NCBI GenBank assembly: GCA_903842345.1
Contig: CAIMLR010000005.1
Span: forward strand, 62,001-126,000
Reading direction: 5' to 3'
DNA from: an uncultured Myxococcales bacterium
GTDB lineage: Bacteria > Myxococcota_A > UBA9042
DNA length: 64,000 nt
This document shows, in pieces, positions 1 to 64,000 of the stretch. Numbering within the stretch: the first letter of the stretch is position 1; each line of letters starts with the position of its first letter. Both the position numbers and the translations under genes were made by a program. The notes under the pieces were generated by a model, which was not told the origin of the DNA, did not search any database, and was given only the letters and a program-made list of their open reading frames with translations.

Positions 1-942
1 GGGATCCAGCGCCAGCCACGCCGATCGCAGGCCGCCCTCGACAGTCGACTGCTCTGTGGCGGAAATCCCCACCGCGGCGATGCAGTGCAGCAGGCTCAGT
101 TGGTCGTTGCCCAGCACCGCCGGCAGCGCGTCCGCGGGCGGACAGTCCTGGGTGTCCGGCGGCAACTGGCACGACGCCAGCTTGGGATCGCCACTGGCAC
201 CGCCGGGCGTGTGGCAGATCATCTTCGGGTCCTGGAACAACTGCTGGCACTGCGCATCGGTCCAGCAATTCCACCAACAGTGCGAATTGGACGACCCGTT
301 GTCATTGCTCACCCCCGCGGCAAAGTTGGGCTGCGCGCACCGCCACTGGTTGGTCGACGACACGTCCTTTCCCGGCAGGCTCGGGGCATAGTGCTTCACG
401 ACGTCGCCGTACGGCGGCACCGCGTTGCCCGTCTTGAGCAGGGACGTCGCCGGCGCCTTGTAATTCACGCCCGCGACATAGGTGAAGTCAAAGCCGTCGC
501 GGCACTGCGCACTCGGCGTCGTCGCGTCCACGGGTCCGTCGACGTAGCACGGCGCGATGAACCGCTCCGCGGCATTGGGTGGAAAGGACAGCGCAGCCTC
601 ATGACGAAACGCGCCGATCTGCTTCACGGTGATCCCGTACGTCGACGCGGGATCCGGTAGTTGTTGCACCGTCACCACCGCGGTCCGGACGTCAACGCCG
701 CCCTTGGCCTGCAGCGTCTGCACGAACTGCGGAATTGCCTGGGTCAGGCCGCGCTGGTGATCCGCCATCGAGAGGGTGTGATCGATCACCCACAGGATGT
801 CGTACTTTTTCGGCCCTGCCACGGCGACTGCTGCATCACCCGATTCGGTGTCAGCAGCAGCGGGCACGGCAGGACTGGAGCACGCGGCAACCGCGTACAC
901 AAACGCGAGAATCAACCCGCAGGGAACCCGGCTTGTATGCAT
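1..942 (-). CDS. Partial VWA-like lipoprotein (C-terminus outside window)
   Basis: The frame is open from an ATG at 942 to the window edge (314 codons), so the C-terminus is missing. The start follows a GAGGTG ribosome site. The first 21 residues form a lipoprotein signal peptide ending in the lipobox VAAC, so the protein is probably outer-membrane anchored. Residues about 46-58 read YDILWVIDHTLSM, the first strand and metal-ion-dependent adhesion site of a von Willebrand A domain. The canonical D-x-S-x-S is D-x-T-x-S here. Later parts are Cys-rich (CWWNCWTDAQC), as in other surface proteins of this window. It diverges from gltA across 281 bp. The ligand is unknown. The VWA assignment rests on one motif plus the secretion signal. 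Confidence 0.8.
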   Translation of the reverse strand, partial: MHTSRVPCGLILAFVYAVAACSSPAVPAAADTESGDAAVAVAGPKKYDILWVIDHTLSMADHQRGLTQAIPQFVQTLQAKGGVDVRTAVVTVQQLPDPASTYGITVKQIGAFRHEAALSFPPNAAERFIAPCYVDGPVDATTPSAQCRDGFDFTYVAGVNYKAPATSLLKTGNAVPPYGDVVKHYAPSLPGKDVSSTNQWRCAQPNFAAGVSNDNGSSNSHCWWNCWTDAQCQQLFQDPKMICHTPGGASGDPKLASCQLPPDTQDCPPADALPAVLGNDQLSLLHCIAAVGISATEQSTVEGGLRSAWLALDP

Positions 943-1223
943 TTTCACCTCATCACACAGGCTACGCCCAACGCGCCGCCCGTCAACGTGGAATTTCACC
1001 CCGCGCGATCGCTTTCCGTGACGTCGCCGTTACGCAGAGCGGTTGCTTCGCGCCACGCCTTCCGGTATCGTCCCCGCCGCGTGAAAAGAGTGACACAACG
1101 CTCTTTACCGCACCGCATCTCAAGTGCACTTGGCGTGCCCTTGACCGCAAGCCGGCTCTTCCCGGCGCCATGTCCACAACCGCTATTTCTTTCGGGCGTC
1201 TTCGGACCCATTCAGGAGCTTAC

Positions 1224-2501
1224 ATGTCGATCACTGCTGAAATTCGCGTTGGCGACAAGACCCTTCCGCTGCCCGTGATTGTGGGTAGCGAGCAGGAAGT
1301 CGGCCTCGACATCCAGGCGCTTCGCGACAAGACCGGCGCTGTCACGTTCGATCCGGGCTACGGAAATACCGGCGCTTGCGAGAGTGCGGTCACTTTCCTG
1401 GACGGCGAGCTGGGCATCCTGCGCTACCGTGGGTACCCGATCGAGCAGCTCGCGGGCAAGGTTTCGTTTCTTGAGGTGGCTTGGCTGCTCTTGAAGGGCG
1501 AACTGCCGAACGCGACCGAACTCGAGACGTTCAAGGCCGCTGAAAAGGCCAACCGCGGCCTGCCGCCGCACGTCAGCGCCATCATCAGCGCGTTCCCCAA
1601 GGACGCCCACCCGATGGCGGTGTTGTCCGCCGCGGTCATCTCGCTGTCCTCGACGTACCACGCCGAAACGGCCGTGACCCACGCTGGCCTGAACTACAAC
1701 GAACTGCGCTTGATGGCGCAGCTCCCGACCATCGCTGCGGCCATTTACCGTCACGGCGAAGGCCTGGTTGCGGTCGCCCCGGATGCGCACCTCGACTACA
1801 CTGCCAACTTCCTCAACATGATGTTCGCGGGCACGGCGCGCAGCGGTCACGACGCGGACATCGCGAACGCGCTCGACCTGCTCCTCATCCTGCACGCGGA
1901 TCACGAGCAGAACTGTTCGACGTCGACGGTGCGTTTGGTCGGTTCGGCGCAGTCGGATCTGTACGCGTCCATCGCCGCCGGCATCACGGCGCTCTGGGGT
2001 CCGCTGCACGGCGGCGCCAACCAGGCGGTCATCGAGATGCTCGACGGCATCGTCTCCCACGGCGGCGACGTCAACTGGGCGGTCGCGCAGGCCAAGGACA
2101 AGGACAGCAGCTTCCGCCTCATGGGCTTTGGCCACCGCGTCTACAAGAACTTTGACCCGCGCGCCAAGCTCATCAAGGTGCAGGCGGACGTGGTGCTGGG
2201 CAAGCTCGGCAAGAACGACCCGCAGCTCGCCATCGCCAAGGGTCTGGAAGAAGCGGCGCTCAAGGACGAATACTTCGTGGCGCGCAAGCTGTACCCGAAC
2301 GTCGACTTCTACAGCGGCATCATCTACCGCGCCCTCGGCTTCCCGTACGGCATGTTCACGGTGCTCTTCGCGCTCGGCCGCCTGCCGGGTTGGATGGCGC
2401 ACTGGAATGAACACAACGCGGGCAAGGCCAAGATCGGCCGTCCGCGCCAGATCTACACGGGCAAGAACGCCCGCGACGTGGTCGAGCTGAGCAAGCGCTA
2501 G
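1224..2501 (+). CDS. gltA: Citrate synthase, type II
   Basis: It condenses oxaloacetate with acetyl-CoA to citrate, the entry step of the TCA cycle, in the cytoplasm. The 425-residue length fits the Gram-negative hexameric type. Catalytic residues are visible at His262 (LHGGANQA), His304 (GFGHRVYKNFDPRA) and Asp361 (YPNVDFYSG), within two positions of E. coli numbering. The ATG at 1224 is chosen because AGGAG (1214-1218) lies 5 bases upstream. The frame stays open further upstream to about 735 but that part resembles no citrate synthase and lacks such a site. The gene is monocistronic, followed by a UUCG hairpin and a strong terminator. Confidence 0.97.
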   Translation: MSITAEIRVGDKTLPLPVIVGSEQEVGLDIQALRDKTGAVTFDPGYGNTGACESAVTFLDGELGILRYRGYPIEQLAGKVSFLEVAWLLLKGELPNATELETFKAAEKANRGLPPHVSAIISAFPKDAHPMAVLSAAVISLSSTYHAETAVTHAGLNYNELRLMAQLPTIAAAIYRHGEGLVAVAPDAHLDYTANFLNMMFAGTARSGHDADIANALDLLLILHADHEQNCSTSTVRLVGSAQSDLYASIAAGITALWGPLHGGANQAVIEMLDGIVSHGGDVNWAVAQAKDKDSSFRLMGFGHRVYKNFDPRAKLIKVQADVVLGKLGKNDPQLAIAKGLEEAALKDEYFVARKLYPNVDFYSGIIYRALGFPYGMFTVLFALGRLPGWMAHWNEHNAGKAKIGRPRQIYTGKNARDVVELSKR

Positions 2502-2507
2502 ATATTC

Positions 2508-2523
2508 GTCAACTTCGGTTGAC
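2508..2523 (+). other. UUCG-tetraloop hairpin after gltA
   Basis: A perfect 6-bp stem (GTCAAC / GTTGAC) closes on a TTCG loop, a very stable RNA tetraloop, starting 7 bases after the gltA stop codon. It precedes the intrinsic terminator by 17 bases. It could protect the 3' end of the mRNA or assist termination. The structure is seen directly; the role is inferred. Confidence 0.6.
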
Positions 2524-2540
2524 AAATAGCAAGACCATCG

Positions 2541-2580
2541 CACCGCCGCCGAGGGCCACTTCGGCGGCGGTGCTGTTTTT
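2541..2580 (+). terminator. Intrinsic terminator of gltA
   Basis: A perfect 12-bp GC-rich stem (2541-2552 with 2561-2572, CACCGCCGCCGA / TCGGCGGCGGTG) with an 8-base loop is followed within 3 bases by five T. This is a textbook rho-independent terminator for transcription coming from gltA. The converging minus-strand gene ends at 2733. Confidence 0.92.
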
Positions 2581-2732
2581 GCCTGAGCGCTTCGGGCAGA
2601 GGTTTCGCGCGGACCGGAAGCCTGTACCGACTGCGTGAAGTTCGCGATTCAACGTCCGCGCGCGCGCCGCCCCAGTCGGCAACGCCACAGGTCTGAGCGG
2701 CGAACTTGGGTCGTGGAATCAGCCCAGCAGGT

Positions 2733-3578
2733 CTACCGGCGGCGCTTGACCGGCGCCACGCCCGGCGGCGTCGCTTCGCGCGTCTCCAGCGAGAACAGCG
2801 AACCGTGCGGCAGGATGTGCAGTTTCACGCCGATGAGGCCAACGGGCGCACCGGTGCGCGCGGTCGCCATGCCAGACCAGCCGAGCTGCGACACGTCAAG
2901 CACCGTGATCGCGCCGTTGCCGACGACTTCAATGACGTTGTCGCAATCAATGAACGCCGCGGTGTTCTCGTCGAGACCCAGCCCGACGACGAATGGATTG
3001 TACGCGATGGCCGCCATCAAGCGGCCCAAACGGTCGCGCTCGCGGAAATGCTGGTCGACGATGATGCGGTTGGTCAGCCCCAGGCCGGGCGCGAGCGTTA
3101 CCTGGCCAGCGACCGGCGTTGAACCGCCCTTGCCGCCGGCGATCATGTGCTCGGAGCAGAAAGCCGCGCCTGCGGACGTGCCCGCCACGTGGACGCCGTG
3201 GGCGTTGCGCTTGCGGATGGCCTGCGCCACTTCAGTGCCGCCCAGAATCGTCGACAACCGCAGCTGATTGCCGCCGGTCATGAAGATCGCCGTGGCGTCA
3301 TTGAGCACTTCCAGCCAATCCTTGCGCTCCGCATCCGCGCGCGTGAGGTAGGGCAGCGACTGCACGTGACCCGCGCCAATCTCGCGGAACACCGTCTCGT
3401 ACCGCTCGCCCGTGTCGGGCAATTCTGAGGCCGTCGGGATGATCGCGATGCGCGATTCTGCGCCGCCCGCGCGCTCCACCAGCCGCCGCAGGATCAGGCG
3501 GTCGGCAATTTTGTCCTCAGCGCCGCCGATGGGAACGATGTTGCCGCGAGGGATTTCAGGAGCTTCAAGCGATGGCAT
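2733..3578 (-). CDS. Cyanophycinase-like serine peptidase (family S51)
   Basis: Members cleave cyanophycin (multi-L-arginyl-poly-L-aspartate) to β-Asp-Arg dipeptides. The 281 residues fit the family length. The nucleophile motif GTSAGAAFCSEHM holds the catalytic Ser, and the conserved blocks TGGNQLRL, DQHFRERDRLGRL and GLGLDENTA are all present. The N-terminus RGNIVPIGGAEDK also matches the family. There is no signal peptide, so a cytoplasmic enzyme is likely. ATG 3578 is the first good start in frame, although no clear ribosome site precedes it. No cyanophycin synthetase is present in the window, so the substrate is unproven and another β-aspartyl peptide is possible. Confidence 0.88.
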   Translation of the reverse strand: MPSLEAPEIPRGNIVPIGGAEDKIADRLILRRLVERAGGAESRIAIIPTASELPDTGERYETVFREIGAGHVQSLPYLTRADAERKDWLEVLNDATAIFMTGGNQLRLSTILGGTEVAQAIRKRNAHGVHVAGTSAGAAFCSEHMIAGGKGGSTPVAGQVTLAPGLGLTNRIIVDQHFRERDRLGRLMAAIAYNPFVVGLGLDENTAAFIDCDNVIEVVGNGAITVLDVSQLGWSGMATARTGAPVGLIGVKLHILPHGSLFSLETREATPPGVAPVKRRR

Positions 3579-3779
3579 GGGCGTCTGGGGCAGGAGGGAA
3601 ACGCACGGCGACTGCGCCGCGGGGCTAGTGCAACAGATCGGCGGCTTGGGTGCAAGGGCGCCCGGCGCCGCGCGCCATGCGTGAAAAAAATCGCCGCGCA
3701 CGACTGTCTCCTCGGGGCCGTCATCTGCTATGCTCGCGCGCTCACTCCGGCACGCTCGCCGGCTTCCAGGAACACTGTC

Positions 3780-4914
3780 ATGGCCACGTTCGCCGATGTA
3801 CGGTCCTGCGTCAGCGCTGCTGAGGATCGCCTCGCTTCGCTGCGCAGGCATCTTTGACGTCGATGCCAAAGCTGCGCGCATCGATGAATTGGAAAAACTG
3901 AGCGGTGAGCCGAGCTTCTGGCTCGACGCCGACCGCGCCCAAAAACTCTCCAAGGAGCGCGGCGATCTGCAGGCGACCGTGGACTCCGTCGTGATCCCGG
4001 AAGGCATCGTCAAGGACGTGCGGGACATGATTGAGCTGGCGGAGGCGGAGAGCGACAACTCGCTGATTCCCGACCTCCTCGAGCAAGTCGACGACGTCAC
4101 CAAGCGCCTGGACGAAGCGGAATTTGCCCGTTCGATGGGCGCACCGACGGATCGCTCGCCGGCGCTGGTGCAGATCAGCGCGGGCGCGGGCGGCACGGAA
4201 AGCGCGGATTGGGCGGCCATGCTCATGCGCATGTACGCGCGCTGGGCTGAGAAACACGGCATGAAATGCGAGCTTGTGGACGAAGTGGCGGGTGAAGAAG
4301 CCGGCATTCGCAACGCCGTCTTGCGCATCGATGGCGAATACGCCTTTGGCTGGCTGAAGTCGGAGAACGGCGTGCACCGGTTGGTGCGCATCAGCCCGTT
4401 TGACGCCAACAAACGCCGCCACACCAGCTTCTGCTCCGTGTTCGTGGTGCCGGAAGAAGACGACTCGATCAACATCGACATCAATGAAGTCGACTTGAAG
4501 ATCGACACGTACCGGGCGAGCGGCGCGGGCGGTCAGCACGTCAACCGGACGGACTCGGCCATTCGCATTACGCACATGCCAACAGGCGTGGTCGTGGCGT
4601 GCCAGACAGACCGGAGCCAGCACAAGAACCGCTCGTCGGCGATGAAGATGCTGCACGCGCGCTTGGTGGATCTGGAAAAACGGCGGCGAAGCGCGGTGAA
4701 AGAGGAGATTGAGGCCGGCAAGCTCGGCATCAACTTTGGCAGCCAGATTCGCAGTTACGTGCTGCAGCCGTACCAGATGGTCAAGGATCTGCGAACGCTG
4801 CACGAGACGTCGGACACGCGCGGCGTGCTGGATGGCGACCTGGACGCGTTCATGAAGGCGTACCTGCTGGCGGCGGCGAATGGCCCGCTGGCGGTGCAGG
4901 CGGAAGCCGACTGA
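3780..4914 (+). CDS. prfB: Peptide chain release factor 2 with programmed +1 frameshift
   Basis: RF2 recognises UGA and UAA stop codons and releases the finished peptide from the ribosome. The gene needs a +1 frameshift. ATG 3780 (AGGA 8 bases upstream) opens 25 codons that end CAT CTT TGA at 3849-3857, and the remaining 352 residues follow in the next frame from GAC at 3856. The joined product is 377 residues. Numbered through the shift, the stop-codon-reading SPF tripeptide is at 205-207 and the catalytic GGQ at 250-252, the same numbers as in E. coli RF2. The first frame (MATFADVRSCVSAAEDRLAS) continues smoothly into DVDAKAARIDELEKL, as expected for RF2 domain 1. It stands alone, with the cyanophycinase gene diverging upstream. 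Confidence 0.96.
3844..3858 (+). promoter_or_regulatory. prfB autoregulatory frameshift site (CTT TGA C)
   Basis: The string AGG CAT CTT TGA C matches the conserved RF2 shift site. CTT is the slippery P-site codon, TGA is the poorly terminated stop, C follows it, and an AGG three bases 5' of CTT acts as the internal Shine-Dalgarno-like element. Low RF2 lets the ribosome slip +1 to read GAC. This is the known prfB autoregulation. Confidence 0.95.
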
Positions 4915-5008
4915 TTTCCCAGCGCGGCAGGCAGCTTCCGCGGCCACTGGCGGCTTTTCAGGCACAGCGCTAAGCTCCTGAGGCCGCACGACGGCAGACG
5001 GGGAAGCG

Positions 5009-6322
5009 ATGAACTTGCGCATGGATTGGATCGCAACGGCGCTTTGCGCCTTGGGCTTGCTCGTGACGGCTTGCGGCACCGACGCGACGGCGGACGGCAC
5101 GCAAACCGCGGACGCCCTGGTCTCGGCTGACGGCACGGTCGACAACGACACGACGGCTGCCGACGTGCTGCCCGGACTGCCGCCGGCCAAGCTGCTCTTT
5201 GACCCGCTCGGCGTGCATGAGGTGCAGATTACGCTCGCGCCCGCCGACTGGCAGGACATCCTCGCCACCGCCGCCGACGCGACGATCGTGCGCAACTACC
5301 ACACGAGCGAAGTCACGTTTGACGGTGCCCCGTTCCACAACGTCGGCGCGCGCGTGTTCGGCGAGTCGTCGATGTGGTCCAATCCCAAGAAGCCGAACGT
5401 GCGGCTAAAATTCGACGAATTCGACAAGAAGCTCAACGGTCCTGACAACATGAACAGCATCCGCCTCAAGGCGGGCGGCACCGAGCCCACTTTCCTGCGC
5501 GAGCTCATCACGCTTGAATTGCTCCGCTCGGTCGCCAAGGCCTCGCCGCGCTTCAGTTTCGCGCGCGTGACGGTCAACGGCGTGTTCATGGGCTTCTATC
5601 AGCTCTCAGAACAGCCCGATTCCCAGCTCTTCGCCCGGTCTTTTGGCAGCGGCAACGGCAACGTGTACGAACCGCTCATTGTCTGCAACGGCCTGAATTG
5701 CCCCAAGGACGGCTGCGCGGCGCTCAAGGCGACGTACACGCTAAAACAAGGCGACTTCGCGGAAATCACGGCGCTGGCGCAGACAATCGAGACCGCGACC
5801 GATGCGGAATTCGCGGCGAAAGTGGACACGCAGGCGGACCTTGCCGATTTGCTAGCCGTGTATGCCGTGGAGGATCTCGCGTCCGATCTGGATGGACTCG
5901 CCGCCTCAGGCACCAACTTCCAGTTCTACGTCGATCCCAAGGACAAGCGCGTGCACGTGGTGCGCGCCGGCGTCGACGAGTCCCTGGGACCCGAGGCGTT
6001 CACCCTGCTCCACCCGTGGGGACCGCCGAACAAGCTGTGCCCGAACCGCGAGGAGCATTTCTTCACCCGCATGCTGGCGATCCCGGCGGTCAAAGCGCAG
6101 TACCTCGCGATCCAGAAGAAGCTGCTGTGTGGCGCGTTCGCGGAGGAGCCGCTGCTCAAGTGGATCGAGGAGCGCAAGCCGCTCCTGCGTGCGGAGCTTG
6201 AGCGCGACCCGTTTGCGACCGTGAAGGGCGCCGAGTATGACTCGGAGGTCGGCGTTCTGGAGAATTGGCTGGACAAGCGGACGCTGGAACTGCAGAAGGT
6301 CGTCGGCGCGACCTGCCCGTAG
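5009..6322 (+). CDS. CotH-kinase-family-like lipoprotein
   Basis: The product has 437 residues. It starts with a lipoprotein signal (LGLLVTACG), then a Thr/Asp/Ala-rich linker, then a domain resembling the spore-coat CotH kinase family: VHEVQITLAPADWQDI near the start, the RLKFDEFDKKLNG and IRLKAG blocks, and FARVTVNGVFMGFYQLSEQ. CotH homologues are atypical protein kinases. The usual catalytic W-D-x-D block near the end appears here only as AGVDESLG, so activity is uncertain. ATG 5009 sits 2 bases after GGGAAG; ATG 5021 in the same frame is an equally possible start. It lies 94 bp after prfB. A surface location is inferred from the lipobox. Confidence 0.8.
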   Translation: MNLRMDWIATALCALGLLVTACGTDATADGTQTADALVSADGTVDNDTTAADVLPGLPPAKLLFDPLGVHEVQITLAPADWQDILATAADATIVRNYHTSEVTFDGAPFHNVGARVFGESSMWSNPKKPNVRLKFDEFDKKLNGPDNMNSIRLKAGGTEPTFLRELITLELLRSVAKASPRFSFARVTVNGVFMGFYQLSEQPDSQLFARSFGSGNGNVYEPLIVCNGLNCPKDGCAALKATYTLKQGDFAEITALAQTIETATDAEFAAKVDTQADLADLLAVYAVEDLASDLDGLAASGTNFQFYVDPKDKRVHVVRAGVDESLGPEAFTLLHPWGPPNKLCPNREEHFFTRMLAIPAVKAQYLAIQKKLLCGAFAEEPLLKWIEERKPLLRAELERDPFATVKGAEYDSEVGVLENWLDKRTLELQKVVGATCP

Positions 6323-6370
6323 GGGATCAGACCGAACGATTTGGAATGCCGGGCTCGTCGCGTTGGCGGG

Positions 6371-6730
6371 TCAAGGGCAAGCGCGGGCTTTGGCCTTCGC
6401 CTCGTCGCTCTCGCGCCAGAGTTCTACGCCCTTGTCGTCGTAGCAGGCGCCGAGGTCGTACCCGCCGGACTTCTTCCACGCGTGCCACAAGCCGGTCCGA
6501 ACGTCGTCGACGTACACGCCTTCCATGGCCTTTTTGCGGGTCTTGTGAAAGTACGCGATGTAGTGGCCGTGCTTGGCGAAGGTGTTTTCCTTGGCGCAGC
6601 ATTCAACGTCAAAACCGCTGACTTTCTCAAAGCCCTTCCACGGTCCTGCCAGCGGCGGACAACCGTCGTTCTTGCAGCCCGTTGCCAGGCAGCTCAGCGC
6701 CATCGCGCCCAGCGCCAACACTGCGCGCAT
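6371..6730 (-). CDS. Small lipoprotein with MORN-like repeat
   Basis: The 119-residue product starts with a hydrophobic signal ending in LATGC, a slightly off-consensus lipobox. The rest contains the string TGLWHAWKKSGGYDLGACYD, which resembles the G-x-W-x-x-W/Y-x-x-x-G pattern of MORN_2/YwqK-type repeats, and ends in a Lys/Ala/Arg-rich tail. Its ATG directly follows the stop codon of the upstream sugar-nucleotide decarboxylase gene (TAG|ATG), so the two are probably translationally coupled. Function is unknown. Confidence 0.72.
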   Translation of the reverse strand: MRAVLALGAMALSCLATGCKNDGCPPLAGPWKGFEKVSGFDVECCAKENTFAKHGHYIAYFHKTRKKAMEGVYVDDVRTGLWHAWKKSGGYDLGACYDDKGVELWRESDEAKAKARACP

Positions 6731-7678
6731 CTAGGCGTCCCCGTTGGCGAGCCGCGCGCGCAGGTCGGCGATCATCGCGACAAGGCCCTGCTGCAGCGGC
6801 ACTTTGGGCGTCCAGCCGAGATCGCGCGACGCCCGCGTGATGTCCGGCTTGCGCCGCGTCGGGTCGTCCTTGGGCAGCGGCAAGAACTGCACGTCCACGT
6901 TGCCCACCTGCTTGGCGATCTCCTGGACCAGCTCCAACATTGTGAATTCGCCGGGATTACCCAAGTTGTACGGCATGTGATCACCGTTCTCGAGCACGCG
7001 AACAATGCCGTCGACCAGGTCGCTGACGTAGCAGAACGAGCGCGTCTGCTGGCCATCGCCGTAGACCGTCAGCTTCTCGCCGCGCAACGCCTGGACGATG
7101 AAGTTGCTGACCACGCGGCCGTCGCCGGACTTCATGCGCGGGCCGTAGGTGTTGAAAATACGGATGATCTTCGTATCGACGCCGCGCGCGTTGCGCCAAC
7201 CCATGACCGCGGCTTCTGAAAAGCGCTTGGCCTCGTCGTACACGCTGCGCGGACCGATGCTCGACACGTTGCCGAGGTAGCTCTCCCGCTGCGGGTGCTC
7301 CAGCGGATCGCCGTAGATCTCGGAGGTCGACGCCATGAGGAAGCGCGCCTGCTTTTCGCGGGCGATCTCCAGCAGGTTCATCGTGCCCAGCGAGCCGACC
7401 TGAAGCGTCTCGATCGGCAGCCTCATGTAGTCTACGGGCGACGCCGGCGAGGCAAAATGCAGCACAGCGGCTAGCGGCCCGGCGACGGTAAACGCTGTAG
7501 AAACATCTTGTTCCATCAGCTCAAAATGGGGATTGTCGGCCAAATGCGCAATGTTGCTGCGCCGGCCCGTGCAAAAATTGTCGACCGCGAGGACCTGCCA
7601 GCCATCAGCGAGGAAACGGTCACACAGGTGCGACGGCACAAAACCCGCACCGCCTGAAATCAACACTCGTTTTGCCAT
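6731..7678 (-). CDS. UDP-glucuronate decarboxylase (UDP-xylose synthase)
   Basis: This extended short-chain dehydrogenase (315 residues) converts UDP-glucuronate to UDP-xylose with bound NAD+. The N-terminus VLISGGAGFVPSHLCD is the Rossmann fold glycine motif, with V-P where I-G is usual. HFASPASPVDY, TSEIYGDPLEHPQ, GNVSSIGPRSVYDEAKR (catalytic Tyr and Lys in YDEAK) and RIFNTYGPRM are diagnostic of the UXS group. ATG 7678 is preferred over one seven codons upstream because GGGGGTG lies about 7 bases before it. UDP-xylose would feed surface polysaccharide synthesis. No glycosyltransferase is adjacent; a UDP-GlcNAc epimerase occurs at 43480-44583. Confidence 0.93.
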   Translation of the reverse strand: MAKRVLISGGAGFVPSHLCDRFLADGWQVLAVDNFCTGRRSNIAHLADNPHFELMEQDVSTAFTVAGPLAAVLHFASPASPVDYMRLPIETLQVGSLGTMNLLEIAREKQARFLMASTSEIYGDPLEHPQRESYLGNVSSIGPRSVYDEAKRFSEAAVMGWRNARGVDTKIIRIFNTYGPRMKSGDGRVVSNFIVQALRGEKLTVYGDGQQTRSFCYVSDLVDGIVRVLENGDHMPYNLGNPGEFTMLELVQEIAKQVGNVDVQFLPLPKDDPTRRKPDITRASRDLGWTPKVPLQQGLVAMIADLRARLANGDA

Positions 7679-7825
7679 TTTCGGCACCCCCAGCGCCACG
7701 CGCGGCGCGGAGGATAACAGAAAGCGGTGTCGGGTGGCGAGCGCCCGAATAGTTGACAGTAACGGTGAGCCAACTAGCCTCGCGGCTACGGCGCGGACGA
7801 GTCATCGCGACCGGAGCTGAGCCTG

Positions 7826-9787
7826 ATGACCACCTTGCATGAACGAATTCGCGGCCTTCTCTCGCGTGCCAGCCAAGCGGCGCAGGAACATGGCGTGCTG
7901 CCTCAGGCGCTGGCACCGCGGGAAATCCAGTTGGAACGGCCGCGTCAGGCCAGCCATGGCGACATGGCGACCAACCTGTGTTTCGCGCTGGCCAAAGCTG
8001 CCGGCAAGAATCCGCGCGCGCTCGCGGAGGCGTTCGCGCCGCTCGTGCGTGAAGTTGACGTCGAGGGCTGGATTCAAGCCGTTGAAGTCGCTGGACCTGG
8101 TTTCCTGAACCTGCGGCTGTCCGATGCGGCGTGGCAGGCGAGCGTCACGGACGTACTGCTGCAAGGCGCCGATTTCGGCCTGGGCAACGCGGGCGCGCAA
8201 GAGCGGGTTCTGCTTGAATTTGTCAGCGCCAATCCAACCGGACCCATGCACGTCGGTCACGGCCGCGGCGCGGTGCTGGGCGACACGCTCGCCCGCGTGA
8301 TGCGCGCGTCCGGCTACGATGTGACGACCGAGTACTACATCAACAACGTCGGCAATCAGGTCGGCAAGCTCGGCGAGAGCGTGTGGTGCTGGCTGCGCGA
8401 ACCCGACAAGCGCGCGACTGCCTTGGCGATCTGGGGCAACGGCGATCCTGTGGCGTTTCCCGACGGCTTTCCGGCAGGCTTCCCGGAGGATGGCTACCGC
8501 GGCGCCTACATCGCTGAATGCGCAGAAGATTTGGCCAAAACCGGTTTGGACTGCCCGACGGCGGACTGGACCGACGACGCCGCGTGGCGTGCCGCAGATG
8601 TGGAGAGCGTGACCGGCCGCGCCGACAACCGCACGATCACCGTGCGCGCGTGGCAACGGCAGCTCGATCGCATCCGCGACGATCTGGGCAAGCTCGACAT
8701 CCGTTTTGACAACTGGTTCAGCGAACGGCGCCTCCACGGCCTGGATCCGGAGACGCGCGACGCGGTCAAGGACGTAACGCGGCGCCTGCTGGGGACGGAT
8801 TGGGCCTACGAGGACGAGAACGCCGCGCCCGACGACGAGGACGCCGTTGTGGCCGGCAGGGCCGTGTTTTTTCGCGGCACAAGCGAGAACCTGCCCAAGC
8901 AGTTCCGCGACGGCAAGGACCGCGTCATCATTCGCGGCGACGGCCGTCCGACGTACTTTGCCGCGGACATCGCGTACCACGACCACAAGTTGGCGCGCGG
9001 ATTTGATCATCTGATCAACGTCTTGGGCGCGGATCACCACGGCTACGTCTCGCGCCTCAAGGGCGTGATTCACGCGCTGGGCGATCTGCGGCGTCAGGAG
9101 GGCGATGCCAACGCCGCGCGCTGGACTGGCGATCGCCTGGAGGTCCTGCTCGTGCAGATGGTGGCGCTGCTCCGCGATGGCAAGCCGGTGCCGATGGGCA
9201 AGCGGTCGGGGGAATTCGTCACGCTGCGCGACGTGATCGACGACGTGACGACGGCCGAGCCGGCCTCAGGCCGCGATGCCGTGCGGTTCCTGTTCCTGAT
9301 GCGCAAGGCGGACGCGCAGCTGGACTTTGACCTGGAAGTGGCACGCCGCACGTCGATGGAGAACCCGGTGTACTACGTGCAGTACGGCCACGCGCGGCTC
9401 TGTTCGATCCTGGAGCGCGCGGCCAAGGAAGGCCGCCTCCCGGCGCTCGATGCACCGGCGACTGCGCTGGCGCTGGACGACGAACGCGCGCTGGCGCTGG
9501 CGATTGCCGAGCTGCCGGAGGTGATCGCGCGAGCGGCCAAGGCGCGCGAGCCGCACCAAGTTGCGTACTACCTGACGGACCTGTGCCGGGCGTTCCACGG
9601 CTACTACAGCCGCCACAAGAGCGACGCGCGGGTCATCGGCGACGACGATGCCGAGACGCATGCGCGGCTGCAGCTGGTGCGCGCGCTTAAGCAAGTGATT
9701 GGCAATGGCCTGCGGTTGCTCGGCGTCTCGGCGCCGGAACGGATGACGGCGCTGCCGGATGCGGCCGAGATGGAAGCCGAGGGGTAG
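7826..9787 (+). CDS. argS: Arginyl-tRNA synthetase
   Basis: It charges tRNA-Arg with arginine. The 653 residues comprise the N-terminal additional domain, a class I catalytic core with the HIGH-type motif PTGPMHVGHGRGAV, the degenerate KMSKS loop MGKRSGEFVTL that is usual for ArgRS, and a C-terminal DALR anticodon-binding domain (PVYYVQYGHARLCSIL, ending with QVIGNGLRLLGVSAPERM). The length exceeds the E. coli enzyme (577), partly through an insert around residues 190-330. ATG 7826 follows GGAG with spacing of about 11. It diverges from the UXS gene across 147 bp and is followed after 3 bases by the SPOR gene. Confidence 0.96.
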   Translation: MTTLHERIRGLLSRASQAAQEHGVLPQALAPREIQLERPRQASHGDMATNLCFALAKAAGKNPRALAEAFAPLVREVDVEGWIQAVEVAGPGFLNLRLSDAAWQASVTDVLLQGADFGLGNAGAQERVLLEFVSANPTGPMHVGHGRGAVLGDTLARVMRASGYDVTTEYYINNVGNQVGKLGESVWCWLREPDKRATALAIWGNGDPVAFPDGFPAGFPEDGYRGAYIAECAEDLAKTGLDCPTADWTDDAAWRAADVESVTGRADNRTITVRAWQRQLDRIRDDLGKLDIRFDNWFSERRLHGLDPETRDAVKDVTRRLLGTDWAYEDENAAPDDEDAVVAGRAVFFRGTSENLPKQFRDGKDRVIIRGDGRPTYFAADIAYHDHKLARGFDHLINVLGADHHGYVSRLKGVIHALGDLRRQEGDANAARWTGDRLEVLLVQMVALLRDGKPVPMGKRSGEFVTLRDVIDDVTTAEPASGRDAVRFLFLMRKADAQLDFDLEVARRTSMENPVYYVQYGHARLCSILERAAKEGRLPALDAPATALALDDERALALAIAELPEVIARAAKAREPHQVAYYLTDLCRAFHGYYSRHKSDARVIGDDDAETHARLQLVRALKQVIGNGLRLLGVSAPERMTALPDAAEMEAEG

Positions 9788-9790
9788 CCG

Positions 9791-10828
9791 ATGCCGCTGC
9801 GCGATTTTGACCAAGTGCGCGAGCGGATTCACCTGCGGGTTGAGGTTCGGCACATTGCCCAAGGCGTGCTGCTTGTGCTGACCCTGGTGGGCGCGGCGTT
9901 CGCCGGCGGTGTTTGGTACGCGCGTCAGCAACCACCCGCCGCTGCCGATGGCGCGACCGCACCAACCGCCGCCCCTGCCCCAGCCGGCCTGCCACCGGCA
10001 GCCGTTGCGATGGCGGAAGCGGCATCTCGAGTCACTGAATCGCCGATCTACCCGACGCCCGTTGCGCTCGCGCCAGTGCCCGACCTGCCAACCGCTGCGG
10101 AAGCCCGACCTGACGCCGCGATCGCCCAAACCGTTGACGCGGATGCGCCGGAGCCGACTGCGGAACAGCTCGCCACCGCGCCCGGCGAGCGCGCCATTTC
10201 GTCCGCGGAGCTGGCTGCCGCCGTGCCGGCCGCCAAATTGCCGCCCGTTGCGCCGCCAACCGTGGAAGCAGCCAAGCCCGTGACGGCTGAGGCCGCCAAG
10301 GCGGCACCGCCACCTGCCGCCAAGCCCGCTGTCGTCGCGGCCACGTCGCAACCGGCCAAGCCTGCCGCCGTCCCGCCGCCACCGCTGGTCGTGGCCAGGC
10401 CGCCTGTGCCGCACGGTCTTGGCCTGTTTGGCACGATGCGCATGGCGCCGACCGTCGCGCTGGTCGCCGCCGCCCCGCCGGCTCTCAAGCCCGTTGGAGC
10501 GGCGCCGGTCGACGACAAAGCCCACGCGTCGCCAGTCCACAAGCCGGTCATCCGCCAGCGTGACGATGATGTGCGCCCGCCGCCGCCGACTGGCCACTAC
10601 GTCATCCAGGTCAAGGCGTTCCGCGACGCCGCCGAGGCCAAGGCCTTTGAGGCGGATCTCCGCGGCAAGGGTCACGCGCCCAAGCTGACGAGCATTGAAG
10701 TGCCGGACAAAGGCACGTTCTACCGCGTGCGCCTCGGTCCTTTTGACAGCCTGGACGCCGCGCGCGCTGCGCAGAAGCAGTTTGAGGCCGCTGAGGGCCA
10801 CATGACCATCTTGCTCGGCGTCCCGTAG
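9791..10828 (+). CDS. SPOR-domain membrane protein
   Basis: The 345-residue protein has a short cytoplasmic N-terminus, one membrane segment at about residues 23-43 (QGVLLVLTLVGAAFAGGVWY), a long Pro/Ala-rich periplasmic linker (about 45-270), and a C-terminal SPOR domain. The SPOR start is GHYVIQVKAFRDAAEAKAF and its end GTFYRVRLGPFDSLDAA. SPOR domains bind denuded peptidoglycan glycan strands and often recruit proteins to the division septum. It begins 3 bases after argS, so the two are probably co-transcribed. An FtsN-like role is possible but not shown. Confidence 0.88.
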   Translation: MPLRDFDQVRERIHLRVEVRHIAQGVLLVLTLVGAAFAGGVWYARQQPPAAADGATAPTAAPAPAGLPPAAVAMAEAASRVTESPIYPTPVALAPVPDLPTAAEARPDAAIAQTVDADAPEPTAEQLATAPGERAISSAELAAAVPAAKLPPVAPPTVEAAKPVTAEAAKAAPPPAAKPAVVAATSQPAKPAAVPPPPLVVARPPVPHGLGLFGTMRMAPTVALVAAAPPALKPVGAAPVDDKAHASPVHKPVIRQRDDDVRPPPPTGHYVIQVKAFRDAAEAKAFEADLRGKGHAPKLTSIEVPDKGTFYRVRLGPFDSLDAARAAQKQFEAAEGHMTILLGVP

Positions 10829-10939
10829 CTCCGCCCCAGCGTCGCGATCTTCACAGCTTTGTCACGGTCCCCGGCACGCGGCCCTCGCCATCCTATCGTC
10901 AGAAATGGCCGAACCGTCGGTCAAACTGCGAGGTGTTCC

Positions 10940-11455
10940 ATGCCACAGTCCAGTCGTGCCCCGTATTGTGTTGTTGTTGCTGACGGCGCTCGCGCCCGCT
11001 TCTTTTGGCTGCATCCGACCCGCGCTCGTTCAGGCGGCAACGGCGTGCTGGAAGAGCGCATCAGCATCGTCAACGCCGCGCATCGTCATCCGATGGCGAG
11101 CAGCGACGTGCCCGGCGCGGATCCGCGGCGCGCTGCCTCAGGCGGCGTGGGTCGCAACGACGATGCATCAGAGGCCAACTGGCGGCGTGAGAACGATCGG
11201 CGGTTCGCCACGCAGATCGTCGACCAGCTCCTGGACTGCTGCCACGAGTGGCACACGCGGTCGGTGATCATCGTCGCGGACAAACGCACGCTGGGGATGC
11301 TGCGGCAAAAGACGGACCGTCTGGGCGGTCTGACCATCCGCGAGCTCAGCCGCGACTTGAGCCGGTTTGACGAGACGGCGCTCTACGCGCATCTGGGTAC
11401 CGCGGGACTTCTGCCCGTGGCGCCGGGTCAGTTGCGCGAACGCCACGTGCATTGA
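10940..11455 (+). CDS. Host-attachment (baeRF-like) family protein
   Basis: The 171-residue product starts CVVVADGARARFFWL, the strand-and-loop pattern of the bacterial 'host attachment' family, which is related to the central domain of eRF1. It also has the block NDRRFATQIVDQLLD and ends its core with VIIVADKRTLGMLR and the ELSRDLSRF motif of the family. The name comes from an Agrobacterium gene; the molecular role is not established. ATG 10940 is chosen because GAGGTG precedes it, rather than an in-frame TTG at 10859. There is no signal peptide. Confidence 0.82.
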   Translation: MPQSSRAPYCVVVADGARARFFWLHPTRARSGGNGVLEERISIVNAAHRHPMASSDVPGADPRRAASGGVGRNDDASEANWRRENDRRFATQIVDQLLDCCHEWHTRSVIIVADKRTLGMLRQKTDRLGGLTIRELSRDLSRFDETALYAHLGTAGLLPVAPGQLRERHVH

Positions 11456-11553
11456 CCGGCGTGCGGGCCCCAAGGCGCTCCCCTCTGCCACCTGTTGCAT
11501 CCGGCGGTGACTGTGCTATGGCTCCGCCGCCGCTGGAGCGGCTGTGAGTCGCC

Positions 11554-14088
11554 ATGTCCACAACGTCCAAGCCCGCATCCAAGAAGCAGCGTCCGCACAA
11601 GCTCGTGGCCGTGCCCATGCCGGAGAGCCTGCCCGCGTCCGCGTGCACCGTGCACCACGATCTGACCGGGATTGCGTTCCAGACGACTGAGGATCTGGAG
11701 GTGCTGGAGGCGGTCATCGAGCAGGACCGGGCGGTGCGCAGCTTGGAGCTCGGTCTGACCGTGTCGCGGCCGAACTACCACGTCTACGTCGCTGGACCGT
11801 CGGGCACGGGCAAGCGGAGCCAACTGCGCTCCATGCTCAATCGCGTGGCACCGGGTCGCAAGACGGCGCCGGATTGGGTCTATCTCCACAATTTCGCCAA
11901 CACGGATGCGCCGATCGCGGTGAGCCTGAAGGCGGGCGACGGCAAGAAGTTCAAGAAGGCGATGGAGACGCTGCTGCACGAACTGCAGAAGCAGATGCCC
12001 GCGGCGTACCACTCGCGCGATCACCAGTCGCGTTTGCAGCACACGCTGGCGATGGGCAATCAGCTGTCGACCGACGCGTTTGTGCAGCTGTCCCGGCAAG
12101 CGGAGATGATCGGTTTTGTGGTGCGCGCCAACAAGGAAGACGAGCTGATCACGATGCCGATCGTCGATGGCAAGTCGCTCAATGACAAGGAAGTCGTCGC
12201 GCTGCCGGAAGAGGAGCGCAAGAAGCTCGACAAGAAACGCGAGCGGCTGGAGCCGCTGTTCACGGAGTTCGTTCAGTCCAATCGGGAAGTGGAGCAAGGC
12301 ACACAGGCGGAGATCGACAAGCTCCAGCGCAAGCTCGCGGAGCGCGTGGCCAAGCCGATTTTCCGGGAAGTGCGCGACCAGTTCCGCTCGGCGGGCAAGA
12401 AGCTGACGGCGTTCCTGGACGCGTTGTACGACGACGTGCTGGAGAATACCGAGCGGTTCCTGCCCGACGAAGGCGAGCCGAAAGAACCGCAGTCGCGCGA
12501 GGCGCCGGACACGTACATCGCGTTTCGCGTGAACCTCGTCGTCGACCACAGCGAGACCCAGGGCGCGCCGGTGGTGTTCGAATCGCACCCGACGTACTAC
12601 CGCATGTTCGGCAAAATCGAGCGGCGCGTGGAACAGGGCATCTACTTTACCGACCACATGATGATCCGCGCGGGCAGCTTTGCCAAAGCCAACGGCGGAT
12701 TCCTGATTTGCCACGCGGCGGACCTGTTCCAGTTCCTGGGCGTCTGGGAAAACCTGAAGGTGACCCTGCGCAACGCGGAGATCGCGATTGAGGACCTCGG
12801 TGAAACGGCGGGCATCCTGCCGACCAGCGGGCTGAAGCCGGAGCCGATTCCGCTGACCTTGAAGCTGGTGCTCATCGGCGGCAATTCGCTGTACCACGCG
12901 CTCTACCGCGCCGATGACGACTTCCGCAAGATCTTTCAGGTCAAGGCGGACTTTGACCATGAGATCCGCGCGAACGTCGATTCCGTCCGCAACTACGTGC
13001 GGTTCATCGCGACCGCGGTGCGCAACAACGGCTGTCGACCGGTCGAGCGCGATGCGGTCGTCGCGGTGCTGGAACACGGCGCGCGGCTCGTCGATTCGCA
13101 GAAGAAGCTGACGATGCGGTTCAACCAGATTTCCAACCTGCTCGTGGAAGCGGATTGGGTCGCCGGACGTGCGCGGGCCAAGCAGATCAACCGCAAGCAC
13201 GTGGAGAAGGCGATTGCCCAACGCGCTACGGCGTCGTCACTCATCGCCGACAAGATGCACGAGGACCAACTCGACGGCCAATGGCTGATGGATTCGACGG
13301 GATCGGCGGTCGGCGTCATCAACGGCCTCGCGGTGCTGACGGTGGGCGAGCACCAATTCGGTCGGCCGTTCCGCGTCACCGCCCGCGCGTTCTCGGGCAC
13401 GCAGGGCATCGTCAACATCGAGCGTGAAGTCGCGATGTCCGGTGAGATTCACGACAAGGGCGTGCAAATCCTCTCCGGCTTTCTGGGCGATCGCTTTGCC
13501 CAACGGCGACCGCTGTGCCTGACCGCCACGGTGACGTTCGAACAGAACTACGGTGAAGTCGACGGCGATTCCGCGTCCAGCACGTGGCTGTACGCGATCC
13601 TGTCGGCGGTGTCGCAAGTGCCGATCGCCCAAGGCATCGGCGTGACCGGATCGGTGAACCAGCTCGGGCAGATTCAGCCGATTGGCGGTGTCAATGAGAA
13701 GATTGAGGGCTTCTACCGCTTCTGCGCCGCGACCAAGCTGACCGGGCGCCAGGGCGTCATCATCCCGTGGCAGAACGTCCAGCATCTGGTGCTGCACAAG
13801 GACGTGCGGGACGCGATCGACAAGAAGAAGTTCCACGTCTGGCCGGTGCGCACCATTGAGGAAGGCATGGAGGTGCTCACGGGCATCGAGTCGGGCCACG
13901 TGCAGCGGGACGGCAAGTATCCGCCAGGGACGGTCATGCGGGCGGTCGCGGACCACCTGGACGTGCTGCGCTCCCACAGCGTGGGTCCACAGAGCCGGAC
14001 GACGTCACACGGACGCGGGGGCGTGCGCCGCTCAGCGCTGGACGTCGGCGGCGACGAAGACGGCGAAATGCAGGATTGGAACGACTAG
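11554..14088 (+). CDS. Lon-related ATP-dependent protease (AAA_32/Lon_C type)
   Basis: This 844-residue cytoplasmic protein belongs to the Lon-related family that combines an unusual AAA+ region with a Lon-type Ser-Lys protease domain. Walker A is GPSGTGK at residues 81-87. A charged coiled-coil-like stretch lies at about 205-290 (EEERKKLDKKRERLE). The protease domain begins near GSAVGVINGLAVLTVG. Catalytic Ser is Ser673 in DGDSASSTW and Lys is Lys716 in GGVNEKIEG, 43 residues apart as in Lon (679/722 in E. coli). The C-terminal 45 residues are a basic, probably disordered tail. It probably degrades damaged or regulatory proteins. ATG 11554 has only a weak ribosome site. Confidence 0.93.
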   Translation: MSTTSKPASKKQRPHKLVAVPMPESLPASACTVHHDLTGIAFQTTEDLEVLEAVIEQDRAVRSLELGLTVSRPNYHVYVAGPSGTGKRSQLRSMLNRVAPGRKTAPDWVYLHNFANTDAPIAVSLKAGDGKKFKKAMETLLHELQKQMPAAYHSRDHQSRLQHTLAMGNQLSTDAFVQLSRQAEMIGFVVRANKEDELITMPIVDGKSLNDKEVVALPEEERKKLDKKRERLEPLFTEFVQSNREVEQGTQAEIDKLQRKLAERVAKPIFREVRDQFRSAGKKLTAFLDALYDDVLENTERFLPDEGEPKEPQSREAPDTYIAFRVNLVVDHSETQGAPVVFESHPTYYRMFGKIERRVEQGIYFTDHMMIRAGSFAKANGGFLICHAADLFQFLGVWENLKVTLRNAEIAIEDLGETAGILPTSGLKPEPIPLTLKLVLIGGNSLYHALYRADDDFRKIFQVKADFDHEIRANVDSVRNYVRFIATAVRNNGCRPVERDAVVAVLEHGARLVDSQKKLTMRFNQISNLLVEADWVAGRARAKQINRKHVEKAIAQRATASSLIADKMHEDQLDGQWLMDSTGSAVGVINGLAVLTVGEHQFGRPFRVTARAFSGTQGIVNIEREVAMSGEIHDKGVQILSGFLGDRFAQRRPLCLTATVTFEQNYGEVDGDSASSTWLYAILSAVSQVPIAQGIGVTGSVNQLGQIQPIGGVNEKIEGFYRFCAATKLTGRQGVIIPWQNVQHLVLHKDVRDAIDKKKFHVWPVRTIEEGMEVLTGIESGHVQRDGKYPPGTVMRAVADHLDVLRSHSVGPQSRTTSHGRGGVRRSALDVGGDEDGEMQDWND

Positions 14089-14176
14089 GCACGCCTGCCG
14101 AGGCGGGGGAGCAATCGCTGTTCGCCAAGCCCGCGTTCCAGGCGACACATGACCATGCACGGATGGTTCGCGCGGT

Positions 14177-15310
14177 TCAGAACCACATGTAGCGCAAGGT
14201 CAAGCTGCCGAGGAAGCCGTTGCTGGCGGTGCCGACGGAATCCGTGTCGCGCTGGAAGGTGAAGGAGCTCAGCAACTTCCAGTTCTTGTTGAACTTGTAC
14301 GCGGCTTTGAGCGTCGTGGCTGCAAGGCCACCGCCGTCGTCGACGTAGCGGCCGATGGCTTCCGTCAGCGTAATTTTCCAGTCGTGGGCGTGCCACGCGC
14401 CGCCAAATTGGGTGTTGAAGCGAAAAGCGGAAAGCGGAACGCCTTCTCCGTATTCGATGCTCCCCGCGCCGCTGCGGGGCCCGACGACCGCCGTGCCGCG
14501 GGACGCGATCGAAAAAACCCCGACTTCATTGGGATCTTTGCTGTAGACGTAGTAAGTGGCGCCGAGAATCGCGTCCCAATTCTCGTACATCGTCTCCGTC
14601 GCCGACAGCGCGAACGCGCCCTGCTCCAGCGAATCCTCTTGCGCCCGCAGCAGCGCCGTCAGGACCTTGCATCCCTTGCTCGTCGCACCGGCGCATGCCT
14701 TGTCCAGCGTCGTCTTGTCGACGACGGTCTTCCCCACCGTCACATCGGCGATCTTCTGCAGCGTCCCGTAATGATTCCACGTCGCGGTCGCCGTCACGCT
14801 TGTCTGAAAGTCGCTGTCGTCGTCATCCGTGTCGTAGCTCGCCATCAACATCAGGCCGCCGGAGGTCGACTCCGCATGCAACTGCGCTTCGTGGTCCTTG
14901 GCGCCCGCGGGCGGCAACTTGTCGTCAAAATTGATTGTCGTCTGGCTCAGCTGCATCGATTTCGGGGAAAGAGTCGCGGAGCCCATGAACAGCCAGTGAT
15001 CGCCCAACGAGTAGCTGGGGCCCAAGCCAAGCGCGTAGATGTTGCCGGCTTTCACGACGCTGGGATCGCCGGACAAGGTGGGACGCGTGATGCCGAAACT
15101 GCCGTCGAGCGACCAGTCGTCCGTGATGTCCCAGGAGCCGAGGACGCTGCCGCTGTTGGAACCCGTCGCGGGGCTGTCCGCAGTCGAGGGCGTGCGGCTG
15201 ACCTGAACGGTCGTGGCGACGTCGTGCGCCCACGCCGCAGACGCAGACACGCACGCGAGAGCGCAGAACCCGAGCACGCGAAGAACGGTGCTGTGTGTCG
15301 CCAATCGCAT
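14177..15310 (-). CDS. Outer-membrane β-barrel protein
   Basis: The 377-residue protein has a cleavable signal peptide (about residues 1-28, ending SASAAWA) and alternating strand-like sequence throughout. It ends LGSLTLRYMWF with a terminal aromatic residue, the usual BAM recognition signature of β-barrels. It starts 6 bases after the stop codon of the giant Cys-rich lipoprotein gene, and its ribosome site TAGGG overlaps that stop codon, so translation is probably coupled. It could serve as a porin or as an export or anchoring partner for the lipoprotein. No named family was recognised. Confidence 0.85.
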   Translation of the reverse strand: MRLATHSTVLRVLGFCALACVSASAAWAHDVATTVQVSRTPSTADSPATGSNSGSVLGSWDITDDWSLDGSFGITRPTLSGDPSVVKAGNIYALGLGPSYSLGDHWLFMGSATLSPKSMQLSQTTINFDDKLPPAGAKDHEAQLHAESTSGGLMLMASYDTDDDDSDFQTSVTATATWNHYGTLQKIADVTVGKTVVDKTTLDKACAGATSKGCKVLTALLRAQEDSLEQGAFALSATETMYENWDAILGATYYVYSKDPNEVGVFSIASRGTAVVGPRSGAGSIEYGEGVPLSAFRFNTQFGGAWHAHDWKITLTEAIGRYVDDGGGLAATTLKAAYKFNKNWKLLSSFTFQRDTDSVGTASNGFLGSLTLRYMWF

Positions 15311-15316
15311 GATGCC

Positions 15317-18300
15317 CTACTGTGGTGCGCAGCCGCAGTTGCTGCAGGTCAGGCGGACGTTGTCCAAGCTGATGCCGGAGGTCGTCGCCTGACCGCTGAC
15401 CGTGATGACCTTGTAGCCAAAGCGCACTTGCAGCGACTGGCTGGCCGGGCTCAGCGACACCTGGCCGACGTTCAGGACGCTCCAGCCGCTCGATACGACG
15501 TTTGTGAGGTCGAGCAAGGTCGCCCACGTGCCGCCCGCGTTCAGCGAGTACTCGATGCGCATCGCCTGCGATGCCGCTTCCAGGTTGACGAAGGCGTCCG
15601 CGGCGATCTGGATGGTCATCGACGTCGGCGACTTGATCTGGGCGAAGTCGTACAGCGGGCTCGTCACGTACACGTAGCCATTGGTCGCCGTCTTCGCGAG
15701 GTTGCCGCCAATCGCGGTGCCGAGCAGCCAGCCGCCCGCCGTGCCGCTCCCGTCCGCCGTCGGATCCGAGTAGCCATACGTCTCGCCATTGGACGGCTTG
15801 GCCGCGCCGGCGATCCACTGGCCGTCGACGTCCCAACCGCGCGCGATGCCGACGCTGAAGTCCTCGTAGTCCAGGTAGCCGGACGTCGCGGTCGTGGCGC
15901 ACGCGCCTGTCGCCGGATCGCAGTTCGTGTACGAGCAAGCGTCCCCGTCCTCGCAGATGACCGAGCCGCCAAATCCGCACTTGGCCGCCAAGCAGTATTC
16001 GTCGTGCGTGCAGAGCGAGCCGTCGTCGCATGCTTGGTAGTCGAGCACCGCGGAGTCATGCAGGCAGCCGCCGTTGGCGTCACAGCTGTCCAACGTGCAC
16101 GAATTGGAGTCGTCGCACTTGTTGGCGCCGACGCACGCGCCTGACGCGACGTTGCAGGTGTCGCCGACCGTGCACGGGTCGCCGTCGTCGCACGTGCCGG
16201 CCACGCCGGTGTGCTTGCAGGCTGTGCCGGTGCAGCTGTCGTTCGTGCAACTGTTGGCGTCGTTGCACAGGGAGTCGAGCGCCACGTGTTTGCAGCCGGT
16301 GCTCGCGTCGCAGGAATCCGCGGTGCACGCGACGAGGTCATCGCACGGGTCAGGCATGAACGAGCAGCCGAGGTACTTGTCGCACTGGTCGATCGTGCAC
16401 AGGAGACCATCGTTGCAGGGCACCGGCGGGTGCAGGCAGTCGTTGACCAGCGAGCAGATGTCCGTTGTGCACACCGTGCCGTCGTTGCAGTTCGCGTCCA
16501 CGGCGTCGTGCTGGCAGCCTCCCGCGACGCAGAGGTCGTCGGTGCAGAGCAGCGTGTCAGCGCAGTCCATCGGCGTGCCGGGCTGGCAAGTGCCGCCGGC
16601 GCACGTGTCGCTGAGGGTGCACGCGTTGCCGTCGTTGCAGGCAAAGCTGTTGGGCGTAAAGACGCAGCCGGTCGCGGAATTGCACGAGTCGCTGGTGCAC
16701 AGTTCAGAGTCGGTGCAGTTGCGCTGGAGGCCGCCGCAGACGCCGAGCGTGCACGTGTCGTTGACCGTACATTGGTCGCTGTCCACGCACGCGGTGCCGT
16801 TCGTGACCGGCACGTTGGCACAGCCGGTCGCCGGACTGCAGGAGTCGTTGGTGCAGCTGTTCTTGTCCTCGCACAAGCCTTGTGGTTGCGCGTGCTGGCA
16901 GCCAAGCACTGCGTCGCAGGTGTCCGTCGTGCACGCGTTGCTGTCGTCGCAGTTGACGGTGGTCTTGGGCGTGCAGGCGCCCGCAACGCACGACTCGCCG
17001 CTTGAGCACGGGTCGGCGTCGACGCACGCGAGGCCTTCATTGGCCGGCGCGTAGACGCAGCCCTTTGTCGGATCGCAGCTGTCGTTGGTGCACACGTTCT
17101 TGTCATCGCACACGACCGCGCTGCCCGCGCAACTGCCGGCGGAACAGTGGTCGGTCGCCGTGCACGCGTTGCCGTCCGTGCAAGTCGTGCCATCCGCGAC
17201 GTTGCTGTGGCTGCAGGTGCCGCCGCCGCACGTGTCCGTCGTGCACGGATTGCTGTCGTTGCAGGAATTGCCAAGGCCGCTGCCGCAAATGCCCGCGGTG
17301 CAGACTTCGCCGACCGTGCAGGCGTTGCCGTCGTCGCATGCCGCGCCGCCGTTGGTGGCGATGTGCGTGCAGCCGGTGGCCGGGTTGCACGAGTCCGTGG
17401 TGCAGATGCTGTTGTCATCGCACCCCGCTCCAAGGCCCATGCACGCGCCGCTGAAGCACGCGTCCCCGCTGGTGCACAGGTTGCCGTCGCTGCACGCCGA
17501 CTTGTCGGCCACGATGCTGTGCGCGCACCCGCCGGCTTTGCTGCACGAGTCGGTCGTGCAGTCGTTGGCGTCATTGCAGTTCGTCGTCGCGCCGCTGCCG
17601 CAGCTGCCCGACGCGCAAAGTTCGCCGGTCGTGCACTTGTCGCCGTCGTCGCACGCGCCGCCGTCGTTGCCGTTGGTGAACGTGCAGCCGCTCACGGGGT
17701 CGCACGCGTCGATCGTGCACGCGTTGCCGTCGGTGCAGACCGCGGAGGTGCCCTTGCATGCGGCGGCGATGCACTTGTCCGCCGTCGTGCACTTGTTGCC
17801 GTCGTCACACGCCGAGCCGTCCGTCGCGCTCACGTGCGTGCACCCGCTGGCGCTCGCGCAACCGTCGACCGTGCACGGGTTGTTGTCGCTGCAATCCGGG
17901 CTGCCGCTGCCGATGCAGCTCGTGCCGCTGCACTGGTCGATCGCGGTGCACGGGTCGCCGTCGTTGCAGCTTGAGCCCGTCGGGAGCGCGGTGTGGACGC
18001 AGCCAGTGACTGGGTCGCAGGTGTCGGCGCTGCACGCCTTGCCGTCGTCGCAGTTGGTGGTGGTGCCTTTGCAGCTCGTGCCGGCGCACTTCTCGCCGGT
18101 GGTGCACGGATTGCCATCGTCGCACGCGCTGCCGGTGGTCACGGTGGTGTGCACGCAGCCGGCCGCCGCGCTGCACGAATCCGTGGTGCACGGGTTGCCG
18201 TCGTCGCACGCCACCGCGCTGCCAACGCAGCTGCCGTTGGCGCACGCGTCCGCGAAGGTGCACGCCGAGCCGTCATTGCACGCCGTGCCGTCGCCCGATC

Positions 18301-21300
18301 CCGTCGCAACGCAGCCGGTCGCGGGGTCGCAACTGTCCGCGGTGCAGCTGTTGCCGTCGTTGCAGACCTTGGCGGTGCCCAGGCAGCCGCTGGCGTTGCA
18401 GGTGTCGCCGGTCGTGCACGCGTTGCCGTCGTCGCACGCGCCGGTGATGACGCTGTGGACGCAGGCGCCCGCGCTGCAGGAATCCGCGGTGCAGGCGATG
18501 CCGTCGTTGCAGTTGTTCACGCCCGCGCCGACGCAGACGCCGCCGGTGCACGTGTCCCCGGTCGTGCACGCGTTGCCGTCCGTGCAGTTGCCGGAGACGT
18601 TTGTGTGCTGGCAGCCGCTGGCCGGATTGCAGAAGTCGCTCGTGCAAATCTGGCTGTCGTCGCAGTTGACGCCAACGCCGGGCGCGCATTTGCCGCCGCT
18701 GCAGGTGTCGCCGCTGGTGCAGGCGTTGCCGTCGGTGCAGGTCACGACGTTGGCCAAGTGCACGCAGCCCACGCCGTCCGCGCAGCTGTCATCGGTGCAC
18801 AGGTTGCCGTCGTCGCAATTGGACGCCACGCCGTGGCACGTGCCGTGCAAGCACGCGTCGCTGACGCTGCATGCCTGGCCGTCGTCGCACGCAAGGCCGT
18901 CGTCGTTCGCGTGCGTGCAGCCGCTCGCTGGGGCGCACGCGTCCTTGGTGCACGGCTGGCTGTCATCGCAGCCCAGCGCGCCGGCAATCTGGCACTTGCC
19001 ACCGGAACACGCGTCGCCGGTCGTGCACGCGTTGCCGTCCGAGCACGTCGCCGCGTTGGCCAACGTCACGCAGCCCTGTTTGGCGTCGCAGGTGTCATCG
19101 GTGCACGGATTGCTGTCGTCACAATGGAGCGCGACGCCCTTGGCGCACACGCCATTTTGGCACACGTCGCTCTGCGTGCAGACGTCGCCGTCGTCGCAAT
19201 TGGCAACCTGCGCGGTGTGCGTGCAGCCGCCCTTGGTGTCGCAGCCGTCGGCGGTGCAGGGATTGCCGTCGTCACACGCGATGGTCGTGCCGCTGCAAGC
19301 GCCCAACACGCAGGCATCGGAAGCCGTGCACGCGTTGCCGTCCGTGCAGCTGGTCCCGTTGAGCTGCGCGTGGCCACAGCCGTTGCTCGGGCTGCAGCTG
19401 TCCGTCGTGCAGGGATTGGCGTCGTCGCAGACCTTGGTGCCTTTGGCCTGGCATTTGCCGCTCGCGCACGTGTCCTGCGTGGTGCAAACGTTGCCGTCGT
19501 CGCAGGTCACGGCGTTGGGCAAGTGCACGCAACCGGTCGTGTCGCTGCAGCTGTCGTCGGTGCACACGTTGTCGTCGTCGCACGCGGGGATGATGCCGTG
19601 GCAAGCGCTGTGCAGGCACGTGTCCTGGACGCTGCACTTCTGGCCGTCGTCGCACGCGATGCCGTCGTTGTCGGCGTGCTTGCAGCCGGTCGCGACGTCG
19701 CACGCGTCCTTGTTGCACGCGTTGCCGTCGTCGCAGTTGATCGGCGTGCCGGGCGTGCATTTCTCCGCCGCGCAAACGTCGCCGGTCGTGCACGCGTTAC
19801 CGTCGTCGCACGCGCCAGTTTGCGCCGTGTGCAAGCAGCCCAGCTGTTTGTCGCATTTGTCCAGCGTGCACACGTTGGCGTCGTCGCAGTTGACCGCCGT
19901 CCCGGCCGCGCAGATGCCGCCCGCGCACTGGTCGTTGGCCGTGCACGCGTCCCCGTCTGCGCACGCGCCGGTCGTCGGCGTGTGGACGCAGCCCTTGGCT
20001 TTGTCGCACGAGTCCGCAGTGCACGGATTGCCGTCCTCGCAGGCGATCGCCGTGCCCACGCACGCGGCGCCCACGCACGTGTCACTGGCCGTACACGCGT
20101 CGCCGTCCGTGCACGCACCGGCGATGTTGCTGGAAACGCAGCCCGTCGCCACGTTGCAGCTGTCCGCGGTGCACGGCTTGCCGTCGTCGCAGTTTTTGAC
20201 GCTGCCGCCGATGCACGCGCTGCCCTTGCAGCCGTCGCCGTCGGTGCAGGCGTTGCCGTCGTTGCAGGTCGCGGCGTTGGGCAGGTGCACGCAGCCGCCG
20301 CTCGCGTCCGAGCAGGAATCGTCCGTGCACGGGTTGCCGTCCGTGCAGCCTGGCACGACGCCTTCGCACTTGGCGTGCAAGCACGCGTCCTTGACGCTGC
20401 AGGTCTGGCCGTCGTCGCACGGCGCGCCGTCCGCGTCGGTGTAGACGCAGCCCTGCTGCAGATCGCAACTGTCCGTCGTGCAGGCGTTCTTGTCATCGCA
20501 GACGAGCGCCTTGCCCGCAACACACTTGCCGCCGGCGCACGCTTCATCCGTCGTGCACGCGTTGCCGTCGTCGCACGTGCCGGCGATGTTGCTGTGCTGG
20601 CAGCCCAGCGCCGGGTCGCAGCTGTCGATTGTGCACGCGTTGCCGTCGTCGCAGCCCGGCTCGCTGCCCGGTTGGCAGACGCCGCTCGCGCACGCGTCGC
20701 CCGCCGTGCACGGGTTGTTGTCCGAGCACGGGGCGGTACTGCTGACGTGCTGGCAGCCCGCATTCGCGCCCTTCTTCACGCACGTGTCGTCGGTGCACGG
20801 GTTGTTGTCGTCGCAATCCACCTTCGCGCCGATGCAGGTGCCGACGATGCAGGAATCACCCGCCGTACACGCGTCCCCGTCCGAACAGAAGCCGGCGGCG
20901 ATGGGATGCTGGCATCCGTTGGCGAGGTCGCACAGGTCTTGCGTGCACGCATTGCCGTCGTTGCAGTCCAGCACGTTGCCGCCCAGGCACTTGCCACCGG
21001 CGCACGCGTCGCCGTCCGTGCACGCGTTGCCGTCGTCGCAGGTCTGGAGGTTGTTGCCGTGCGTGCACCCCACGCCGTCCTTGCACGAATCGTCCGTGCA
21101 CAGGTTGCCATCGTCGCAGTCGGGCGCAACGCCCTTGCACGCGCCGCCCGCGCAGACGTCCTCGGTCGTGCACTTCTTGCCGTCGCTGCACGCCGCGCCG
21201 TCGGCGTTCTCGTGCCCGCAGCCGACGGTCAAATCGCAGGCGTCCTTGGTGCACGGGTTGCCGTCGTCGCAGTCCAGAGCGGCGTTCGGCGTGCATTTGC

Positions 21301-21832
21301 CGTTGGTGCAGCTGTCGCCAACTGTGCAGGCGTTGCCGTCGTCGCACACGATGTCGCTCTCGGGCGTCAGCGTGCAGGTGCCGGAGACACACAGGTTGGC
21401 GTTGCACGGATCGCCGGTCGCCGGACAATCCTGGTCGCCTGCGCAACCCGCGTCGATTGGCCCCGCATCCGTTGCCGCATCCGCGCCTTCCGCGTCGGTT
21501 CCCGAATCCTTGGCGGCGTCCAGCGCGTCTTTGGCGTCGGCGTTTGCGATGTCCTGCGTCGGCGATGCGTCCGCGCCGGCGTCGACGTCCTGCGCATCCT
21601 GGCCGAGCACGTCCGATGTCAGCGTGTCGGAGTCTGTCGCCCCCACATCGGCGTCGGAACCGGCGACGAGGCCATCCTGGTCCACGTCAGCAGGTTCCAC
21701 GTCGCTCGCCGCTCCGCCAGCGGTCGCGCCGCAACTGGCCAGAACAAGCGCAAACGCCACAAGCAGCGCGTGACCCAAAGGCAGACCTGACCGTGGACAC
21801 CCGCTGGGTGCCAAATCGCCGCAAACTCGCAT
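15317..21832 (-). CDS. Giant Cys-rich repeat lipoprotein (2171 aa)
   Basis: ATG 21832 follows AGGGGAG. The protein starts with a lipoprotein signal (ALVLASCGAT) and then an Asp/Ala-rich linker of about 110 residues. Next come 71 consecutive half-repeats of 23-29 residues, each built around C-x-D-x-x-x-C-T. Two kinds alternate: type A (C-D-D-G-N-A-C-T-x-G-D-x-C-x-x-G-x-C) and type B (C-D-D-G-N-P-C-T-x-D-S-C-D-x-x-x-G-C-x-H). The last 190 or so residues form a β-rich domain that resembles a jelly-roll or MAM-like fold (from YEDFSVGIARGWDVDGQW) with a final C-x-x-C-x-C. Repeats of this kind occur in large myxobacterial surface proteins. Regular disulfides and Ca2+ binding by the Asp-rich loops are inferences. 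It is co-oriented with the β-barrel gene 6 bases downstream. No known function. Confidence 0.93.
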   Translation of the reverse strand: MRVCGDLAPSGCPRSGLPLGHALLVAFALVLASCGATAGGAASDVEPADVDQDGLVAGSDADVGATDSDTLTSDVLGQDAQDVDAGADASPTQDIANADAKDALDAAKDSGTDAEGADAATDAGPIDAGCAGDQDCPATGDPCNANLCVSGTCTLTPESDIVCDDGNACTVGDSCTNGKCTPNAALDCDDGNPCTKDACDLTVGCGHENADGAACSDGKKCTTEDVCAGGACKGVAPDCDDGNLCTDDSCKDGVGCTHGNNLQTCDDGNACTDGDACAGGKCLGGNVLDCNDGNACTQDLCDLANGCQHPIAAGFCSDGDACTAGDSCIVGTCIGAKVDCDDNNPCTDDTCVKKGANAGCQHVSSTAPCSDNNPCTAGDACASGVCQPGSEPGCDDGNACTIDSCDPALGCQHSNIAGTCDDGNACTTDEACAGGKCVAGKALVCDDKNACTTDSCDLQQGCVYTDADGAPCDDGQTCSVKDACLHAKCEGVVPGCTDGNPCTDDSCSDASGGCVHLPNAATCNDGNACTDGDGCKGSACIGGSVKNCDDGKPCTADSCNVATGCVSSNIAGACTDGDACTASDTCVGAACVGTAIACEDGNPCTADSCDKAKGCVHTPTTGACADGDACTANDQCAGGICAAGTAVNCDDANVCTLDKCDKQLGCLHTAQTGACDDGNACTTGDVCAAEKCTPGTPINCDDGNACNKDACDVATGCKHADNDGIACDDGQKCSVQDTCLHSACHGIIPACDDDNVCTDDSCSDTTGCVHLPNAVTCDDGNVCTTQDTCASGKCQAKGTKVCDDANPCTTDSCSPSNGCGHAQLNGTSCTDGNACTASDACVLGACSGTTIACDDGNPCTADGCDTKGGCTHTAQVANCDDGDVCTQSDVCQNGVCAKGVALHCDDSNPCTDDTCDAKQGCVTLANAATCSDGNACTTGDACSGGKCQIAGALGCDDSQPCTKDACAPASGCTHANDDGLACDDGQACSVSDACLHGTCHGVASNCDDGNLCTDDSCADGVGCVHLANVVTCTDGNACTSGDTCSGGKCAPGVGVNCDDSQICTSDFCNPASGCQHTNVSGNCTDGNACTTGDTCTGGVCVGAGVNNCNDGIACTADSCSAGACVHSVITGACDDGNACTTGDTCNASGCLGTAKVCNDGNSCTADSCDPATGCVATGSGDGTACNDGSACTFADACANGSCVGSAVACDDGNPCTTDSCSAAAGCVHTTVTTGSACDDGNPCTTGEKCAGTSCKGTTTNCDDGKACSADTCDPVTGCVHTALPTGSSCNDGDPCTAIDQCSGTSCIGSGSPDCSDNNPCTVDGCASASGCTHVSATDGSACDDGNKCTTADKCIAAACKGTSAVCTDGNACTIDACDPVSGCTFTNGNDGGACDDGDKCTTGELCASGSCGSGATTNCNDANDCTTDSCSKAGGCAHSIVADKSACSDGNLCTSGDACFSGACMGLGAGCDDNSICTTDSCNPATGCTHIATNGGAACDDGNACTVGEVCTAGICGSGLGNSCNDSNPCTTDTCGGGTCSHSNVADGTTCTDGNACTATDHCSAGSCAGSAVVCDDKNVCTNDSCDPTKGCVYAPANEGLACVDADPCSSGESCVAGACTPKTTVNCDDSNACTTDTCDAVLGCQHAQPQGLCEDKNSCTNDSCSPATGCANVPVTNGTACVDSDQCTVNDTCTLGVCGGLQRNCTDSELCTSDSCNSATGCVFTPNSFACNDGNACTLSDTCAGGTCQPGTPMDCADTLLCTDDLCVAGGCQHDAVDANCNDGTVCTTDICSLVNDCLHPPVPCNDGLLCTIDQCDKYLGCSFMPDPCDDLVACTADSCDASTGCKHVALDSLCNDANSCTNDSCTGTACKHTGVAGTCDDGDPCTVGDTCNVASGACVGANKCDDSNSCTLDSCDANGGCLHDSAVLDYQACDDGSLCTHDEYCLAAKCGFGGSVICEDGDACSYTNCDPATGACATTATSGYLDYEDFSVGIARGWDVDGQWIAGAAKPSNGETYGYSDPTADGSGTAGGWLLGTAIGGNLAKTATNGYVYVTSPLYDFAQIKSPTSMTIQIAADAFVNLEAASQAMRIEYSLNAGGTWATLLDLTNVVSSGWSVLNVGQVSLSPASQSLQVRFGYKVITVSGQATTSGISLDNVRLTCSNCGCAPQ
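15899..21346 (-). repeat. 71 tandem Cys-rich half-repeats (coding)
   Basis: By hand segmentation, 71 units of about 69-87 bp run without interruption inside the giant lipoprotein gene. Types A and B alternate strictly for units 1-58. After that order is lost: units 58-59 and 63-67 are consecutive type B. The C-terminal third is therefore less regular than the N-terminal part. Confidence 0.9.
18740..21190 (-). repeat. Higher-order 765-bp repeat inside the giant gene
   Basis: Every tenth half-repeat belongs to the same subtype. Units 13, 23 and 33 share the pattern C-D-D-G-Q-x-C-S-V-x-D-x-C-L-H, and each is followed by a unit C-x-D-x-N-x-C-T-D-D-S-C ending H-L-x-N-x-x-T. Their first Cys codons lie at 20419, 19654 and 18889, exactly 765 bp (255 codons) apart. 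The related but more diverged unit 3 is at 21190, 771 bp before. This points to duplication of a 10-unit block. Confidence 0.85.
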
Positions 21833-22010
21833 GTCGCACTCCCCTGACCCGACGACGCTGCCGCTGCAGTGCCGCCTCCCCTGACCGCGCGCGCCCAAGC
21901 AGCGCCCGCGCCTGAATCGTCGCGCACTCCAGCCAAAGCGGAGGCGACGCGACACAAAATTTCACAGCCTACCCAGCGCGGGGGCGGGGCGCAAGCGGCG
22001 AGCGCACGGG

Positions 22011-22051
22011 CGCAAAAACGCCGAACGGCGCCGGAATTGCTCCCGGCGCCG
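22011..22051 (-). terminator. Intrinsic terminator after the Lys/Glu-rich gene
   Basis: A 9-bp GC stem (22026-22034 with 22043-22051) with an 8-base loop is followed, in the minus direction, by TTCGGCG and then five T (22015-22019). It lies between the Lys/Glu-rich gene and the giant lipoprotein gene, so the two are probably separate transcripts. The T run is a little distant from the stem. Confidence 0.6.
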
Positions 22052-22080
22052 TCACAGCAGAGTCCAGTTCGCGCGAGCGA

Positions 22081-22392
22081 CTACTTCTCTTTCTTTTCGT
22101 GGGCCTTTTCCTTGGCGCCTTCTTTCTTCTCGTGCTTGGCTTCAGCCTTCTTTTCCTTGGCTTCTTCCTTCTTTTCCTTGCCTTCCTTCTTGGCTTCTTC
22201 TTTCTTTTCCTTGCCTTCCTTCTTGGCCTCGGCCTTCTTCTCGTGCGCTTCCTTCTTGGCCTCTTCCTTCTTCGCCGGGGCTTCCTTCTTGGCTTCCGCA
22301 GCCGGGGCAGCCGGAGCGGCCGGGGCCTGCGCCATCACGGGGGCGGCAATGGCGAGACCGAGAACAACCGCGAGCGACATCATCTTCTTCAT
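22081..22392 (-). CDS. Secreted Lys/Glu/Ala-rich low-complexity protein
   Basis: The 103-residue product has a clear signal peptide (MKKMMSLAVVLGLAIAAPVM, then AQA) after AGGAG with 7-base spacing. The mature part is an Ala/Pro linker followed by about 70 residues of Lys, Glu and Ala with repeats such as EGKEKKEEAKK. Alternating Glu and Lys at i, i+4 suggests a long single α-helix. The start at 22392 is chosen over an ATG six codons upstream because of the ribosome site. No family is recognised. Periplasmic spacer or envelope linker roles are guesses. Confidence 0.75.
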   Translation of the reverse strand: MKKMMSLAVVLGLAIAAPVMAQAPAAPAAPAAEAKKEAPAKKEEAKKEAHEKKAEAKKEGKEKKEEAKKEGKEKKEEAKEKKAEAKHEKKEGAKEKAHEKKEK

Positions 22393-22661
22393 AAGAAACT
22401 CCTGAATCATAAGGCGAATCGACTGGTGCGACCGCCGGCATCAACCTGGTTCCGTCGGGCGACTTGCCGTCGGGAGCCGAGCCGCACACCGCCATCCGGA
22501 ACATCCAGACGCGGTGGGGACCGGCGAGTCAGAACTTCCGCGGGACCGACGATGCGGTGCCTCGGAGCTTCCTGGAGGTATTGACCCGGGCCACGGCGAA
22601 AGGTGAAAAAGCATTTTCGCAAGGATCGCGGCGGATCCGGAAAGCGATGCCAGTCGCGCGC

Positions 22662-23486
22662 TTACAACAGCCCAACCATCAGCGCCACCAGCGCGTCGGT
22701 CCGCTCCACGTGCAGCCAGTGCCCCGCGTTGGCCAGCATGTGCAGGTGCGTTCGGCCGTGGCGCATCGCGGCGAAGCGCGCCAACACCTCGGGCGGCCAG
22801 CGCTGCGACCGCTCCGCGCGGATCACGTCGATCCGCACGCCCGGCGGCGGCGCCTCCAGGATCGGCCACGTATCCGTCGCGAGGTAGCTCGCCAGCATCT
22901 GGTCGATGGCGTCGAGGTCAAACACCCAGCGAAAACCGTCCGCCGCCTCGCGCACGTTGGTCGTCATCCATTGGCCGATGCTCTCGGGAAACCCGCGCGC
23001 CGTGAACTCCGCCACCACGTCGCGCCGCCCGGCCAGCGGCTGGGGAATCTGCCGCAGCGTCGCGATCACCCGCTCCACGTTATCCGCGGCATCGCCATCC
23101 GCCAGCTTGGCCAGCGCGTAGCCCGCCGGCGGCGAGTCCAGCACCCACGCGCGTTGCAGCCCCGCGGGCGCACGCCCCGTCCACGCGACCGCGACCTTGC
23201 CGCCAAAGGAATGGCCAATCACCCAGTGCGGTCGCAGCCCCTTGGCCGCCACGAGCGCGTCCAAATCGTCACAACACGCGGCCAGCGTGTGCGGCGGCGG
23301 TGCGCCTTGGGAATCGCCGTGGTTGCGCAGATCGACAAGCCAGAGCCGCAGCTGCGGGCGAACTTGCGCCAGCCGCTGGGCAAATGTCCGCAGGTTGCGA
23401 CCGGAACCGAGAATGCCGTGCAGCACGAGCACGTCCACCGTCGCCGAATCCGCGCCAACTGCAACCGCATGGGGCACAAACGTCAT
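22662..23486 (-). CDS. α/β-hydrolase (YbfF-like esterase)
   Basis: The 274-residue protein has the α/β-hydrolase core. VLVLHGILGSGRNL carries the HG oxyanion motif, WLVDLRNHGDSQG is typical of the YbfF/ABHD11 group, the nucleophile elbow is IGHSFGG, and the catalytic His is in LANAGHWLHVE. There is no signal peptide. ATG 23486 follows TTGAGGAT. The substrate is unknown; relatives hydrolyse acyl-CoA or small esters. It diverges from the K+-channel gene with about 45 bp between starts. Confidence 0.88.
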   Translation of the reverse strand: MTFVPHAVAVGADSATVDVLVLHGILGSGRNLRTFAQRLAQVRPQLRLWLVDLRNHGDSQGAPPPHTLAACCDDLDALVAAKGLRPHWVIGHSFGGKVAVAWTGRAPAGLQRAWVLDSPPAGYALAKLADGDAADNVERVIATLRQIPQPLAGRRDVVAEFTARGFPESIGQWMTTNVREAADGFRWVFDLDAIDQMLASYLATDTWPILEAPPPGVRIDVIRAERSQRWPPEVLARFAAMRHGRTHLHMLANAGHWLHVERTDALVALMVGLL

Positions 23487-23531
23487 ATCGATCCTCAACA
23501 GTTGGCCGTTTCCCGGCAGGCTCGTACACTC

Positions 23532-24572
23532 GTGGCGCGGCTGGTGCGCCGCCGGATCGATACTGTGGCCTTGGAACCGCAAGAACAGCGAACGCGGGAT
23601 GACCTGGACGTGGGCCGGACCGTCACGAAGGCGGCGTCAGTCGCCGTCCTGTTGCTGTTGGTCGGCACGTTTGGCTACCACGTGCTGGAGCGGTGGCCGC
23701 TCTTTGACGCGTTCTACATGACGGTCATCACGCTGTCGACGGTTGGCTACGGTGAAGTGCAGCCGCTGTCCATCCCGGGGCGGGTGCTGTCGATTGTGTT
23801 GATTCTCGGCGGCGTCGGCACGCTGGGCTACTCGCTTGGCGCTACGGCGGAGTTCTTTGCCCACGGCGGCTGGGAAGATTCCCGGCGGAGGCGTCGCATG
23901 AAACGTTCCCTGGAAACCATTGAGAACCACACGATTGTCTGCGGCTACGGCCGATTGGGGCGCGCAGTGGTGGAAGTGTTGCGGCAGAACGGCCATCGCG
24001 TCGTCGTTGTCGATCACAACGCGGCGGCGCTGGACAAGCTGACGGAGGACGAAGGGCTGCTGCACTGCACGGGCAATGCCCAGGACGACGACGTGCTGAT
24101 CGCCGCGGGCGTGCGACGGGCGCGGGCGCTCGTGGCGGCGGTGGACAGCGATGCCGCGAACGTGTTCCTGACGCTGTCTGCGCGCGAACTGAACCCGGAC
24201 ATCACGCTCTACGGCAAGGCGGACGATCCGAAGTCGCTGCAGAAGCTGGAGCGGGCGGGCGCCAATCAGGTGTTCAGCCCGGCGACCGTCGCAGGCCATC
24301 GCGTGGGTTGGCAGATCGTCAAGCCGGACGTCACCGACCTGCTGGACATCGCAACGCGGCGCGGCGAGTACGAATTGACGATTGAAGAGCTGCGGATCGG
24401 CGACCAGCTGCGGCCGGGCGGAACGACGCTGCGGGATACCGAACTCTGGGGCGCGCAGTCGCTGATGATCGTCGCGGTCAAGCACGCCGACGGTACCGTC
24501 GAGTTTCCGCCGCGCGCCGAAATGCGGGTGACGGCCGAGGATCGCGTCGTGGTGCTCGGCAAGCGCGCGTAG
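23532..24572 (+). CDS. Two-TM potassium channel with RCK domain
   Basis: About 346 residues. TM1 (about 38-55, SVAVLLLLVGTFGYHVLE) is followed by a pore loop with the K+ selectivity filter TVGYGE, then TM2 (RVLSIVLILGGVGTLGYSLG). A cytoplasmic RCK/TrkA-N domain begins NHTIVCGYGRLGRAVVE (NAD-type Rossmann glycines) and is followed by a TrkA-C-like domain ending in RVVVLGKRA. This layout is that of MthK-like gated channels. The start is uncertain: no ATG precedes TM1. GTG 23532, with AGG 11 bases upstream, is used; GTG 23565 is the main alternative. Confidence 0.9.
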   Translation: MARLVRRRIDTVALEPQEQRTRDDLDVGRTVTKAASVAVLLLLVGTFGYHVLERWPLFDAFYMTVITLSTVGYGEVQPLSIPGRVLSIVLILGGVGTLGYSLGATAEFFAHGGWEDSRRRRRMKRSLETIENHTIVCGYGRLGRAVVEVLRQNGHRVVVVDHNAAALDKLTEDEGLLHCTGNAQDDDVLIAAGVRRARALVAAVDSDAANVFLTLSARELNPDITLYGKADDPKSLQKLERAGANQVFSPATVAGHRVGWQIVKPDVTDLLDIATRRGEYELTIEELRIGDQLRPGGTTLRDTELWGAQSLMIVAVKHADGTVEFPPRAEMRVTAEDRVVVLGKRA

Positions 24573-24593
24573 CCCGGGCATGCCGGTCCGCGG

Positions 24594-27500
24594 TCAATCC
24601 GCCAGCGGCACCATCTCCGGCTCGTGATACGGCTCCTGGCTGTGCGGCAGGAGCTCAGCGTCCTTGGGCATGTCCTTGGGCGCAAACAGCTTGTAGAGCA
24701 GCGGCAACATCCCAAGCGACAACGCCAGTGAGGACACCAGACCGCCCACGACCACAATGGCCAGCGGCTTCTGCGAGTCCGAGCCGATGCCGGTTGACAG
24801 CGCCGCCGGCAGGAGCCCCAGGGTCGCGACAAGCGCGGTCATCGTCACGGGCCGCAACCGGAGGTCCGCCGCGCGCAGGATCGCCTCGTCCAAGTGCAGG
24901 CCTTCCGCGCGCAGCTCGTTGATGTAGGCGATCAGGATCACGCCGGTCTGCACCGACACGCCGAAGAGCGCGAGGAAGCCGACGCCGGACGACACCGAGA
25001 AGCTCGTGTTGGTCAGGAGCAGCGCCGCCAGACCGCCGAACGGCGACGTCAACAGCACGTTCACGAGGATGATCGAGGACTCACGCATCCGCCGGAACAT
25101 GATGAGGAGGATGCCGAAGATGACGAGCACCGTCGCCGGGATCACGATCGCCAGCCGCTTGCCAGCCCGCCGCGCAGATTCAAACTCGCCTGCCCACGAC
25201 ATCGAATAGCCGCTGGGCAGCTTGACCGCGTTCTCTACGGCGCGCTGGGCCTCGTCCACGGCGGATCCCAAATCGCGGTCGCGCACGCTGAACTTGATGG
25301 CGATGTAGCGGCGGTTGGCTTCGCGGAAGATGCGCGATGCGCCACCCTGCACCGTCACGTCGGCGACCATCGCGAGCGGAATCGTGACGCCATCCTTCAA
25401 CGGCACCGGCAGTCGGCGGATCGCATCGATGTTGTCGCGCTTGTCCTCCGCGTACCGCACCACCAGATCGTGGCGCCGTTCACCTTCCACGATCTGCGAG
25501 ACCGCCTTGCCGCCGACGCCCGCCTCGATCACCGCTTCCACGTCCTGGACGGTGAGGCCATAGCGCTCGGCGCGCTCGCGGGCGATCGCGATGTTGACGT
25601 TGGACTGCCCCAGCTCGCGGAAAATACCCAGATCCTCAACGCCCTGCACGTCCTTCATCGCGTGCGCCGCGCGGCGCGCGAGGTCGTCCAGCGCATTCAG
25701 GTCGTTACCCGTAATCTTGAGCGCGAGCTGGCCTTTGACGCCGGACACCGCCTCCTCGATGTTGTCTGAAATCGGCTGCGAGAAGCCAACCTCCACGCCC
25801 GGCACGACCGCCAGCGCACTCGCCATGCCGCTGATCAGCAGATCCTTGTTGCCGTGGAACTGCGGTCGCCAGGTCTCGTGGTCGGTCAGCAGCAGCAGGA
25901 ATTCCGCGTTGTAGAAGCCAATCGGATCCGTCCCGTCATCTGGCCGGCCGATTTGCGCGGACATCATCCGCACTTCCGGGAACTCGCGCAGGATTTGCCG
26001 CAGGCCTTTGACGTTCTGGCCATCGGTGTGCCGTCCGTCGACCATCTCCTCCGCTTCCGGCAGGGAAATGTTGGCGGGCATCGACACGCGCACCCACAGC
26101 GCGCCTTCATCCAGGTGCGGCAGGAACTCGGAGCCAATGCGACTCGCCATCACGGCGTCCGCGCCAATCAGCAGCGCAGCGACGAGGAATGCGATCCGCG
26201 GAACCTTCAGCGAGCGCTTGAGCAGCGGCAGATAGACCCAGCGCATCGCCGCGAGCAGCGGGTTGTGAAACTCCTTGACCTTGCCGCGGAAGAGGAACGT
26301 GCAGAGCACGGGCACCACGGTAATCGCCAGCACGAGCGCGCCGCCGAGGGCAAACGCGACCGTCCACGCCATCGGCGAGAACAGCTTGCCCTCCACGCGC
26401 TGCAGCGTGAAGATCGGCAAGTACGCGGTGACGATGATCGCAATCGCAAAGACGATCGGCCGCGCGACCTCCTTGGCCGCCGTCCGCACGAGATCGGCGA
26501 GGTCATACTTCTCCCCGCGTTCCTGCTTCTCAGCCAGTAACCTGAATATGTTCTCGACCATCACGATCGAGCCGTCGACGATCATGCCAAAATCGACCGC
26601 GCCAATGGACAGCAGGTTGGCCGGGATCTTGGCCGCGTCCATGAAGATGAACGCGATGAGCAGGGACAGCGGAATCGTCACGGCGACGATGAACGCCGCG
26701 CGGGCGTTGCCGAGGAAGATGAACAGGATGAGCGTGACGAGCAGGATGCCTTCCGCGAGGTTGTGCATGACCGTGTGCGTCGTCAGGTGCATCAACTCCG
26801 TGCGGTCATGGTGCGGGTGCAGTTTGACGCCGCGCGGGAGCACGGTCGCGTTGATCTCATCGATCCGCGTGTGCAGCCGTTCCAGCACTTGTTGGGTCTG
26901 CTCGCCTTTGCGCATCAACACCGTGGCCTTGACCACGTCCTTCTCATCGTCAATCGACACGCGGCCGAGACGCGGCTGGTAGCCGACCTGCACCTGCGCA
27001 ACGTGGCGCACGCGGACCGGCGTGCCGTCCTTCTGGGAAATCGCGACGTCGGCGATCTGCTCGGGCGAGATCAACCCGATGCCGCGCACGTTGAGCGACG
27101 CCGTGCCGAACCGCACAATACCGCCGCCCGCGTTGCCATTTGCCGCCGCAATCGCGTCCTGCACGTCCTGGATCGACAGGTTGTGCGCCGACAGCAACGA
27201 CGGGTCCAGCAGCACCTGGAATTGCTTGAGCGTGCCGCCAAAACTCGCCACATCCGCCACGCCCGGCGTCGCCAGCAGCTCGCGCTCGACCAGCCACTCT
27301 TCCAGGTCCTTGAGCTCACTCAGCGGCTTCGGCGGAACTTTGACGTCCACGTCCGCGCACTCCGGCGCCCGCGTCACGGCGCAATTCACCAGGTTGTACC
27401 GCAGGATTTCACCCACGGGACTGGCCAGCGGCCCCAAGCCGTTCGACGCGCCCGGCGGCAAATCGATGCTCCCGAGCCGCTCCAGCACCTGCTGGCGGGC

Positions 27501-27815
27501 AAAATAGCTGTCCGTGCCGTCCTCGAAGATCAGCGTCACGACGGACAAGCCGGCGATGGACGTCGAACGCAGCGAGGTCTGCTTGGGCACGCCGTTCATC
27601 ACGCGTTCGGTGGGCAGCGTGATCTGGCGCTCCACTTCTTCCGCCGCGTGGCCGGGCCACTGCGTGATGATCTGCACCCACGTGTCCGCCACGTCTGGAT
27701 ACGCCTCGATCGGCAGGCGAATGAAGGCGTTGACGCCCAGGGCCACGGAAATCAACGCCGTGATCAGAATGACCACGCGCTGCCGGAGGGCAAAATCGAC
27801 AATCCCGCGAATCAT
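24594..27815 (-). CDS. Heavy-metal efflux RND permease (CzcA/CusA family)
   Basis: This 1073-residue inner-membrane proton antiporter drives metal export through a three-part pump. It begins MIRGIVDFALRQRVVILITA and IEAYPDVADTWVQI, both typical of the heavy-metal branch. TM4 holds the proton-relay motif DFGMIVDGSIVMVEN with two Asp and one Glu. The string NIEEAVSGVKGQLALKI resembles divalent-metal (CzcA-like) members more than CusA, so Zn, Co, Cd or Ni is a better guess than Cu or Ag. Its ATG directly follows the stop codon of the adaptor gene (TAG|ATG). No metal sensor gene is adjacent. Confidence 0.95.
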   Translation of the reverse strand: MIRGIVDFALRQRVVILITALISVALGVNAFIRLPIEAYPDVADTWVQIITQWPGHAAEEVERQITLPTERVMNGVPKQTSLRSTSIAGLSVVTLIFEDGTDSYFARQQVLERLGSIDLPPGASNGLGPLASPVGEILRYNLVNCAVTRAPECADVDVKVPPKPLSELKDLEEWLVERELLATPGVADVASFGGTLKQFQVLLDPSLLSAHNLSIQDVQDAIAAANGNAGGGIVRFGTASLNVRGIGLISPEQIADVAISQKDGTPVRVRHVAQVQVGYQPRLGRVSIDDEKDVVKATVLMRKGEQTQQVLERLHTRIDEINATVLPRGVKLHPHHDRTELMHLTTHTVMHNLAEGILLVTLILFIFLGNARAAFIVAVTIPLSLLIAFIFMDAAKIPANLLSIGAVDFGMIVDGSIVMVENIFRLLAEKQERGEKYDLADLVRTAAKEVARPIVFAIAIIVTAYLPIFTLQRVEGKLFSPMAWTVAFALGGALVLAITVVPVLCTFLFRGKVKEFHNPLLAAMRWVYLPLLKRSLKVPRIAFLVAALLIGADAVMASRIGSEFLPHLDEGALWVRVSMPANISLPEAEEMVDGRHTDGQNVKGLRQILREFPEVRMMSAQIGRPDDGTDPIGFYNAEFLLLLTDHETWRPQFHGNKDLLISGMASALAVVPGVEVGFSQPISDNIEEAVSGVKGQLALKITGNDLNALDDLARRAAHAMKDVQGVEDLGIFRELGQSNVNIAIARERAERYGLTVQDVEAVIEAGVGGKAVSQIVEGERRHDLVVRYAEDKRDNIDAIRRLPVPLKDGVTIPLAMVADVTVQGGASRIFREANRRYIAIKFSVRDRDLGSAVDEAQRAVENAVKLPSGYSMSWAGEFESARRAGKRLAIVIPATVLVIFGILLIMFRRMRESSIILVNVLLTSPFGGLAALLLTNTSFSVSSGVGFLALFGVSVQTGVILIAYINELRAEGLHLDEAILRAADLRLRPVTMTALVATLGLLPAALSTGIGSDSQKPLAIVVVGGLVSSLALSLGMLPLLYKLFAPKDMPKDAELLPHSQEPYHEPEMVPLAD

Positions 27816-28943
27816 CTACAGGGCCTCGTTTGCTTCAGCGTCCAGAAGAATCGCGCCCTGCGTCACCAGCTTGTCGCCTTGCTTGACGCCCTCAATCAGC
27901 GTGACGTGCGAGCCTTGTTGCTCGCCCAGCTTGACCTCTTTTTGGTGGTAGCTGCCGTCCGGCGCCTGCAGGAATACGAAGAACTGGTCCCGACGCGCGA
28001 GCACGGCGCTGACCGGCACATCCACGGCATTGAGCGTCTGCGTCTCCACGACGGCTTGGGCGAACATGCCGGGCCGCAAGATATTGTTGGGATTGTCGAT
28101 CTCGATGCGCGTGCGGATCGCCCGCGTCGTCGCGTCAACGAGATCGCCGACGTACACGATCTTGCCCGGGAACTTCTGCCCCGGCAGCGCGGGCGTGAAC
28201 ACCGTCACCGGCGCGTCCGGCTTCACGAGCCCGAGATCCTGCTCGTACAGGTCGGCAATCACCCACACTTTGCTCAGATCCGCGACGCTGAGCAGCGGCT
28301 GATCCTGGCCCACGTTGACTTCTCGACCGACCGCGACCTGGCGATCCACGACGATGCCGTCAATCGGCGACCGCAAGTGGTAATCCGCCGAACCGTCGCC
28401 ACCGCCGACCGCGGCCAGTGACGAAGTCGCCCGATGCTCTTCTTCCACGGCCTGCGCCAACTGCGCCTGCGCCTGCTGCAGTTCCGCCTGGCTCGCCGCG
28501 CCGTCCCGCACGAGCGATTCCGTGCGATGCAGCGTGTGCCCGGCCAAAATCCGCGCCGACCGCGCCTCAGCGACCTGCGCCTGCACCGACGCGATGTCCG
28601 GCGAGTGAATCGTCAGCAGGATATCGCCCTTCTTGACCTTGTCGCCCGTGACGACTTCTACCGACGCCACGCGACCGGACACCGGCGGCCCGATCGTCGC
28701 GAGGCGCCGCTCGTCAAAAGCCACGCGCGCCACAAGCGTCCGCGAGTGCGGCGCGGTCGCGGCTTGTGCGGTCTCCACTTTGACGAACGCCGCGGAACCG
28801 CCCTTGAGCACGACGGAGCCGTCCTTGCGCAGTTCATGGGTCGGCGCGACTTCTGGCGCCTTCAGCCGTTCACAAGCGCCCGCCATCAGGACGAGAACGA
28901 GCAACTGCTGCCAATGGAAACGAATCTGGATCTTGCGATTCAT
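27816..28943 (-). CDS. RND periplasmic adaptor (CzcB/CusB-like)
   Basis: The 375-residue membrane-fusion protein links the permease to the outer-membrane channel. It has a lipoprotein-like signal (LVLVLMAGAC), a barrel-sandwich half motif (PPVSGRVASVEVVTGDKVKK), an α-hairpin (about 115-175) and a second lipoyl half (RSPIDGIVVDRQVAVGREVN). The β-barrel/membrane-proximal part ends with KQGDKLVTQGAILLDAE. ATG 28943 has AGG 8 bases upstream. It is the middle gene of the exporter, 135 bp after the TolC-like gene and abutting the permease gene. Confidence 0.93.
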   Translation of the reverse strand: MNRKIQIRFHWQQLLVLVLMAGACERLKAPEVAPTHELRKDGSVVLKGGSAAFVKVETAQAATAPHSRTLVARVAFDERRLATIGPPVSGRVASVEVVTGDKVKKGDILLTIHSPDIASVQAQVAEARSARILAGHTLHRTESLVRDGAASQAELQQAQAQLAQAVEEEHRATSSLAAVGGGDGSADYHLRSPIDGIVVDRQVAVGREVNVGQDQPLLSVADLSKVWVIADLYEQDLGLVKPDAPVTVFTPALPGQKFPGKIVYVGDLVDATTRAIRTRIEIDNPNNILRPGMFAQAVVETQTLNAVDVPVSAVLARRDQFFVFLQAPDGSYHQKEVKLGEQQGSHVTLIEGVKQGDKLVTQGAILLDAEANEAL

Positions 28944-29078
28944 GCTGTGCCTGGCGTGAGGATGATTTGGCCGCAACGCAGGACCGAACTCGCGGGTCAT
29001 GCGCTGCGCCTGTTGTTTGGACTCCGAACGGCGACGTTTGATGACGCGTTGCGCAAAGGCAACCGCGATCTGCCGCGA

Positions 29079-30401
29079 CTATTGACCGCCTGCGTACCCA
29101 GCTTGCACCGCGCGACGCAGGCGAATCTCCGCAAGGCGGGCGTCATTGGCCAACTCAATGGCCCGCAGGCGCGCGTCGCGCTTGGCGACGTACGCATCGA
29201 CGAGTTCCAGCACCGACAGCTTGCCGGCGCGATAGCCCGCTTCCGCCTCCTGCACCATGCCGTGACTGAGCGTCACGCCGGTCTCCTGGTACTGGCGAAA
29301 GTTTTCCCGGCGGCGCTGCGTTTCGTCGTGAAAGGCCCGCACGCGCTGCGTGGCTTGGAGCGTGAGCGCATCGGCGATCGCGTTGGCCACTTCCGCACGC
29401 GCGAGCGCCGCGCTCACCGCGCCCTGCCCGCGATCGATGATCGGCAGCGGAACGCCAACGCCGACCATGCCGCCGAACTCGCCGGGCGTGGTGCCGAAAT
29501 AGACGCCACCGCGCAGGGAGAAACCTGGCAGCACGTTGCGCCGCGCGACCGTGACCTGCGCCTCCGCGGCCTTGGCGCGCTGGCGGATGCTGACGATGTC
29601 CGGCCGCGCGCTCGTCGTCTCGTCCAGCAGCGTTGACAGGGACGCGGGCGTCGCAATCTCAAACAAATCGATATCGGGCAAACCGTGCAGCTGCCCGGCA
29701 TCGGGACCGACCGCGACGTCCAAATCCCCGCGTGCCTGCGCAAGATCCGCATGCGCGTCCGCGAGCGCCGCGCGCGCCTGGGCAACCGCAACTGCGATGC
29801 GCGACGCGTCATACTGGGGCGCCGCACCGGCACGCACGCGGGCGCTGACGATCTGGTTGGCGCGGTCCAATTCCGCGTTGGCCTCGGCATACAACTGAAC
29901 CTTGGCGGCAGCGCCGGTCAGCGCGACACAGGCGGATTCGACATCAAAAGCCAGCAGCCGCAACGTCAATTCGCTGTCGGACTCCACGGCCTTTTCATTG
30001 AGGCGCGCAACGGACCGCCGCGCTTCCGGCGCGCTCGCCGTTTCCATGAACTGCGTGACGCCAATGCCGACCGAACCGACCGGGTCGTTCTGCGGATTGC
30101 TGAAGCTGCGACCGTAGGAAGCGTCCGCGACCGGATTGGTCCACAGGCCGGCACCGACAACATCCGCAGCCGCAGCGCGCAGGTTGGCCTTGGCCGCTTG
30201 CAGCAGCAAATGACTGTGGCGCATCGCCTCGACCGCTTGCAGCAACGAGAAACGGGCGGTCGGCAAGTCAGCGAGTTGCTGCTTGGCGTCGGTCATCGCG
30301 CGGCCCGGCGCACGCGCGTCGGGGCCTGGTTGGCCAAGGGCCGTCGCGCTCGCGAACAGGCACGTCGACAGGAGGAGAGCTTTGGAGAAACGTCCGTACA
30401 T
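29079..30401 (-). CDS. TolC-family outer-membrane channel (CzcC-like)
   Basis: The 440-residue outer-membrane efflux protein has a signal peptide ending ATALGQ. Two tandem OEP repeats are visible: an N-terminal half around NLRAAAADVVGAGLWTNP and a C-terminal half around RRNVLPGFSLRGGVYFG, with the equivalent strings VGIGVTQFMET and VGVGVPLPIIDRGQG. It is rich in coiled-coil Ala/Arg/Glu. ATG 30401 follows AGGTGA. It is the first gene of the metal-exporter operon. Confidence 0.93.
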   Translation of the reverse strand: MYGRFSKALLLSTCLFASATALGQPGPDARAPGRAMTDAKQQLADLPTARFSLLQAVEAMRHSHLLLQAAKANLRAAAADVVGAGLWTNPVADASYGRSFSNPQNDPVGSVGIGVTQFMETASAPEARRSVARLNEKAVESDSELTLRLLAFDVESACVALTGAAAKVQLYAEANAELDRANQIVSARVRAGAAPQYDASRIAVAVAQARAALADAHADLAQARGDLDVAVGPDAGQLHGLPDIDLFEIATPASLSTLLDETTSARPDIVSIRQRAKAAEAQVTVARRNVLPGFSLRGGVYFGTTPGEFGGMVGVGVPLPIIDRGQGAVSAALARAEVANAIADALTLQATQRVRAFHDETQRRRENFRQYQETGVTLSHGMVQEAEAGYRAGKLSVLELVDAYVAKRDARLRAIELANDARLAEIRLRRAVQAGYAGGQ

Positions 30402-30752
30402 GTAGCGATTTCACCTGGCGGCAAGGGGGAGCCCGCGGGGCCTATGCCCCTTCTGAGAAATGTCGTCAAGGCGTCGCGCGATTCCCGTTCATTCGAAAGC
30501 CACCGCGCGCCGCGCCCGTGTTTGGACGCTTCACCTCATTCAACGTGGACATCGGCGTTTCATTCATTCTCCGTGCCAAAAACCTTTCCGCCGGGAGCGC
30601 ACAAACGCCACAGACAAGTTGCGCCCGCGCTGCCCAACGCACGCGGCACGCGGTGACGGCATGATCGCGAAAATCGCCGGCCCAACCGGATTCAAGGTAG
30701 CATCTGGACGCGCCTGTGCAGCATCCTATGCTCGGCGCTGGAGGTACGGACG
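30402..30752. other. 351-bp intergenic region between divergent operons
   Basis: It separates the metal-exporter operon (minus) from the small membrane protein gene (plus). A 5-bp hairpin, GGGGC-CTAT-GCCCC (30437-30450), lies in the exporter leader about 36 bases before the TolC-like ATG. No convincing -35/-10 pair, metal-regulator operator or small gene was seen; short open frames here lack ribosome sites. Confidence 0.5.
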
Positions 30753-30944
30753 ATGGGCGAGCTGATGTCACAACAGAAACAGACCGCTTCCCGGCGCGGC
30801 TGGCTGGCGGTTGCAGGGTGGATCGGCACGGGATGGGCGATGTTCGGCGGGCATTTGCTGCTCGCGATGCTGGGCGTCGGTCTCGCTGTCTTTCTGACGC
30901 GGCGCTGGTTCCAGTATCGGGCGCAATGGGGCATGCGGTTTTGA
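30753..30944 (+). CDS. Small membrane protein
   Basis: The 63-residue protein is hydrophobic in its middle (about 17-48, WLAVAGWIGTGWAMFGGHLL then LAMLGVGLAVFL), enough for one long or two short membrane helices, and has a basic C-terminus. GGAGG lies 8 bases before ATG 30753. The 3' end overlaps the flavin reductase gene by 19 bases, suggesting coupled translation. No family is recognised. Confidence 0.6.
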   Translation: MGELMSQQKQTASRRGWLAVAGWIGTGWAMFGGHLLLAMLGVGLAVFLTRRWFQYRAQWGMRF

Positions 30945-31510
30945 GCCAGAAAACGACAAGAATCATCGCACTCGGCGGTTCGCTTGACGGCGGCCTGTCC
31001 ACGCGCCACGCGCTGCATTGCGTGCTCATGGCGGCAGAATCCGCAGGGGCGACCGTGGAGATGTTCGACATCGCCGCGTTGGACTTGCCGATCTACGTCC
31101 ACCGGATGACGCCGCCAGAAAACGTGGAGCGCTTGCTCGCGGCGGTGCGGAGCGCGGACGGCTTGGTGTGGGGCAGTCCGCTGTACCACGGGTCCGTGAG
31201 CGGCGCGTTCAAGAACGCCATCGATTGGCTGGAGCTGTTGAGCCGCGACGATCCGCCGTACCTGACCGACAAGGTCGTGGCGCTGGTGGCGACGGCGGGC
31301 GGCGTCCAGGGAATGCAAGCGATCAACGCGATGGAGCAAATCGTGCGGGCGCTGCGCGGCATCACGTTGCCGCTGGTGACGCCGATTGAGCGCGCCAATC
31401 AGGCGTTCGCTGCGGACGGCTCGCCCAAGGACCCGCAGCTCGCCGAGCAATTGACGCGACAGGGGACCGAGTTGGTGCGGATCGCCGGCAAGCTGCGTGG
31501 CGGGCGCTGA
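30926..31510 (+). CDS. NADPH-dependent FMN reductase-like flavoprotein
   Basis: The 194-residue flavodoxin-fold protein starts IIALGGSLDGGLSTRHAL (the phosphate-binding loop for FMN phosphate), and has the active-site string VWGSPLYHGSVSGAFKNAID that is diagnostic of NADPH-dependent FMN reductases and relatives such as SsuE. Such enzymes supply reduced flavin or reduce quinones. ATG 30926 lies inside the small membrane protein gene; TTG 30941 is an alternative start. Confidence 0.87.
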   Translation: MGHAVLSQKTTRIIALGGSLDGGLSTRHALHCVLMAAESAGATVEMFDIAALDLPIYVHRMTPPENVERLLAAVRSADGLVWGSPLYHGSVSGAFKNAIDWLELLSRDDPPYLTDKVVALVATAGGVQGMQAINAMEQIVRALRGITLPLVTPIERANQAFAADGSPKDPQLAEQLTRQGTELVRIAGKLRGGR

Positions 31511-31540
31511 CGCGGCCCCTGCGTACCGTGTTGCTACAGC

Positions 31541-33790
31541 CTAGTAATGGCGTTCCAGCACGTACCAGCCAAACGCCCGGAGCATCAGCTTGGGCAGCGT
31601 ATCCTCCACGAGCGGTTCCAGCTTCTGCCATGCGGCTTCCACCATCTCGCGCGCCTGCGCCTCGCAAGCGTCGATGGCGTGGCACGCTTCCAGCTTCTCG
31701 ATGACAGCGTCGATCGTCGCGCGATCCTGCGGCTTGGACTGAATCGTCGCCCACAGCCACGCGCGATCCTCATGGGACAGCCGCCCCATCGCCTTGGCCA
31801 CCGGCAGCGTCACTTTGCCGTGCGCAATGTCCTCACCGCGGGACTTCAGGTCGCCCTTGAAGCCGCGCAGGTTGAGCACGTCGTCGATGATCTGGAACGC
31901 CAAGCCGATCGATTCAAAGAAGTTGCCGACGCCGTCGATCTGCGCTTCCGAACCGTTGCCGGCGATCGCGCCCATGCGCGCGAGCGTCGCCGCCGGAACT
32001 GCCGTTTTCAGACGGTGGACCGCCAGCACGCGCCGCTCCAGGAACGGCCCGTCGCCAGAAGTGACCGCCGCCGGCATCGCGTCGTCGATGCCCGCAATAT
32101 CCAGCGCCTGCCCCGCGTGCCCCGCACGCAGCGTTTCAAAGTACAGATCGTAGATGCGCAGTTTGTCGCGATCGGACATGCGATCCGAGTGCAGCAGCTT
32201 CTGGCCGAGGAAGTACGCCGCCGTGCCCGCGTTGATCGCGATCGCTTCGCCGTAGATCAAGTGCGCCGTCGGACCGCCGCGGCGAACCATCGACTTGTCC
32301 TGGACGTCGTCCACGATGAGCGAACCCACGTGCATCAGCTCCGGCATCGCCAGCCATTGCACGAACTGCCGCGAGTCGCCGCCCACCACGTCGCAGCAAG
32401 CCAGCGCCGCGTAGCTCCGCCAGGACTTGCCACCGCGGTCGGTGATTTCGCGGATCGGCTTGATGATGTTGTCGGCAAACTGCTGGATGTCGACGCCGTC
32501 GATGGCCTGCGGCCGATCCGGTCCGGCGATCAGCGCGAGCGCCTCCGTCTCATTGGGCTGCATCGGCATCACGTTGTTGATCGACTTGCGGACCTGCTTG
32601 CCCACCGCGCCAAAGAACTGGTCGAGGTTGTCGATGTCGTTCTGACCGCTGCGTTCCAGGTAACCGAGGCCGCTGACCGATTTGCCGCCGATCTCCGCGT
32701 GGACCGTGCAGCGCCCTTCCCAGAAGCCGGGCTTGGAAATGAGCGTGATGAATTCCTGATCGTCAAAATCAGCGACAAGGTCGCACTTCAGGCCGATCGA
32801 CGGCACTTCCAGCAGCCACGCCGTCGGATATTCGGCGAAGGTCCGCGTGCTGCACCAGTTGCCCGCGGGCGTGAGCCTGGTGTCGGCGTACTCGCCGCGC
32901 GTGCCGTCGGGCCACACGACGATGGTGCGCGCGTCCAGGAACTGGTGCGTGTCTTCTTGCACCAACGCGTACGCAGAAATCTCCGTGTTGTCGTCCAGTT
33001 GCACACCAAGCCACGTCCAACCGATATCCTCGCCTTCCTTCTTTTTCTCGGTCATCTTGCCGTGGCGGCCGAACTCGTGGTCGTACCAGCCCTGGGCGGC
33101 CTTCACCGCCTCATCGCCACCGGGAAGTCGAATTGTTCCCGTGACATCGCAGCGCGGCATGAAGTAGTAGAACATGTCTTCGCCGTGCGCGCCGCGGACC
33201 ACGCCGTCCACGCCGTGGCGCATCGGCGCTTTCTTGGGCGCAAACACCAGCGACGCGCCGTGCTGGCCGTCGTGCTGGCGCAGCTCCAGCGTGTAGCTGC
33301 CGTCGTCGTTCTTGCGCAGCTGATTGCCGTCAAAATCCAGCTCCAGCTTGTCCCAGGACACGAACGGGTCGCGCACGAACGGGATATCCGGATGGGGCAC
33401 GCGGCCGCGCTCCAGCACTTCGCGCATCGCGCGCTGCAGGCGGCTGTCGGACGAGCCTTCGCCGCGCTCCATCTTCTTGAGGCCCAACTGCGCGGCTTTC
33501 TTGTCGACGAGCGACTCTGAGACGTAGAGCTGCCGCGTCGGCTCGCTCAACGCCCAGGTGCAACTGTAGGCGTACTGCGGCTGTTTGGTCAGCTCGTCGT
33601 AGGCGTTGACAATTGTAAAGAAGGACGCGAACAGGGAGAGTTTGCGACCCGCGACCGTTTCCACGTGGCAATTCAGGTACCACCACTCCGTCGTCGACGA
33701 GGTATGCGGAAGGTCGTGAATTGCGAGGTCAATCGGGCCAGCGTGCGGCCAATCGGCTGGAAAACGGGCTTCAGCCGGGGTGGTGGACAT
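31541..33790 (-). CDS. CrtC/AttH-like domain fused to isoprenyl diphosphate synthase
   Basis: A single 749-residue frame with GGAG 6 bases before ATG 33790 contains two domains. Residues about 15-385 match the lipocalin-like CrtC/AttH family (carotenoid 1,2-hydratase and terpene-modifying relatives): EWWYLNCHVE (35-44), WYDHEFGRHG (235-244), WTWLGVQLDD (258-267), YPTAWLLEVPSIGL (321-334), GLGYLERSG. Residues about 435-749 are a trans-isoprenyl diphosphate synthase, with first Asp motif DDVQD (494-498) followed by RRG, GKVTLPVAKA (658-667), and second motif DDVLN (636-640). The second motif has Asn at its last position. The synthase would make a C15-C20 or longer prenyl diphosphate. The fused domain may hydrate or cyclise a prenyl product. 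There is no signal peptide and no other carotenoid gene nearby. Confidence 0.9.
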   Translation of the reverse strand: MSTTPAEARFPADWPHAGPIDLAIHDLPHTSSTTEWWYLNCHVETVAGRKLSLFASFFTIVNAYDELTKQPQYAYSCTWALSEPTRQLYVSESLVDKKAAQLGLKKMERGEGSSDSRLQRAMREVLERGRVPHPDIPFVRDPFVSWDKLELDFDGNQLRKNDDGSYTLELRQHDGQHGASLVFAPKKAPMRHGVDGVVRGAHGEDMFYYFMPRCDVTGTIRLPGGDEAVKAAQGWYDHEFGRHGKMTEKKKEGEDIGWTWLGVQLDDNTEISAYALVQEDTHQFLDARTIVVWPDGTRGEYADTRLTPAGNWCSTRTFAEYPTAWLLEVPSIGLKCDLVADFDDQEFITLISKPGFWEGRCTVHAEIGGKSVSGLGYLERSGQNDIDNLDQFFGAVGKQVRKSINNVMPMQPNETEALALIAGPDRPQAIDGVDIQQFADNIIKPIREITDRGGKSWRSYAALACCDVVGGDSRQFVQWLAMPELMHVGSLIVDDVQDKSMVRRGGPTAHLIYGEAIAINAGTAAYFLGQKLLHSDRMSDRDKLRIYDLYFETLRAGHAGQALDIAGIDDAMPAAVTSGDGPFLERRVLAVHRLKTAVPAATLARMGAIAGNGSEAQIDGVGNFFESIGLAFQIIDDVLNLRGFKGDLKSRGEDIAHGKVTLPVAKAMGRLSHEDRAWLWATIQSKPQDRATIDAVIEKLEACHAIDACEAQAREMVEAAWQKLEPLVEDTLPKLMLRAFGWYVLERHY

Positions 33791-33940
33791 CGGGGACTCC
33801 AAGGGCAAACGGGGGGCAAAGTGCGGCGAACCGGGAAGTTCGCAGGGCACTCCGTGTGCCACAGCCGGGCACTTACGTCCACACTGCGGATGTCACGAGC
33901 TTGTGAAGATGCGGCGTCGCGCCCCGCGGAACCGCCGGTC

Positions 33941-34603
33941 TCAGGTCGGCGGCGCTGTGGCCGCGATCGCCGGCAGCACCATGAGCTTTGCCTCCAGCGC
34001 CTGCAGCGCCCAGAACCGCCCGACCAGCACCTCCGGCGCCCGCAACCGCGTGTAGCCAACGGCCGCGACGAGCGCCAAATCCGCCAGCGTCATCGTCGCG
34101 CCGACAAGCCACGTCCGCTCCGTGAGGCTCGGCGCGCCACCCGGCACGAGCCGCTCAACCGGCCCAGAGCGGCTCATGAGCGCCATCTCACCCGCCTGCA
34201 GTCCCGCCTCAACCTTGGCCATTTGCCGTTCCAGCCACTGCGGATCCTGCTTGTCCACCGGCCGCCGCTTCTCCATCACCCACAGCACGAGCGCATCACA
34301 GACGCCGTCAAACGTCGCTTCCCAACGCAGCACGTCGATGCGCCGCAGCGGATCGCGGGGCAACAGCTCCAGACCGCTCGGCGCCAGCAGATCGAGCAAC
34401 TGCACGATGACGCGGGAATCAAACACGGCCGATCCGTCGTCGCGCAGCAGCGTCGGCACCTTGGCGAGCGGATTGAGCGACGGCACCCGGCTCCCCGGCG
34501 CGTGGGGCGACTCATCCGCGCAGGGCAAATCAACGCGCTTGAGCGCCGCAAACATCCGGCACTTGCGCGCGTACGGACTCGTCGGCGTCATCAACAGGAG
34601 CAT
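33941..34603 (-). CDS. Glutathione S-transferase family protein
   Basis: The 220-residue protein has an N-terminal thioredoxin-fold domain: MLLLMTPTSPYARKCRM (S-P-Y active-site region), NPLAKVPTL with the cis-Pro, and DSRVIVQLLD where glutathione's γ-glutamate binds. A helical C-terminal domain follows with the GST capping motif TLADLALVAAVGY. GGAGG precedes ATG 34603. It lies 150 bp upstream of the fusion gene on the same strand. Its substrate is unknown. Confidence 0.9.
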   Translation of the reverse strand: MLLLMTPTSPYARKCRMFAALKRVDLPCADESPHAPGSRVPSLNPLAKVPTLLRDDGSAVFDSRVIVQLLDLLAPSGLELLPRDPLRRIDVLRWEATFDGVCDALVLWVMEKRRPVDKQDPQWLERQMAKVEAGLQAGEMALMSRSGPVERLVPGGAPSLTERTWLVGATMTLADLALVAAVGYTRLRAPEVLVGRFWALQALEAKLMVLPAIAATAPPT

Positions 34604-34663
34604 GTGAAGCCTCCACGGCAGTTGTTATAGGCGTCGCCATGGAATCCTCACTCGCCGCCACTG

Positions 34664-35683
34664 TCAAGCCAGAGGACGCAACGCCACCGGCATCGCACCC
34701 AGCCAGGCAAGCACTGCGGGATCGAGATGCGGCGCAACGATCGGCAGATCCACCAGCGCGGCGCGCTGCCTCGCGGACTCGAGCGCAACGTCAGCCAGCC
34801 ACGTCGCGCGCACCCACCGGGCGAGCGCCTCGCGCGCATCCACGCGGAGCGGCTCGGGCGGCTCCGGCTCTGGCCATGGCCCAATCGGATGCTCGACCGG
34901 CGCCGCGGACGCCAGCCCCAGCCAGGCATCCGCGCCCTCAAGCGACCAAAGCGCATCTGCCGCGACCGGCGCGACCAGCGGCAGCTGGGCCGCCAGCCAC
35001 GTCCCGACCCGATCGCCGGGCGTTTCCTGCTGGAGATTCGGCAGCGCACGCTGGCAAGCAGCCAGCGCTTCCCGCAACCGCGCCGCCAAGCCAAGCTGCC
35101 AATCTTGCGGCGTCGGCGTCGCCAATTCCTCGGGCAGTTCGCGGAACCACGCGCGCGCGGCCGGGCTGGACGGCAACACCTGCCATTGCACGCCGGACGG
35201 CAGACAGATCGCCGCCATCCCCGGCGGCACGAGCCGCGGCGTGAGTCCGCGATTCAGCAGAGCCTGCGACGTGTTGGCGAAAACATGCGCGCCGGCAGAC
35301 TGCGCCCAGTAGAGCCCGCCAACGCCCTGCCAATCCCGCGCCACGATCGCGGAACGTTGCGCCTGATGCACGATCGCCAGCGTTCCGTGCCACCGCATCG
35401 TCGCCAGACCCGCCAGCCCGGACCAGCCAACCGTGTGCAGCGCCAGACTCGTGTGGTCAACGATCGGCGCGCCGCGGGCGGTCAGCGGCCCAGCCAGCGC
35501 GAGGTCGTTGAAGATGACGCCATCCAGGATGCCGATCGCTTTGCCATCCATCGTTTGCTGCAGTTCATGCGCAGACGCGAGGACGAGCGGCCCGCGGCGA
35601 ACCTGATGCTCCGGCAGACGCGGCAACAGCGCCGTCAGCGCTTGTTCATCGGGCTGCCAGACGAGGGTCCAAATGTGGCGCAT
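34664..35683 (-). CDS. Degenerate asparagine-synthetase-like protein
   Basis: The 339-residue protein resembles class II glutamine amidotransferase/asparagine synthetase in parts. GTLAIVHQAQRSAIVARDWQ and GGLYWAQSAGAHVFANTSQA match the ARD-x-x-G-x-x-P-L-Y...F-x-S-E-x-K-A-L pattern of the AsnB N-domain, and LPIVAPHLDPAVLAWLGAMP matches the V-P-F-L-D...L-P end of the synthetase domain. The catalytic N-terminal Cys is absent (the start is MRHIW) and no SGGxDS ATP loop is seen. At 339 residues it is much shorter than AsnB (about 550+). It is probably non-catalytic or repurposed. No clear ribosome site precedes ATG 35683. Confidence 0.7.
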   Translation of the reverse strand: MRHIWTLVWQPDEQALTALLPRLPEHQVRRGPLVLASAHELQQTMDGKAIGILDGVIFNDLALAGPLTARGAPIVDHTSLALHTVGWSGLAGLATMRWHGTLAIVHQAQRSAIVARDWQGVGGLYWAQSAGAHVFANTSQALLNRGLTPRLVPPGMAAICLPSGVQWQVLPSSPAARAWFRELPEELATPTPQDWQLGLAARLREALAACQRALPNLQQETPGDRVGTWLAAQLPLVAPVAADALWSLEGADAWLGLASAAPVEHPIGPWPEPEPPEPLRVDAREALARWVRATWLADVALESARQRAALVDLPIVAPHLDPAVLAWLGAMPVALRPLA

Positions 35684-35831
35684 GACGCGATGCTTGCACA
35701 ATTTCACAGAACAATCACGCCAGAACGGGCGCTTGGGCGACGGAAATCCTTGAAAGCGTCGGCGATTGTCCGTAAAGTGTAGGAGCGTCGCGACATGCGT
35801 CGTACCGATTCCCCTTTCCACGAGGCACGTT

Positions 35832-37622
35832 ATGCACGCTCGGAACGCACTTTCCTCCCTCTTCAGTCCGTTGGCCATCGTCGCGTTGATCGCACTCAGC
35901 GCCTGCGGCAGCACCACGACCACCGGGGCGAGCAACGGCCAGTCCTGCAAGCTGACAAGCGATTGCCCAACCGGGCAGACGTGTACGGGTGGATTTTGCA
36001 TCACCAAAACCGTGACGGCTGACGCCATCGGCCAGTTCGACGTCGGCGGCGACGCCAGCGCGAACACCGACCTCGACTCGACCTCACCCGGCAGCGACGG
36101 CACGACGACCGGCACGGACGCCATCACGATGACGGACACCGGCAGCGGCAACGCCAAGGGCGCGGCCTGCCAGGCGTGCAAAGTCGACGCCGACTGTGGC
36201 GACGAAGCGTTCCAGTGCATTACGCTGCTCAACGGCACGTTCTGCGCCAAGAAGTGCGGCAGCGCCAACGACTGCCCCGCCGCCTTCAAGTGCGACAAGG
36301 CCGACACCAAGGCCGCGAACAACAACTGCCTGCCGCCGAACTACTCGTGCGACGGCTGCCTCGTCACGCCGTGCGACCCGGGCCAATCCTGCGTCACCGC
36401 GACCGGCAAGTGCGCGGTGGTCAAGCAGCAGTGCGATGAATGCACCGCCCAGGCGGACTGCGCGGACGGCCTCAAATGCATCAAGCTCGGCGCGACCAAG
36501 GTGTGCGCCCCGACGTGCGACAACGGCGCGGCGTGCCCGGACAAGAGCGCATGCCAGAAGACGGTCGTCGGCAACATCTGCGCGTTCCAGGCCAGCACCT
36601 GCTGCTACGGCGCCAACTGCAACGTGGCCGATGCCTGCGCGCAGTGCACCGACAAGTGCTTTGGCGGCGCGTGCGTGGATTGCCTGACCGACGCCCAGTG
36701 CAGCGGCGGCAAGTGCGATTCCAACTCGCACACCTGCATCACCAGCGGCGCTTGCCAGGCTCCGACGCCGATCAAGCTGGCCAACGGCTCGTGCGTCGAA
36801 TGCACCAATGACACCCACTGCGCGAGCAGCTCGGTTGGCCCCAAGTGCGACCTCGCGAGCCATGCGTGCGCCAAGTCCACCGTCAGCAACGAATGCGCCG
36901 CGTGCGTCGCGCCGTACCCGGGCTGCGTGCAGATCAACGGCGTGTGGTCGTGCGTTGAGTGCACGACGGACGCGGACTGCGCCGCCAAGAGCGCGGGCAC
37001 GTGCAACGGCACGACCTACTCGTGCTCGGGCACCGTCAACGTCGTCGGCCCGACTTCCGGCACTTGCAAGAAGGACTCGGACTGCCAGAACGCCGGCACC
37101 ACGGCGTTCACGCTGGCGTGCGACACCGGCACCGGCCTCTGCTACGACACCACCGGCAAGTGCGACGGCGTCGTGGCGTTCTGCAACGCGACCAAGGGCT
37201 CCAGCTGCGTGCAGCCTTCCGCGGTCGCCGGCGGCATCCCGGGCCTCCCGGGCGGCACGGGCACCGGCACCACCAACCCGAACGAGGGCGTGTGCACGTG
37301 CGGCGCGGCCAGCAGCGGCGGCGGCACGTCCACCGGCAACCCGATGTGCGCGATGCTCGCCCCGACCTGCAACTGCGCGACCAACCCGACCGACCCGGCG
37401 TGCTCGCCGATTCCCGGCCTTGTCGAGTGCTGCGCGAGCAGCGGCGGCGGTGGCACGAACCCGCTCGGCGGCATCCTGGACATCCTGAGCTGCCAGACGC
37501 CGACCCCGAACTCGCCCGACTGCTTTGGCGGCCAGCTTTCCTGCACGTGCGACCTCGCCAGCTCGCTGGGCGCGCTGACCGGCGGCAGCACGACGAAGGC
37601 GCCGAAGAACTGCGCGCCGTAA
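35832..37622 (+). CDS. Cys-rich lipoprotein (596 aa)
   Basis: GAGG lies 6 bases before ATG 35832. A lipoprotein signal (LIALSACGS) leads to a Thr/Asp/Gly-rich linker and then a region with about 70 cysteines. Recurrent modules of the form C-x(3-4)-D-C-x(4-8)-C are visible (CKLTSDCPTGQTC, CKVDADCG, CTTDADCAAKS, CKKDSDCQNAG), with Gly-rich spacers near the C-terminus. It is related in style, but not in exact repeat unit, to the giant lipoprotein at 15317-21832 and to the insert of the permease at 39495-41168. The Cys content suggests a disulfide-stabilised surface protein. Function is unknown. Confidence 0.88.
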   Translation: MHARNALSSLFSPLAIVALIALSACGSTTTTGASNGQSCKLTSDCPTGQTCTGGFCITKTVTADAIGQFDVGGDASANTDLDSTSPGSDGTTTGTDAITMTDTGSGNAKGAACQACKVDADCGDEAFQCITLLNGTFCAKKCGSANDCPAAFKCDKADTKAANNNCLPPNYSCDGCLVTPCDPGQSCVTATGKCAVVKQQCDECTAQADCADGLKCIKLGATKVCAPTCDNGAACPDKSACQKTVVGNICAFQASTCCYGANCNVADACAQCTDKCFGGACVDCLTDAQCSGGKCDSNSHTCITSGACQAPTPIKLANGSCVECTNDTHCASSSVGPKCDLASHACAKSTVSNECAACVAPYPGCVQINGVWSCVECTTDADCAAKSAGTCNGTTYSCSGTVNVVGPTSGTCKKDSDCQNAGTTAFTLACDTGTGLCYDTTGKCDGVVAFCNATKGSSCVQPSAVAGGIPGLPGGTGTGTTNPNEGVCTCGAASSGGGTSTGNPMCAMLAPTCNCATNPTDPACSPIPGLVECCASSGGGGTNPLGGILDILSCQTPTPNSPDCFGGQLSCTCDLASSLGALTGGSTTKAPKNCAP

Positions 37623-37823
37623 GCGCGTTCAATCCAGGCCGATAGCGCAGCCGCTGTTTGACGCAAATTGGCCCGTGTCTGACCGAACTGCGACGCGGGG
37701 AAGTGGCGAATCCGGCCCTCCCCGCTCGTCCGGTCCGCTTCGTTCCGGCACCCGTTCAACGCACGCAGAAAGACGCGCAGCGACGCGAGTCGCGCAATTG
37801 TTCAAAGCATGTGGGACTGTTGC

Positions 37824-38459
37824 TTAGCGCGGCGCCACTGGCGCGCCAACGCGAATCGTGCGAACCGTCGCGCCGCCCGGCGACTTGTGGGTCACGTCGA
37901 CCGGACCCGTCGCGGCGATCTGCGGCACGCTCGAATGCGCCGCCACAAGCGCGGCTTCCGCGGCCTTGCCCTTGAGCTTCTTCAAGCGCTTCGCCAGCAT
38001 CTTGGCGGCGCGCGCGTCGGCTTCAGCTTGCGCCTTGGCCGCGCGCTTCTCGGCTTCCTTGGCCGCCTTCGCCGCCCGCCGTTCGACGCGACGCGCCTCC
38101 CAGCCGTTGATCAGGTCCGCCGTCGTTTCAACCCGCAGCACCTGGCCGCGCTGCAGGGTCGGCTCAGCCAGCTTGTTCACCGCCAGCATCTCGTCGACCG
38201 TCACGCCCAACTGCCGGGCGATGTCGCCGAGGTAGCGCTCGTCATCTACAACGATCGTGTGTTCTTCCGCAGCCGGCCGCGTCGGAATCACCGCGCGCAT
38301 CGGCGCACGCTCCGCGCTGCCCGCGCCGGCCTCGACCATTTGCCGCGTCATCGCGTTGATTTGGGGCGCGCGATCACAGGCAGCGGTCGCCAACAACAGC
38401 GCGACGCTTGCCGTCCGCTTCACGTGCAGCCATGCTTGGGACGTGGACTGTGGGCGCAT
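37824..38459 (-). CDS. LysM-domain lipoprotein
   Basis: The 211-residue protein starts with a lipoprotein signal ending LLLATAACD (GGAGG 5-6 bases before ATG 38459). Residues about 66-110 form a LysM peptidoglycan-binding domain (YLGDIARQLGVTVDEMLAVN, then LQRGQVLRV). A Lys/Ala/Glu-rich helix (about 125-165) and a short C-terminal tail follow. It probably tethers the outer membrane to the wall. Confidence 0.85.
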   Translation of the reverse strand: MRPQSTSQAWLHVKRTASVALLLATAACDRAPQINAMTRQMVEAGAGSAERAPMRAVIPTRPAAEEHTIVVDDERYLGDIARQLGVTVDEMLAVNKLAEPTLQRGQVLRVETTADLINGWEARRVERRAAKAAKEAEKRAAKAQAEADARAAKMLAKRLKKLKGKAAEAALVAAHSSVPQIAATGPVDVTHKSPGGATVRTIRVGAPVAPR

Positions 38460-38560
38460 TGCAACCTCCGGCCGCGGGCGAACAGACGCCCGGCGGCATG
38501 AGACTCTCCCCGTCCCGCGATCCGTCAAGTTTTCCGGCAAATTCGCCGCGTGAAGTGCCG

Positions 38561-39130
38561 ATGAGCCAGCCGTTTCCCGCGAGTTCGCTCCGCAACGCCG
38601 CGCTGCTGTACGGCGCGATGACGGGGCTTGCCGTGCTGCTGGCGCTGCCGCTGGAACACGGGCTGCGTGTCCTGGCGCTGCCGGCGTCGCCGCTGGACCT
38701 GCTTGTTGGGCTGGCGGCGGGCGTGCTGTTGCTAGCGGCGACAGGGCTGGCCGAACGCTTCTGGCCGCGGTTCCGCGCGCTCGGCGACACGATGGCGGCG
38801 CAACTGGGGCCTATCACGCCGCTGCGGGCGTTGCTCCTCGCGCTGCTGAGCGGAATCGGCGAGGAGGCGCTGTTCCGCGGGCCGCTGCAGGCCGCGCTGG
38901 GCGTTGTGGCGGCGACGGTGCTGTTTGCTGCGCTGCACGGGCTGGGCAATCGGCGACTGTGGCCCTGGCCGTTGTTCGCGGCGTTTGCGGGCGGGATGTT
39001 TGCCGCGCTGGCCTGGCAGTTTCACTCGCCGTGGCCGGGCGCTGTGGCGCACGTCGTTGTCAATGCGGTGAACTTGCGTAGACTGGGCCAGCGGTACAGC
39101 CGCCGGGCAGCAACAGGAACGGATGTTTGA
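38561..39130 (+). CDS. CPBP-family intramembrane metalloprotease
   Basis: The 189-residue multi-pass membrane protein carries the CPBP/Rce1 motifs: Glu-Glu and Arg in GIGEEALFRGPLQ, His in FAALHGLGN, and the third motif in VAHVVVNAVN. Members include CAAX-prenyl endopeptidases and bacteriocin-immunity proteases; substrates here are unknown. Its 3' end overlaps the next gene by 8 bases. Confidence 0.9.
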   Translation: MSQPFPASSLRNAALLYGAMTGLAVLLALPLEHGLRVLALPASPLDLLVGLAAGVLLLAATGLAERFWPRFRALGDTMAAQLGPITPLRALLLALLSGIGEEALFRGPLQAALGVVAATVLFAALHGLGNRRLWPWPLFAAFAGGMFAALAWQFHSPWPGAVAHVVVNAVNLRRLGQRYSRRAATGTDV

Positions 39131-39374
39131 GGCGCACTTTCACTACGCCGGTTGGTTTTCGCTGGACGTCCGCGTCCTGGCGACGATGGCGCTTTTTGCC
39201 ACGTCGCTCGCCGTTTTTGTGCTCGCGCTGTGGGGCAAACAGCGCCGATGGGAGGAGCACGTCGTCGGGTTTCTCGCGGTATTCCTGCTCGGCTTTGGCG
39301 CGGTCTGGTTCGTGACGGACGCGGCGGGCGCGCCGACGCCGATTCGGCTGGAGACGGTCTTTCCCGTTCCCTAG
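39123..39374 (+). CDS. Small two-TM membrane protein
   Basis: The 83-residue protein has two hydrophobic segments (LATMALFATSLAVFVLAL and VVGFLAVFLLGFGAVWFV) separated by a short basic loop (WGKQRRWEEH). AGGA lies 5 bases before ATG 39123, inside the end of the CPBP protease gene, so the two are probably translated together. No family is recognised. Confidence 0.65.
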   Translation: MFEAHFHYAGWFSLDVRVLATMALFATSLAVFVLALWGKQRRWEEHVVGFLAVFLLGFGAVWFVTDAAGAPTPIRLETVFPVP

Positions 39375-39383
39375 CAGTGTGCC

Positions 39384-39429
39384 GGAGAACCTCCGACGCA
39401 CTCCGCGAATTGACTTCGCGGGGTTCTCC
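39384..39429. terminator. Long inverted repeat between convergent genes
   Basis: GGAGAACC (39384-39391) pairs with GGTTCTCC (39422-39429), and CCGCGAA (39403-39409) with TTCGCGG (39415-39421). The 3' arms are contiguous while the 5' arms are split by 11 bases. It sits between the converging small membrane protein gene and the permease gene. It may act as a bidirectional terminator, although neither side has a T run. Confidence 0.45.
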
Positions 39430-39494
39430 CGCCGATGACCCCAACAAGAATCCCAGAAGCCTGTGGAACCCGATTTCCGATAGGCTCCAGGAAC

Positions 39495-41168
39495 TTACGC
39501 CTCGGCCAGCACGCGCGCCGGGTCGAGCCGACTCGCGCGACCTGCCGGGATCGCCGCGCCCAGCACGCAGCACACGAGCGAGACGCCGATCGCCAGCGGC
39601 GCCGACCAGCTTGGAAACACGAAGAAGCCTTCCGGCAGCAGCGGCACGTTGGCCAGCCATTGGTGCGCCGCCGCGTCGACGCCAAGCGCGCCCAGCCACG
39701 CCAGCCCCACGCCGCACACCCCGCCCAGCAAGCCCAACATCGCGGCCTCGCCAAGCACGAGCACCGCGACGTCACCGCCGGTCGCCCCCAGCGCGCGGAG
39801 CACGGCGATCTCCTTGCGCCGTTCGTGCACAAGCATCGCGAACGTCTGGGCGATCTGCACGCCCGCGACCGCCAGCACGACGAGCGCCAACAGCACGAGC
39901 CCCAGCGCCGTGAAGAAAATGACCGCACCCGCCGTCCGCGCCGCTTGCGACTTGCGGCTCAGGGAGAACCCCAGGCTCTCCGCCGCGGTGATGACTTGCG
40001 GCACCGCCTCGTTGTCCGCCGTTTCCAGCAGCACGGCGTCGTACGGGCCTTGGGAATCGTTGCCGCGCAACCGGTGATTCCAGTGCGCCACGACCGGCAG
40101 CGGCAGCGCGACGCCCAGCTCCGGCGCCTTGCGGGAAAAACCCACGACCTGCGCCTGCTTGTACTGCTGCATCGGCCGCGCCGCGTCCTGCGTGAAGAAA
40201 GAATCGCCAAACGCCACGTGAAAACGCACACCGTACAGCACCGCCAGCGATCCCACCGGAACCGCCCCCAGCGAGCGCGCCATGTCGCTGTTGAACACCT
40301 CCAGCAGCAGCGGATTGATGACCGCTGGCAGAGGCTCCTCGCAGTAACCCAGCGTGCTGTCAGGATGGTCAGCGGCGCAGTACATGCGTTCGGGACACGG
40401 CTGTTCCGTCTTGCAGAAGCCGCCCGCCGCGTCGCAACGCTTGGCCGTCAAACCGCGTTCTGCATCAAATTCCAGGTCGCGGCCGTTGCCCGCCGGCTTC
40501 TCCAGCATGCACCGAACCAGCGGCTGGGCATTGGCCAGCTGGCAATGCCCTTCTGCGCACGTGCCCGACTGGCATTCGTCGTTCTTGCTGCACGGCAACG
40601 CCAGAACGGTGGTGTCCCGCCAATGCTGCGACCACACAACATGCTGGCACACCGCGTCCTGGCACATCGCACCCGCCGGACAGTCGAGGTCCACGTCGCA
40701 GCGCAGCGGCTTCTGCGCGGTCGGCGGCTTGCCATCGGGCTTTTCAAACGACTCCAGCTCGGCGCGCAGGATCTCGACCGGCATGCCGTCAAAAAACGCC
40801 TCCGTGAAGAGGTTGTACCCCAGCAGCTCACGCCCGCCCCACAGCCGCGCGGGGAACGCCGACTTGTGCTTGCCAAAGGCCCGCACCACGCCCGGGATGG
40901 TCGCCAGTTGCTTGACGCGGCTGTCATCCAGCGGCGCCTGCCCCACGACCTGTTGCGTGCCAAAAAGCTGGACAGCGCGCGGCTCCAGCTCCAGCTGGTT
41001 GACCGGGAAGATGCGGTTGAGCACGCGCTCCCGCAGGCCCTGCCCCAGCCCGAGGAAGAACATCAGCAGCGCCGTGCCGACGATGATGCCGACCATCGCC
41101 AGCAGCGTGCGCACCCGACTGGAGCGCAGGTTCTGGAGCGTGAGTTGCAGCAGGCGACGCAGCTTCAT
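39495..41168 (-). CDS. FtsX/MacB-like ABC permease with Cys-rich insert
   Basis: The 557-residue permease has one N-terminal TM (about 22-43), a large extracytoplasmic domain, three C-terminal TMs, and the FtsX-type motifs MLVHERRKEIAVLRALGA and AAIPAGRASRLDPA. Unusually, residues 157-276 hold 14 cysteines in D-x-D-C-P-x-G-x-x-C-like modules (CDVDLDCPAGAMC, CSKNDECQSGTCAEGHC, CKTEQPCPERMYC). These are like the Cys-rich lipoproteins of the window and not part of standard MacB or LolC/E. Its ATG overlaps the ATPase stop codon (ATGA). Substrates could be lipoproteins, peptides or other envelope compounds. It is the last gene of the lnt cluster. Confidence 0.9.
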   Translation of the reverse strand: MKLRRLLQLTLQNLRSSRVRTLLAMVGIIVGTALLMFFLGLGQGLRERVLNRIFPVNQLELEPRAVQLFGTQQVVGQAPLDDSRVKQLATIPGVVRAFGKHKSAFPARLWGGRELLGYNLFTEAFFDGMPVEILRAELESFEKPDGKPPTAQKPLRCDVDLDCPAGAMCQDAVCQHVVWSQHWRDTTVLALPCSKNDECQSGTCAEGHCQLANAQPLVRCMLEKPAGNGRDLEFDAERGLTAKRCDAAGGFCKTEQPCPERMYCAADHPDSTLGYCEEPLPAVINPLLLEVFNSDMARSLGAVPVGSLAVLYGVRFHVAFGDSFFTQDAARPMQQYKQAQVVGFSRKAPELGVALPLPVVAHWNHRLRGNDSQGPYDAVLLETADNEAVPQVITAAESLGFSLSRKSQAARTAGAVIFFTALGLVLLALVVLAVAGVQIAQTFAMLVHERRKEIAVLRALGATGGDVAVLVLGEAAMLGLLGGVCGVGLAWLGALGVDAAAHQWLANVPLLPEGFFVFPSWSAPLAIGVSLVCCVLGAAIPAGRASRLDPARVLAEA

Positions 41169-41869
41169 GGCGCCTCCAGCGTGGTGCCGACGATGCGGCC
41201 GCGTTCCAGCCGCACCAGGCGATCGGCTGACTTCGCGACCGCCGGATCGTGCGTGACGAGGACCAACGTTGTCCCGCGCTTCTGACGGATGTCCTGGAAG
41301 AGCTGCAGGATCTGGTCCGCCGTCGCGGTATCCAGGCTGCCCGTCGGCTCGTCGCAGACAAGCAGCGGCGGCTCCAGGAGCAGCGCCCGGGCAATCGCCA
41401 CGCGCTGCCGCTCGCCGCCGGAAAGCTGCATGGGCGGTTGGTTAAAGCGATCGCCCAATCCCACTTCGTCCAGCAGATGATGCGCCCGGGTCCGCACCAT
41501 TGAGTCGGGCATCTCCGCGCCAAACGACGCCGGCAGCATCACGTTGTCGCCGACCGTCAGCCCGGGCAGCAGGTTGAAGCTCTGGAACACAAAACCGATC
41601 TGCCGGTTGCGAAAGCGCGCGAGTTGCCGCTCGTTCAGGCGCCGCAGCTCCTGGCCAAAGACGGTGAGTTCGCCGTCGTAGCCGCGATCGATCGCGCCGA
41701 TGAGGTTGAGCAACGTGGACTTGCCCGCGCCGGAACGCCCGACGATGGCGACGATTTCCCCGGCGTTGATCTGCAAATCGACGCCGTCCAGCGCCGTGAC
41801 GATGCCCCCGCCTTCCAGCGGAAACTGCCGCCGCAGACCACGCGCGGCGACGGCGACGGTCGTGGTCAT
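41165..41869 (-). CDS. ABC ATPase (LolD/MacB-like)
   Basis: The 234-residue ATPase energises the adjacent permease. Walker A is [10 protein letters not shown], the Q-loop region is [15 protein letters not shown], the signature is [15 protein letters not shown], Walker B is [12 protein letters not shown], and the H-loop is VLVTHD. This set is typical of the LolD/MacB/FtsE group. Both ends overlap neighbours by ATGA junctions: its ATG overlaps the stop of the membrane-anchored protein gene, and its stop overlaps the permease ATG. Confidence 0.96.
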
Positions 41870-43476
41870 GGCGCGCCCTCCCCGGCTGGGCGCAACTGCA
41901 CTTCCAGCGTCAGCGCGTCGGCATCCAAAGACACGCCGACCGCGAGCGACTGCACCGCCGCCAGCAACTGCACGGCGTAATCCGGCACGCCGCGGCGACG
42001 CAGCGCCCGGGCAACCCGCGGCGTCTCGACGAGCGCCCCTGCCCAGCGCCCAGCGCCGTCGACGAGCGACTTCTCGACCTGCGCCGTGGCCGCCGCATGC
42101 AAATCGGGAAACTTGCCCGTGGCGACGCGCGCGAGATCCTCGCCCTCTCCGCGCCCCGAAACCAGCGCGAGGTGCCGCCCGTGGCGCAGCAGCCACCACG
42201 GCGCGTCCGGCATCGCGATCGCGAACCCAGCCCAATCGCGGAACTGCGCGATCGTCGGCTTGTCCGCGCTCGTCTCCAGCGCCGCCCGCAGCGTCTGCAC
42301 GAGCGTGTCCGCGTCAGTGTCCGTACGCGCGCTGAACGCCAGCGCGAACCGCAAATCCTTGCGCCAGGACCGCTGCGCCCAGCCGCCGGGATCCAACGGC
42401 AGATCGTCGGCAACGCCCAGCAGGACCAGCGCGACCTGCCCGTCCCAGACGCCCAAAACGCTGCGCTGAAAATCCACGCCGTTCAGCGCCGGGTGCCACG
42501 CGCCCAGCGCCGTCGCGGGCAGGAACGCATCGCGCAACCCCTGCGGCACCAGCCCGAGCAGCGCGGGATTGAGCCGCGCCCGCACCAGCAGCGGCGTCTC
42601 GTCCGGCAGCAGCTGGCCCAAGTCCAGCAGCGCGCCCGGCGCGTCGGGCAGGAACCGGACGTGGTAGTCGGCGATGTCGGCGAGCGCGCCCGGCTTGCTC
42701 GCAAGGCGCACATGCAGTTGCGGCTGCGGGACGTCCAGCTGCAGATCTGCGTCCAGGCGCTCGATCCGGTCCAGCAGGCCGCCGAGCACCAGGTTGGCGG
42801 GGCCCAGCAGCCCGTGAATCGCCGTCAGCTCCGGACCGTCCGCGACAACTTGGATCTGCGCGTGCACTTCACCCTTGTCGCCAGTCAGCGTCGCGCGCTT
42901 GGCCGCGGCATCGTAGTCAGCAAACGCCGCCGGCTTGGCCGCAATCGGCCACTGAAGCAGCAGGATGCCGTCCTTCAGGCGCATCTCCGCCACCTGCTTG
43001 TGCGCGTCCTGCCGGTCCATCACCTGCCACGGATTCTGCCCCGCCACCGCGTACCCGCGGCGTTTGAGCACCGTCTGGACGTGTTGCGCGCCCTTGTCGC
43101 CAGCAACCGGGAGCGCCAACCACAGCGCATCCTGCCAGCGGAACAGCGCCGCTCCGGCATCAGGGCGCAGGCCCGCTTTGGCCACCGCGTCACTGTCCAG
43201 CGGGTCGACGTCTGCCAGCACCGCGAGCGCCTCACGCACGCCGCGCGCACCTTCCACGCGATCGGTCAGCCGACGCAGGCCGCGGGCCGCGAGGTCCAGG
43301 CGATCCAACCACACCACGGCGTCCGCCTTGACGGGCACCTGACTCGCCAGCGACACCGCCGGCAGATGTTCATGCCGCCACGTCAGCCAGGCGCCCAAGC
43401 CAAAGCCGATGCCAACCAACAGCAGCAGGGCGATCAGCCAATAGGGACGACGACGCGGTGCGGTCTTGTCCGCCAT
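41866..43476 (-). CDS. Membrane-anchored periplasmic protein of unknown function
   Basis: The 536-residue protein has an N-terminal TM (about 13-32, WLIALLLLVGIGFGLGAWL) after a basic cytoplasmic tip, so the rest should be periplasmic. That part is rich in Ala, Leu and Asp with repeated β-α-like segments and recalls DUF3352-type proteins, but that match is weak. It overlaps the ABC ATPase by ATGA and lies 3 bases after the epimerase gene, so it may be an accessory subunit of the transporter. Confidence 0.78.
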   Translation of the reverse strand: MADKTAPRRRPYWLIALLLLVGIGFGLGAWLTWRHEHLPAVSLASQVPVKADAVVWLDRLDLAARGLRRLTDRVEGARGVREALAVLADVDPLDSDAVAKAGLRPDAGAALFRWQDALWLALPVAGDKGAQHVQTVLKRRGYAVAGQNPWQVMDRQDAHKQVAEMRLKDGILLLQWPIAAKPAAFADYDAAAKRATLTGDKGEVHAQIQVVADGPELTAIHGLLGPANLVLGGLLDRIERLDADLQLDVPQPQLHVRLASKPGALADIADYHVRFLPDAPGALLDLGQLLPDETPLLVRARLNPALLGLVPQGLRDAFLPATALGAWHPALNGVDFQRSVLGVWDGQVALVLLGVADDLPLDPGGWAQRSWRKDLRFALAFSARTDTDADTLVQTLRAALETSADKPTIAQFRDWAGFAIAMPDAPWWLLRHGRHLALVSGRGEGEDLARVATGKFPDLHAAATAQVEKSLVDGAGRWAGALVETPRVARALRRRGVPDYAVQLLAAVQSLAVGVSLDADALTLEVQLRPAGEGAP

Positions 43477-43479
43477 CGG

Positions 43480-44583
43480 TCAGCCCTCGCGCAGCGTGCG
43501 GATACCGGCGCGCAGCGTCTCCACAACCCGATCCGCGGCGTGACCATCCCAGCCTTCCGGCACGCGGCCCTGCTTGGAATGCCCAGCGCGAATCTCCGCC
43601 ACCGCGGGCGCAATCGTCGTCGGATCCAGGCCCAAAAGGATGTTGGTGCCTTCCGTCACGGTAATCGGCCGCTCCGTGTTGGCCCGCAGCGTCAGGCACG
43701 GCACGCCGAGCGCGGTCGTCTCTTCCTGGATGCCGCCAGAATCGGTCACCAGCACCTGCGCGTCGGCCATCGTGCCGAGGAACTGCAGATAGCCCATGGG
43801 CTCGACGAGGCGCACGTCGCGCGGCACTTGCAGGCCCGCGTCGTCGATGCGCTTCTGGGTGCGCGGGTGAATCGGAAAAAGCACAGGCACGTCGCGCGCC
43901 ACGTCGCCCAACGCCCGCAGGATTTCAGCCAGCCGCTCCGGCTCATCGACGTTCGACGGCCGGTGCAGCGTCGCCACCGCGTACTGACCGGGCGTCAGGC
44001 CGAGCGACTGCGGCGTCTGCAGTTCCCGGGCGCGCGCGAGGTGCGTCCGCAAGCTGTCGATCATGCAATTCCCGATGAAGTGGATGCGCCAATCGGCCAC
44101 GCCCTCCGCGCGCAGGTTGTCGTCGGCGTCGCGGGATGGCGTCAGCAGCATGTCCGAGCACGCGTCGGTCAGCACGCGGTTGACCTCCTCCGGCATCGTC
44201 CAATCGCGCGAGCGCAGCCCGGCCTCAATGTGTCCCACGGCGATGTTGCGTTTGGCGGCCACAAGCGCGCACGCGATCGTGGAATTGACGTCGCCGGCGA
44301 CAAGCACCAGATCGGGCTGCCATTGCGCGACGTCGGCGTCGAACTTCTGCAGAATCGCCGCCGTCTGCTCTGCGTGGTTGCCCGAACCGACGCCGAGGAA
44401 CGCGTCCGGCCGCGGCATCCCGAGGTCGTCAAAGAAGACCGAGGACATCTTGGCGTCGTAGTGCTGGCCGGTATGAACAAGCCGCGTGGCAAAACCGGCG
44501 CGGGTCAGCGCGGCGTACACGGGCGCGACTTTCATGAAATTGGGCCGGGCGCCCACAACACAGGCAACGCGGGACGGAATCAT
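43480..44583 (-). CDS. wecB: Non-hydrolysing UDP-GlcNAc 2-epimerase
   Basis: It interconverts UDP-GlcNAc and UDP-ManNAc for surface polysaccharide. The 367 residues contain GARPNFMKVAPV, HTGQHYDAKMS, LVAGDVNSTIA, GHIEAGLRS, TLHRPSNVD, FPIHPRTQKRI and TDSGGIQEE, which together are diagnostic of the family. Three bases separate it from the genes on each side. The symbol follows the family; the polymer it feeds is unknown. Confidence 0.94.
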   Translation of the reverse strand: MIPSRVACVVGARPNFMKVAPVYAALTRAGFATRLVHTGQHYDAKMSSVFFDDLGMPRPDAFLGVGSGNHAEQTAAILQKFDADVAQWQPDLVLVAGDVNSTIACALVAAKRNIAVGHIEAGLRSRDWTMPEEVNRVLTDACSDMLLTPSRDADDNLRAEGVADWRIHFIGNCMIDSLRTHLARARELQTPQSLGLTPGQYAVATLHRPSNVDEPERLAEILRALGDVARDVPVLFPIHPRTQKRIDDAGLQVPRDVRLVEPMGYLQFLGTMADAQVLVTDSGGIQEETTALGVPCLTLRANTERPITVTEGTNILLGLDPTTIAPAVAEIRAGHSKQGRVPEGWDGHAADRVVETLRAGIRTLREG

Positions 44584-44586
44584 GGG

Positions 44587-45681
44587 CTACCTCGATGGCG
44601 TACGGCCGCGCGCGCCATTTTCGCGAACGTTGGACCGGCGCCGACCATCGGTCGTGCGCTCGACCGCTTCTGGACGCGGACGTTGCGTCGGCGCTTTCTT
44701 CTTGGTCGGCGCGGCCGGTGGCTGCCAGTCATGCGACGGCTTGCCGGTCACGCGGCGCGCCTTGCGGCCTGGCACCTCCGGCGCTTCCACAATCGCCTCC
44801 GCCGGACCGCGCTGCGGGATGGCCTTGCGGGTCACACGCTTTTGCCCGCCAGTCTGGCCCTTGCGCCGCGGATCGGGCGGCAGTTCAAACGAACCGACGT
44901 GACCGCGCGACTGCAGCTGTTCCATCTCAGCCTCCGTCAGCGTGCGCCATTCGCCGAGCTTCAGACCACGCGTCGTCAGGCCAGCAAAAGCCGAGCGCCG
45001 CAGCCGCATGACCGGATGGCCAACGCGCTCCATGAGTCGCCGCACCTCGCGGTTGCGGCCTTCGACGAGCACCAGCCGCACCCAGGCGTTCTTGTCGGTC
45101 TGCGCGATCACCTCCGCGCTCTCCGCCCGCGCCGGACCATCTTCCAGCCGCACGCCGCGCCGCAGCTTGGCCAGCGTCTCCTCTGACGGCACCCCGCGCA
45201 CGCGCGCCTCGTACACGCGCTGCACGCTGTAGCGCGCGTGACCGAGCCGCTCGGCCAGATCGCCATCGGTCGTCAGCAGAATCACGCCTTCCGTATTGAA
45301 GTCGAGCCGACCGACGGTATGCAGCCCCAGGCCCTGCGGCACGAGCTTGTACACAAGCTGCCGGCCTTCCGGATCGCTCGTGGTGCACAGATAGCCAACC
45401 GGCTTGTTCAGCACGATGGCCATCCGGCCCTCTTTGCGCTTGAGCTTCTCGCCATCGACGGTCACGACCTGCTTGGTCGGATCGACGCGCGCGCCCATGT
45501 CCGTGATCAACTTGCCGTCGATCTCCACGCGACCTTGGGTAATCAGCTCCTCCGCAGCGCGTCGGGACAGCGCCGACGCATTGGCGAGGAATTTGTTGAG
45601 GCGCTCGCCCAGATCGGCAAGGTTCTTGCGTTTCGCGGGCCGCTTGGGCTTGGGCTTCAAAGGAATGTTGGGCGCGGACAT
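44587..45681 (-). CDS. rluB: RluB/RsuA-type rRNA pseudouridine synthase
   Basis: It converts a uridine of ribosomal RNA (23S U2605 for RluB) to pseudouridine. The 364-residue product has an N-terminal S4 RNA-binding domain (RLNKFLANASALSRRAAEEL) and the catalytic domain with Asp in GRLDFNTEGVILLT and the motif LVEGRNREVRRLME. The tail of about 110 residues is Lys/Arg/Pro-rich and probably disordered. ATG 45681 is preferred to an in-frame TTG at 45699. RluB and RsuA relatives are hard to separate without alignment. Confidence 0.9.
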   Translation of the reverse strand: MSAPNIPLKPKPKRPAKRKNLADLGERLNKFLANASALSRRAAEELITQGRVEIDGKLITDMGARVDPTKQVVTVDGEKLKRKEGRMAIVLNKPVGYLCTTSDPEGRQLVYKLVPQGLGLHTVGRLDFNTEGVILLTTDGDLAERLGHARYSVQRVYEARVRGVPSEETLAKLRRGVRLEDGPARAESAEVIAQTDKNAWVRLVLVEGRNREVRRLMERVGHPVMRLRRSAFAGLTTRGLKLGEWRTLTEAEMEQLQSRGHVGSFELPPDPRRKGQTGGQKRVTRKAIPQRGPAEAIVEAPEVPGRKARRVTGKPSHDWQPPAAPTKKKAPTQRPRPEAVERTTDGRRRSNVRENGARGRTPSR

Positions 45682-45720
45682 GGTCGTTCTCGGGTTCAAG
45701 GGAAGAAGCGGGGGAGTAGG

Positions 45721-47328
45721 CTAGCCAGCCTGCGATGTCAAGGATTTCCGCCGCCAGATGGCCGCCGCCAGCACACCGGCGGTCAGGAGCCACATGGGCG
45801 CATCGCCCCACAGGCGATACGGGCTTTCCAGCGCTTTGACTGGCACTTGCCAGCGGCGCACGGCCTCGACGTTCAGGTCCGTAGGTTCGTGCATTCTTCC
45901 CGCCGCGTCGACGTACACCGTCACGCCGGTCACCGTTGAACGCACCAAGGGCCGCCGCAGCTCAATCGGCCGCGCGGTCTGCACCATCAAGTGGTCGGTC
46001 GGCGCCGGATCGGGGCCAAACCAGATGTCATTGGTCAGATTGACAAGCACATCCGCGTCCGCGCCTTCTGCCCGCAGGAACGCCGGATACAGCGCCTCAT
46101 AGCAGATGTTGACGAGCAGCTTCACGCCCGCGACGTCCATCCGCCCGGAAAGCTCGCCGGGATCCATGTGCGAGACGCCCGGAATCGACTCCTTGAGCGC
46201 CGGGAACACCGACGTTCCGGGCAGGTACTCGCCAAACGGCAGCAGGATCTTTTTGTCGTAGTACTGCTGCGAGCCATCGGGACGGAACAGGATCGCGGAA
46301 TTGCGCGCCTCCTCGGTCCACAGCAGATCGGGCCGCCGCAGCGAGCCGGTCAGGAGCGGCCGCTGGATGACCCTCTCCAACTGCAGCACGCGCCACTTCA
46401 CGTCGCGCAGGACCTGCGGCGCCCGCGTCTTCTGCGCCGGCTTGCCCGGCTCCTTGTCGCCGACGGGATCCTCGACCCAGAAGAACGGCAGCGTCCCCTC
46501 CGGCCAAATCACGATGTCCACGTCCGTCATGTCCTCTGCGCGCGTCAACCGCTCCGGACGGGACAGCATCCCGAGGCGCTGCAGGCCTTCCGCCAGCTTC
46601 TCGTGGAGCGTCGCGTTGCCCTGCACCACGAGCGTTCGCAACGTCTTCTGCACCGGCGCCGCGTCGACCTGCGCGATCCGCAGCTGCCCGTAGCCCAGCC
46701 ACAGCGTCAAGATCACCGCAACGGGCGCCAGCGGCTGCAGGCGGAACGGCTTGCGGGCGAACGCTTGCGCCAACAGGCTCGTCACTGCCAGGCACACGAG
46801 CGAGACGCCCGGAATGCCGACGACATCCGCAACTTGGGTAAAGATCGGCACGCGGAAGAACGCGTTGCCCTGGTACCACGGAAAGAGGTAGGGAACGGCA
46901 AATTCGACGCTGGCCCAAATCGTGCCCACGGCGAGCGCGCGACCGGTGGCGCGCAGAACGGTCGTCGGCCCGGAAGGCACCAGGGACCGCACAAACCACA
47001 GCGCGAGGCCCTGATGAAGGCCCATCGCCGTCGCGTAAACGAGGTGAACAAGCAGCGCGAGGAGCCACGGGAAGCCGCTCATCGCCTGCATCGTGTGGAT
47101 GAGCCACCAATAGAAGACAAAATGCAGCAGCGACCCGGCGAGCCAGCCGGCCAGGAACGCCTGCTTGGACGACGGATTCAGCCGGGGCAGCCACAGGAGC
47201 AGTGGCAGCCAGGCGACGAACGCGAGGAACCACAGGTCAAAGGGCGGAAACGACAGCATCGCCAGGCACGCCGACGCCACGCCCGGCGCCCAGAAACGCC
47301 ACTGTACGGACGCGAGCTTGGCCATCAT
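45721..47328 (-). CDS. lnt: Apolipoprotein N-acyltransferase
   Basis: This inner-membrane enzyme adds the third acyl chain to the N-terminal Cys of lipoproteins. The 535-residue protein has an N-terminal multi-TM region and a periplasmic nitrilase-like domain with the Glu-Lys-Cys triad: Glu277 (IWPEGTLPFF), Lys359 (YDKKILLPFGEYLPG) and Cys409 (LLVNICYEALYP). A last TM lies near the C-terminus. It fits a genome with many lipoproteins. It heads a minus-strand cluster running to 39495. ATG 47328 and ATG 47325 are adjacent alternatives. Confidence 0.95.
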   Translation of the reverse strand: MMAKLASVQWRFWAPGVASACLAMLSFPPFDLWFLAFVAWLPLLLWLPRLNPSSKQAFLAGWLAGSLLHFVFYWWLIHTMQAMSGFPWLLALLVHLVYATAMGLHQGLALWFVRSLVPSGPTTVLRATGRALAVGTIWASVEFAVPYLFPWYQGNAFFRVPIFTQVADVVGIPGVSLVCLAVTSLLAQAFARKPFRLQPLAPVAVILTLWLGYGQLRIAQVDAAPVQKTLRTLVVQGNATLHEKLAEGLQRLGMLSRPERLTRAEDMTDVDIVIWPEGTLPFFWVEDPVGDKEPGKPAQKTRAPQVLRDVKWRVLQLERVIQRPLLTGSLRRPDLLWTEEARNSAILFRPDGSQQYYDKKILLPFGEYLPGTSVFPALKESIPGVSHMDPGELSGRMDVAGVKLLVNICYEALYPAFLRAEGADADVLVNLTNDIWFGPDPAPTDHLMVQTARPIELRRPLVRSTVTGVTVYVDAAGRMHEPTDLNVEAVRRWQVPVKALESPYRLWGDAPMWLLTAGVLAAAIWRRKSLTSQAG

Positions 47329-47355
47329 CGCAGCCTCATGCTAGGGTTGGCGGCT

Positions 47356-48015
47356 GTGAAGCGCATTTTCCTGTTTACCGAACTCGCCCAGACCTCGCCG
47401 ATGCGCGCCGCGCTCGCGCCGCTTGGCCATGAGGTGACGGTTCGCGGCTTCCACGGCGCCTGGTTTGATTGTCCAATTGCCATGCCGCCCGACCTCGTCA
47501 TCATCGAACCCGCACCGTTGCGCAGCGTCACCAGTTTGGGACCTGCCTTGGCGAGCCATCCCGTGCTCGCCGCGGTGCCGTGGCTGCTGGTGCTGGATCC
47601 TGAGCGCTGCCACGTTGCAGCGCAACTATCCTGCCACGACTTTGTGCTCCGCGGCTTCCCGCGCGAAGAAGCGGCCGCGCGTATCGAGCGCGCTTTGCGG
47701 CATCGGCCAGAGCGCGAGTCCCTGCTGCGTTCGGGGCAACTGACGATCGACCTGCGCGGACGACAAGCCGTGGTGCGCGGGGTCGCGATGCCGACGACGC
47801 CACAGGAATTCGCCTTGCTGCGGCACCTGGTCCAGAACACCGGGCGGGCCTTCACGCGGGAGGCCCTGCTCGACGCCGTTTGGGGGCGCGACTATGCCGG
47901 TGGGCCGCGCACGGTGGACATCCACGTGCGGCGTTTGCGGGTGCATTTGGGGCAGATTGCCGCGAGCCTGATGACGGTTCACGGAGTCGGCTACAAGTGG
48001 CAGACGCCGGAATAG
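47356..48015 (+). CDS. Atypical OmpR/PhoB-type response regulator (Glu for Asp)
   Basis: About 219 residues from GTG 47356 (TAGGG upstream; ATG 47338 is an alternative). The N-terminal half (about 1-118) has a receiver-like layout but lacks the acidic pair after strand 1 (RIFLFTEL). The expected phospho-Asp after strand 3 is Glu51 (DLVIIEPAP), and the switch Lys is Arg (DFVLRGFP). The C-terminal half (about 128-216) is a clear winged helix: PTTPQEFALLRHLVQNTGRA, AVWGRDY, TVDIHVRRLR, HGVGYKW. It probably binds DNA without phosphorylation by a kinase; no histidine kinase is adjacent. It diverges from lnt with 27 bases between starts. Confidence 0.87.
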   Translation: MKRIFLFTELAQTSPMRAALAPLGHEVTVRGFHGAWFDCPIAMPPDLVIIEPAPLRSVTSLGPALASHPVLAAVPWLLVLDPERCHVAAQLSCHDFVLRGFPREEAAARIERALRHRPERESLLRSGQLTIDLRGRQAVVRGVAMPTTPQEFALLRHLVQNTGRAFTREALLDAVWGRDYAGGPRTVDIHVRRLRVHLGQIAASLMTVHGVGYKWQTPE

Positions 48016-48123
48016 CAGCCCCGGCAGGCCGGCAAATCAGAGCCGACGGTGCGGGCTGAAAGGCGGCCGCACCAGCCGCGGCGCCCGGGCGCGAACGCCA
48101 CGGGGCCGCAGAACCAGCTTGAA

Positions 48124-48474
48124 CTACACGAACTCGATGATCGAGATGTGGGCGGCATCGCCCGAGCGCTGACCGAGCTTCAGGGTGCGCGTATAGCCAC
48201 CCGGACGGGCCGCGTACTTCTTGCCCAGCTCGTTGAAGAGCTTGGCAACCAGGCCGTTGTCACGCAGCTTGGCGAAGGCCAGACGGCGACGGTGCACCGA
48301 ATCTTCCTTGCCCAACGTGATCAGCGGCTCGATCCACGCGCGCAGCTCTTTGGCCTTCGCGTCGGTCGTCGTGATGCGCTCGTGCTCGATGAGCGACTTG
48401 CACAGGTTCAACAGCATCGAGCGGCGGTGCGACGTTTCACGGCTCAGACGATTTCCACTTTTCTTGTGACGCAT
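48124..48474 (-). CDS. rplQ: 50S ribosomal protein L17
   Basis: The 116-residue product has the L17 start [19 protein letters not shown] and the conserved [18 protein letters not shown]. It sits near the polypeptide exit tunnel. ATG 48474 follows GAGGAAG. It is the last gene of the alpha operon, 85 bases after rpoA, and converges with the response-regulator gene. No clear terminator with a T run was found after it. Confidence 0.97.
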
Positions 48475-48559
48475 AACTTCCTCACGCTCGCTAGTTCTCA
48501 GAACCGATTGCAAACACTACAGCAGCTCGCCAGCACAGTCGGCCGGCGCGCAGCAAACC

Positions 48560-49666
48560 TTACGCCGCGGGCGGGCCCTTCTCCGGGTCAAACCCTTCGA
48601 TGTGCATGCCGAGGCCGAGGCCCATCTCCGTCAGGATATCTTTGATTTCCTTCAGGGACTTGCGGCCAAAGTTCTTGGTCTTCAGCATTTCCGCTTCCGA
48701 CTTCTGCACGAGCTCGCCCAGGTAACGCAGGTTGGCGTTCTGCAGGCAGTTCGCCGACCGCACCGACAACTCCAGGGAGTCGATCGTGCGCCACAGGTTC
48801 TCGTTGAGCGGCTCCGACGTCAGCGACGGCGTCGAACCACCGCTTGTCGTGGCGCCTTCGAACTCGTCTTCGCTCTCTTCGTCTTCGAAGCCAACGAACA
48901 CGCGCAGCTGCTCGCGGATGATCTTGGCGGCAACGCTGACAGCCGCTTCCGGGTCAATCGCGCCGTTGGTCCACACTTCCAGGGTCAGCTTGTCGTAGTC
49001 CGTGCGCTGTTCAACGCGGGCGTTGGTGACGCGGAAGTTGACGCGGCGAACCGGCGCGAAGATCGCGTCGATGGGCAGCAAGTCAACCGGCGAATCTTCG
49101 CCGCCGTCGCGCGTCGCCGGCACGTAGCCAACGCCGTCTTTGACGGTCAATTCCATTTCAACGCGGCCACCCGGCTCGATCGTCATCAGGTGCAGATCCG
49201 GATTCAGGACCTGCACGCCGGCGGGAACCTGCAGCTGGCCCGCGGTCACTTTGACCGGACCGCCACCAACCGGCGCTTCCGCGACGAGGTGGATGAACTC
49301 CGCTTCGTCGGAGTCCATGGTCAGGTTGACTTCTTTCAGGTTCAGGACGATTTCCGCCACGTCTTCAACAACGTCCGGAAGCGCCTGGAATTCGTGCAGC
49401 GCGGACTGCATCTGCTCGACCATCTTGCGCTGGGTCTTGCCCTTGCCGCCGTCGTCTTCACGCACCACGCGACCGAGGGCCGCCATCCGCACGCCCGTAA
49501 TGGCCGCGCCGCGAATCGAGGAAAGCAGCACGCGGCGGAGCGAGTTGCCCAGCGTCGTGCCGTAACCGCGCTCAAGCGGCTCAACCGAGAACTTGCCGTA
49601 GGTCTCCGTCAGCTCGACGACTTCCAGGGCCTTGGGACGAATCAGATTTTTCCAGTGACGCTGCAT
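48560..49666 (-). CDS. rpoA: RNA polymerase α subunit
   Basis: The 368-residue subunit dimerises to seed RNA polymerase assembly. The N-domain has [18 protein letters not shown]. The C-terminal domain ([20 protein letters not shown], then [12 protein letters not shown]) binds UP elements and activators. Oddly, about 24 extra residues, mostly charged (around [17 protein letters not shown]), lie between ITGVR and [15 protein letters not shown], where typical α subunits have only 'IDG'. The linker ([12 protein letters not shown]) is acidic. Confidence 0.97.
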
Positions 49667-49783
49667 AATGTGTTCTCCACTCGCCCGGACCGGCTACGCA
49701 CAGACATCCGGGAGTTGTGATGGGTGCGACGGGTGCCGCACGCGATCCGCGCCCGACTGGCGACGGCTCGTTCTGACGAACGC

Positions 49784-50413
49784 TTACTTCGAGTACAACT
49801 CGACGATGAGGCGCTCTTCGATCGGCATGGTGATGTCCGAGCGGCTCGGCAGCGTGCTGACCGTGCCCTTCATCGCCTTCTTGTCCAGAACCAGCCAAGC
49901 GGGGACGCCACGGCGATCCACGGCTTCCAGCGCTTCCACAACGCGGGCCACTTCTTTGGTCGCGGTCTTCACTTCGACCGTATCGCCCGGCTTGACGATG
50001 AGCGACGGAATGTCGCACTTCTTGCCGTTGACGAGCAGGTGACCGTGCGCAACCAGGATGCGGGCTTCCGAGCGGCTCGCCGCGAAACCGAGGCGGTACG
50101 CGACGTTGTCAAGCCGACGCTCAAGGAACGCCAGCAGGTTCTCACCCGTGACGCCGGCCTTGCGGGACGCCATGTCGTAGTAGCCGCGGAACTGCTTCTC
50201 CACGAGACCGTAGATGCGCTTCACTTTCTGCTTCTCGCGGAGCTGGCGACCGTATTCGGACACCTTGCCCTTGCGCGCCTGGCCGTGCTGGCCCGGGATG
50301 TACGCGCGGCGATCGATCGCGCACTTTTCGGTGTAGCAGCGCTCGCCCTTCAAGAAGAGCTTCAAGCCTTCACGGCGGCAGAGACGGCAAACGGGACCAA
50401 TGTAACGGGCCAT
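49784..50413 (-). CDS. rpsD: 30S ribosomal protein S4
   Basis: The 209-residue primary 16S binder has the start [20 protein letters not shown] and an S4 RNA-binding domain ([19 protein letters not shown]). Cys9, Cys12, Cys26 and Cys31 make it the zinc-binding (C+) version. ATG 50413 follows GAGGAA; the longer open frame upstream is not used. In many bacteria S4 represses the alpha operon. Confidence 0.97.
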
Positions 50414-50492
50414 GATTTCCTCAGAGACGGGTACGTACGGTAGAAAACTCGCAAAGTCGCAGCTGCTGCTGCGCAACTAGAACCGACGCGAA

Positions 50493-50897
50493 CTAGACGC
50501 GGCGGCGCTTGGGCGGACGGCAGCCATTGTGCGGAATCGGCGTGACGTCACGAATCGTCGTGACGCGGAAGCCAGCATTGCCAAGCGCGCGGAGAGCGGC
50601 TTCACGGCCAGTGCCCGGACCTTTGACCAGCACGGACACGGTCTTGACGCCGTGTTCCTGGGCGCGACGCGCCGCATCTTCAGCAGCCATCTGCGCCGCG
50701 AACGGCGTAGACTTGCGCGAGCCCTTGAAGCCGCGACGACCGCAGGTCGACCACGACAACACGTTGCCGGACACGTCGGTGACGGTGACCATCGTGTTGT
50801 TGAACGTCGACACGATGTGCACAACGCCCGACTGGATGTTCTTCTTGATGCGCTTCTTGACGCGGGCGGCGGCGGGCTTGGACTGCTGGGTAGCCAT
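50493..50897 (-). CDS. rpsK: 30S ribosomal protein S11
   Basis: The 134-residue platform protein has [32 protein letters not shown] and the C-terminal [14 protein letters not shown], whose Asn-Gly is the known isoaspartate site. It lies between rpsM and rpsD as usual in the alpha operon. Confidence 0.98.
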
Positions 50898-50957
50898 GCT
50901 GAAAATCCTTGGTGATAGCCAATACTTGCTTGGGAACGGGCTCTACGCGAGCCGTTT

Positions 50958-51323
50958 CTACTTCTTCTTGATCGCCGTGCGACGCGGGCCCTTACGGGTG
51001 CGGGCATTGGTGTGCGTGCGCTGACCGCGGCAGGGGAGACCCTTGCGGTGACGCAGACCACGGTAGCAACCAAGGTCCATCAGGCGCTTGATGTCCATCG
51101 CCACCTGACGACGCAGATCGCCTTCCACCTTGTACTGGTTTTCCAGAACTTCGCGGATGCGAACGATGTCGGTCTCGGTGAGCTCGTCGCTCTTTTTGCC
51201 AAGCGGAATACCCGCCTTCTGGCAGACATCAACCGCAACGTGCGGGCCGATGCCGTAGATCGACTGAAGGGCGATTTCCATCCGCTTGTTGCGGGGCAGG
51301 TCTACGCCAGCGATACGGGCCAT
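50958..51323 (-). CDS. rpsM: 30S ribosomal protein S13
   Basis: The 121-residue head protein contacts the P-site tRNA and intersubunit bridges. [32 protein letters not shown] and the C-terminal [17 protein letters not shown] are diagnostic. It is preceded by rpmJ at 42 bases. Confidence 0.98.
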
Positions 51324-51365
51324 GATGAACTCCTGAGGGACAAGAACGTGAACAAGCCGGGCGGA

Positions 51366-51479
51366 TTAGCCCTGACGCTGTTTGTGTTTCGGGTTGGCGC
51401 AGATGACACGCACAATGCCGCGGCGCTTGATGACGCTGCACTGGTCGCAAATCGGTTTGACGGAGGCTCGCACTTTCAT
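51366..51479 (-). CDS. rpmJ: 50S ribosomal protein L36
   Basis: This 37-residue protein starts [14 protein letters not shown] and ends [11 protein letters not shown] before TAA at 51366-51368. Cys11, Cys14, Cys27 and His32 form the zinc ribbon of the C+ type, which other bacteria often pair with a zinc-free paralogue. It sits between infA and rpsM, its canonical place. A 215-base spacer separates it from infA and holds a 6-bp inverted repeat (51568-51573 with 51581-51586). Confidence 0.97.
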
Positions 51480-51694
51480 CGGTTCCTCGTGCAGGGCCGC
51501 AAGGCGCCCTGGCTAACATCTCGGTCTCAATCCGGCCCGTCATGCGATGGACCGTTTCTTCCGTAACTTCCGGCTGTTCACCGGAAACTTCTTGTCCCTC
51601 ATTGCAACCAAGGTCGCTCCGGGGGCCGTAAGTTTACACCAACAATTCACAGAACGCCACCCGTATTGCGACGTTCACCGCCTCGCGGCGGCAA

Positions 51695-51913
51695 TTATTT
51701 GGCGCGGTAGGTAATCCGGCCGCGCGTCAGGTCATACGGACTCAGCGCCACCTTCACCCGATCACCGGGCAGGATCCGGATGAAGTGCATGCGCATCTTA
51801 CCGGAAACGTGGGCCAAAACCTTGTGACCGTTGTCCAGCTGAACACGAAACATCGCATTCGGCAGCGGCTCCAGCACGGTGCCTTCGACTTCGATCGCGT
51901 CGTCTTTCGACAT
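51695..51913 (-). CDS. infA: Translation initiation factor IF-1
   Basis: The 72-residue OB-fold factor occupies the ribosomal A site during initiation. [39 protein letters not shown] and the C-terminal [12 protein letters not shown] are the family pattern. It follows adk at 100 bases; the map gene often found between them is absent. Confidence 0.98.
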
Positions 51914-52013
51914 CCAGGCCCCTTGTTCTCGTGAACCCCGTAAGGTCCTCGTGACTCCGTCCGCAATCCGCGAGCACCACGCCCCGGATCCGACTAAAAA
52001 TCTTGACTATCCG

Positions 52014-52730
52014 CTAACTTACCGCATTCGCGGCAGGAGATTCTACGTCTGCGATCGCCCCACGGGACCGCAATGTGCTGACGACTTGCGCCAACACCTG
52101 GGAGGGCGCCTGCGCGCCATCGATCGTCACCAGACAGGTTTCATAGCGACCGACCAACGGGCCAGTCTGCCGATGAAACGCATCCAGGCGCTTGCGAATC
52201 GCGTCTTCCTGATCGTCCGAGCGGTGAACCAGCGCGGTACCACAGCGATCGCAGATGCCGTCAACTTTGGGCGGCGCGAAGTGAATGTGGAACGGACTAC
52301 CGCAGCCAGGGCACGTGCGCCGACCGCAGAGGCGATCGACGAGCACGCTGTCGTCCACTTCCAGATACACAACGAGGTCCGGGCCCAGCTGGCCGGCATC
52401 GAGCGCGTCAGCCTGAGGCAGCGTGCGCGGAAAACCGTCCAACAGGAAGCGCACGATGCCCGTCGGGCCCTTGCAATCTGGCTGCTGCACACGGTCGGCG
52501 ATGAGGCCCACCATCAGCTCGTCAGGCACCAGCGCGCCCGCGTCCATGAAGCTCTCGGCTTGCACGCCCAGCGGGCTGCCGGCCACGACCGCCGCGCGCA
52601 GCATGTCGCCAGTCGAGAGGTGCGAGAGTCCGAACAGATCGACCAGCGCTTTGGCGACCGTGCCCTTGCCTGCGCCAGGCGCACCCAAGAGGATGATCCG
52701 ATTCGCGGGCTGAGGTTTCACTGGACTCAA
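52014..52730 (-). CDS. adk: Adenylate kinase
   Basis: It interconverts ATP + AMP and 2 ADP. The P-loop is LLGAPGAGKGT, the AMP site is STGDMLRAAV and LLDGFPRTLPQADAL, and the LID carries a Cys4 zinc site (CPGCGSPFHI ... CDRCG), a feature of Gram-positive and some deltaproteobacterial enzymes. The start is uncertain. TTG 52730 has GGAG 7 bases upstream (238 residues). GTG 52721 and GTG 52757 are alternatives, the latter without a ribosome site. It follows secY within 35 bases. Confidence 0.94.
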   Translation of the reverse strand: MSPVKPQPANRIILLGAPGAGKGTVAKALVDLFGLSHLSTGDMLRAAVVAGSPLGVQAESFMDAGALVPDELMVGLIADRVQQPDCKGPTGIVRFLLDGFPRTLPQADALDAGQLGPDLVVYLEVDDSVLVDRLCGRRTCPGCGSPFHIHFAPPKVDGICDRCGTALVHRSDDQEDAIRKRLDAFHRQTGPLVGRYETCLVTIDGAQAPSQVLAQVVSTLRSRGAIADVESPAANAVS

Positions 52731-52765
52731 GGCATCACTCCGGTCGAACTGGCGCACGTCAGCAG

Positions 52766-54094
52766 TTATTGGTCGTTCATGTTGCGGCCACGCACGCGCG
52801 GGCCACCTTCGCCGCCAAATCCCTCGTAAGAACGAGTGATCAGGTGGCTTTCAATCTGCGCGGCCGTATCCATGGCCACGCCGACAACAATCAGGAGCGA
52901 CGTACCGCCAAAGAAGAAAGGCACGTTGAAGGTGTTGGTCAAGAACGTCGGGAGAACGCAGACCGAGGCGATGTAGATGGCGCCGCCGAACGTGATGCGG
53001 GAAAGCACCGTGTCGATGTAGACCGCCGTGTCGCGACCAGCGCGCACGCCAGGAACGGCGCCGCCGCCCTTCTTCAGGTTATCCGCCACTTCAACCGCGT
53101 TGAAGGTCACGGCCGTGTAGAAGTAGCAGAAGAAGACGATGAGCGAGACGTAGACCGTGTTGTACAGCAGGTGACCCGGCACCAAGAGGTTGGCGAAGCT
53201 CGCCAGACCGGTGGAACCTGGCAGCCACTTGTAGCCAGCCAGCGTCGCCGGGAAAATGAGGATGGACGAGGCGAAAATCGGCGGAATCACGCCCGCGGAG
53301 TTCACCTTGAGCGGCAACCAGCTGTTCTGCGCCTGGAACATCTGCTGGCCAACGACGCGCTTGGCGTACTGGACCGGAATGCGGCGCTGCGCACGTTCAA
53401 AGTAGACGATGGCGCCGATGACCGCGAGGACCACGAGACCGACCGTAATCAGGCCAACCGCGCTGATCTGGCCGTTCTTGGCGAGCGACCAGGTCTGGCT
53501 GATCGCGTTGGGCAAGCCCGCCACGATGCCGGCGTAGATGATGAGCGACATACCGTTGCCGATACCGCGCTCCGTGATCTGCTCGCCGAGCCACATGATG
53601 AAGACGGTGCCGGTCGTGAGCGCCAACACGCAGAGGAGACGGAAGCCGACGCCGCTGCTGAGGCCCGCGCCGCCGGTCGCCACCATGTTGTTGGCTTCCA
53701 GCTGACCGGCGATCAGCCAGCCCTGGACGAGCGAAATCAGGACGGTGCCGTAGCGCGTGTACTGATTGATCTTCCGCCGACCCTGCTCGCCCTCTTTGTT
53801 CAGGCGATCAATCGTCGGTACAAGCACGGTCAGCAGCTGCAAAATGATGCTGGACGTGATGTACGGCATGATGCCGAGCGCGAAGATGGAGCTCTGCTTG
53901 AGCGCGCCACCTGAGAACATGTCGAGCATGCCCAGGAAGCCGCCGCCGTCAAAGTCCGCGGCCATCGCGTGACGATCCACGCCCGGAACCGGGACGAAGA
54001 CGCCAACGCGGTAGACAGCCAGCATCGCCAGCGAGAACAGCAAGCGGTTCTTCAGTTCCGGAATCTTGCCGATGTTCGAAAGAGCGTTCGCCAC
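52766..54094 (-). CDS. secY: Protein translocase subunit SecY
   Basis: The 442-residue, ten-TM channel of the Sec translocon starts [20 protein letters not shown] and has [17 protein letters not shown], the plug region [18 protein letters not shown], and cytoplasmic loop strings [10 protein letters not shown] and [17 protein letters not shown]. It follows rplO in the spc order. Confidence 0.98.
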
Positions 54095-54205
54095 GTTATC
54101 CCCTTGGCTCGAAGCCCGTCCCCTTGGCCGTAAACCGTGTCCTCTGGGCGTACGGCAAGCGGCAGAAAGCGCCGCTGCCTCGCACGAAAGTCCCGATGAG
54201 CCAGT

Positions 54206-54664
54206 TTACTTGGCGACCGCTTCCGTGACCGCAGTGCCACCAGCGGCGGCGATCTTCTCAGAAGCCGACTTGGTGAACTTCTGCGCCACAACGGTCAGCG
54301 GACGGTCGATTTCGCCATCGCCGAGAATCTTCACCGCGTCAAACCGGCCCTTGACCAGGTTGGCGCGACGGAGCATCGCTTCGTCAACGCGCGCACCGGA
54401 CTCGAACACCGCCAGATCGCTGACGTTCACCGTGGCGAACTTCAGGGCGAAGATGTTTTTGAAGCCGATCTTCGGCAGACGACGCTGCAGCGGAGTCTGG
54501 CCGCCCTCAAAGTAGACGCCGACGTCCGGGCTCTTGCGCGACTTCTGGCCCTTGTGGCCCTTGCCGGAGGTCTTGCCCAAGCCGGAACCGACGCCGCGGC
54601 CCAAACGCTTGCGGGTCTTGGTGGCGCCACGCGGTGGCTGAAGGTGACTAAGTTCATTCGACAT
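54206..54664 (-). CDS. rplO: 50S ribosomal protein L15
   Basis: The 152-residue protein has the Gly/Lys-rich N-terminus KRLGRGVGSGLGKTSGKGHK and FEGGQTPLQRRLPKIGF. It follows rpsE across 176 bases in which rpmD (L30) would normally lie but does not. Confidence 0.97.
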   Translation of the reverse strand: MSNELSHLQPPRGATKTRKRLGRGVGSGLGKTSGKGHKGQKSRKSPDVGVYFEGGQTPLQRRLPKIGFKNIFALKFATVNVSDLAVFESGARVDEAMLRRANLVKGRFDAVKILGDGEIDRPLTVVAQKFTKSASEKIAAAGGTAVTEAVAK

Positions 54665-54840
54665 AATAGACTCCGTTCATTCTTCTCGGGCGATTGGCAA
54701 CCCACGACGTCGCCGCCGTTGACTTGCTTGCCCGCCAGGACGTTGGCCCGCATCGCGTTGCACAACGCCCCAAAGGCGCTACAGGATAGGCTCCGCCGGC
54801 GTTTTTGACAAGCCGACAGGCGGTCAAGCCGCTGACTGAC

Positions 54841-55389
54841 CTAGCTGCGCAGTTCTTCCACAGTCTTGCCACGGCGAGCTGAGACGACTTGCACCGTCTT
54901 CAGCTGACGCAACGCGTCCATCGTCGCACGCACCACGTTATGCGGATTGTTGCTGCCGATGCACTTCGTCACGACGTCACGCACGCCCGCCTGTTCCAGC
55001 AGCGCGCGGACCGGGCCGCCAGCGATGACGCCCGTACCGCGGCTGGCCGGCTTGATCATCACTTCGCCAGCGCCATAATGGCCCATCGCGTCGTGCGGAA
55101 TCGTGCCCTTGACCAGCGGGACGGTGAACAGTTGCTTCTTGGCCTGCTCGGTGCCCTTGCGGATCGCTTCCGGCACTTCAGCGGCCTTGCCCATGCCCAC
55201 GCCAACTTGGCCCTTGCCGTCGCCCACCACGATCAACGCGGAGAACGAGAACCGCCGACCACCCTTCACGACCTTGGCCGTGCGGTTGATGGCGATGGTG
55301 GCTGCACCGAAGTCATCCTGCGGCGCATCCGGACGATCGCGACGCGGGCCCCGGTTATCACGCTGCTGCTTGTTGTTCTCGCTAGCCAT
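54841..55389 (-). CDS. rpsE: 30S ribosomal protein S5
   Basis: The 182-residue protein has a basic N-terminal extension ([20 protein letters not shown]) and the S5 core: [40 protein letters not shown], and [18 protein letters not shown]. It begins 2 bases after rplR, so the two are tightly coupled. Confidence 0.98.
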
Positions 55390-55391
55390 TC

Positions 55392-55799
55392 TTATTCCTC
55401 GCCTTCGGAAGTGGAGTCAGCCTGGGTGCCGTAGCCGCCCTTGCTCAGTAGGCCCATCTCATGCGCAGCCGTCGCCACGGCCGCAACGCGACCCGTGTAG
55501 CGAAAACCGTTGCGGTCGAAAACCAGCTTGGTCAAGCCCTTGGCCACAGCGCGCTCAGCGGCAGCTTTGCCAACCGCAGCGGCCATCGCCGACTTGTCGC
55601 CGTCAAAGGCGCGGAAGCCCGGCTCAACCGACGAAGCGGCGGCGAGCGTGGTGCCCGTGTCGTCGTCGATGACCTGGACGTAGATGTGACGCGCCGAGCG
55701 GAAGACCGACATGCGCGGACGTTCCGTGGTGCCCCGAAGGGTGAAGCGCAACCGCATCTTGCGGTGTTCACGCGGGTTCTTTGCAATCTTACCGAGCAT
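55392..55799 (-). CDS. rplR: 50S ribosomal protein L18
   Basis: The 135-residue 5S rRNA-binding protein has [20 protein letters not shown] and [19 protein letters not shown]. About 17 extra C-terminal residues ([13 protein letters not shown]) extend past the usual ...[11 protein letters not shown]...GL end. It lies 180 bases after rplF. Confidence 0.97.
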
Positions 55800-55953
55800 G
55801 GTGTTCTCCTTTTGTCGGCGCGATGCCGACTTTCACACGTCGCAGAGATGCTCACTCCGCGTCCGGGGCCCTGGGTGCTTGCGCGCGAGGGGGCCATTTT
55901 CACGCTTCGGGTACGGACCGAAGTCCGTCGCCAACGAACCAAGCTAGTCTTGG

Positions 55954-55983
55954 GCCGCGGCAGGGGACAAGCCCCTACCCTAC
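55954..55983 (-). repeat. REP-like hairpin at the rplF stop codon
   Basis: On the minus strand the sequence reads GTAGGGTAGGGGCTTGTCCC and continues CTGCC. AGGGG (55962-55966) pairs with CCCCT (55972-55976) around a 5-base loop. The TAG in GTAGGG is the rplF stop codon itself. Similar elements are at 61221-61250 and 63429-63452. Confidence 0.6.
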
Positions 55984-56573
55984 TTCTTCTTGCCGCCCTT
56001 ACCACCGGACTTGCCGGCCTTCTGGCGAACTTTCTCGTCCGTGTAGCGAATGCCCTTGCCCTTGTAGGGCTCCGGCGGACGCAGGGAGCGAATGTTCGCC
56101 GCGACCTGACCGAGCATCTCTTTGTCGACGCCAGTCAGTTCGAGGTGGGTCTGCTTTTCGATCTTGCAGGCGACGCCGTCCGGAAGCGGAAACAGCACCG
56201 GGTGCGAGTAGCCGATCGAGAACTTGAGCGCCTGGCCGATGGCCTCCACGCGATAACCGACGCCGATGACGTCCAGTTCGCGCTTGTAGCCGGCAGACAC
56301 GCCCTGCACCATGTTGCGGAGCAAGTTGCGGCCGAGGCCGTGAAGCGCCTTGCCGGTCCGGGTCTCTTCGAGCGCGTGCACAATCAGAATGCCCGCCTTC
56401 TCTTCAAAGCGGACGCCCTTGAACGTGCGGGTCAGGACGCCGAGCGGACCTTTGACGGTCACGGTTTCGGCGTTGATGGCCACGGTCACTTTCTCGGGCA
56501 CCGGAATCGGCGCCTTGCCCACGCGGGACACGACTACTTTGGGTTCCGCGTTGATGGTCGTTTCGGTCGTCAT
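55980..56573 (-). CDS. rplF: 50S ribosomal protein L6
   Basis: The 197-residue protein has two L6 folds: RVGKAPIPVPEKVTVAINAE opens the first, and YRVEAIGQALKFSIGYSHPV and RSLRPPEPYKGKGIRY mark the second. It ends in Lys/Gly-rich GGKGGKKK before a TAG that is part of a REP-like hairpin. Confidence 0.97.
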   Translation of the reverse strand: MTTETTINAEPKVVVSRVGKAPIPVPEKVTVAINAETVTVKGPLGVLTRTFKGVRFEEKAGILIVHALEETRTGKALHGLGRNLLRNMVQGVSAGYKRELDVIGVGYRVEAIGQALKFSIGYSHPVLFPLPDGVACKIEKQTHLELTGVDKEMLGQVAANIRSLRPPEPYKGKGIRYTDEKVRQKAGKSGGKGGKKK

Positions 56574-56626
56574 GGTATCCTCGAACTCGCTGAGAATTCA
56601 GTCACTTGGTGCCAGGGGTCTGCCAC

Positions 56627-56661
56627 CACAGGGTTAGGGCTTTGGCTTCCCAAGCCCTGTG
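56627..56661 (-). other. Alternative hairpins in the rpsH-rplF spacer
   Basis: CACAGGG (56627-56633) can pair with CCCTGTG (56655-56661). Alternatively AGGGCTTTGG (56636-56645) pairs with CCAAGCCCT (56650-56658) with one bulge. The two overlap in the CCCT and exclude each other in part. There is no T run, so it is not an obvious terminator. It lies 5 bases after the rpsH stop codon. Confidence 0.45.
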
Positions 56662-56665
56662 TTGC

Positions 56666-57064
56666 TTACCACACAGTGCAAATCAACTCGCCGCCCACGT
56701 TCAACTGACGGGCGCGCGAGCCGGTCATCACGCCGCCGGAAGTCGACAGGATGGCAATGCCCATGCCGTTCTTGACGCGCGGAATCGATTCCACCGCGAC
56801 GTAGCGACGCTGGCCGGGACGCGATTCGCGCTTCAGGCCGAGGATCACGTTGCTCTTGTCCGCGGCGTACCGCAGCTGCACCGTGATGGCGCCCTGCGCG
56901 TCGTCGTGCGTCTCGCTGATGTCGCCCACGAAGCCTTCTTCATGAAGGATCTTGGCGAGCGAGCGAATCATGTTCGACGCCGGCACTTTGACTTCGCTGT
57001 GACGGGCCATGATGCCGTTGCGCACGCGGGTCAGGAAATCGGCGATGGGGTCGTTGGTGGCCAT
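56666..57064 (-). CDS. rpsH: 30S ribosomal protein S8
   Basis: The 132-residue primary 16S binder has DPIADFLTRVRNGIMARH and the C-terminal RNA-binding part NGMGIAILSTSGGVMTGSRA, ending GGELICTVW. In E. coli S8 represses the spc operon by binding the rplX-rplE spacer of its own mRNA. A structured spacer occurs at that place here (58087-58147). Confidence 0.98.
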   Translation of the reverse strand: MATNDPIADFLTRVRNGIMARHSEVKVPASNMIRSLAKILHEEGFVGDISETHDDAQGAITVQLRYAADKSNVILGLKRESRPGQRRYVAVESIPRVKNGMGIAILSTSGGVMTGSRARQLNVGGELICTVW

Positions 57065-57203
57065 TGGCTACTCCGTAAACTGTAGATTCTCAATCACTTC
57101 AATGCTCAGTGGCGCTTTTGGCTTGGTTACCAGGACGCCACCCACTCTTTGCACACAGGACCGTCAGGCAGCCAGGCTGCCATCCGCAAGTCCAGCTCCT
57201 GAA

Positions 57204-57389
57204 CTACCAGGACGCCTTGGTGACGCCGGGGAGTTCGCCGCGGACTGCGAGCACGCGCACGCAGATACGGCAGAGTTCAAACTTGCGAATGAAGCCGCGC
57301 GGGCGGCCGCACACTTTGCAGCGATTACGGTGACGAATCGCGTACTTGGGCGTGCGCTGCGACTTGATGATTTGACTGGTCTTGGCCAT
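57204..57389 (-). CDS. rpsN: 30S ribosomal protein S14 type Z
   Basis: The 61-residue, zinc-binding (C+) S14 has [20 protein letters not shown] and C, giving the Cys4 site, and ends in PGVTKASW. It lies 30 bases after rplE. The 139-base spacer to rpsH contains the palindrome GGCAGCCAGGCTGCC (57167-57181). Confidence 0.97.
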
Positions 57390-57419
57390 TGTGGGTTCCT
57401 ACTTCTCGAGTGTGTGCGG

Positions 57420-58061
57420 TTACTTGCGGAAGGGCATGCCAAAGTGCGTCAACAACGCCTTGGCTTCCGCATCCGTCTTGGCGGACGTCACAACCGTGAT
57501 GTTCATGCCGCGCACTTTGTCGACCGCATCGTAGTTGATTTCCGGGAAGATGATCTGTTCCTTGACGCCCATCGTGAAGTTGCCACGGCCGTCAAAGCCC
57601 TTGGCCGACACGCCGCGAAAGTCACGCACGCGCGGAAGCGCGATGGAGATCAGGCGGTCCAAGAATTCGAACATTCGCTCGCGGCGAAGGGTGACCTTCA
57701 CGCCGATGGGCAGGTTCTCGCGCAGCTTGAAGTTGGCGATGGCCTTGCGCGAACGCGTGACAATCGGCTTCTGACCGGCAAGCGCCAGGCACTGTTCAAC
57801 CGTACGCTCGATGACCTTCGGGTTCTGCGTGGCTTCACCGAGACCAAAGTTGATCACAACTTTCTCGATCTTCGGGAGCTGCATCGGGTTGCCGTAAGCA
57901 AACTCCGCCTGCATCGCCGGAATGACTTTTTCCGAGTACTGCGTGCGGAGGCGCGGAATCACCTTCTCGCCCACGGCGTCATCGGCTTTCGCCATCGTCA
58001 TCTTGGTCGCCGGCGCGCTGTTCTTGGGGGCTGCCGACTTGCCTTTCTGCTTCTCTGCCAT
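57420..58061 (-). CDS. rplE: 50S ribosomal protein L5
   Basis: The 213-residue 5S rRNA-binding protein is longer than usual (about 180) because of a Lys/Ala-rich N-terminal extension ([17 protein letters not shown]). The core has [40 protein letters not shown] and [26 protein letters not shown] precedes ATG 58061. It is preceded by a 107-base structured spacer. Confidence 0.96.
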
Positions 58062-58086
58062 CACATCCTCGCTTCTCTTGTCCCTT

Positions 58087-58147
58087 CGGCGGCTTGCGGT
58101 CGACTGTCCTTCAGTCACAACCGTTTAGCCCTCGGCTAATGCCGCCG
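58087..58147 (-). promoter_or_regulatory. Three-way-junction RNA in the rplX-rplE spacer (candidate r-protein operator)
   Basis: An outer 7-bp stem (58087-58093 with 58141-58147, CGGCGGC / GCCGCCG) encloses two perfect hairpins: GACTG-TCCTT-CAGTC (58102-58116) and TTAGCC-CTC-GGCTAA (58125-58139), as read on the plus strand. Together they make a closed three-way junction of 61 nt, 25 bases before the rplE ATG. In E. coli the S8 repressor site of the spc operon overlaps this same junction. The structure is seen; ligand and function are inferred. Confidence 0.6.
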
Positions 58148-58168
58148 ATGAACCTTACCTCAGTTTCT

Positions 58169-58534
58169 TTACACCGGATCGAGACGCTCGCCCGTCTTGT
58201 GGACGACGCGGATCTTCTTCTGGTTGCCCTTTGCATCTTCCACGGTCTCGAAGCCAACGCGCACGGCCTTGCCGGTCGTCGGGCTCACGAGCGCCACGTT
58301 GGAAATCGAGATGGGGGCTTCCTTCTCAATGATGCCGGCCGCACGCTGCGTGCCGCGCGCCTTGGTGTGGCGCTTGATGATGTTCAGCTTTTCCACGACG
58401 ACGTGGTCAGCACCCTTCGCGGGCGCCTTCTTGCCGTCGAGCTTCGCCTCGATCACGCGCAACACCTTGCCGGTCTTGCCGATTTCTTTGCCGGCCGTAA
58501 CGATGACCGTGTCGTTCTTCTTGATCTTGCGCAT
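58169..58534 (-). CDS. rplX: 50S ribosomal protein L24
   Basis: The 121-residue assembly-initiator protein has the KOW motif (VIVTAGKEIGKTGKVLRVI), with NIIKRHTKARGTQRAAGIIE downstream. It includes an inserted Lys-rich loop (AKLDGKKAPAKGADHVVV). Canonical position after rplN. Confidence 0.97.
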   Translation of the reverse strand: MRKIKKNDTVIVTAGKEIGKTGKVLRVIEAKLDGKKAPAKGADHVVVEKLNIIKRHTKARGTQRAAGIIEKEAPISISNVALVSPTTGKAVRVGFETVEDAKGNQKKIRVVHKTGERLDPV

Positions 58535-58605
58535 GACTGCTTCCTCGCTAACTACTTCTCGTCGACCAACACTACTTCTCGTGGGCCAATCTGTGGACTG
58601 GATGC

Positions 58606-58974
58606 TTACAGCACTTCCGGCGCCAGGGACACGATCTTCATGAAGCGCTTGGCGCGCAGTTCACGAGCGACCGGCCCGAAGATACGGGTGCCGACCGGCT
58701 CCTTGTTGTTGTTGATGACCACGGCGGCGTTGCCATCAAACTTGATGTAGCTGCCGTCTTCGCGGCCCACTTCCTTGGTCGTGCGGACGATGACGGCCTT
58801 GACCACGTCGCCCTTCTTGACCTTGGACTTCGGGAGCGCTTCGCGCACCGCGCAGACAATGATGTCGCCGAGCGAAGCGTACTTGCGCTTGGAGCCGCCG
58901 AGCACCTTGATGCAGCGGAGACGGCGGGCGCCGGAGTTGTCGGCCACGTTCAGGTAGGATTCGGTCTGGATCAT
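58606..58974 (-). CDS. rplN: 50S ribosomal protein L14
   Basis: The 122-residue protein starts [20 protein letters not shown] and has [19 protein letters not shown] and the C-terminal [20 protein letters not shown], the standard L14 pattern. It opens the spc gene set, 50 bases after rpsQ. Confidence 0.98.
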
Positions 58975-59024
58975 GATAAACCTCGGTCAATCGTTCAAAC
59001 GTAGTGGCTGACGCCGTAGTTTGC

Positions 59025-59339
59025 TTACGCTTCTTTCTTGCGCAGCGTGTTGAGGTAGCGCCAGCGCTTGTGCTTGGACATCGGCCGGCACTCTTCGATC
59101 ACCACCTGGTCACCGATGTTGCAGACGCCATGTTCGTCATGCGCCATGTACTTCTTGCTGTGACGAACGTACTTGCGGTACTTCGGGTGCAAGAAGACGC
59201 GGGTCACGGAAATGACCGCGGTCTTGTCCATCGCCGTCGAAACGACAATGCCGGTGGCGGTGCGGCGATGACGGCCCTTGAGCTCGTCCGTTTCAACGGC
59301 GGCGGGGGCTTCGATGATGTCGGTCTCGGTAGCGACCAT
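59025..59339 (-). CDS. rpsQ: 30S ribosomal protein S17
   Basis: The 104-residue OB-fold protein has an acidic N-terminal extension of about 20 residues (TETDIIEAPAAVETDELKG), then RRTATGIVVSTAMDKTAVIS and HPKYRKYVRHSKKYMAHDE. The extension makes it longer than the usual 84 residues. Confidence 0.97.
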   Translation of the reverse strand: MVATETDIIEAPAAVETDELKGRHRRTATGIVVSTAMDKTAVISVTRVFLHPKYRKYVRHSKKYMAHDEHGVCNIGDQVVIEECRPMSKHKRWRYLNTLRKKEA

Positions 59340-59385
59340 GGTGTGTCCTTACAAGTCAGAGTGAGTCAGGAGGCTCGAGCGAGAA

Positions 59386-59601
59386 TTACTCTGCGGCCGC
59401 CGGGTGGTTGATGACCAGTTCCAGTTCGCGCAAGCGCGTCAGCACGCGGGCCAGATCGCGGCGCGTCGTGCGCAGCTTGATCGGGCTCTGGAGCTGACCG
59501 GTGTGGTGCTGGAAACGCAGGCGAAACAGTTCGTCGCGCAGTTCCGACTCCTTGCGGCGCAGTTCCACGTCAGTCATTTCGCTAATCACGGTCGATGCCA
59601 T
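59386..59601 (-). CDS. rpmC: 50S ribosomal protein L29
   Basis: The 71-residue helical-hairpin protein near the exit tunnel has LRRKESELRDELFRLRFQHH, TGQLQSPIKLRTTRRDLAR and VLTRLRELE. It lies between rplP and rpsQ as usual. Confidence 0.97.
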   Translation of the reverse strand: MASTVISEMTDVELRRKESELRDELFRLRFQHHTGQLQSPIKLRTTRRDLARVLTRLRELELVINHPAAAE

Positions 59602-59661
59602 GGTATCCTCTCAGTCTTCCGAAAATCTAAACGTTCACTCGTGTACCGTCGCTGGCGACAG

Positions 59662-60078
59662 TTACGCGATTTCGCCGCGAGCGACGACCTTGCACTTGAT
59701 GGGCAGCTTGTACGCAGCCTGCTCCAGGGCCTGCCGGGTGAAATCCGCGTCATCCGACTGGATCTCATACAGCATGGTGCCCGGCTGCACAACGGCAACC
59801 CAGTGATCCGGTGGCCCCTTACCTTTACCCATGCGGGTTTCGGCAGGTTTCTTGGTGACCGGCTTCTGCGGGAAGATGCGAATCCACACCTTCGCGCCGC
59901 GTTTCACCTTGCGGGTCATCGAAATACGAGCGGCTTCAATCTGACGGCTGGTCAGGTAGCCGCACTCGATGGCCATGAGGCCAAAGTCGCCGTATGACAC
60001 GTCATTGCCGGTCTGTGCGTGGCCGCGCAGATCGCTCTTCATCACTTTGCGCCACTGTACGCGCTTCGGTGCCAACAT
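59662..60078 (-). CDS. rplP: 50S ribosomal protein L16
   Basis: The 138-residue protein organises the A-site tRNA region. [40 protein letters not shown] and [20 protein letters not shown] with GKGKG are diagnostic. Confidence 0.98.
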
Positions 60079-60110
60079 GGCTAACTCCTTAAACGAACGT
60101 CAAATTCGAA

Positions 60111-60767
60111 CTAGTTCTTGACCGACAACGCGTTGGGCCGTTCCGGCAGGATGTCGCCGTGATAGATCCAGGTCTTGACGCCAATGGCGCCGTACGTGGT
60201 CTTCGCGGTCGTCTCGCCGTACTGGATGTCCGCGCGCAACGTGTGCAGCGGAACCCGGCCTTCACGATACCATTCGTACCGAGCGATTTCCGCGCCGCCG
60301 AGGCGACCGGAGCATGCCACACGAATGCCTTTGATGCCGAACTTTTGTGCAGCCTGCATCGCTTTGCGCATCGCACGGCGGAACGCAACGCGGCGCTCCA
60401 GCTGGGTGGCGATGGACTCGGCGACGAGCTGCGCGTCGGTTTCGGCGCGACGGACTTCGTGGATCGAGAGCACGATCTCGCCGGCGGCGATCTTCTGGAG
60501 ATCAGCCTTCAGCTTCTCGGCTTCCTTACCCTTCGGCCCGATGAGGATGCCAGGACGCGCGGTGTGCACGCCAACGCGGATCTGCCGAGCGCGACGTTCG
60601 ATGTCGACGCGCGCGATGCCCGCGTGGAACATCTTCTTCTTGATGGTCTTGCGGATCAGCAGATCCTCGTGCAACCACTTCGCGTAGTTCTTCTCTTCGA
60701 ACCACTTGGAGTTCCAAGTCCGAATCACGCCGAGGCGAAGACCATTTGGATGACTTTTCTGTCCCAC
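60111..60767 (-). CDS. rpsC: 30S ribosomal protein S3
   Basis: The 218-residue protein has [20 protein letters not shown], a KH domain ([20 protein letters not shown]) and the C-domain [20 protein letters not shown]. It forms part of the mRNA entry helicase. Confidence 0.98.
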
Positions 60768-60830
60768 GAGTTCCTCCAGAAACCTGTGTACGAACTGGCT
60801 CGTACGTACGGCAAACTGCCGAGAATTGGC

Positions 60831-61166
60831 CTACTTCACGCCGACTTCGAGCGTCACATGGCTCGACTTCTTGAGAATCTTCGTCGCACGGCCCTGCGCA
60901 CGCGGGGTGAACCGCTTGAGCATGCGAGCCTGGTCAACGTACACGCTCTTGACGATCAGCGTGTCCACATCCAGCGTGCCTTCCTGGCGCACGTTGGCCA
61001 CCGCGCTCTCCAGCAGCTTGCGCACCGGCTCGGCGCCAAGCTTCACCAGGAAGCGCAGGATGTCGGAAGCTTGCGCGACCGGCTTATTGCGAATCAAGTC
61101 CACGACGACGCGCACTTTACGCGGCGCGATGTTCAGATTCCGCAGGTAGACAACGTTGCTGGCCAT
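60831..61166 (-). CDS. rplV: 50S ribosomal protein L22
   Basis: The 111-residue protein lines the exit tunnel. NLNIAPRKVRVVVDLIRNKP and the C-terminal MLKRFTPRAQGRATKILKKS mark it. It is 63 bases before rpsC; that spacer holds two short hairpins. Confidence 0.98.
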   Translation of the reverse strand: MASNVVYLRNLNIAPRKVRVVVDLIRNKPVAQASDILRFLVKLGAEPVRKLLESAVANVRQEGTLDVDTLIVKSVYVDQARMLKRFTPRAQGRATKILKKSSHVTLEVGVK

Positions 61167-61220
61167 TTCAAACCTCTATCGTTTCGGTACGGGCGGTCAA
61201 GAGGACCAAGCCGTGTGTTC

Positions 61221-61250
61221 TTCGCGGCGCGGGACGAGCCCGCACCCTAC
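61221..61250 (-). repeat. REP-like hairpin at the rpsS stop codon
   Basis: On the minus strand it reads GTAGGGTGCGGGCTCGTCCC followed by GCGCC. GCGGG (61229-61233) pairs with CCCGC (61239-61243) around a 5-base loop. The TAG of GTAGGG is the rpsS stop codon, as at rplF. Confidence 0.6.
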
Positions 61251-61525
61251 TTCTTCTTCGCTTTCTTGTCGGCCGAGTGGCCAAAGAACGTGCGCGTCGG
61301 GGAGAATTCGCCCAGCTTGTGGCCGACCATGTTCTCCGTAACGAACACCGGGATGAACTTCTTGCCGTTATGGACCATGAAGTTCAGACCGACGAAGTCG
61401 GGGAACACCGTCGAACGACGCGACCAGGTCTTGATCGGTCGCTTGTTGCTCGTACGGTTCGCTTCCTCGACCTTCTCTTTGAGATGCCCGTCGATGAAGG
61501 GACCCTTTTTAATCGAACGCGCCAT
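61247..61525 (-). CDS. rpsS: 30S ribosomal protein S19
   Basis: The 92-residue head protein has [40 protein letters not shown] and [17 protein letters not shown]. It ends in AKKK before a TAG that belongs to a REP-like hairpin. Confidence 0.98.
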
Positions 61526-61594
61526 GTGAATCCTCGTGCCTAGTCTGTTCTAAATCCGTTGCCCGCTCAGTTACCTGCGCGGTTCATTGCCGTC

Positions 61595-62428
61595 CTAGCG
61601 CTTGCCCTTCGGGCGGCGCGAAACGATGAGGCGATCCGTGCGCTTGTTATGGCGCGTCTTCGGACCCTTGGTCTTCCAACCCCACGGACTCGTCGGATGC
61701 CGACCGCCCGAAGTGCGACCTTCACCACCGCCGTGCGGGTGATCGACCGGGTTCATGGCCACGCCGCGCGTCTGCGGGCGGATGCCCAACCAGCGGGTAC
61801 GACCAGCTTTGCCCAGGTTGATCTTGTCGTGGTCGAGGTTACCGGTCTGACCAATGGTCGCACGGCAATCACGGCCCACTTTGCGGAGTTCGCCAGACGG
61901 CAGGCGAAGCAGCGCGTGCTTGCCTTCTTTCGCCATCAGCTGCGCAGCCGTACCGGCCGAGCGACACATCTGCGCGCCCTTGCCGGGCTGCAGCTCAACC
62001 GCGTGGACGAACGTACCCACCGGAATGTTTTCCAGCGGCAGCGTATTGCCCGACTTGATGTCGGCGTTCTTCGAGGAAATCACGACGTCGCCGACTTTGA
62101 TGTCGAGCGGCGCGATGATGTAACGCTTCTCGCCATCTGCATAGTGCAGGAGCGCGATGCGGGCCGACCGGTTCGGGTCGTGCTCGATTGTCGCAACCGT
62201 CGCCGGCACCGCCACCTTATCGCGCTTGAAGTCGATAATGCGGTAATGCTTGCGGTGACCACCGCCAACGTGGCGCGACGTAATGCGGCCGAGGTTGTTA
62301 CGACCGGCCGTCGTGGACATCGGAACCAACAGCGGCTTATGCGGCGTGTCAGTCGTGACGTCAGCGAAATTGTCGAGCGCCAACTGGCGGGTGCCTGCGC
62401 TATAAGGACGATACTTCTTGATGCCCAT
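61595..62428 (-). CDS. rplB: 50S ribosomal protein L2
   Basis: The 277-residue peptidyl-transferase-centre protein has [35 protein letters not shown] and the essential His-containing [20 protein letters not shown]. Canonical position after rplW. Confidence 0.98.
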
Positions 62429-62467
62429 TTCGAACTCCGAAACGCTCAGCCTTGAAAGCCGACGCTA

Positions 62468-62761
62468 TCAAACGCCTTGAAAGAACTCGATCTGCTGACC
62501 GTTAGCAACCTGGACAAACGCCTTCTTGACGTCCGCACGGTGGCCAGAGAACTTGCCGACGCGACGCAGCTTGCCCGGCTTGTGCTGGGTGCGCACTGAG
62601 TCAACCTTCACGCCGAACAGCTGTTCGACGGCGGCTTTGATCATCGGCTTGTTGGCGTCGCGATGCACTTCAAAGACCACAACGTTGAGCGATTCACGCG
62701 CAATGTTGTTCTTCTCGGTAATCAGCGGACGAATCAGGACTTGGGTCAAATGCAGGCCCAT
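62468..62761 (-). CDS. rplW: 50S ribosomal protein L23
   Basis: The 97-residue protein, a docking site for trigger factor and SRP at the tunnel exit, has LIRPLITEKNNIARESLNVV and VEQLFGVKVDSVRTQHKPGK. Only 27 bases separate it from rplD. Confidence 0.97.
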   Translation of the reverse strand: MGLHLTQVLIRPLITEKNNIARESLNVVVFEVHRDANKPMIKAAVEQLFGVKVDSVRTQHKPGKLRRVGKFSGHRADVKKAFVQVANGQQIEFFQGV

Positions 62762-62788
62762 AAGGCACCTCGAGTCAAAGAGAAGAAC

Positions 62789-63409
62789 TTAGGCCAACCG
62801 GGTCTCGAGCGCCTTGGCGGCGTCGACGGTCAGAATCAGTTTGTCGTACTTCAGGACATCAAACACGTTCACGCCTTCAGCGCGAATGTACTTGGACGTC
62901 TTGAGGTTGCGGATCGACATGTGCAGGTTGGCCTGCTCATCAGCGGTCACCACGAGCGCCTTGATCGTGCCCAGGCGACCGAGGATGGCGAGCGCCTCCT
63001 TGGTCTTCGGGGCCGCGAACACGAACTGGTCGATGACCAGCAGGTCGCCCGTCGAAGCGCGGGTCGTCAGCGCAGAGCGCAGAGCGGCAGCGCGCACTTT
63101 CTTCGGCACGGTGTAGCTGTAGTTGCGGGGGTGCGGGCCGTGGGCCACGCCGCCGCCGCGGTAGATCGGCGCTTTCTTGGAGCCGTGACGCGAACCGCCC
63201 GAGCCCTTCTGCTTCAGCGCCTTCTTGGTCGTGCCGTGCACCGTGGTGCGCGTCTTGACCGAGTGGGTGCCCTTGCGGCGACCCGCGAGCTGATTGCGCA
63301 CGATTTCCCAGTGCAGGTACGGCTTCATTTCCGCAGCGAACACCGAATCCGCGAGTTCGATCTCGCCGACGGGCTTGGCTTGCGTATTGAGGATGGCGAA
63401 CTTTGGCAT
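62789..63409 (-). CDS. rplD: 50S ribosomal protein L4
   Basis: The 206-residue protein has the tunnel loop GTHSVKTRTTVHGTTKKALK, QKGSGGSRHGSKKAPIYRGG and GVAHGPHPRNYSY. In E. coli L4 represses the S10 operon. It follows rpsJ directly, 82 bases apart, where rplC is normally found. Confidence 0.98.
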   Translation of the reverse strand: MPKFAILNTQAKPVGEIELADSVFAAEMKPYLHWEIVRNQLAGRRKGTHSVKTRTTVHGTTKKALKQKGSGGSRHGSKKAPIYRGGGVAHGPHPRNYSYTVPKKVRAAALRSALTTRASTGDLLVIDQFVFAAPKTKEALAILGRLGTIKALVVTADEQANLHMSIRNLKTSKYIRAEGVNVFDVLKYDKLILTVDAAKALETRLA

Positions 63410-63428
63410 GACTGCCCTCGTGTCTCGT

Positions 63429-63452
63429 GTAGGGGCGGTACTTGTCCCGCCC
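63429..63452 (+). repeat. REP-like hairpin in the rpsJ-rplD spacer (rplC slot)
   Basis: The plus strand reads GTAGGGGCGGTACTTGTCCC followed by GCCC. GGGCGG (63433-63438) pairs with CCGCCC (63447-63452). It shares the GTAGGG...CTTGTCCC core with the elements at rplF and rpsS but is in the opposite orientation. Confidence 0.6.
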
Positions 63453-63491
63453 GGGTGCTAATCGCTACTGCTCTATCGACTCACAGTCAGA

Positions 63492-63800
63492 TCAGGTCTT
63501 GATCTCAACCGCGACGCCCGCCGCCAGGTCCAAACGCATCAGCGCGTCAAGCGTCTGCTGCGTCGGGTCCAGGATGTCGATCAGGCGCTTGTGCGTACGC
63601 ACTTCGAACTGCTCGCGGCTCTTCTTGTCCACGTGCGGCGAACGCAGCACCGTGTAGCTGTTGATCCGCGTCGGCAGCGGAATCGGACCGGCAATGCGCG
63701 CGCCCGTGGTACGGACGGTCGTGATGATCTCGCTGACGGACTGATCCAGCAGCTTGAAATCATAGGCTTTGAGCCGGATGCGGATGCGTTGACCTGCCAT
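63492..63800 (-). CDS. rpsJ: 30S ribosomal protein S10
   Basis: The 102-residue protein, also NusE in antitermination, has [39 protein letters not shown] and the string [19 protein letters not shown]. It follows fusA by 44 bases without an intervening tuf. Confidence 0.98.
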
Positions 63801-63844
63801 GACGATTACTCCTGAAAACTGCTAAGCGAACCGAATTGCGCTAA

Positions 63845-64000
63845 TTAACCGTTCTTCTTGACGATTTCAGCCAACACCGACGACGAAGCCGGCGCGTAGT
63901 GGCTGAACTGCATCGTGTACGTGCCACGACCCTGAGTGCGCGAGCGCAGATCCGTGGCGTAACCGAAGGTCTCGCCCAGGGGCACTTCCGCTTCGATCGT
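63845..64000 (-). CDS. fusA: Elongation factor G, C-terminal end (partial)
   Basis: Only the last 51 residues lie in the window, ending at TAA 63845-63847. [20 protein letters not shown] and [16 protein letters not shown] match domain V of EF-G, which catalyses ribosome translocation. Its place before rpsJ shows that the str and S10 clusters are joined. Confidence 0.95.

Follow-up and report, generated by a model that had tools for sequence, protein, structure and literature searches.

The window that we analysed, a stretch of 64,000 nucleotides from contig CAIMLR010000005.1 of an uncultured Myxococcales bacterium, carries a gene (here called the array gene) for a predicted giant lipoprotein, probably lipid-anchored at the cell surface, in which 71 four-cysteine units of the Dicty_CTDC repeat family stand in tandem. 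The best explanation of the data as a whole, and one that we consider rather probable, is a lipid-anchored surface lipoprotein with a disulfide-laddered stalk that displays a head. Within this explanation the architecture is well supported and the connectivity of the cysteines moderately so, and adhesion would be assigned by analogy.

Anatomy of the array gene and its repeat family

The minus-strand open frame that holds the array extends from 21955 to 15317, and its likely start is the ATG at 21832; GGGGAG lies a few nucleotides 5' of this codon, and the frames in two related MAGs, CAITYF010000026.1 (locus L112) and CAIYWC010000137.1 (L050), open at the equivalent Met region. The parts of the gene are collected in Table 1. 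Segments resembling the 5-Cys starter that precedes unit 1 are also present in other arrays. We took two plus-strand frames that cross the array (17085-20444 and 17993-21790) to be antisense to a GC-rich repeat.

Table 1. Coordinates in the window of the array gene, its parts and the gene downstream
Feature	Coordinates	Strand	Details and basis
Whole array gene	15317..21832	minus	ATG 21832, stop codon 15317-15319
Signal peptide with lipobox LAS-C, then Gly	21731..21832	minus	Sequence and regex; Cys codon 21733-21731
Asp/Ala-rich acidic linker, zero Cys	21446..21730	minus	Translation
5-Cys starter, spacing C5C6C4C4C, precedes array unit 1	21374..21445	minus	Cys spacing; 5 Cys from lipobox to unit 1
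58 strictly alternating A/B units (29 doublets)	16898..21346	minus	Cys spacing
Remaining 13 units, reading B A B A B B B B B A B A B	15899..16873	minus	Cys spacing; order common to L112, L050 and L141-L143
C-terminal head of 193 aa with C-x2-C-x-C at its end; jelly-roll beta sandwich by prediction	15320..15898	minus	AlphaFold2 and Foldseek
Next gene downstream, 377 aa, signal peptide, C-terminal RYMWF	14177..15310	minus	6 nt past the array-gene stop

We typed the units by the spacing between their second and third cysteines, which is five residues in A and four in B; the full spacings are C-x5-C-x5-C-x4-C (C5C5C4C) for A and C-x5-C-x4-C-x5-C (C5C4C5C) for B, and the difference between the types comes down to a one-residue shift of C3. 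Typed in this way, units 1-58 read (AB)29 with no exception, and units 59-71 are irregular. Perfect alternation is a long way from a random order, being 2 of the C(58,29) possible orders of 29 A and 29 B units. The full spacing fits 54 of the 58, the exceptions being four B units with last loops of 8, 6, 4 and 4 residues. Such an alternation is the expected outcome of doublet duplication. All four cysteines of each unit are invariant across the 29 doublets (8 invariant Cys columns per doublet). D3 is conserved at 99-100%, and the Asp two residues before C3 at 91-94%; the two conserved Asp positions leave room for a putative metal site in the units, such as the Ca2+ loop suggested in the initial annotation.

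The initial annotation had described an error-free A/B alternation of 58 units at 15899-21346. Units 1-58 do alternate without error, but this interval holds 71 four-cysteine units in total, of which the last 13 are irregular, and strict alternation is confined to 16898-21346. Its four conserved cysteines per unit and its A+B doublet were both borne out. Absent from it were the lipobox, the acidic linker, the 5-Cys starter, the C-terminal head and the at least 67 other array ORFs of the genome.

A profile search placed the array protein in Pfam Dicty_CTDC (PF00526; 494.9 bits, E 1.8e-152, 38 stretches). Searched singly, B units scored 27.7-36.1 bits and five of five lay above the gathering cut-off of 27, and A units scored 12.1-18.8 bits with none of five reaching it. 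Because the B units pass the Pfam cut-off and the A units fail it, we read B, from its sequence, as the known Dicty_CTDC repeat and A as a diverged partner related to it. Up to E 1, the sole other Pfam match to the protein was a weak Reelin sub-repeat, and an NCBIfam search with the whole protein gave no match. EGF-type modules were considered and rejected, as the Pfam search of the array gave no EGF family; there was no TNFR family match either, and the units did not fit the six-Cys EGF profile. A PDB profile search with the array returned no solved relative (best row fibrillin, E 2.3, not significant), a viral contig collection contained no viral relatives of the array, and BFVD gave no fold match at E < 0.001. 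The initial annotation had remarked that known EGF-type domains do not make the fold obvious, and this stands insofar as there is neither an EGF family match nor a clear match to a solved structure; what went unrecognised is that the B half is a known Pfam repeat. A literature search, conducted without most subscription journals, found no paper on bacterial CTDC arrays. The Dicty_CTDC family is already known, and we did not find the A/B doublet, its scale in the class, the lipoprotein-stalk architecture or the proposed ladder described.

Conservation and abundance of the arrays

The 71-unit order, irregular end included, is identical in three genomes, that of the window and those of L112 and L050. 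Units of the window are best matched by the unit at the same position in 65 of 71 cases in L112 and in 69 of 71 in L050. When the window was compared with L112 and L050, dN/dS was 0.20-0.26 for the 58 units vs 0.33-0.43 for the head, and Cys columns were kept in 294/296 and 295/295 cases. On these sequence comparisons, we take the array to be old and held by selection. That the array is a product of chance or of assembly was ruled out by the 71-unit order shared by L112 and L050, which are separately assembled MAGs. The first 17 doublets show a weak period of five doublets, with a mean identity of 0.55 at offset 5 vs 0.46-0.50 at offsets 1-4, which hints at a trace of older block duplication.

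Neighbours of the array gene are shared with L112 and L050. Apart from the gene directly downstream they are of ordinary kinds, with a LonB-like protease, an alpha/beta hydrolase, a TrkA-type channel and an RND efflux set. The protein encoded at 14177-15310, directly downstream, has no Pfam match and may, as a guess, be a putative outer-membrane beta barrel. It is kept in two further genomes from the same genus (L050/L141 and L142; 69-72% identical), and in a third (L112/L143) no counterpart was found at that place. Elsewhere in the window, at 31541-33862 on the minus strand, CrtC/lipocalin domains and a polyprenyl synthetase domain lie in one frame, an unusual fusion.

A first look at the genome of the window gave 1,878 CTDC candidates, and all 150 of those that were scored match. 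The stretches retrieved from it yielded at least 68 array ORFs, which together hold 1,496 units; the spans from first to last unit in these 68 make up 3.0% of the genome, and their open frames 4.6%. CTDC matches were present in 36 of the 36 relatives' genomes searched and in 117 of the 189 genomes of a phylum sample, and the median number of candidates fell from 1,758.5 in the 18 genomes of the genome's own family to 338 in the 18 from the rest of the class and to 30 in the 81 other matching genomes. A repeat query among relatives gave at least 526 stretches, at least 449 of them confirmed, from which 78 loci were kept as a selection and not a census. Among the matches listed, almost every named relative is an uncultured MAG with Myxococcales, Deltaproteobacteria or Proteobacteria in its title. 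One locus, L120 (CAMDBH010000068.1), comes from a MAG titled Klebsiella pneumoniae; its CTDC array is typical of Myxococcota loci, and the record is probably mislabelled.

Counting as adjacent those units separated by a gap of up to 14 residues, we found 570 AB, 530 BA, 70 BB and 11 AA pairs in the 68 array ORFs of the genome itself, so that 1,100 of 1,181 pairs alternate; the corresponding counts for 103 array ORFs of related MAGs were 1,386, 1,348, 40 and 34, with 2,734 of 2,808 alternating. The longest alternating runs, 67 units in the genome itself and 88 in a relative, both exceed the 58 of the array gene. Alternation is the usual order in this genome and is not special to the array gene. 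Among 20 loci that represent the phylum and further families of the class, nearly B-only arrays occur, and AA pairs number 1 of 631 in the class and 2 of 98 in the phylum; the longest array ORF outside the genome's own family has 144 units, almost all B. B may follow B, and A after A is nearly absent. The A/B doublet therefore seems to have been derived from a chain that was basically of the B type.

The nearly B-only arrays of other families of the class include L169-L174 and L177, with 48 to 144 units, and several of them contain units that lack both C1 and C4. A third unit type with the spacing C5C5C6C and no Asp at position 3 (e.g. CTASDQCHTAGTCDAATGTC) was seen in L058, L070 and L011, where in some arrays it alternates with A units.

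Predicted fold and disulfide connectivity of the stalk

For structure prediction with AlphaFold2 we used 109 in-register, non-overlapping ABABAB segments out of 161, namely the 9 of the window and, of the 152 that relatives supplied, the first 100. The model of three doublets (mean pLDDT 96.5, pTM 0.70) is all beta with one hairpin per B unit, and the stalk is thus confidently predicted to be a beta-hairpin rod, in keeping with the rigid rod of doublets that had been anticipated in the initial annotation. When this model was searched against the PDB with Foldseek, there was no match at E 0.001; ranks 1-4 were all Entamoeba Gal/GalNAc lectin heavy chain, with E between 5.5e-3 and 5.6e-2 and a probability of 0.38 to 0.69, and the rows below them, TNFR family chains among them, had E above 2. 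VIA-align of the stalk model against 45 chains gave no Z of 2 or more. No solved structure of Dicty_CTDC repeats was found by profile, and a contact-based modelling study reports, in the part available, a Dicty_CTDC model score of 0.57 with a weak closest PDB entry (PMC8078820).

The occasional loss of a cysteine allowed us to consider how the four are paired. C1 is missing from 34 of 3,408 B-type cores, and C4 is gone as well in 32 of the 34, in 16 loci, compared with 25 of the 3,374 others; the loss counts here and below were drawn from related loci and are not phylogenetically independent, and Fisher values computed from them overstate their independence. The co-loss in 32 of 34 cores therefore suggests a C1-C4 bond within the unit, a reading that we reached from the loss patterns independently of the description of the Entamoeba lectin. 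The second and third cysteines behave differently. Typing of 6,548 units gave 6,509 full, 27 C2-less and 12 C3-less units, and none without both. A C3-less unit directly follows a C2-less one in 4 of the 14 cases in which the C2-less unit has an adjacent successor (L080, L197 and twice in L174, thus three loci), and the opposite order of neighbours was seen 0 times. An extra Cys lies no more than 18 residues downstream of 20 of the 27 C2-less units, vs 1,194 of 6,497 full ones.

The parity of the cysteines bears on the same question. Of 101 complete ORFs, 82 have an even number of Cys after the lipobox Cys (44 of 55 from the genome itself and 38 of 46 from relatives) and 19 an odd one, these being related rows; in the array gene it is 292. 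Between the lipobox and the first unit, 101 of 121 ORFs have an odd number, the commonest being 5, in 48 ORFs. When both flanks of the array are considered, the 101 complete ORFs, which are related and not independent, comprise 72 odd/odd, 27 mixed and 2 even/even cases, and the 20 uninterrupted arrays 15, 5 and 0, respectively. Odd flanks fit a through-going ladder because a ladder takes one Cys from each flank; if the units were closed, a Cys would stay unpaired at either end of the stalk.

A pairing of C2 with C3 inside the unit gave way to one between units because there is no co-loss of the two and the flanks are odd. The simplest reading of the losses is a bond between C2 of one unit and C3 of the next, C2(i)-C3(i+1); together with the parity it suggests, with moderate support, that each repeat is disulfide-linked to its neighbour in a continuous ladder. 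It is very probable that all cysteines of the array are oxidised, and the self-contained four-cysteine unit or doublet of the initial annotation is probably wrong, the loss patterns and parity pointing to C1-C4 within the unit and to C2 and C3 in bonds with its neighbours.

Two other pairings were weighed against this ladder. Nested C1-C4 and C2-C3 bonds could close every unit into a bead, with the odd flank Cys left free or joining two chains end to end; the co-loss of C1 and C4 fits such beads too, and the extra Cys after C2-less units, as well as the four C2-less/C3-less neighbours, might reflect the re-pairing of single cysteines. We nevertheless regard closed units as unlikely, since C2 and C3 are never lost together whereas C1 and C4 are so 32 times, and since re-pairing leaves unexplained why odd/odd flanks outnumber even/even ones as they do. 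A ladder of the reverse direction, C3(i)-C2(i+1), seems to us somewhat less likely still. It has been described for the Entamoeba Gal/GalNAc lectin heavy chain, the top Foldseek match with all four of its entries, in which, according to the available part of the report (PMC12948311), pseudo-domains of about 20-35 residues have four Cys and antiparallel strands, with C1-C4 bonded inside, C2 bonded to the previous pseudo-domain and C3 to the next. The order of neighbouring losses speaks for the opposite direction, and most of the C2-less units inspected are directly followed by another 5-Cys starter. We accordingly carry forward the ladder C2(i)-C3(i+1) as the candidate pairing.

Proposed surface display and comparison with known systems

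The lipobox regex matched 55 of 60 complete array ORFs of the genome; among the controls it matched 51 of 678 ORFs without an array and, of 60 shuffled heads, 10. The five array ORFs that it missed look lipoprotein-like by eye. Judged by regex and by eye, the array protein has the predicted signal peptide and lipobox (LAS-C) of a bacterial lipoprotein. At its other end, the AlphaFold2 model of the head is weak (pLDDT 60.9 from four sequences, best at residues 70-180), and the Foldseek rows obtained with this weak model are mostly jelly rolls, among them meprin MAM, gingipain K3 cleaved adhesin, neuropilin MAM and CBM22/CBM6 (E from 2.8e-5). The head as modelled would therefore resemble MAM/cleaved-adhesin jelly rolls, and an adhesin function is suggested by analogy of fold alone. 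Pfam and NCBIfam searches gave no match for the head, and as a query against the genome contigs it found no relative. The 76 non-repeat segments of the genome's array ORFs carry varied Pfam domains, e.g. RCC1, LamG_3, LTD, NHL, FG-GAP, InhA-like MAM and fibrinogen-C.

Enzymes that might oxidise such a stalk are encoded in the genome, which has a single VKOR match, sharing its frame with a DsbA-type domain, and at least 18 Thioredoxin_4 matches; there was no match for DsbB. Across the 117 of 189 genomes with a CTDC match, to which this comparison was confined, the median number of Thioredoxin_4 matches per genome was at least 18 in the genome's own family vs 7 in the 81 CTDC genomes of the other phylum members, and among the remaining genomes of the class the rank correlation did not reach significance (rho 0.39, p 0.11, n 18). 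The surplus in the family is supportive of stalk oxidation but is not proof of it. At L160 (G000:C7:15839-17140 and beyond), one frame combines VKOR with a DsbA-type thioredoxin domain, and its C-terminal part looks by eye like a formylglycine-generating enzyme. Three to four clustered Thioredoxin_4 matches form poly-DsbA-like frames on contigs C36, C48 and C3 of the window's genome (G000).

We propose that the parts follow one another as a lipid anchor, an acidic spacer, the 5-Cys starter, 71 Dicty_CTDC-type hairpin units and a MAM/cleaved-adhesin-like head. The protein would be exported and lipidated, and its stalk oxidised in the periplasm by the genome-encoded VKOR/DsbA-type enzymes; each unit would close internally through C1-C4, and C2(i)-C3(i+1) would staple neighbours into one continuous disulfide ladder. 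A stalk laddered in this manner would be stiff, protease-resistant and of fixed length, and would keep the head away from the cell. By analogy, the most likely role is that of an outer-membrane stalk displaying an adhesin head.

The arrays might instead themselves build a cell coat, with no display of a head, as coat or matrix proteins like EcmA and EcmB of Dictyostelium. The repeat family is indeed common to dictyostelid matrix proteins (PMC4931340, in the part available), and arrays are very abundant in the genome; set against this, the lipobox of nearly all complete array ORFs and their varied C-terminal domains favour anchored display, and we hold a coat without heads to be unlikely, a lipid-anchored coat being still compatible with these features. 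It is very improbable, in our estimation, that the array is the outcome of neutral expansion, in which doublets multiplied by slippage and the alternation is purely historical. The weak five-doublet periodicity would fit such a history, but the same unit number and order in three genomes, the positional best matches, the low dN/dS and the retention of nearly all Cys argue against it. Anchored display on a stalk is thus the role that we retain.

More tentatively, and with less confidence than we place in the stalk itself, a whole class of Myxococcota may display surface proteins on disulfide-stapled rods, with dozens of lipoproteins per genome, gene-specific lengths, differing heads and an enlarged DsbA/VKOR apparatus, and the dictyostelid matrix proteins, perhaps also the Entamoeba lectin stalk, may share the principle of the rod through bacteria-amoeba transfer or common descent. 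The bacterial arrays supply enough sequences for a confident model and for a reading of connectivity from paired losses. If correct, the proposal would explain the construction of very long, stiff stalks on a bacterial surface, and would provide a testable bond pattern for the matrix proteins of slime moulds.

Several known systems resemble parts of this protein. The head may share its fold, as predicted in a weak model, with MAM, the gingipain cleaved adhesin and InhA-like MAM, and differs in having no family match of its own. EGF- and TNFR-type modules are likewise small, disulfide-rich and arranged in rods, and the array matches neither family. With the Entamoeba lectin the proposed ladder would share the principle of C1-C4 inside the unit and C2 and C3 to its neighbours, but the direction between units appears to be opposite; Foldseek gave E 5.5e-3 with a probability of 0.69, VIA-align a Z < 2, and there was no PDB-sequence profile match, and we have not filed the array as a member of the lectin type. 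CREMP, the avian eggshell membrane protein, contains long a-b alternations of a pair of related four-Cys modules and, according to the part of the source available (PMC3068167), loses its structure upon reduction; its spacing, C4C5C8C, is not found in the array units, which are C5C4/5C5/4C. The closest parallel in family is to the Dictyostelium proteins EcmA, EcmB, PdiA, PsiA, PsiF and PsiN, which like the array carry tandem Cys-rich units in exported proteins (PMC4931340, available in part). Here, half of the first 58 units are of the A type and lie under the Pfam cut-off, and the carriers are predicted bacterial lipoproteins with at least 68 array ORFs in one genome, compared with the 6-15 proteins per genome tabulated for four amoebae with the domain (Table 4 of the same source).

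Follow-up and report, generated by a model that had tools for sequence, protein, structure and literature searches.

A single gene of this myxobacterium encodes a lipocalin-like half of the CrtC/AttH type joined to a trans-isoprenyl diphosphate synthase, and the same fusion is present in at least five phyla; it may be a bifunctional isoprenoid enzyme, in which chain synthesis would be followed by hydration of the omega end to a tertiary alcohol and by later tailoring, a reading to which we give about an even chance. The window (the whole stretch analysed, 64,000 nucleotides, positions 62001-126000 of contig C5 in a 5.85 Mb assembly of 50 contigs) carries the gene on its minus strand, a detail absent from the earlier note, which had correctly described an uninterrupted frame of 749 residues at 31541-33790. 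The open-frame translation runs from an ATG at 33790 to 31541 (749 aa plus stop, the stop codon lying within these limits) and has full-length relatives; read on the plus strand, this stretch is interrupted by a stop. A GTG at 33862 could serve as an earlier start, but the alignment with four relatives from the same genus begins at the ATG.

The domains named in the earlier note, CrtC/AttH-like and prenyl synthase, were borne out by family profiles, with all three Pfam matches above cut-off, and the motifs quoted there are all found at the residues given: EWWY at 35-38, WYDHEFG at 235-241, YPTAWLLEVP at 321-330, DDVQD at 494-498 and DDVLN at 636-640. From the N-terminus, and always on the minus strand, the protein consists of a CrtC-type lipocalin domain (PF07143; aa 34-241, 33068-33691; 57.8 bits against a cut-off of 22.5), a second lipocalin-like domain, Lipocalin_9 (PF17186; aa 256-380, 32651-33025; 72.8 bits against 26.2), a mostly helical interdomain linker (aa 386-441, 32468-32635; model helices at 389-407, 414-421, 427-430 and 435-450) and the synthase domain (aa 442-749, 31544-32467), of which 442-699 match polyprenyl_synt (PF00348; 163.3 bits against 27). 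The linker is the least conserved region of the fusion, with 42% mean identity in an alignment of 66 members. An Rfam scan of the window gave no match.

Fusion of the two domains is obligate among near relatives. Full-length copies from independent assemblies of the same genus are 92-94% identical, the window's own family has the fusion in 20 of 22 genomes, and a contiguous full-length version occurs in 34 of 284 sampled genomes of the phylum, with four more split by contig ends or an alignment insert. A scan of 85,000 genomes, one per species, gave 169 loci, and the best 80 of these all hold a single-frame fusion (80/80; identity 48-94%). The two grounds for doubt that had been raised beforehand, a frameshift or stop between the domains and separate genes in close relatives, both came out negative: the best 80 loci and the same-genus assemblies keep one frame, which rules out a frameshift or assembly artefact, and no separate genes were found in close relatives, the few split matches being due to contig ends or to an insert inside an open frame. 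The best 80 loci belong to Myxococcota, Bacteroidota (Spirosoma, Telluribacter, Saprospiraceae, Chitinophagales), Cyanobacteriota (Iningainema tapete) and Acidobacteriota (one MAG). One locus titled Klebsiella pneumoniae (L061, CAMDBH010000001.1) is of Myxococcota type, with a 66% identical fusion, and is a mislabelled metagenome assembly. Full-length single-frame versions are also carried on plasmids of Tolypothrix PCC 7601 and 7712 (34%) and Streptomyces canus (31.5%); a protein from a Nitrosomonas stercoris plasmid record is shorter, and Pfam detects the synthase alone in it. Beyond Myxococcota few genomes carry the fusion, 1 of 292 in cyanobacteria and 6 of 345 in Bacteroidota (two close, four divergent), the centre genome being counted in each. 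Each part of the protein is already known; for the combination, no account was found in the open-access literature searched, and RefSeq annotates the plasmid members merely as "polyprenyl synthetase family protein".

When the synthase halves were placed in a tree with 16 ordinary synthases from the genomes that carry them, the fusions came out as a separate group (support 97/67, recovered in 96% of bootstrap trees), and a single origin is favoured, though not proven, by these sequences. The halves seem to have travelled together, since pairwise distances in the N- and C-terminal halves are correlated (r = 0.77) and several groups of the synthase tree reappear in that of the N-terminal half. 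The ordinary synthase nearest to the fusions is the one in this genome's own carotenoid cluster (support 100/96, on a long branch).

The 66 aligned members come from at least four phyla, and both predicted active sites are conserved in all 66; to judge from this alignment, both domains, together with both sites, are under strong constraint. The synthase half has the features of an IPP-using synthase: a first DDxxD motif, RRG, GGKxxR and His487. In the first Asp-rich motif (DDVQD, 32297-32311, minus strand) D494, D495 and D498 are invariant (66/66), as are R503, R504, K455, R458, H487, K595, Q633, D636 and D637; the glycines are slightly more variable, with G453, in the GG of GGKxxR, kept in 59/66 and G505 in 65/66. 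The second Asp-rich motif (DDVLN, 31871-31885, minus strand) keeps its first two Asp residues and has Asn (N640) in place of the third in 66/66, that is, throughout the main group, a diagnostic peculiarity, DDxxD being the usual form among the ordinary synthases that accompany the fusion. The best Foldseek match in the PDB for this half is the GGPP synthase 1wy0 (TM 0.88), with other prenyl synthases also matching. A chain of about C20 is probably the product, a guess from two residues: positions -5 and -4 before the first DDxxD are Gly-Ser (GSLIV), which leaves no bulky stop and matches the synthase of the genome's own carotenoid cluster, whose presumed product is GGPP. A dedicated role is suggested by the presence of two or three ordinary synthases besides the fusion in each of the seven genomes checked (7/7), and on the same count a gene for plain supply of GGPP or quinone chains is unlikely. 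The polyprenyl transferase that is cargo of family 2 encapsulins was also considered and rejected, the NCBIfam score being 129.8 bits against a cut-off of 450.

An AlphaFold2 model built on the 66-sequence alignment (mean pLDDT 91.8, pTM 0.89) was compared with the PDB by Foldseek, and the N-terminal half matches the AttH protein 2ich (TM 0.83 by target) and kievitone hydratase (7a0t/7a0q, TM 0.76). Kievitone hydratase acts on a terminal prenyl group (PMC5805349). The CrtC of Rubrivivax binds its substrate in a cavity between two barrels; the terminal prenyl unit receives its proton from Asp268, and D268, W110, W283 and W285 are required (PMC12402844). Probable counterparts of all of these are invariant in the main group (66/66), the mapping being by motif order and profile columns, not by a full CrtC alignment: EWWY (33677-33688) would supply, in W36/37, the equivalent of Trp110; Asp237, next to His238 (33077-33082), is the predicted proton donor, corresponding to Asp268; and Trp258-x-Trp260 (33011-33019) is the predicted carbocation-stabilising pair, corresponding to Trp283/Trp285 (all on the minus strand). 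Q345-E346 and F356-W357-E358-G359 are likewise invariant, and so are Glu35 and Tyr38 of EWWY. A profile search aligns Asp237 and Trp258/260 with WYDRQWG and WTW, respectively, in kievitone hydratase, and with WLDREW and WDW in AttH; a Streptomyces member has Glu where others carry the Asp.

Alanine mutants of four residues of the Rubrivivax enzyme, including His239, Trp241 and Tyr266, are inactive (PMC4717167), and these three are not retained in the fusion, which has Tyr/Phe and Trp there (mapped by spacing only). A different chemistry is therefore possible, three of the four alanine-sensitive residues having been lost, and the fusion, which keeps the Asp/Trp set with those three replaced, can be called CrtC-like in its predicted working without being classed as a CrtC. 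The curated NCBIfam CrtC model (NF045922) was not among its NCBIfam matches up to E 1, and a profile alignment with the CrtC-type protein of its own genome gave nothing significant.

The earlier suggestion that one polypeptide makes and then processes an isoprenoid gains support from the invariant sites in the 66 members and from the hydratase-like fold of the N-terminal half; the intermediate might also pass directly from one site to the other, as the earlier note supposed. In the proposed mechanism the C-terminal half would extend an allylic diphosphate with IPP, making an all-trans isoprenyl diphosphate. The N-terminal twin barrel would bind the omega end of this chain, Asp237 would protonate the terminal double bond, and the resulting cation, held by Trp36/37, Trp258 and Trp260, would take up water, yielding a tertiary alcohol, as happens in CrtC and kievitone hydratase. 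The omega-hydroxylated chain may then be tailored by lineage-specific enzymes (to judge from gene association, glycosyl- or sulfotransferases, P450s or a desaturase), and the fusion, by uniting maker and hydratase, may commit the diphosphate before ordinary pathways can use it. That the product is a new isoprenoid, as had been put forward, is plausible.

Could the cation be captured by something other than water? The N-terminal domain might be a proton-initiated (class II-like) terpene cyclase, in which Asp237 would again protonate the chain and an internal double bond would capture the cation, giving a cyclic terpenyl diphosphate. An acid-plus-aromatic active site is common to both kinds of enzyme, CrtC itself has been likened to squalene-hopene cyclase (PMC4717167), and the aromatics that stand, by spacing, where CrtC has its water-handling His and Trp could shield the cation from water. 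A P450 beside the Telluribacter fusion matches terpene-oxidase models moderately (89.6 bits for pentalenene oxygenase, far below the cut-off). Against this, a hydratase is among the nearest structures and no characterised cyclase of this fold is among the top Foldseek matches, and the CrtD-like neighbour and the glycosyl- and sulfotransferase fusions described below call for a hydroxyl group; a cyclase is unlikely.

Another possibility is that the N-terminal domain is non-catalytic, a binding or release module that pulls the finished chain from the synthase tunnel for transfer to a membrane enzyme. Its lipocalin-like fold and the loss of three CrtC catalytic residues would suit such a role, and AttH is a protein without known activity for which a role in lipid metabolism has been proposed (PMC2954199). 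A hydrophobic pocket, however, would not require Asp237, His238 and the Trp set to be so strictly kept, and the Asp and Trp positions are common to two proven hydratases, so that a purely binding function seems rather improbable.

The window gene itself is flanked by genes for an FMN reductase and a GST-like protein and appears monocistronic, and because no tailoring gene is adjacent, the idea of glycosylation leans on other lineages. Close by on the same strand (24594-30401) are genes for a CzcA-like RND pump, a membrane fusion protein and an outer membrane efflux protein. The earlier statement that no carotenoid genes are nearby holds for the surroundings examined, but not for the genome: contig C4 has a carotenoid cluster with a lycopene cyclase, a synthase, phytoene synthase, desaturase-like genes and a CrtC-type protein. 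The last (L157:13725-14873) has the classical motifs GYHDRN...WxW and is undetected by the Pfam CrtC model, with a weak match to that of NCBIfam. A fused CrtE-CrtC is conceivable, in which the C-terminal half would provide GGPP for phytoene and the N-terminal half would later hydrate the carotenoid end group, and both the position of the carotenoid-cluster synthase in the tree and the CrtD-like gene adjoining a divergent branch would fit it. Since the separate cluster on C4 is already equipped with a synthase and a CrtC-type protein, and the fusion lies elsewhere, on a different contig, the window gene is probably not for carotenoids, and a part in this genome's cluster is unlikely; the glycosyltransferase, sulfotransferase and exporter partners found elsewhere are also atypical of carotenoid genes. 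Taken together, this makes a carotenoid role quite improbable.

The reading as a chain-making hydratase draws further on the neighbours of the fusion in other lineages. In the Spirosomataceae these are a GT28-type glycosyltransferase, a lipase-maturation-factor protein, an FkbM methyltransferase (2 of 3) and two P450s; in Iningainema a GT28-type glycosyltransferase lies 145 bp downstream; and in a myxobacterium (L042) there are a P450, a GDP-mannose dehydratase, an epimerase, a kinase-like gene and a GT28/MGDG-like glycosyltransferase. In the tree of N-terminal halves these loci, though from three phyla, fall together, which suggests that the gene set was transferred as a unit. In two Bacteroidota genomes a divergent fusion (25% identical) adjoins a gene for a CrtD-like 1-hydroxycarotenoid desaturase (L173:11364-12854 and L175:2619-4115). 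The substrates of CrtD are 1-hydroxycarotenoids, the products of CrtC, and this neighbour thereby supports hydration. Single frames of about 1,500 codons, encoding in order a sulfotransferase, a glycosyltransferase, CrtC, Lipocalin_9 and the prenyl synthase, occur on a plasmid of Tolypothrix sp. PCC 7601 (L161:11682-16211) and in the myxobacterial genome G121 (L040:6105-10601); the two pair up in both trees, and the Tolypothrix copy adjoins DevB/DevC/DevA-like exporter genes, with an adenylyl-sulfate kinase about 12 kb away, past transposases. Such neighbours point to glycosylated or sulfated isoprenoids as likely products in some lineages; in one divergent branch they suggest a route of the hydroxycarotenoid type.

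The most constant neighbour is a protein of about 205 aa (L069:12243-12947, L071:6451-7140, L073:4155-4820 and about 20 more Myxococcota loci), whose start overlaps the fusion stop at several loci; it has no Pfam or NCBIfam match and no match in the window's own genome. At about a dozen Myxococcota loci (among them L112:12245-14032, L092:12329-14113 and L039:6752-8515) there is a multipass protein of about 590 aa with a conserved ADD motif near its N-terminus, which looks like a GT-C-type glycosyltransferase, with no significant Pfam match. A crude tally gave 5 Glycos_transf_1, 3 GT28_C and 3 GT2 of 124 within two genes of the fusion, and 2 GT2 and 2 GT4 of 124 at a distance of six to nine genes; as the families overlap, two near genes (L119 and L124) were added by hand and a simple gene caller was used, this is not counted as a test.

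It is tempting to go further and to see in the fusion the committed enzyme of an unrecognised bacterial lipid class: isoprenoids that are hydrated at the omega end before glycosylation and, in some lineages, sulfation and export, with the protein of 1,500 residues, combining chain building, hydration, glycosylation and sulfation, as the fullest form, and the cassette having moved between Myxococcota and Cyanobacteriota. This is put forward tentatively, as a possibility of which we remain somewhat doubtful. Cultured hosts in which an undescribed lipid could be sought include Spirosoma panaciterrae, Telluribacter humicola, Tolypothrix PCC 7601 and Iningainema. Where a prenyl diphosphate synthase is known to be joined to an enzyme acting after it, the partner is mostly a terpene cyclase; a conserved fusion of the CrtC type predicts a functionalisation of the omega end right after synthesis, without oxygen or cofactors. 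It also offers a testable handle on the role of AttH/CrtC-like proteins outside carotenoid pathways. A regioselective isoprenoid hydratase is sought in biocatalysis, and among the substrates that Rubrivivax CrtC hydrates are C13-C18 isoprenoids whose polar head is an alcohol, acid, ester or keto group (PMC12402844).

Set beside known systems, the synthase half resembles trans-isoprenyl diphosphate synthases such as the GGPP synthase 1wy0, archaeal IdsA and the family 2 encapsulin cargo polyprenyl transferase in its substrate- and metal-binding motifs and its fold, and differs from ordinary members in its DDxxN second motif, the GSLIVDDxxD context, its separate group in the tree and an N-terminal extension of 440 residues. 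With CrtC of Rubrivivax gelatinosus and Thiocapsa roseopersicina the fusion shares the Pfam CrtC domain and the Asp/Trp set (W36/37, D237, W258 and W260 for W110, D268, W283 and W285); unlike CrtC, it is without His239, Trp241 and Tyr266 (by spacing), has a longer first barrel with a helical insert, is fused to a prenyl synthase, and lies in a locus without carotenoid genes. Kievitone hydratase of Nectria haematococca has the same two-barrel fold, with WYDxxxG and WxW aligning, and adds water to a terminal prenyl double bond, a reaction that the fusion may share, but it is secreted by a fungus, has a plant isoflavonoid as its substrate, is unfused and is 14% identical. The best structural and sequence match of the N-terminal half is the AttH-like protein NE1406 (PDB 2ich; profile E 1e-38), a protein of unassigned function that, unlike the fusion, stands alone.
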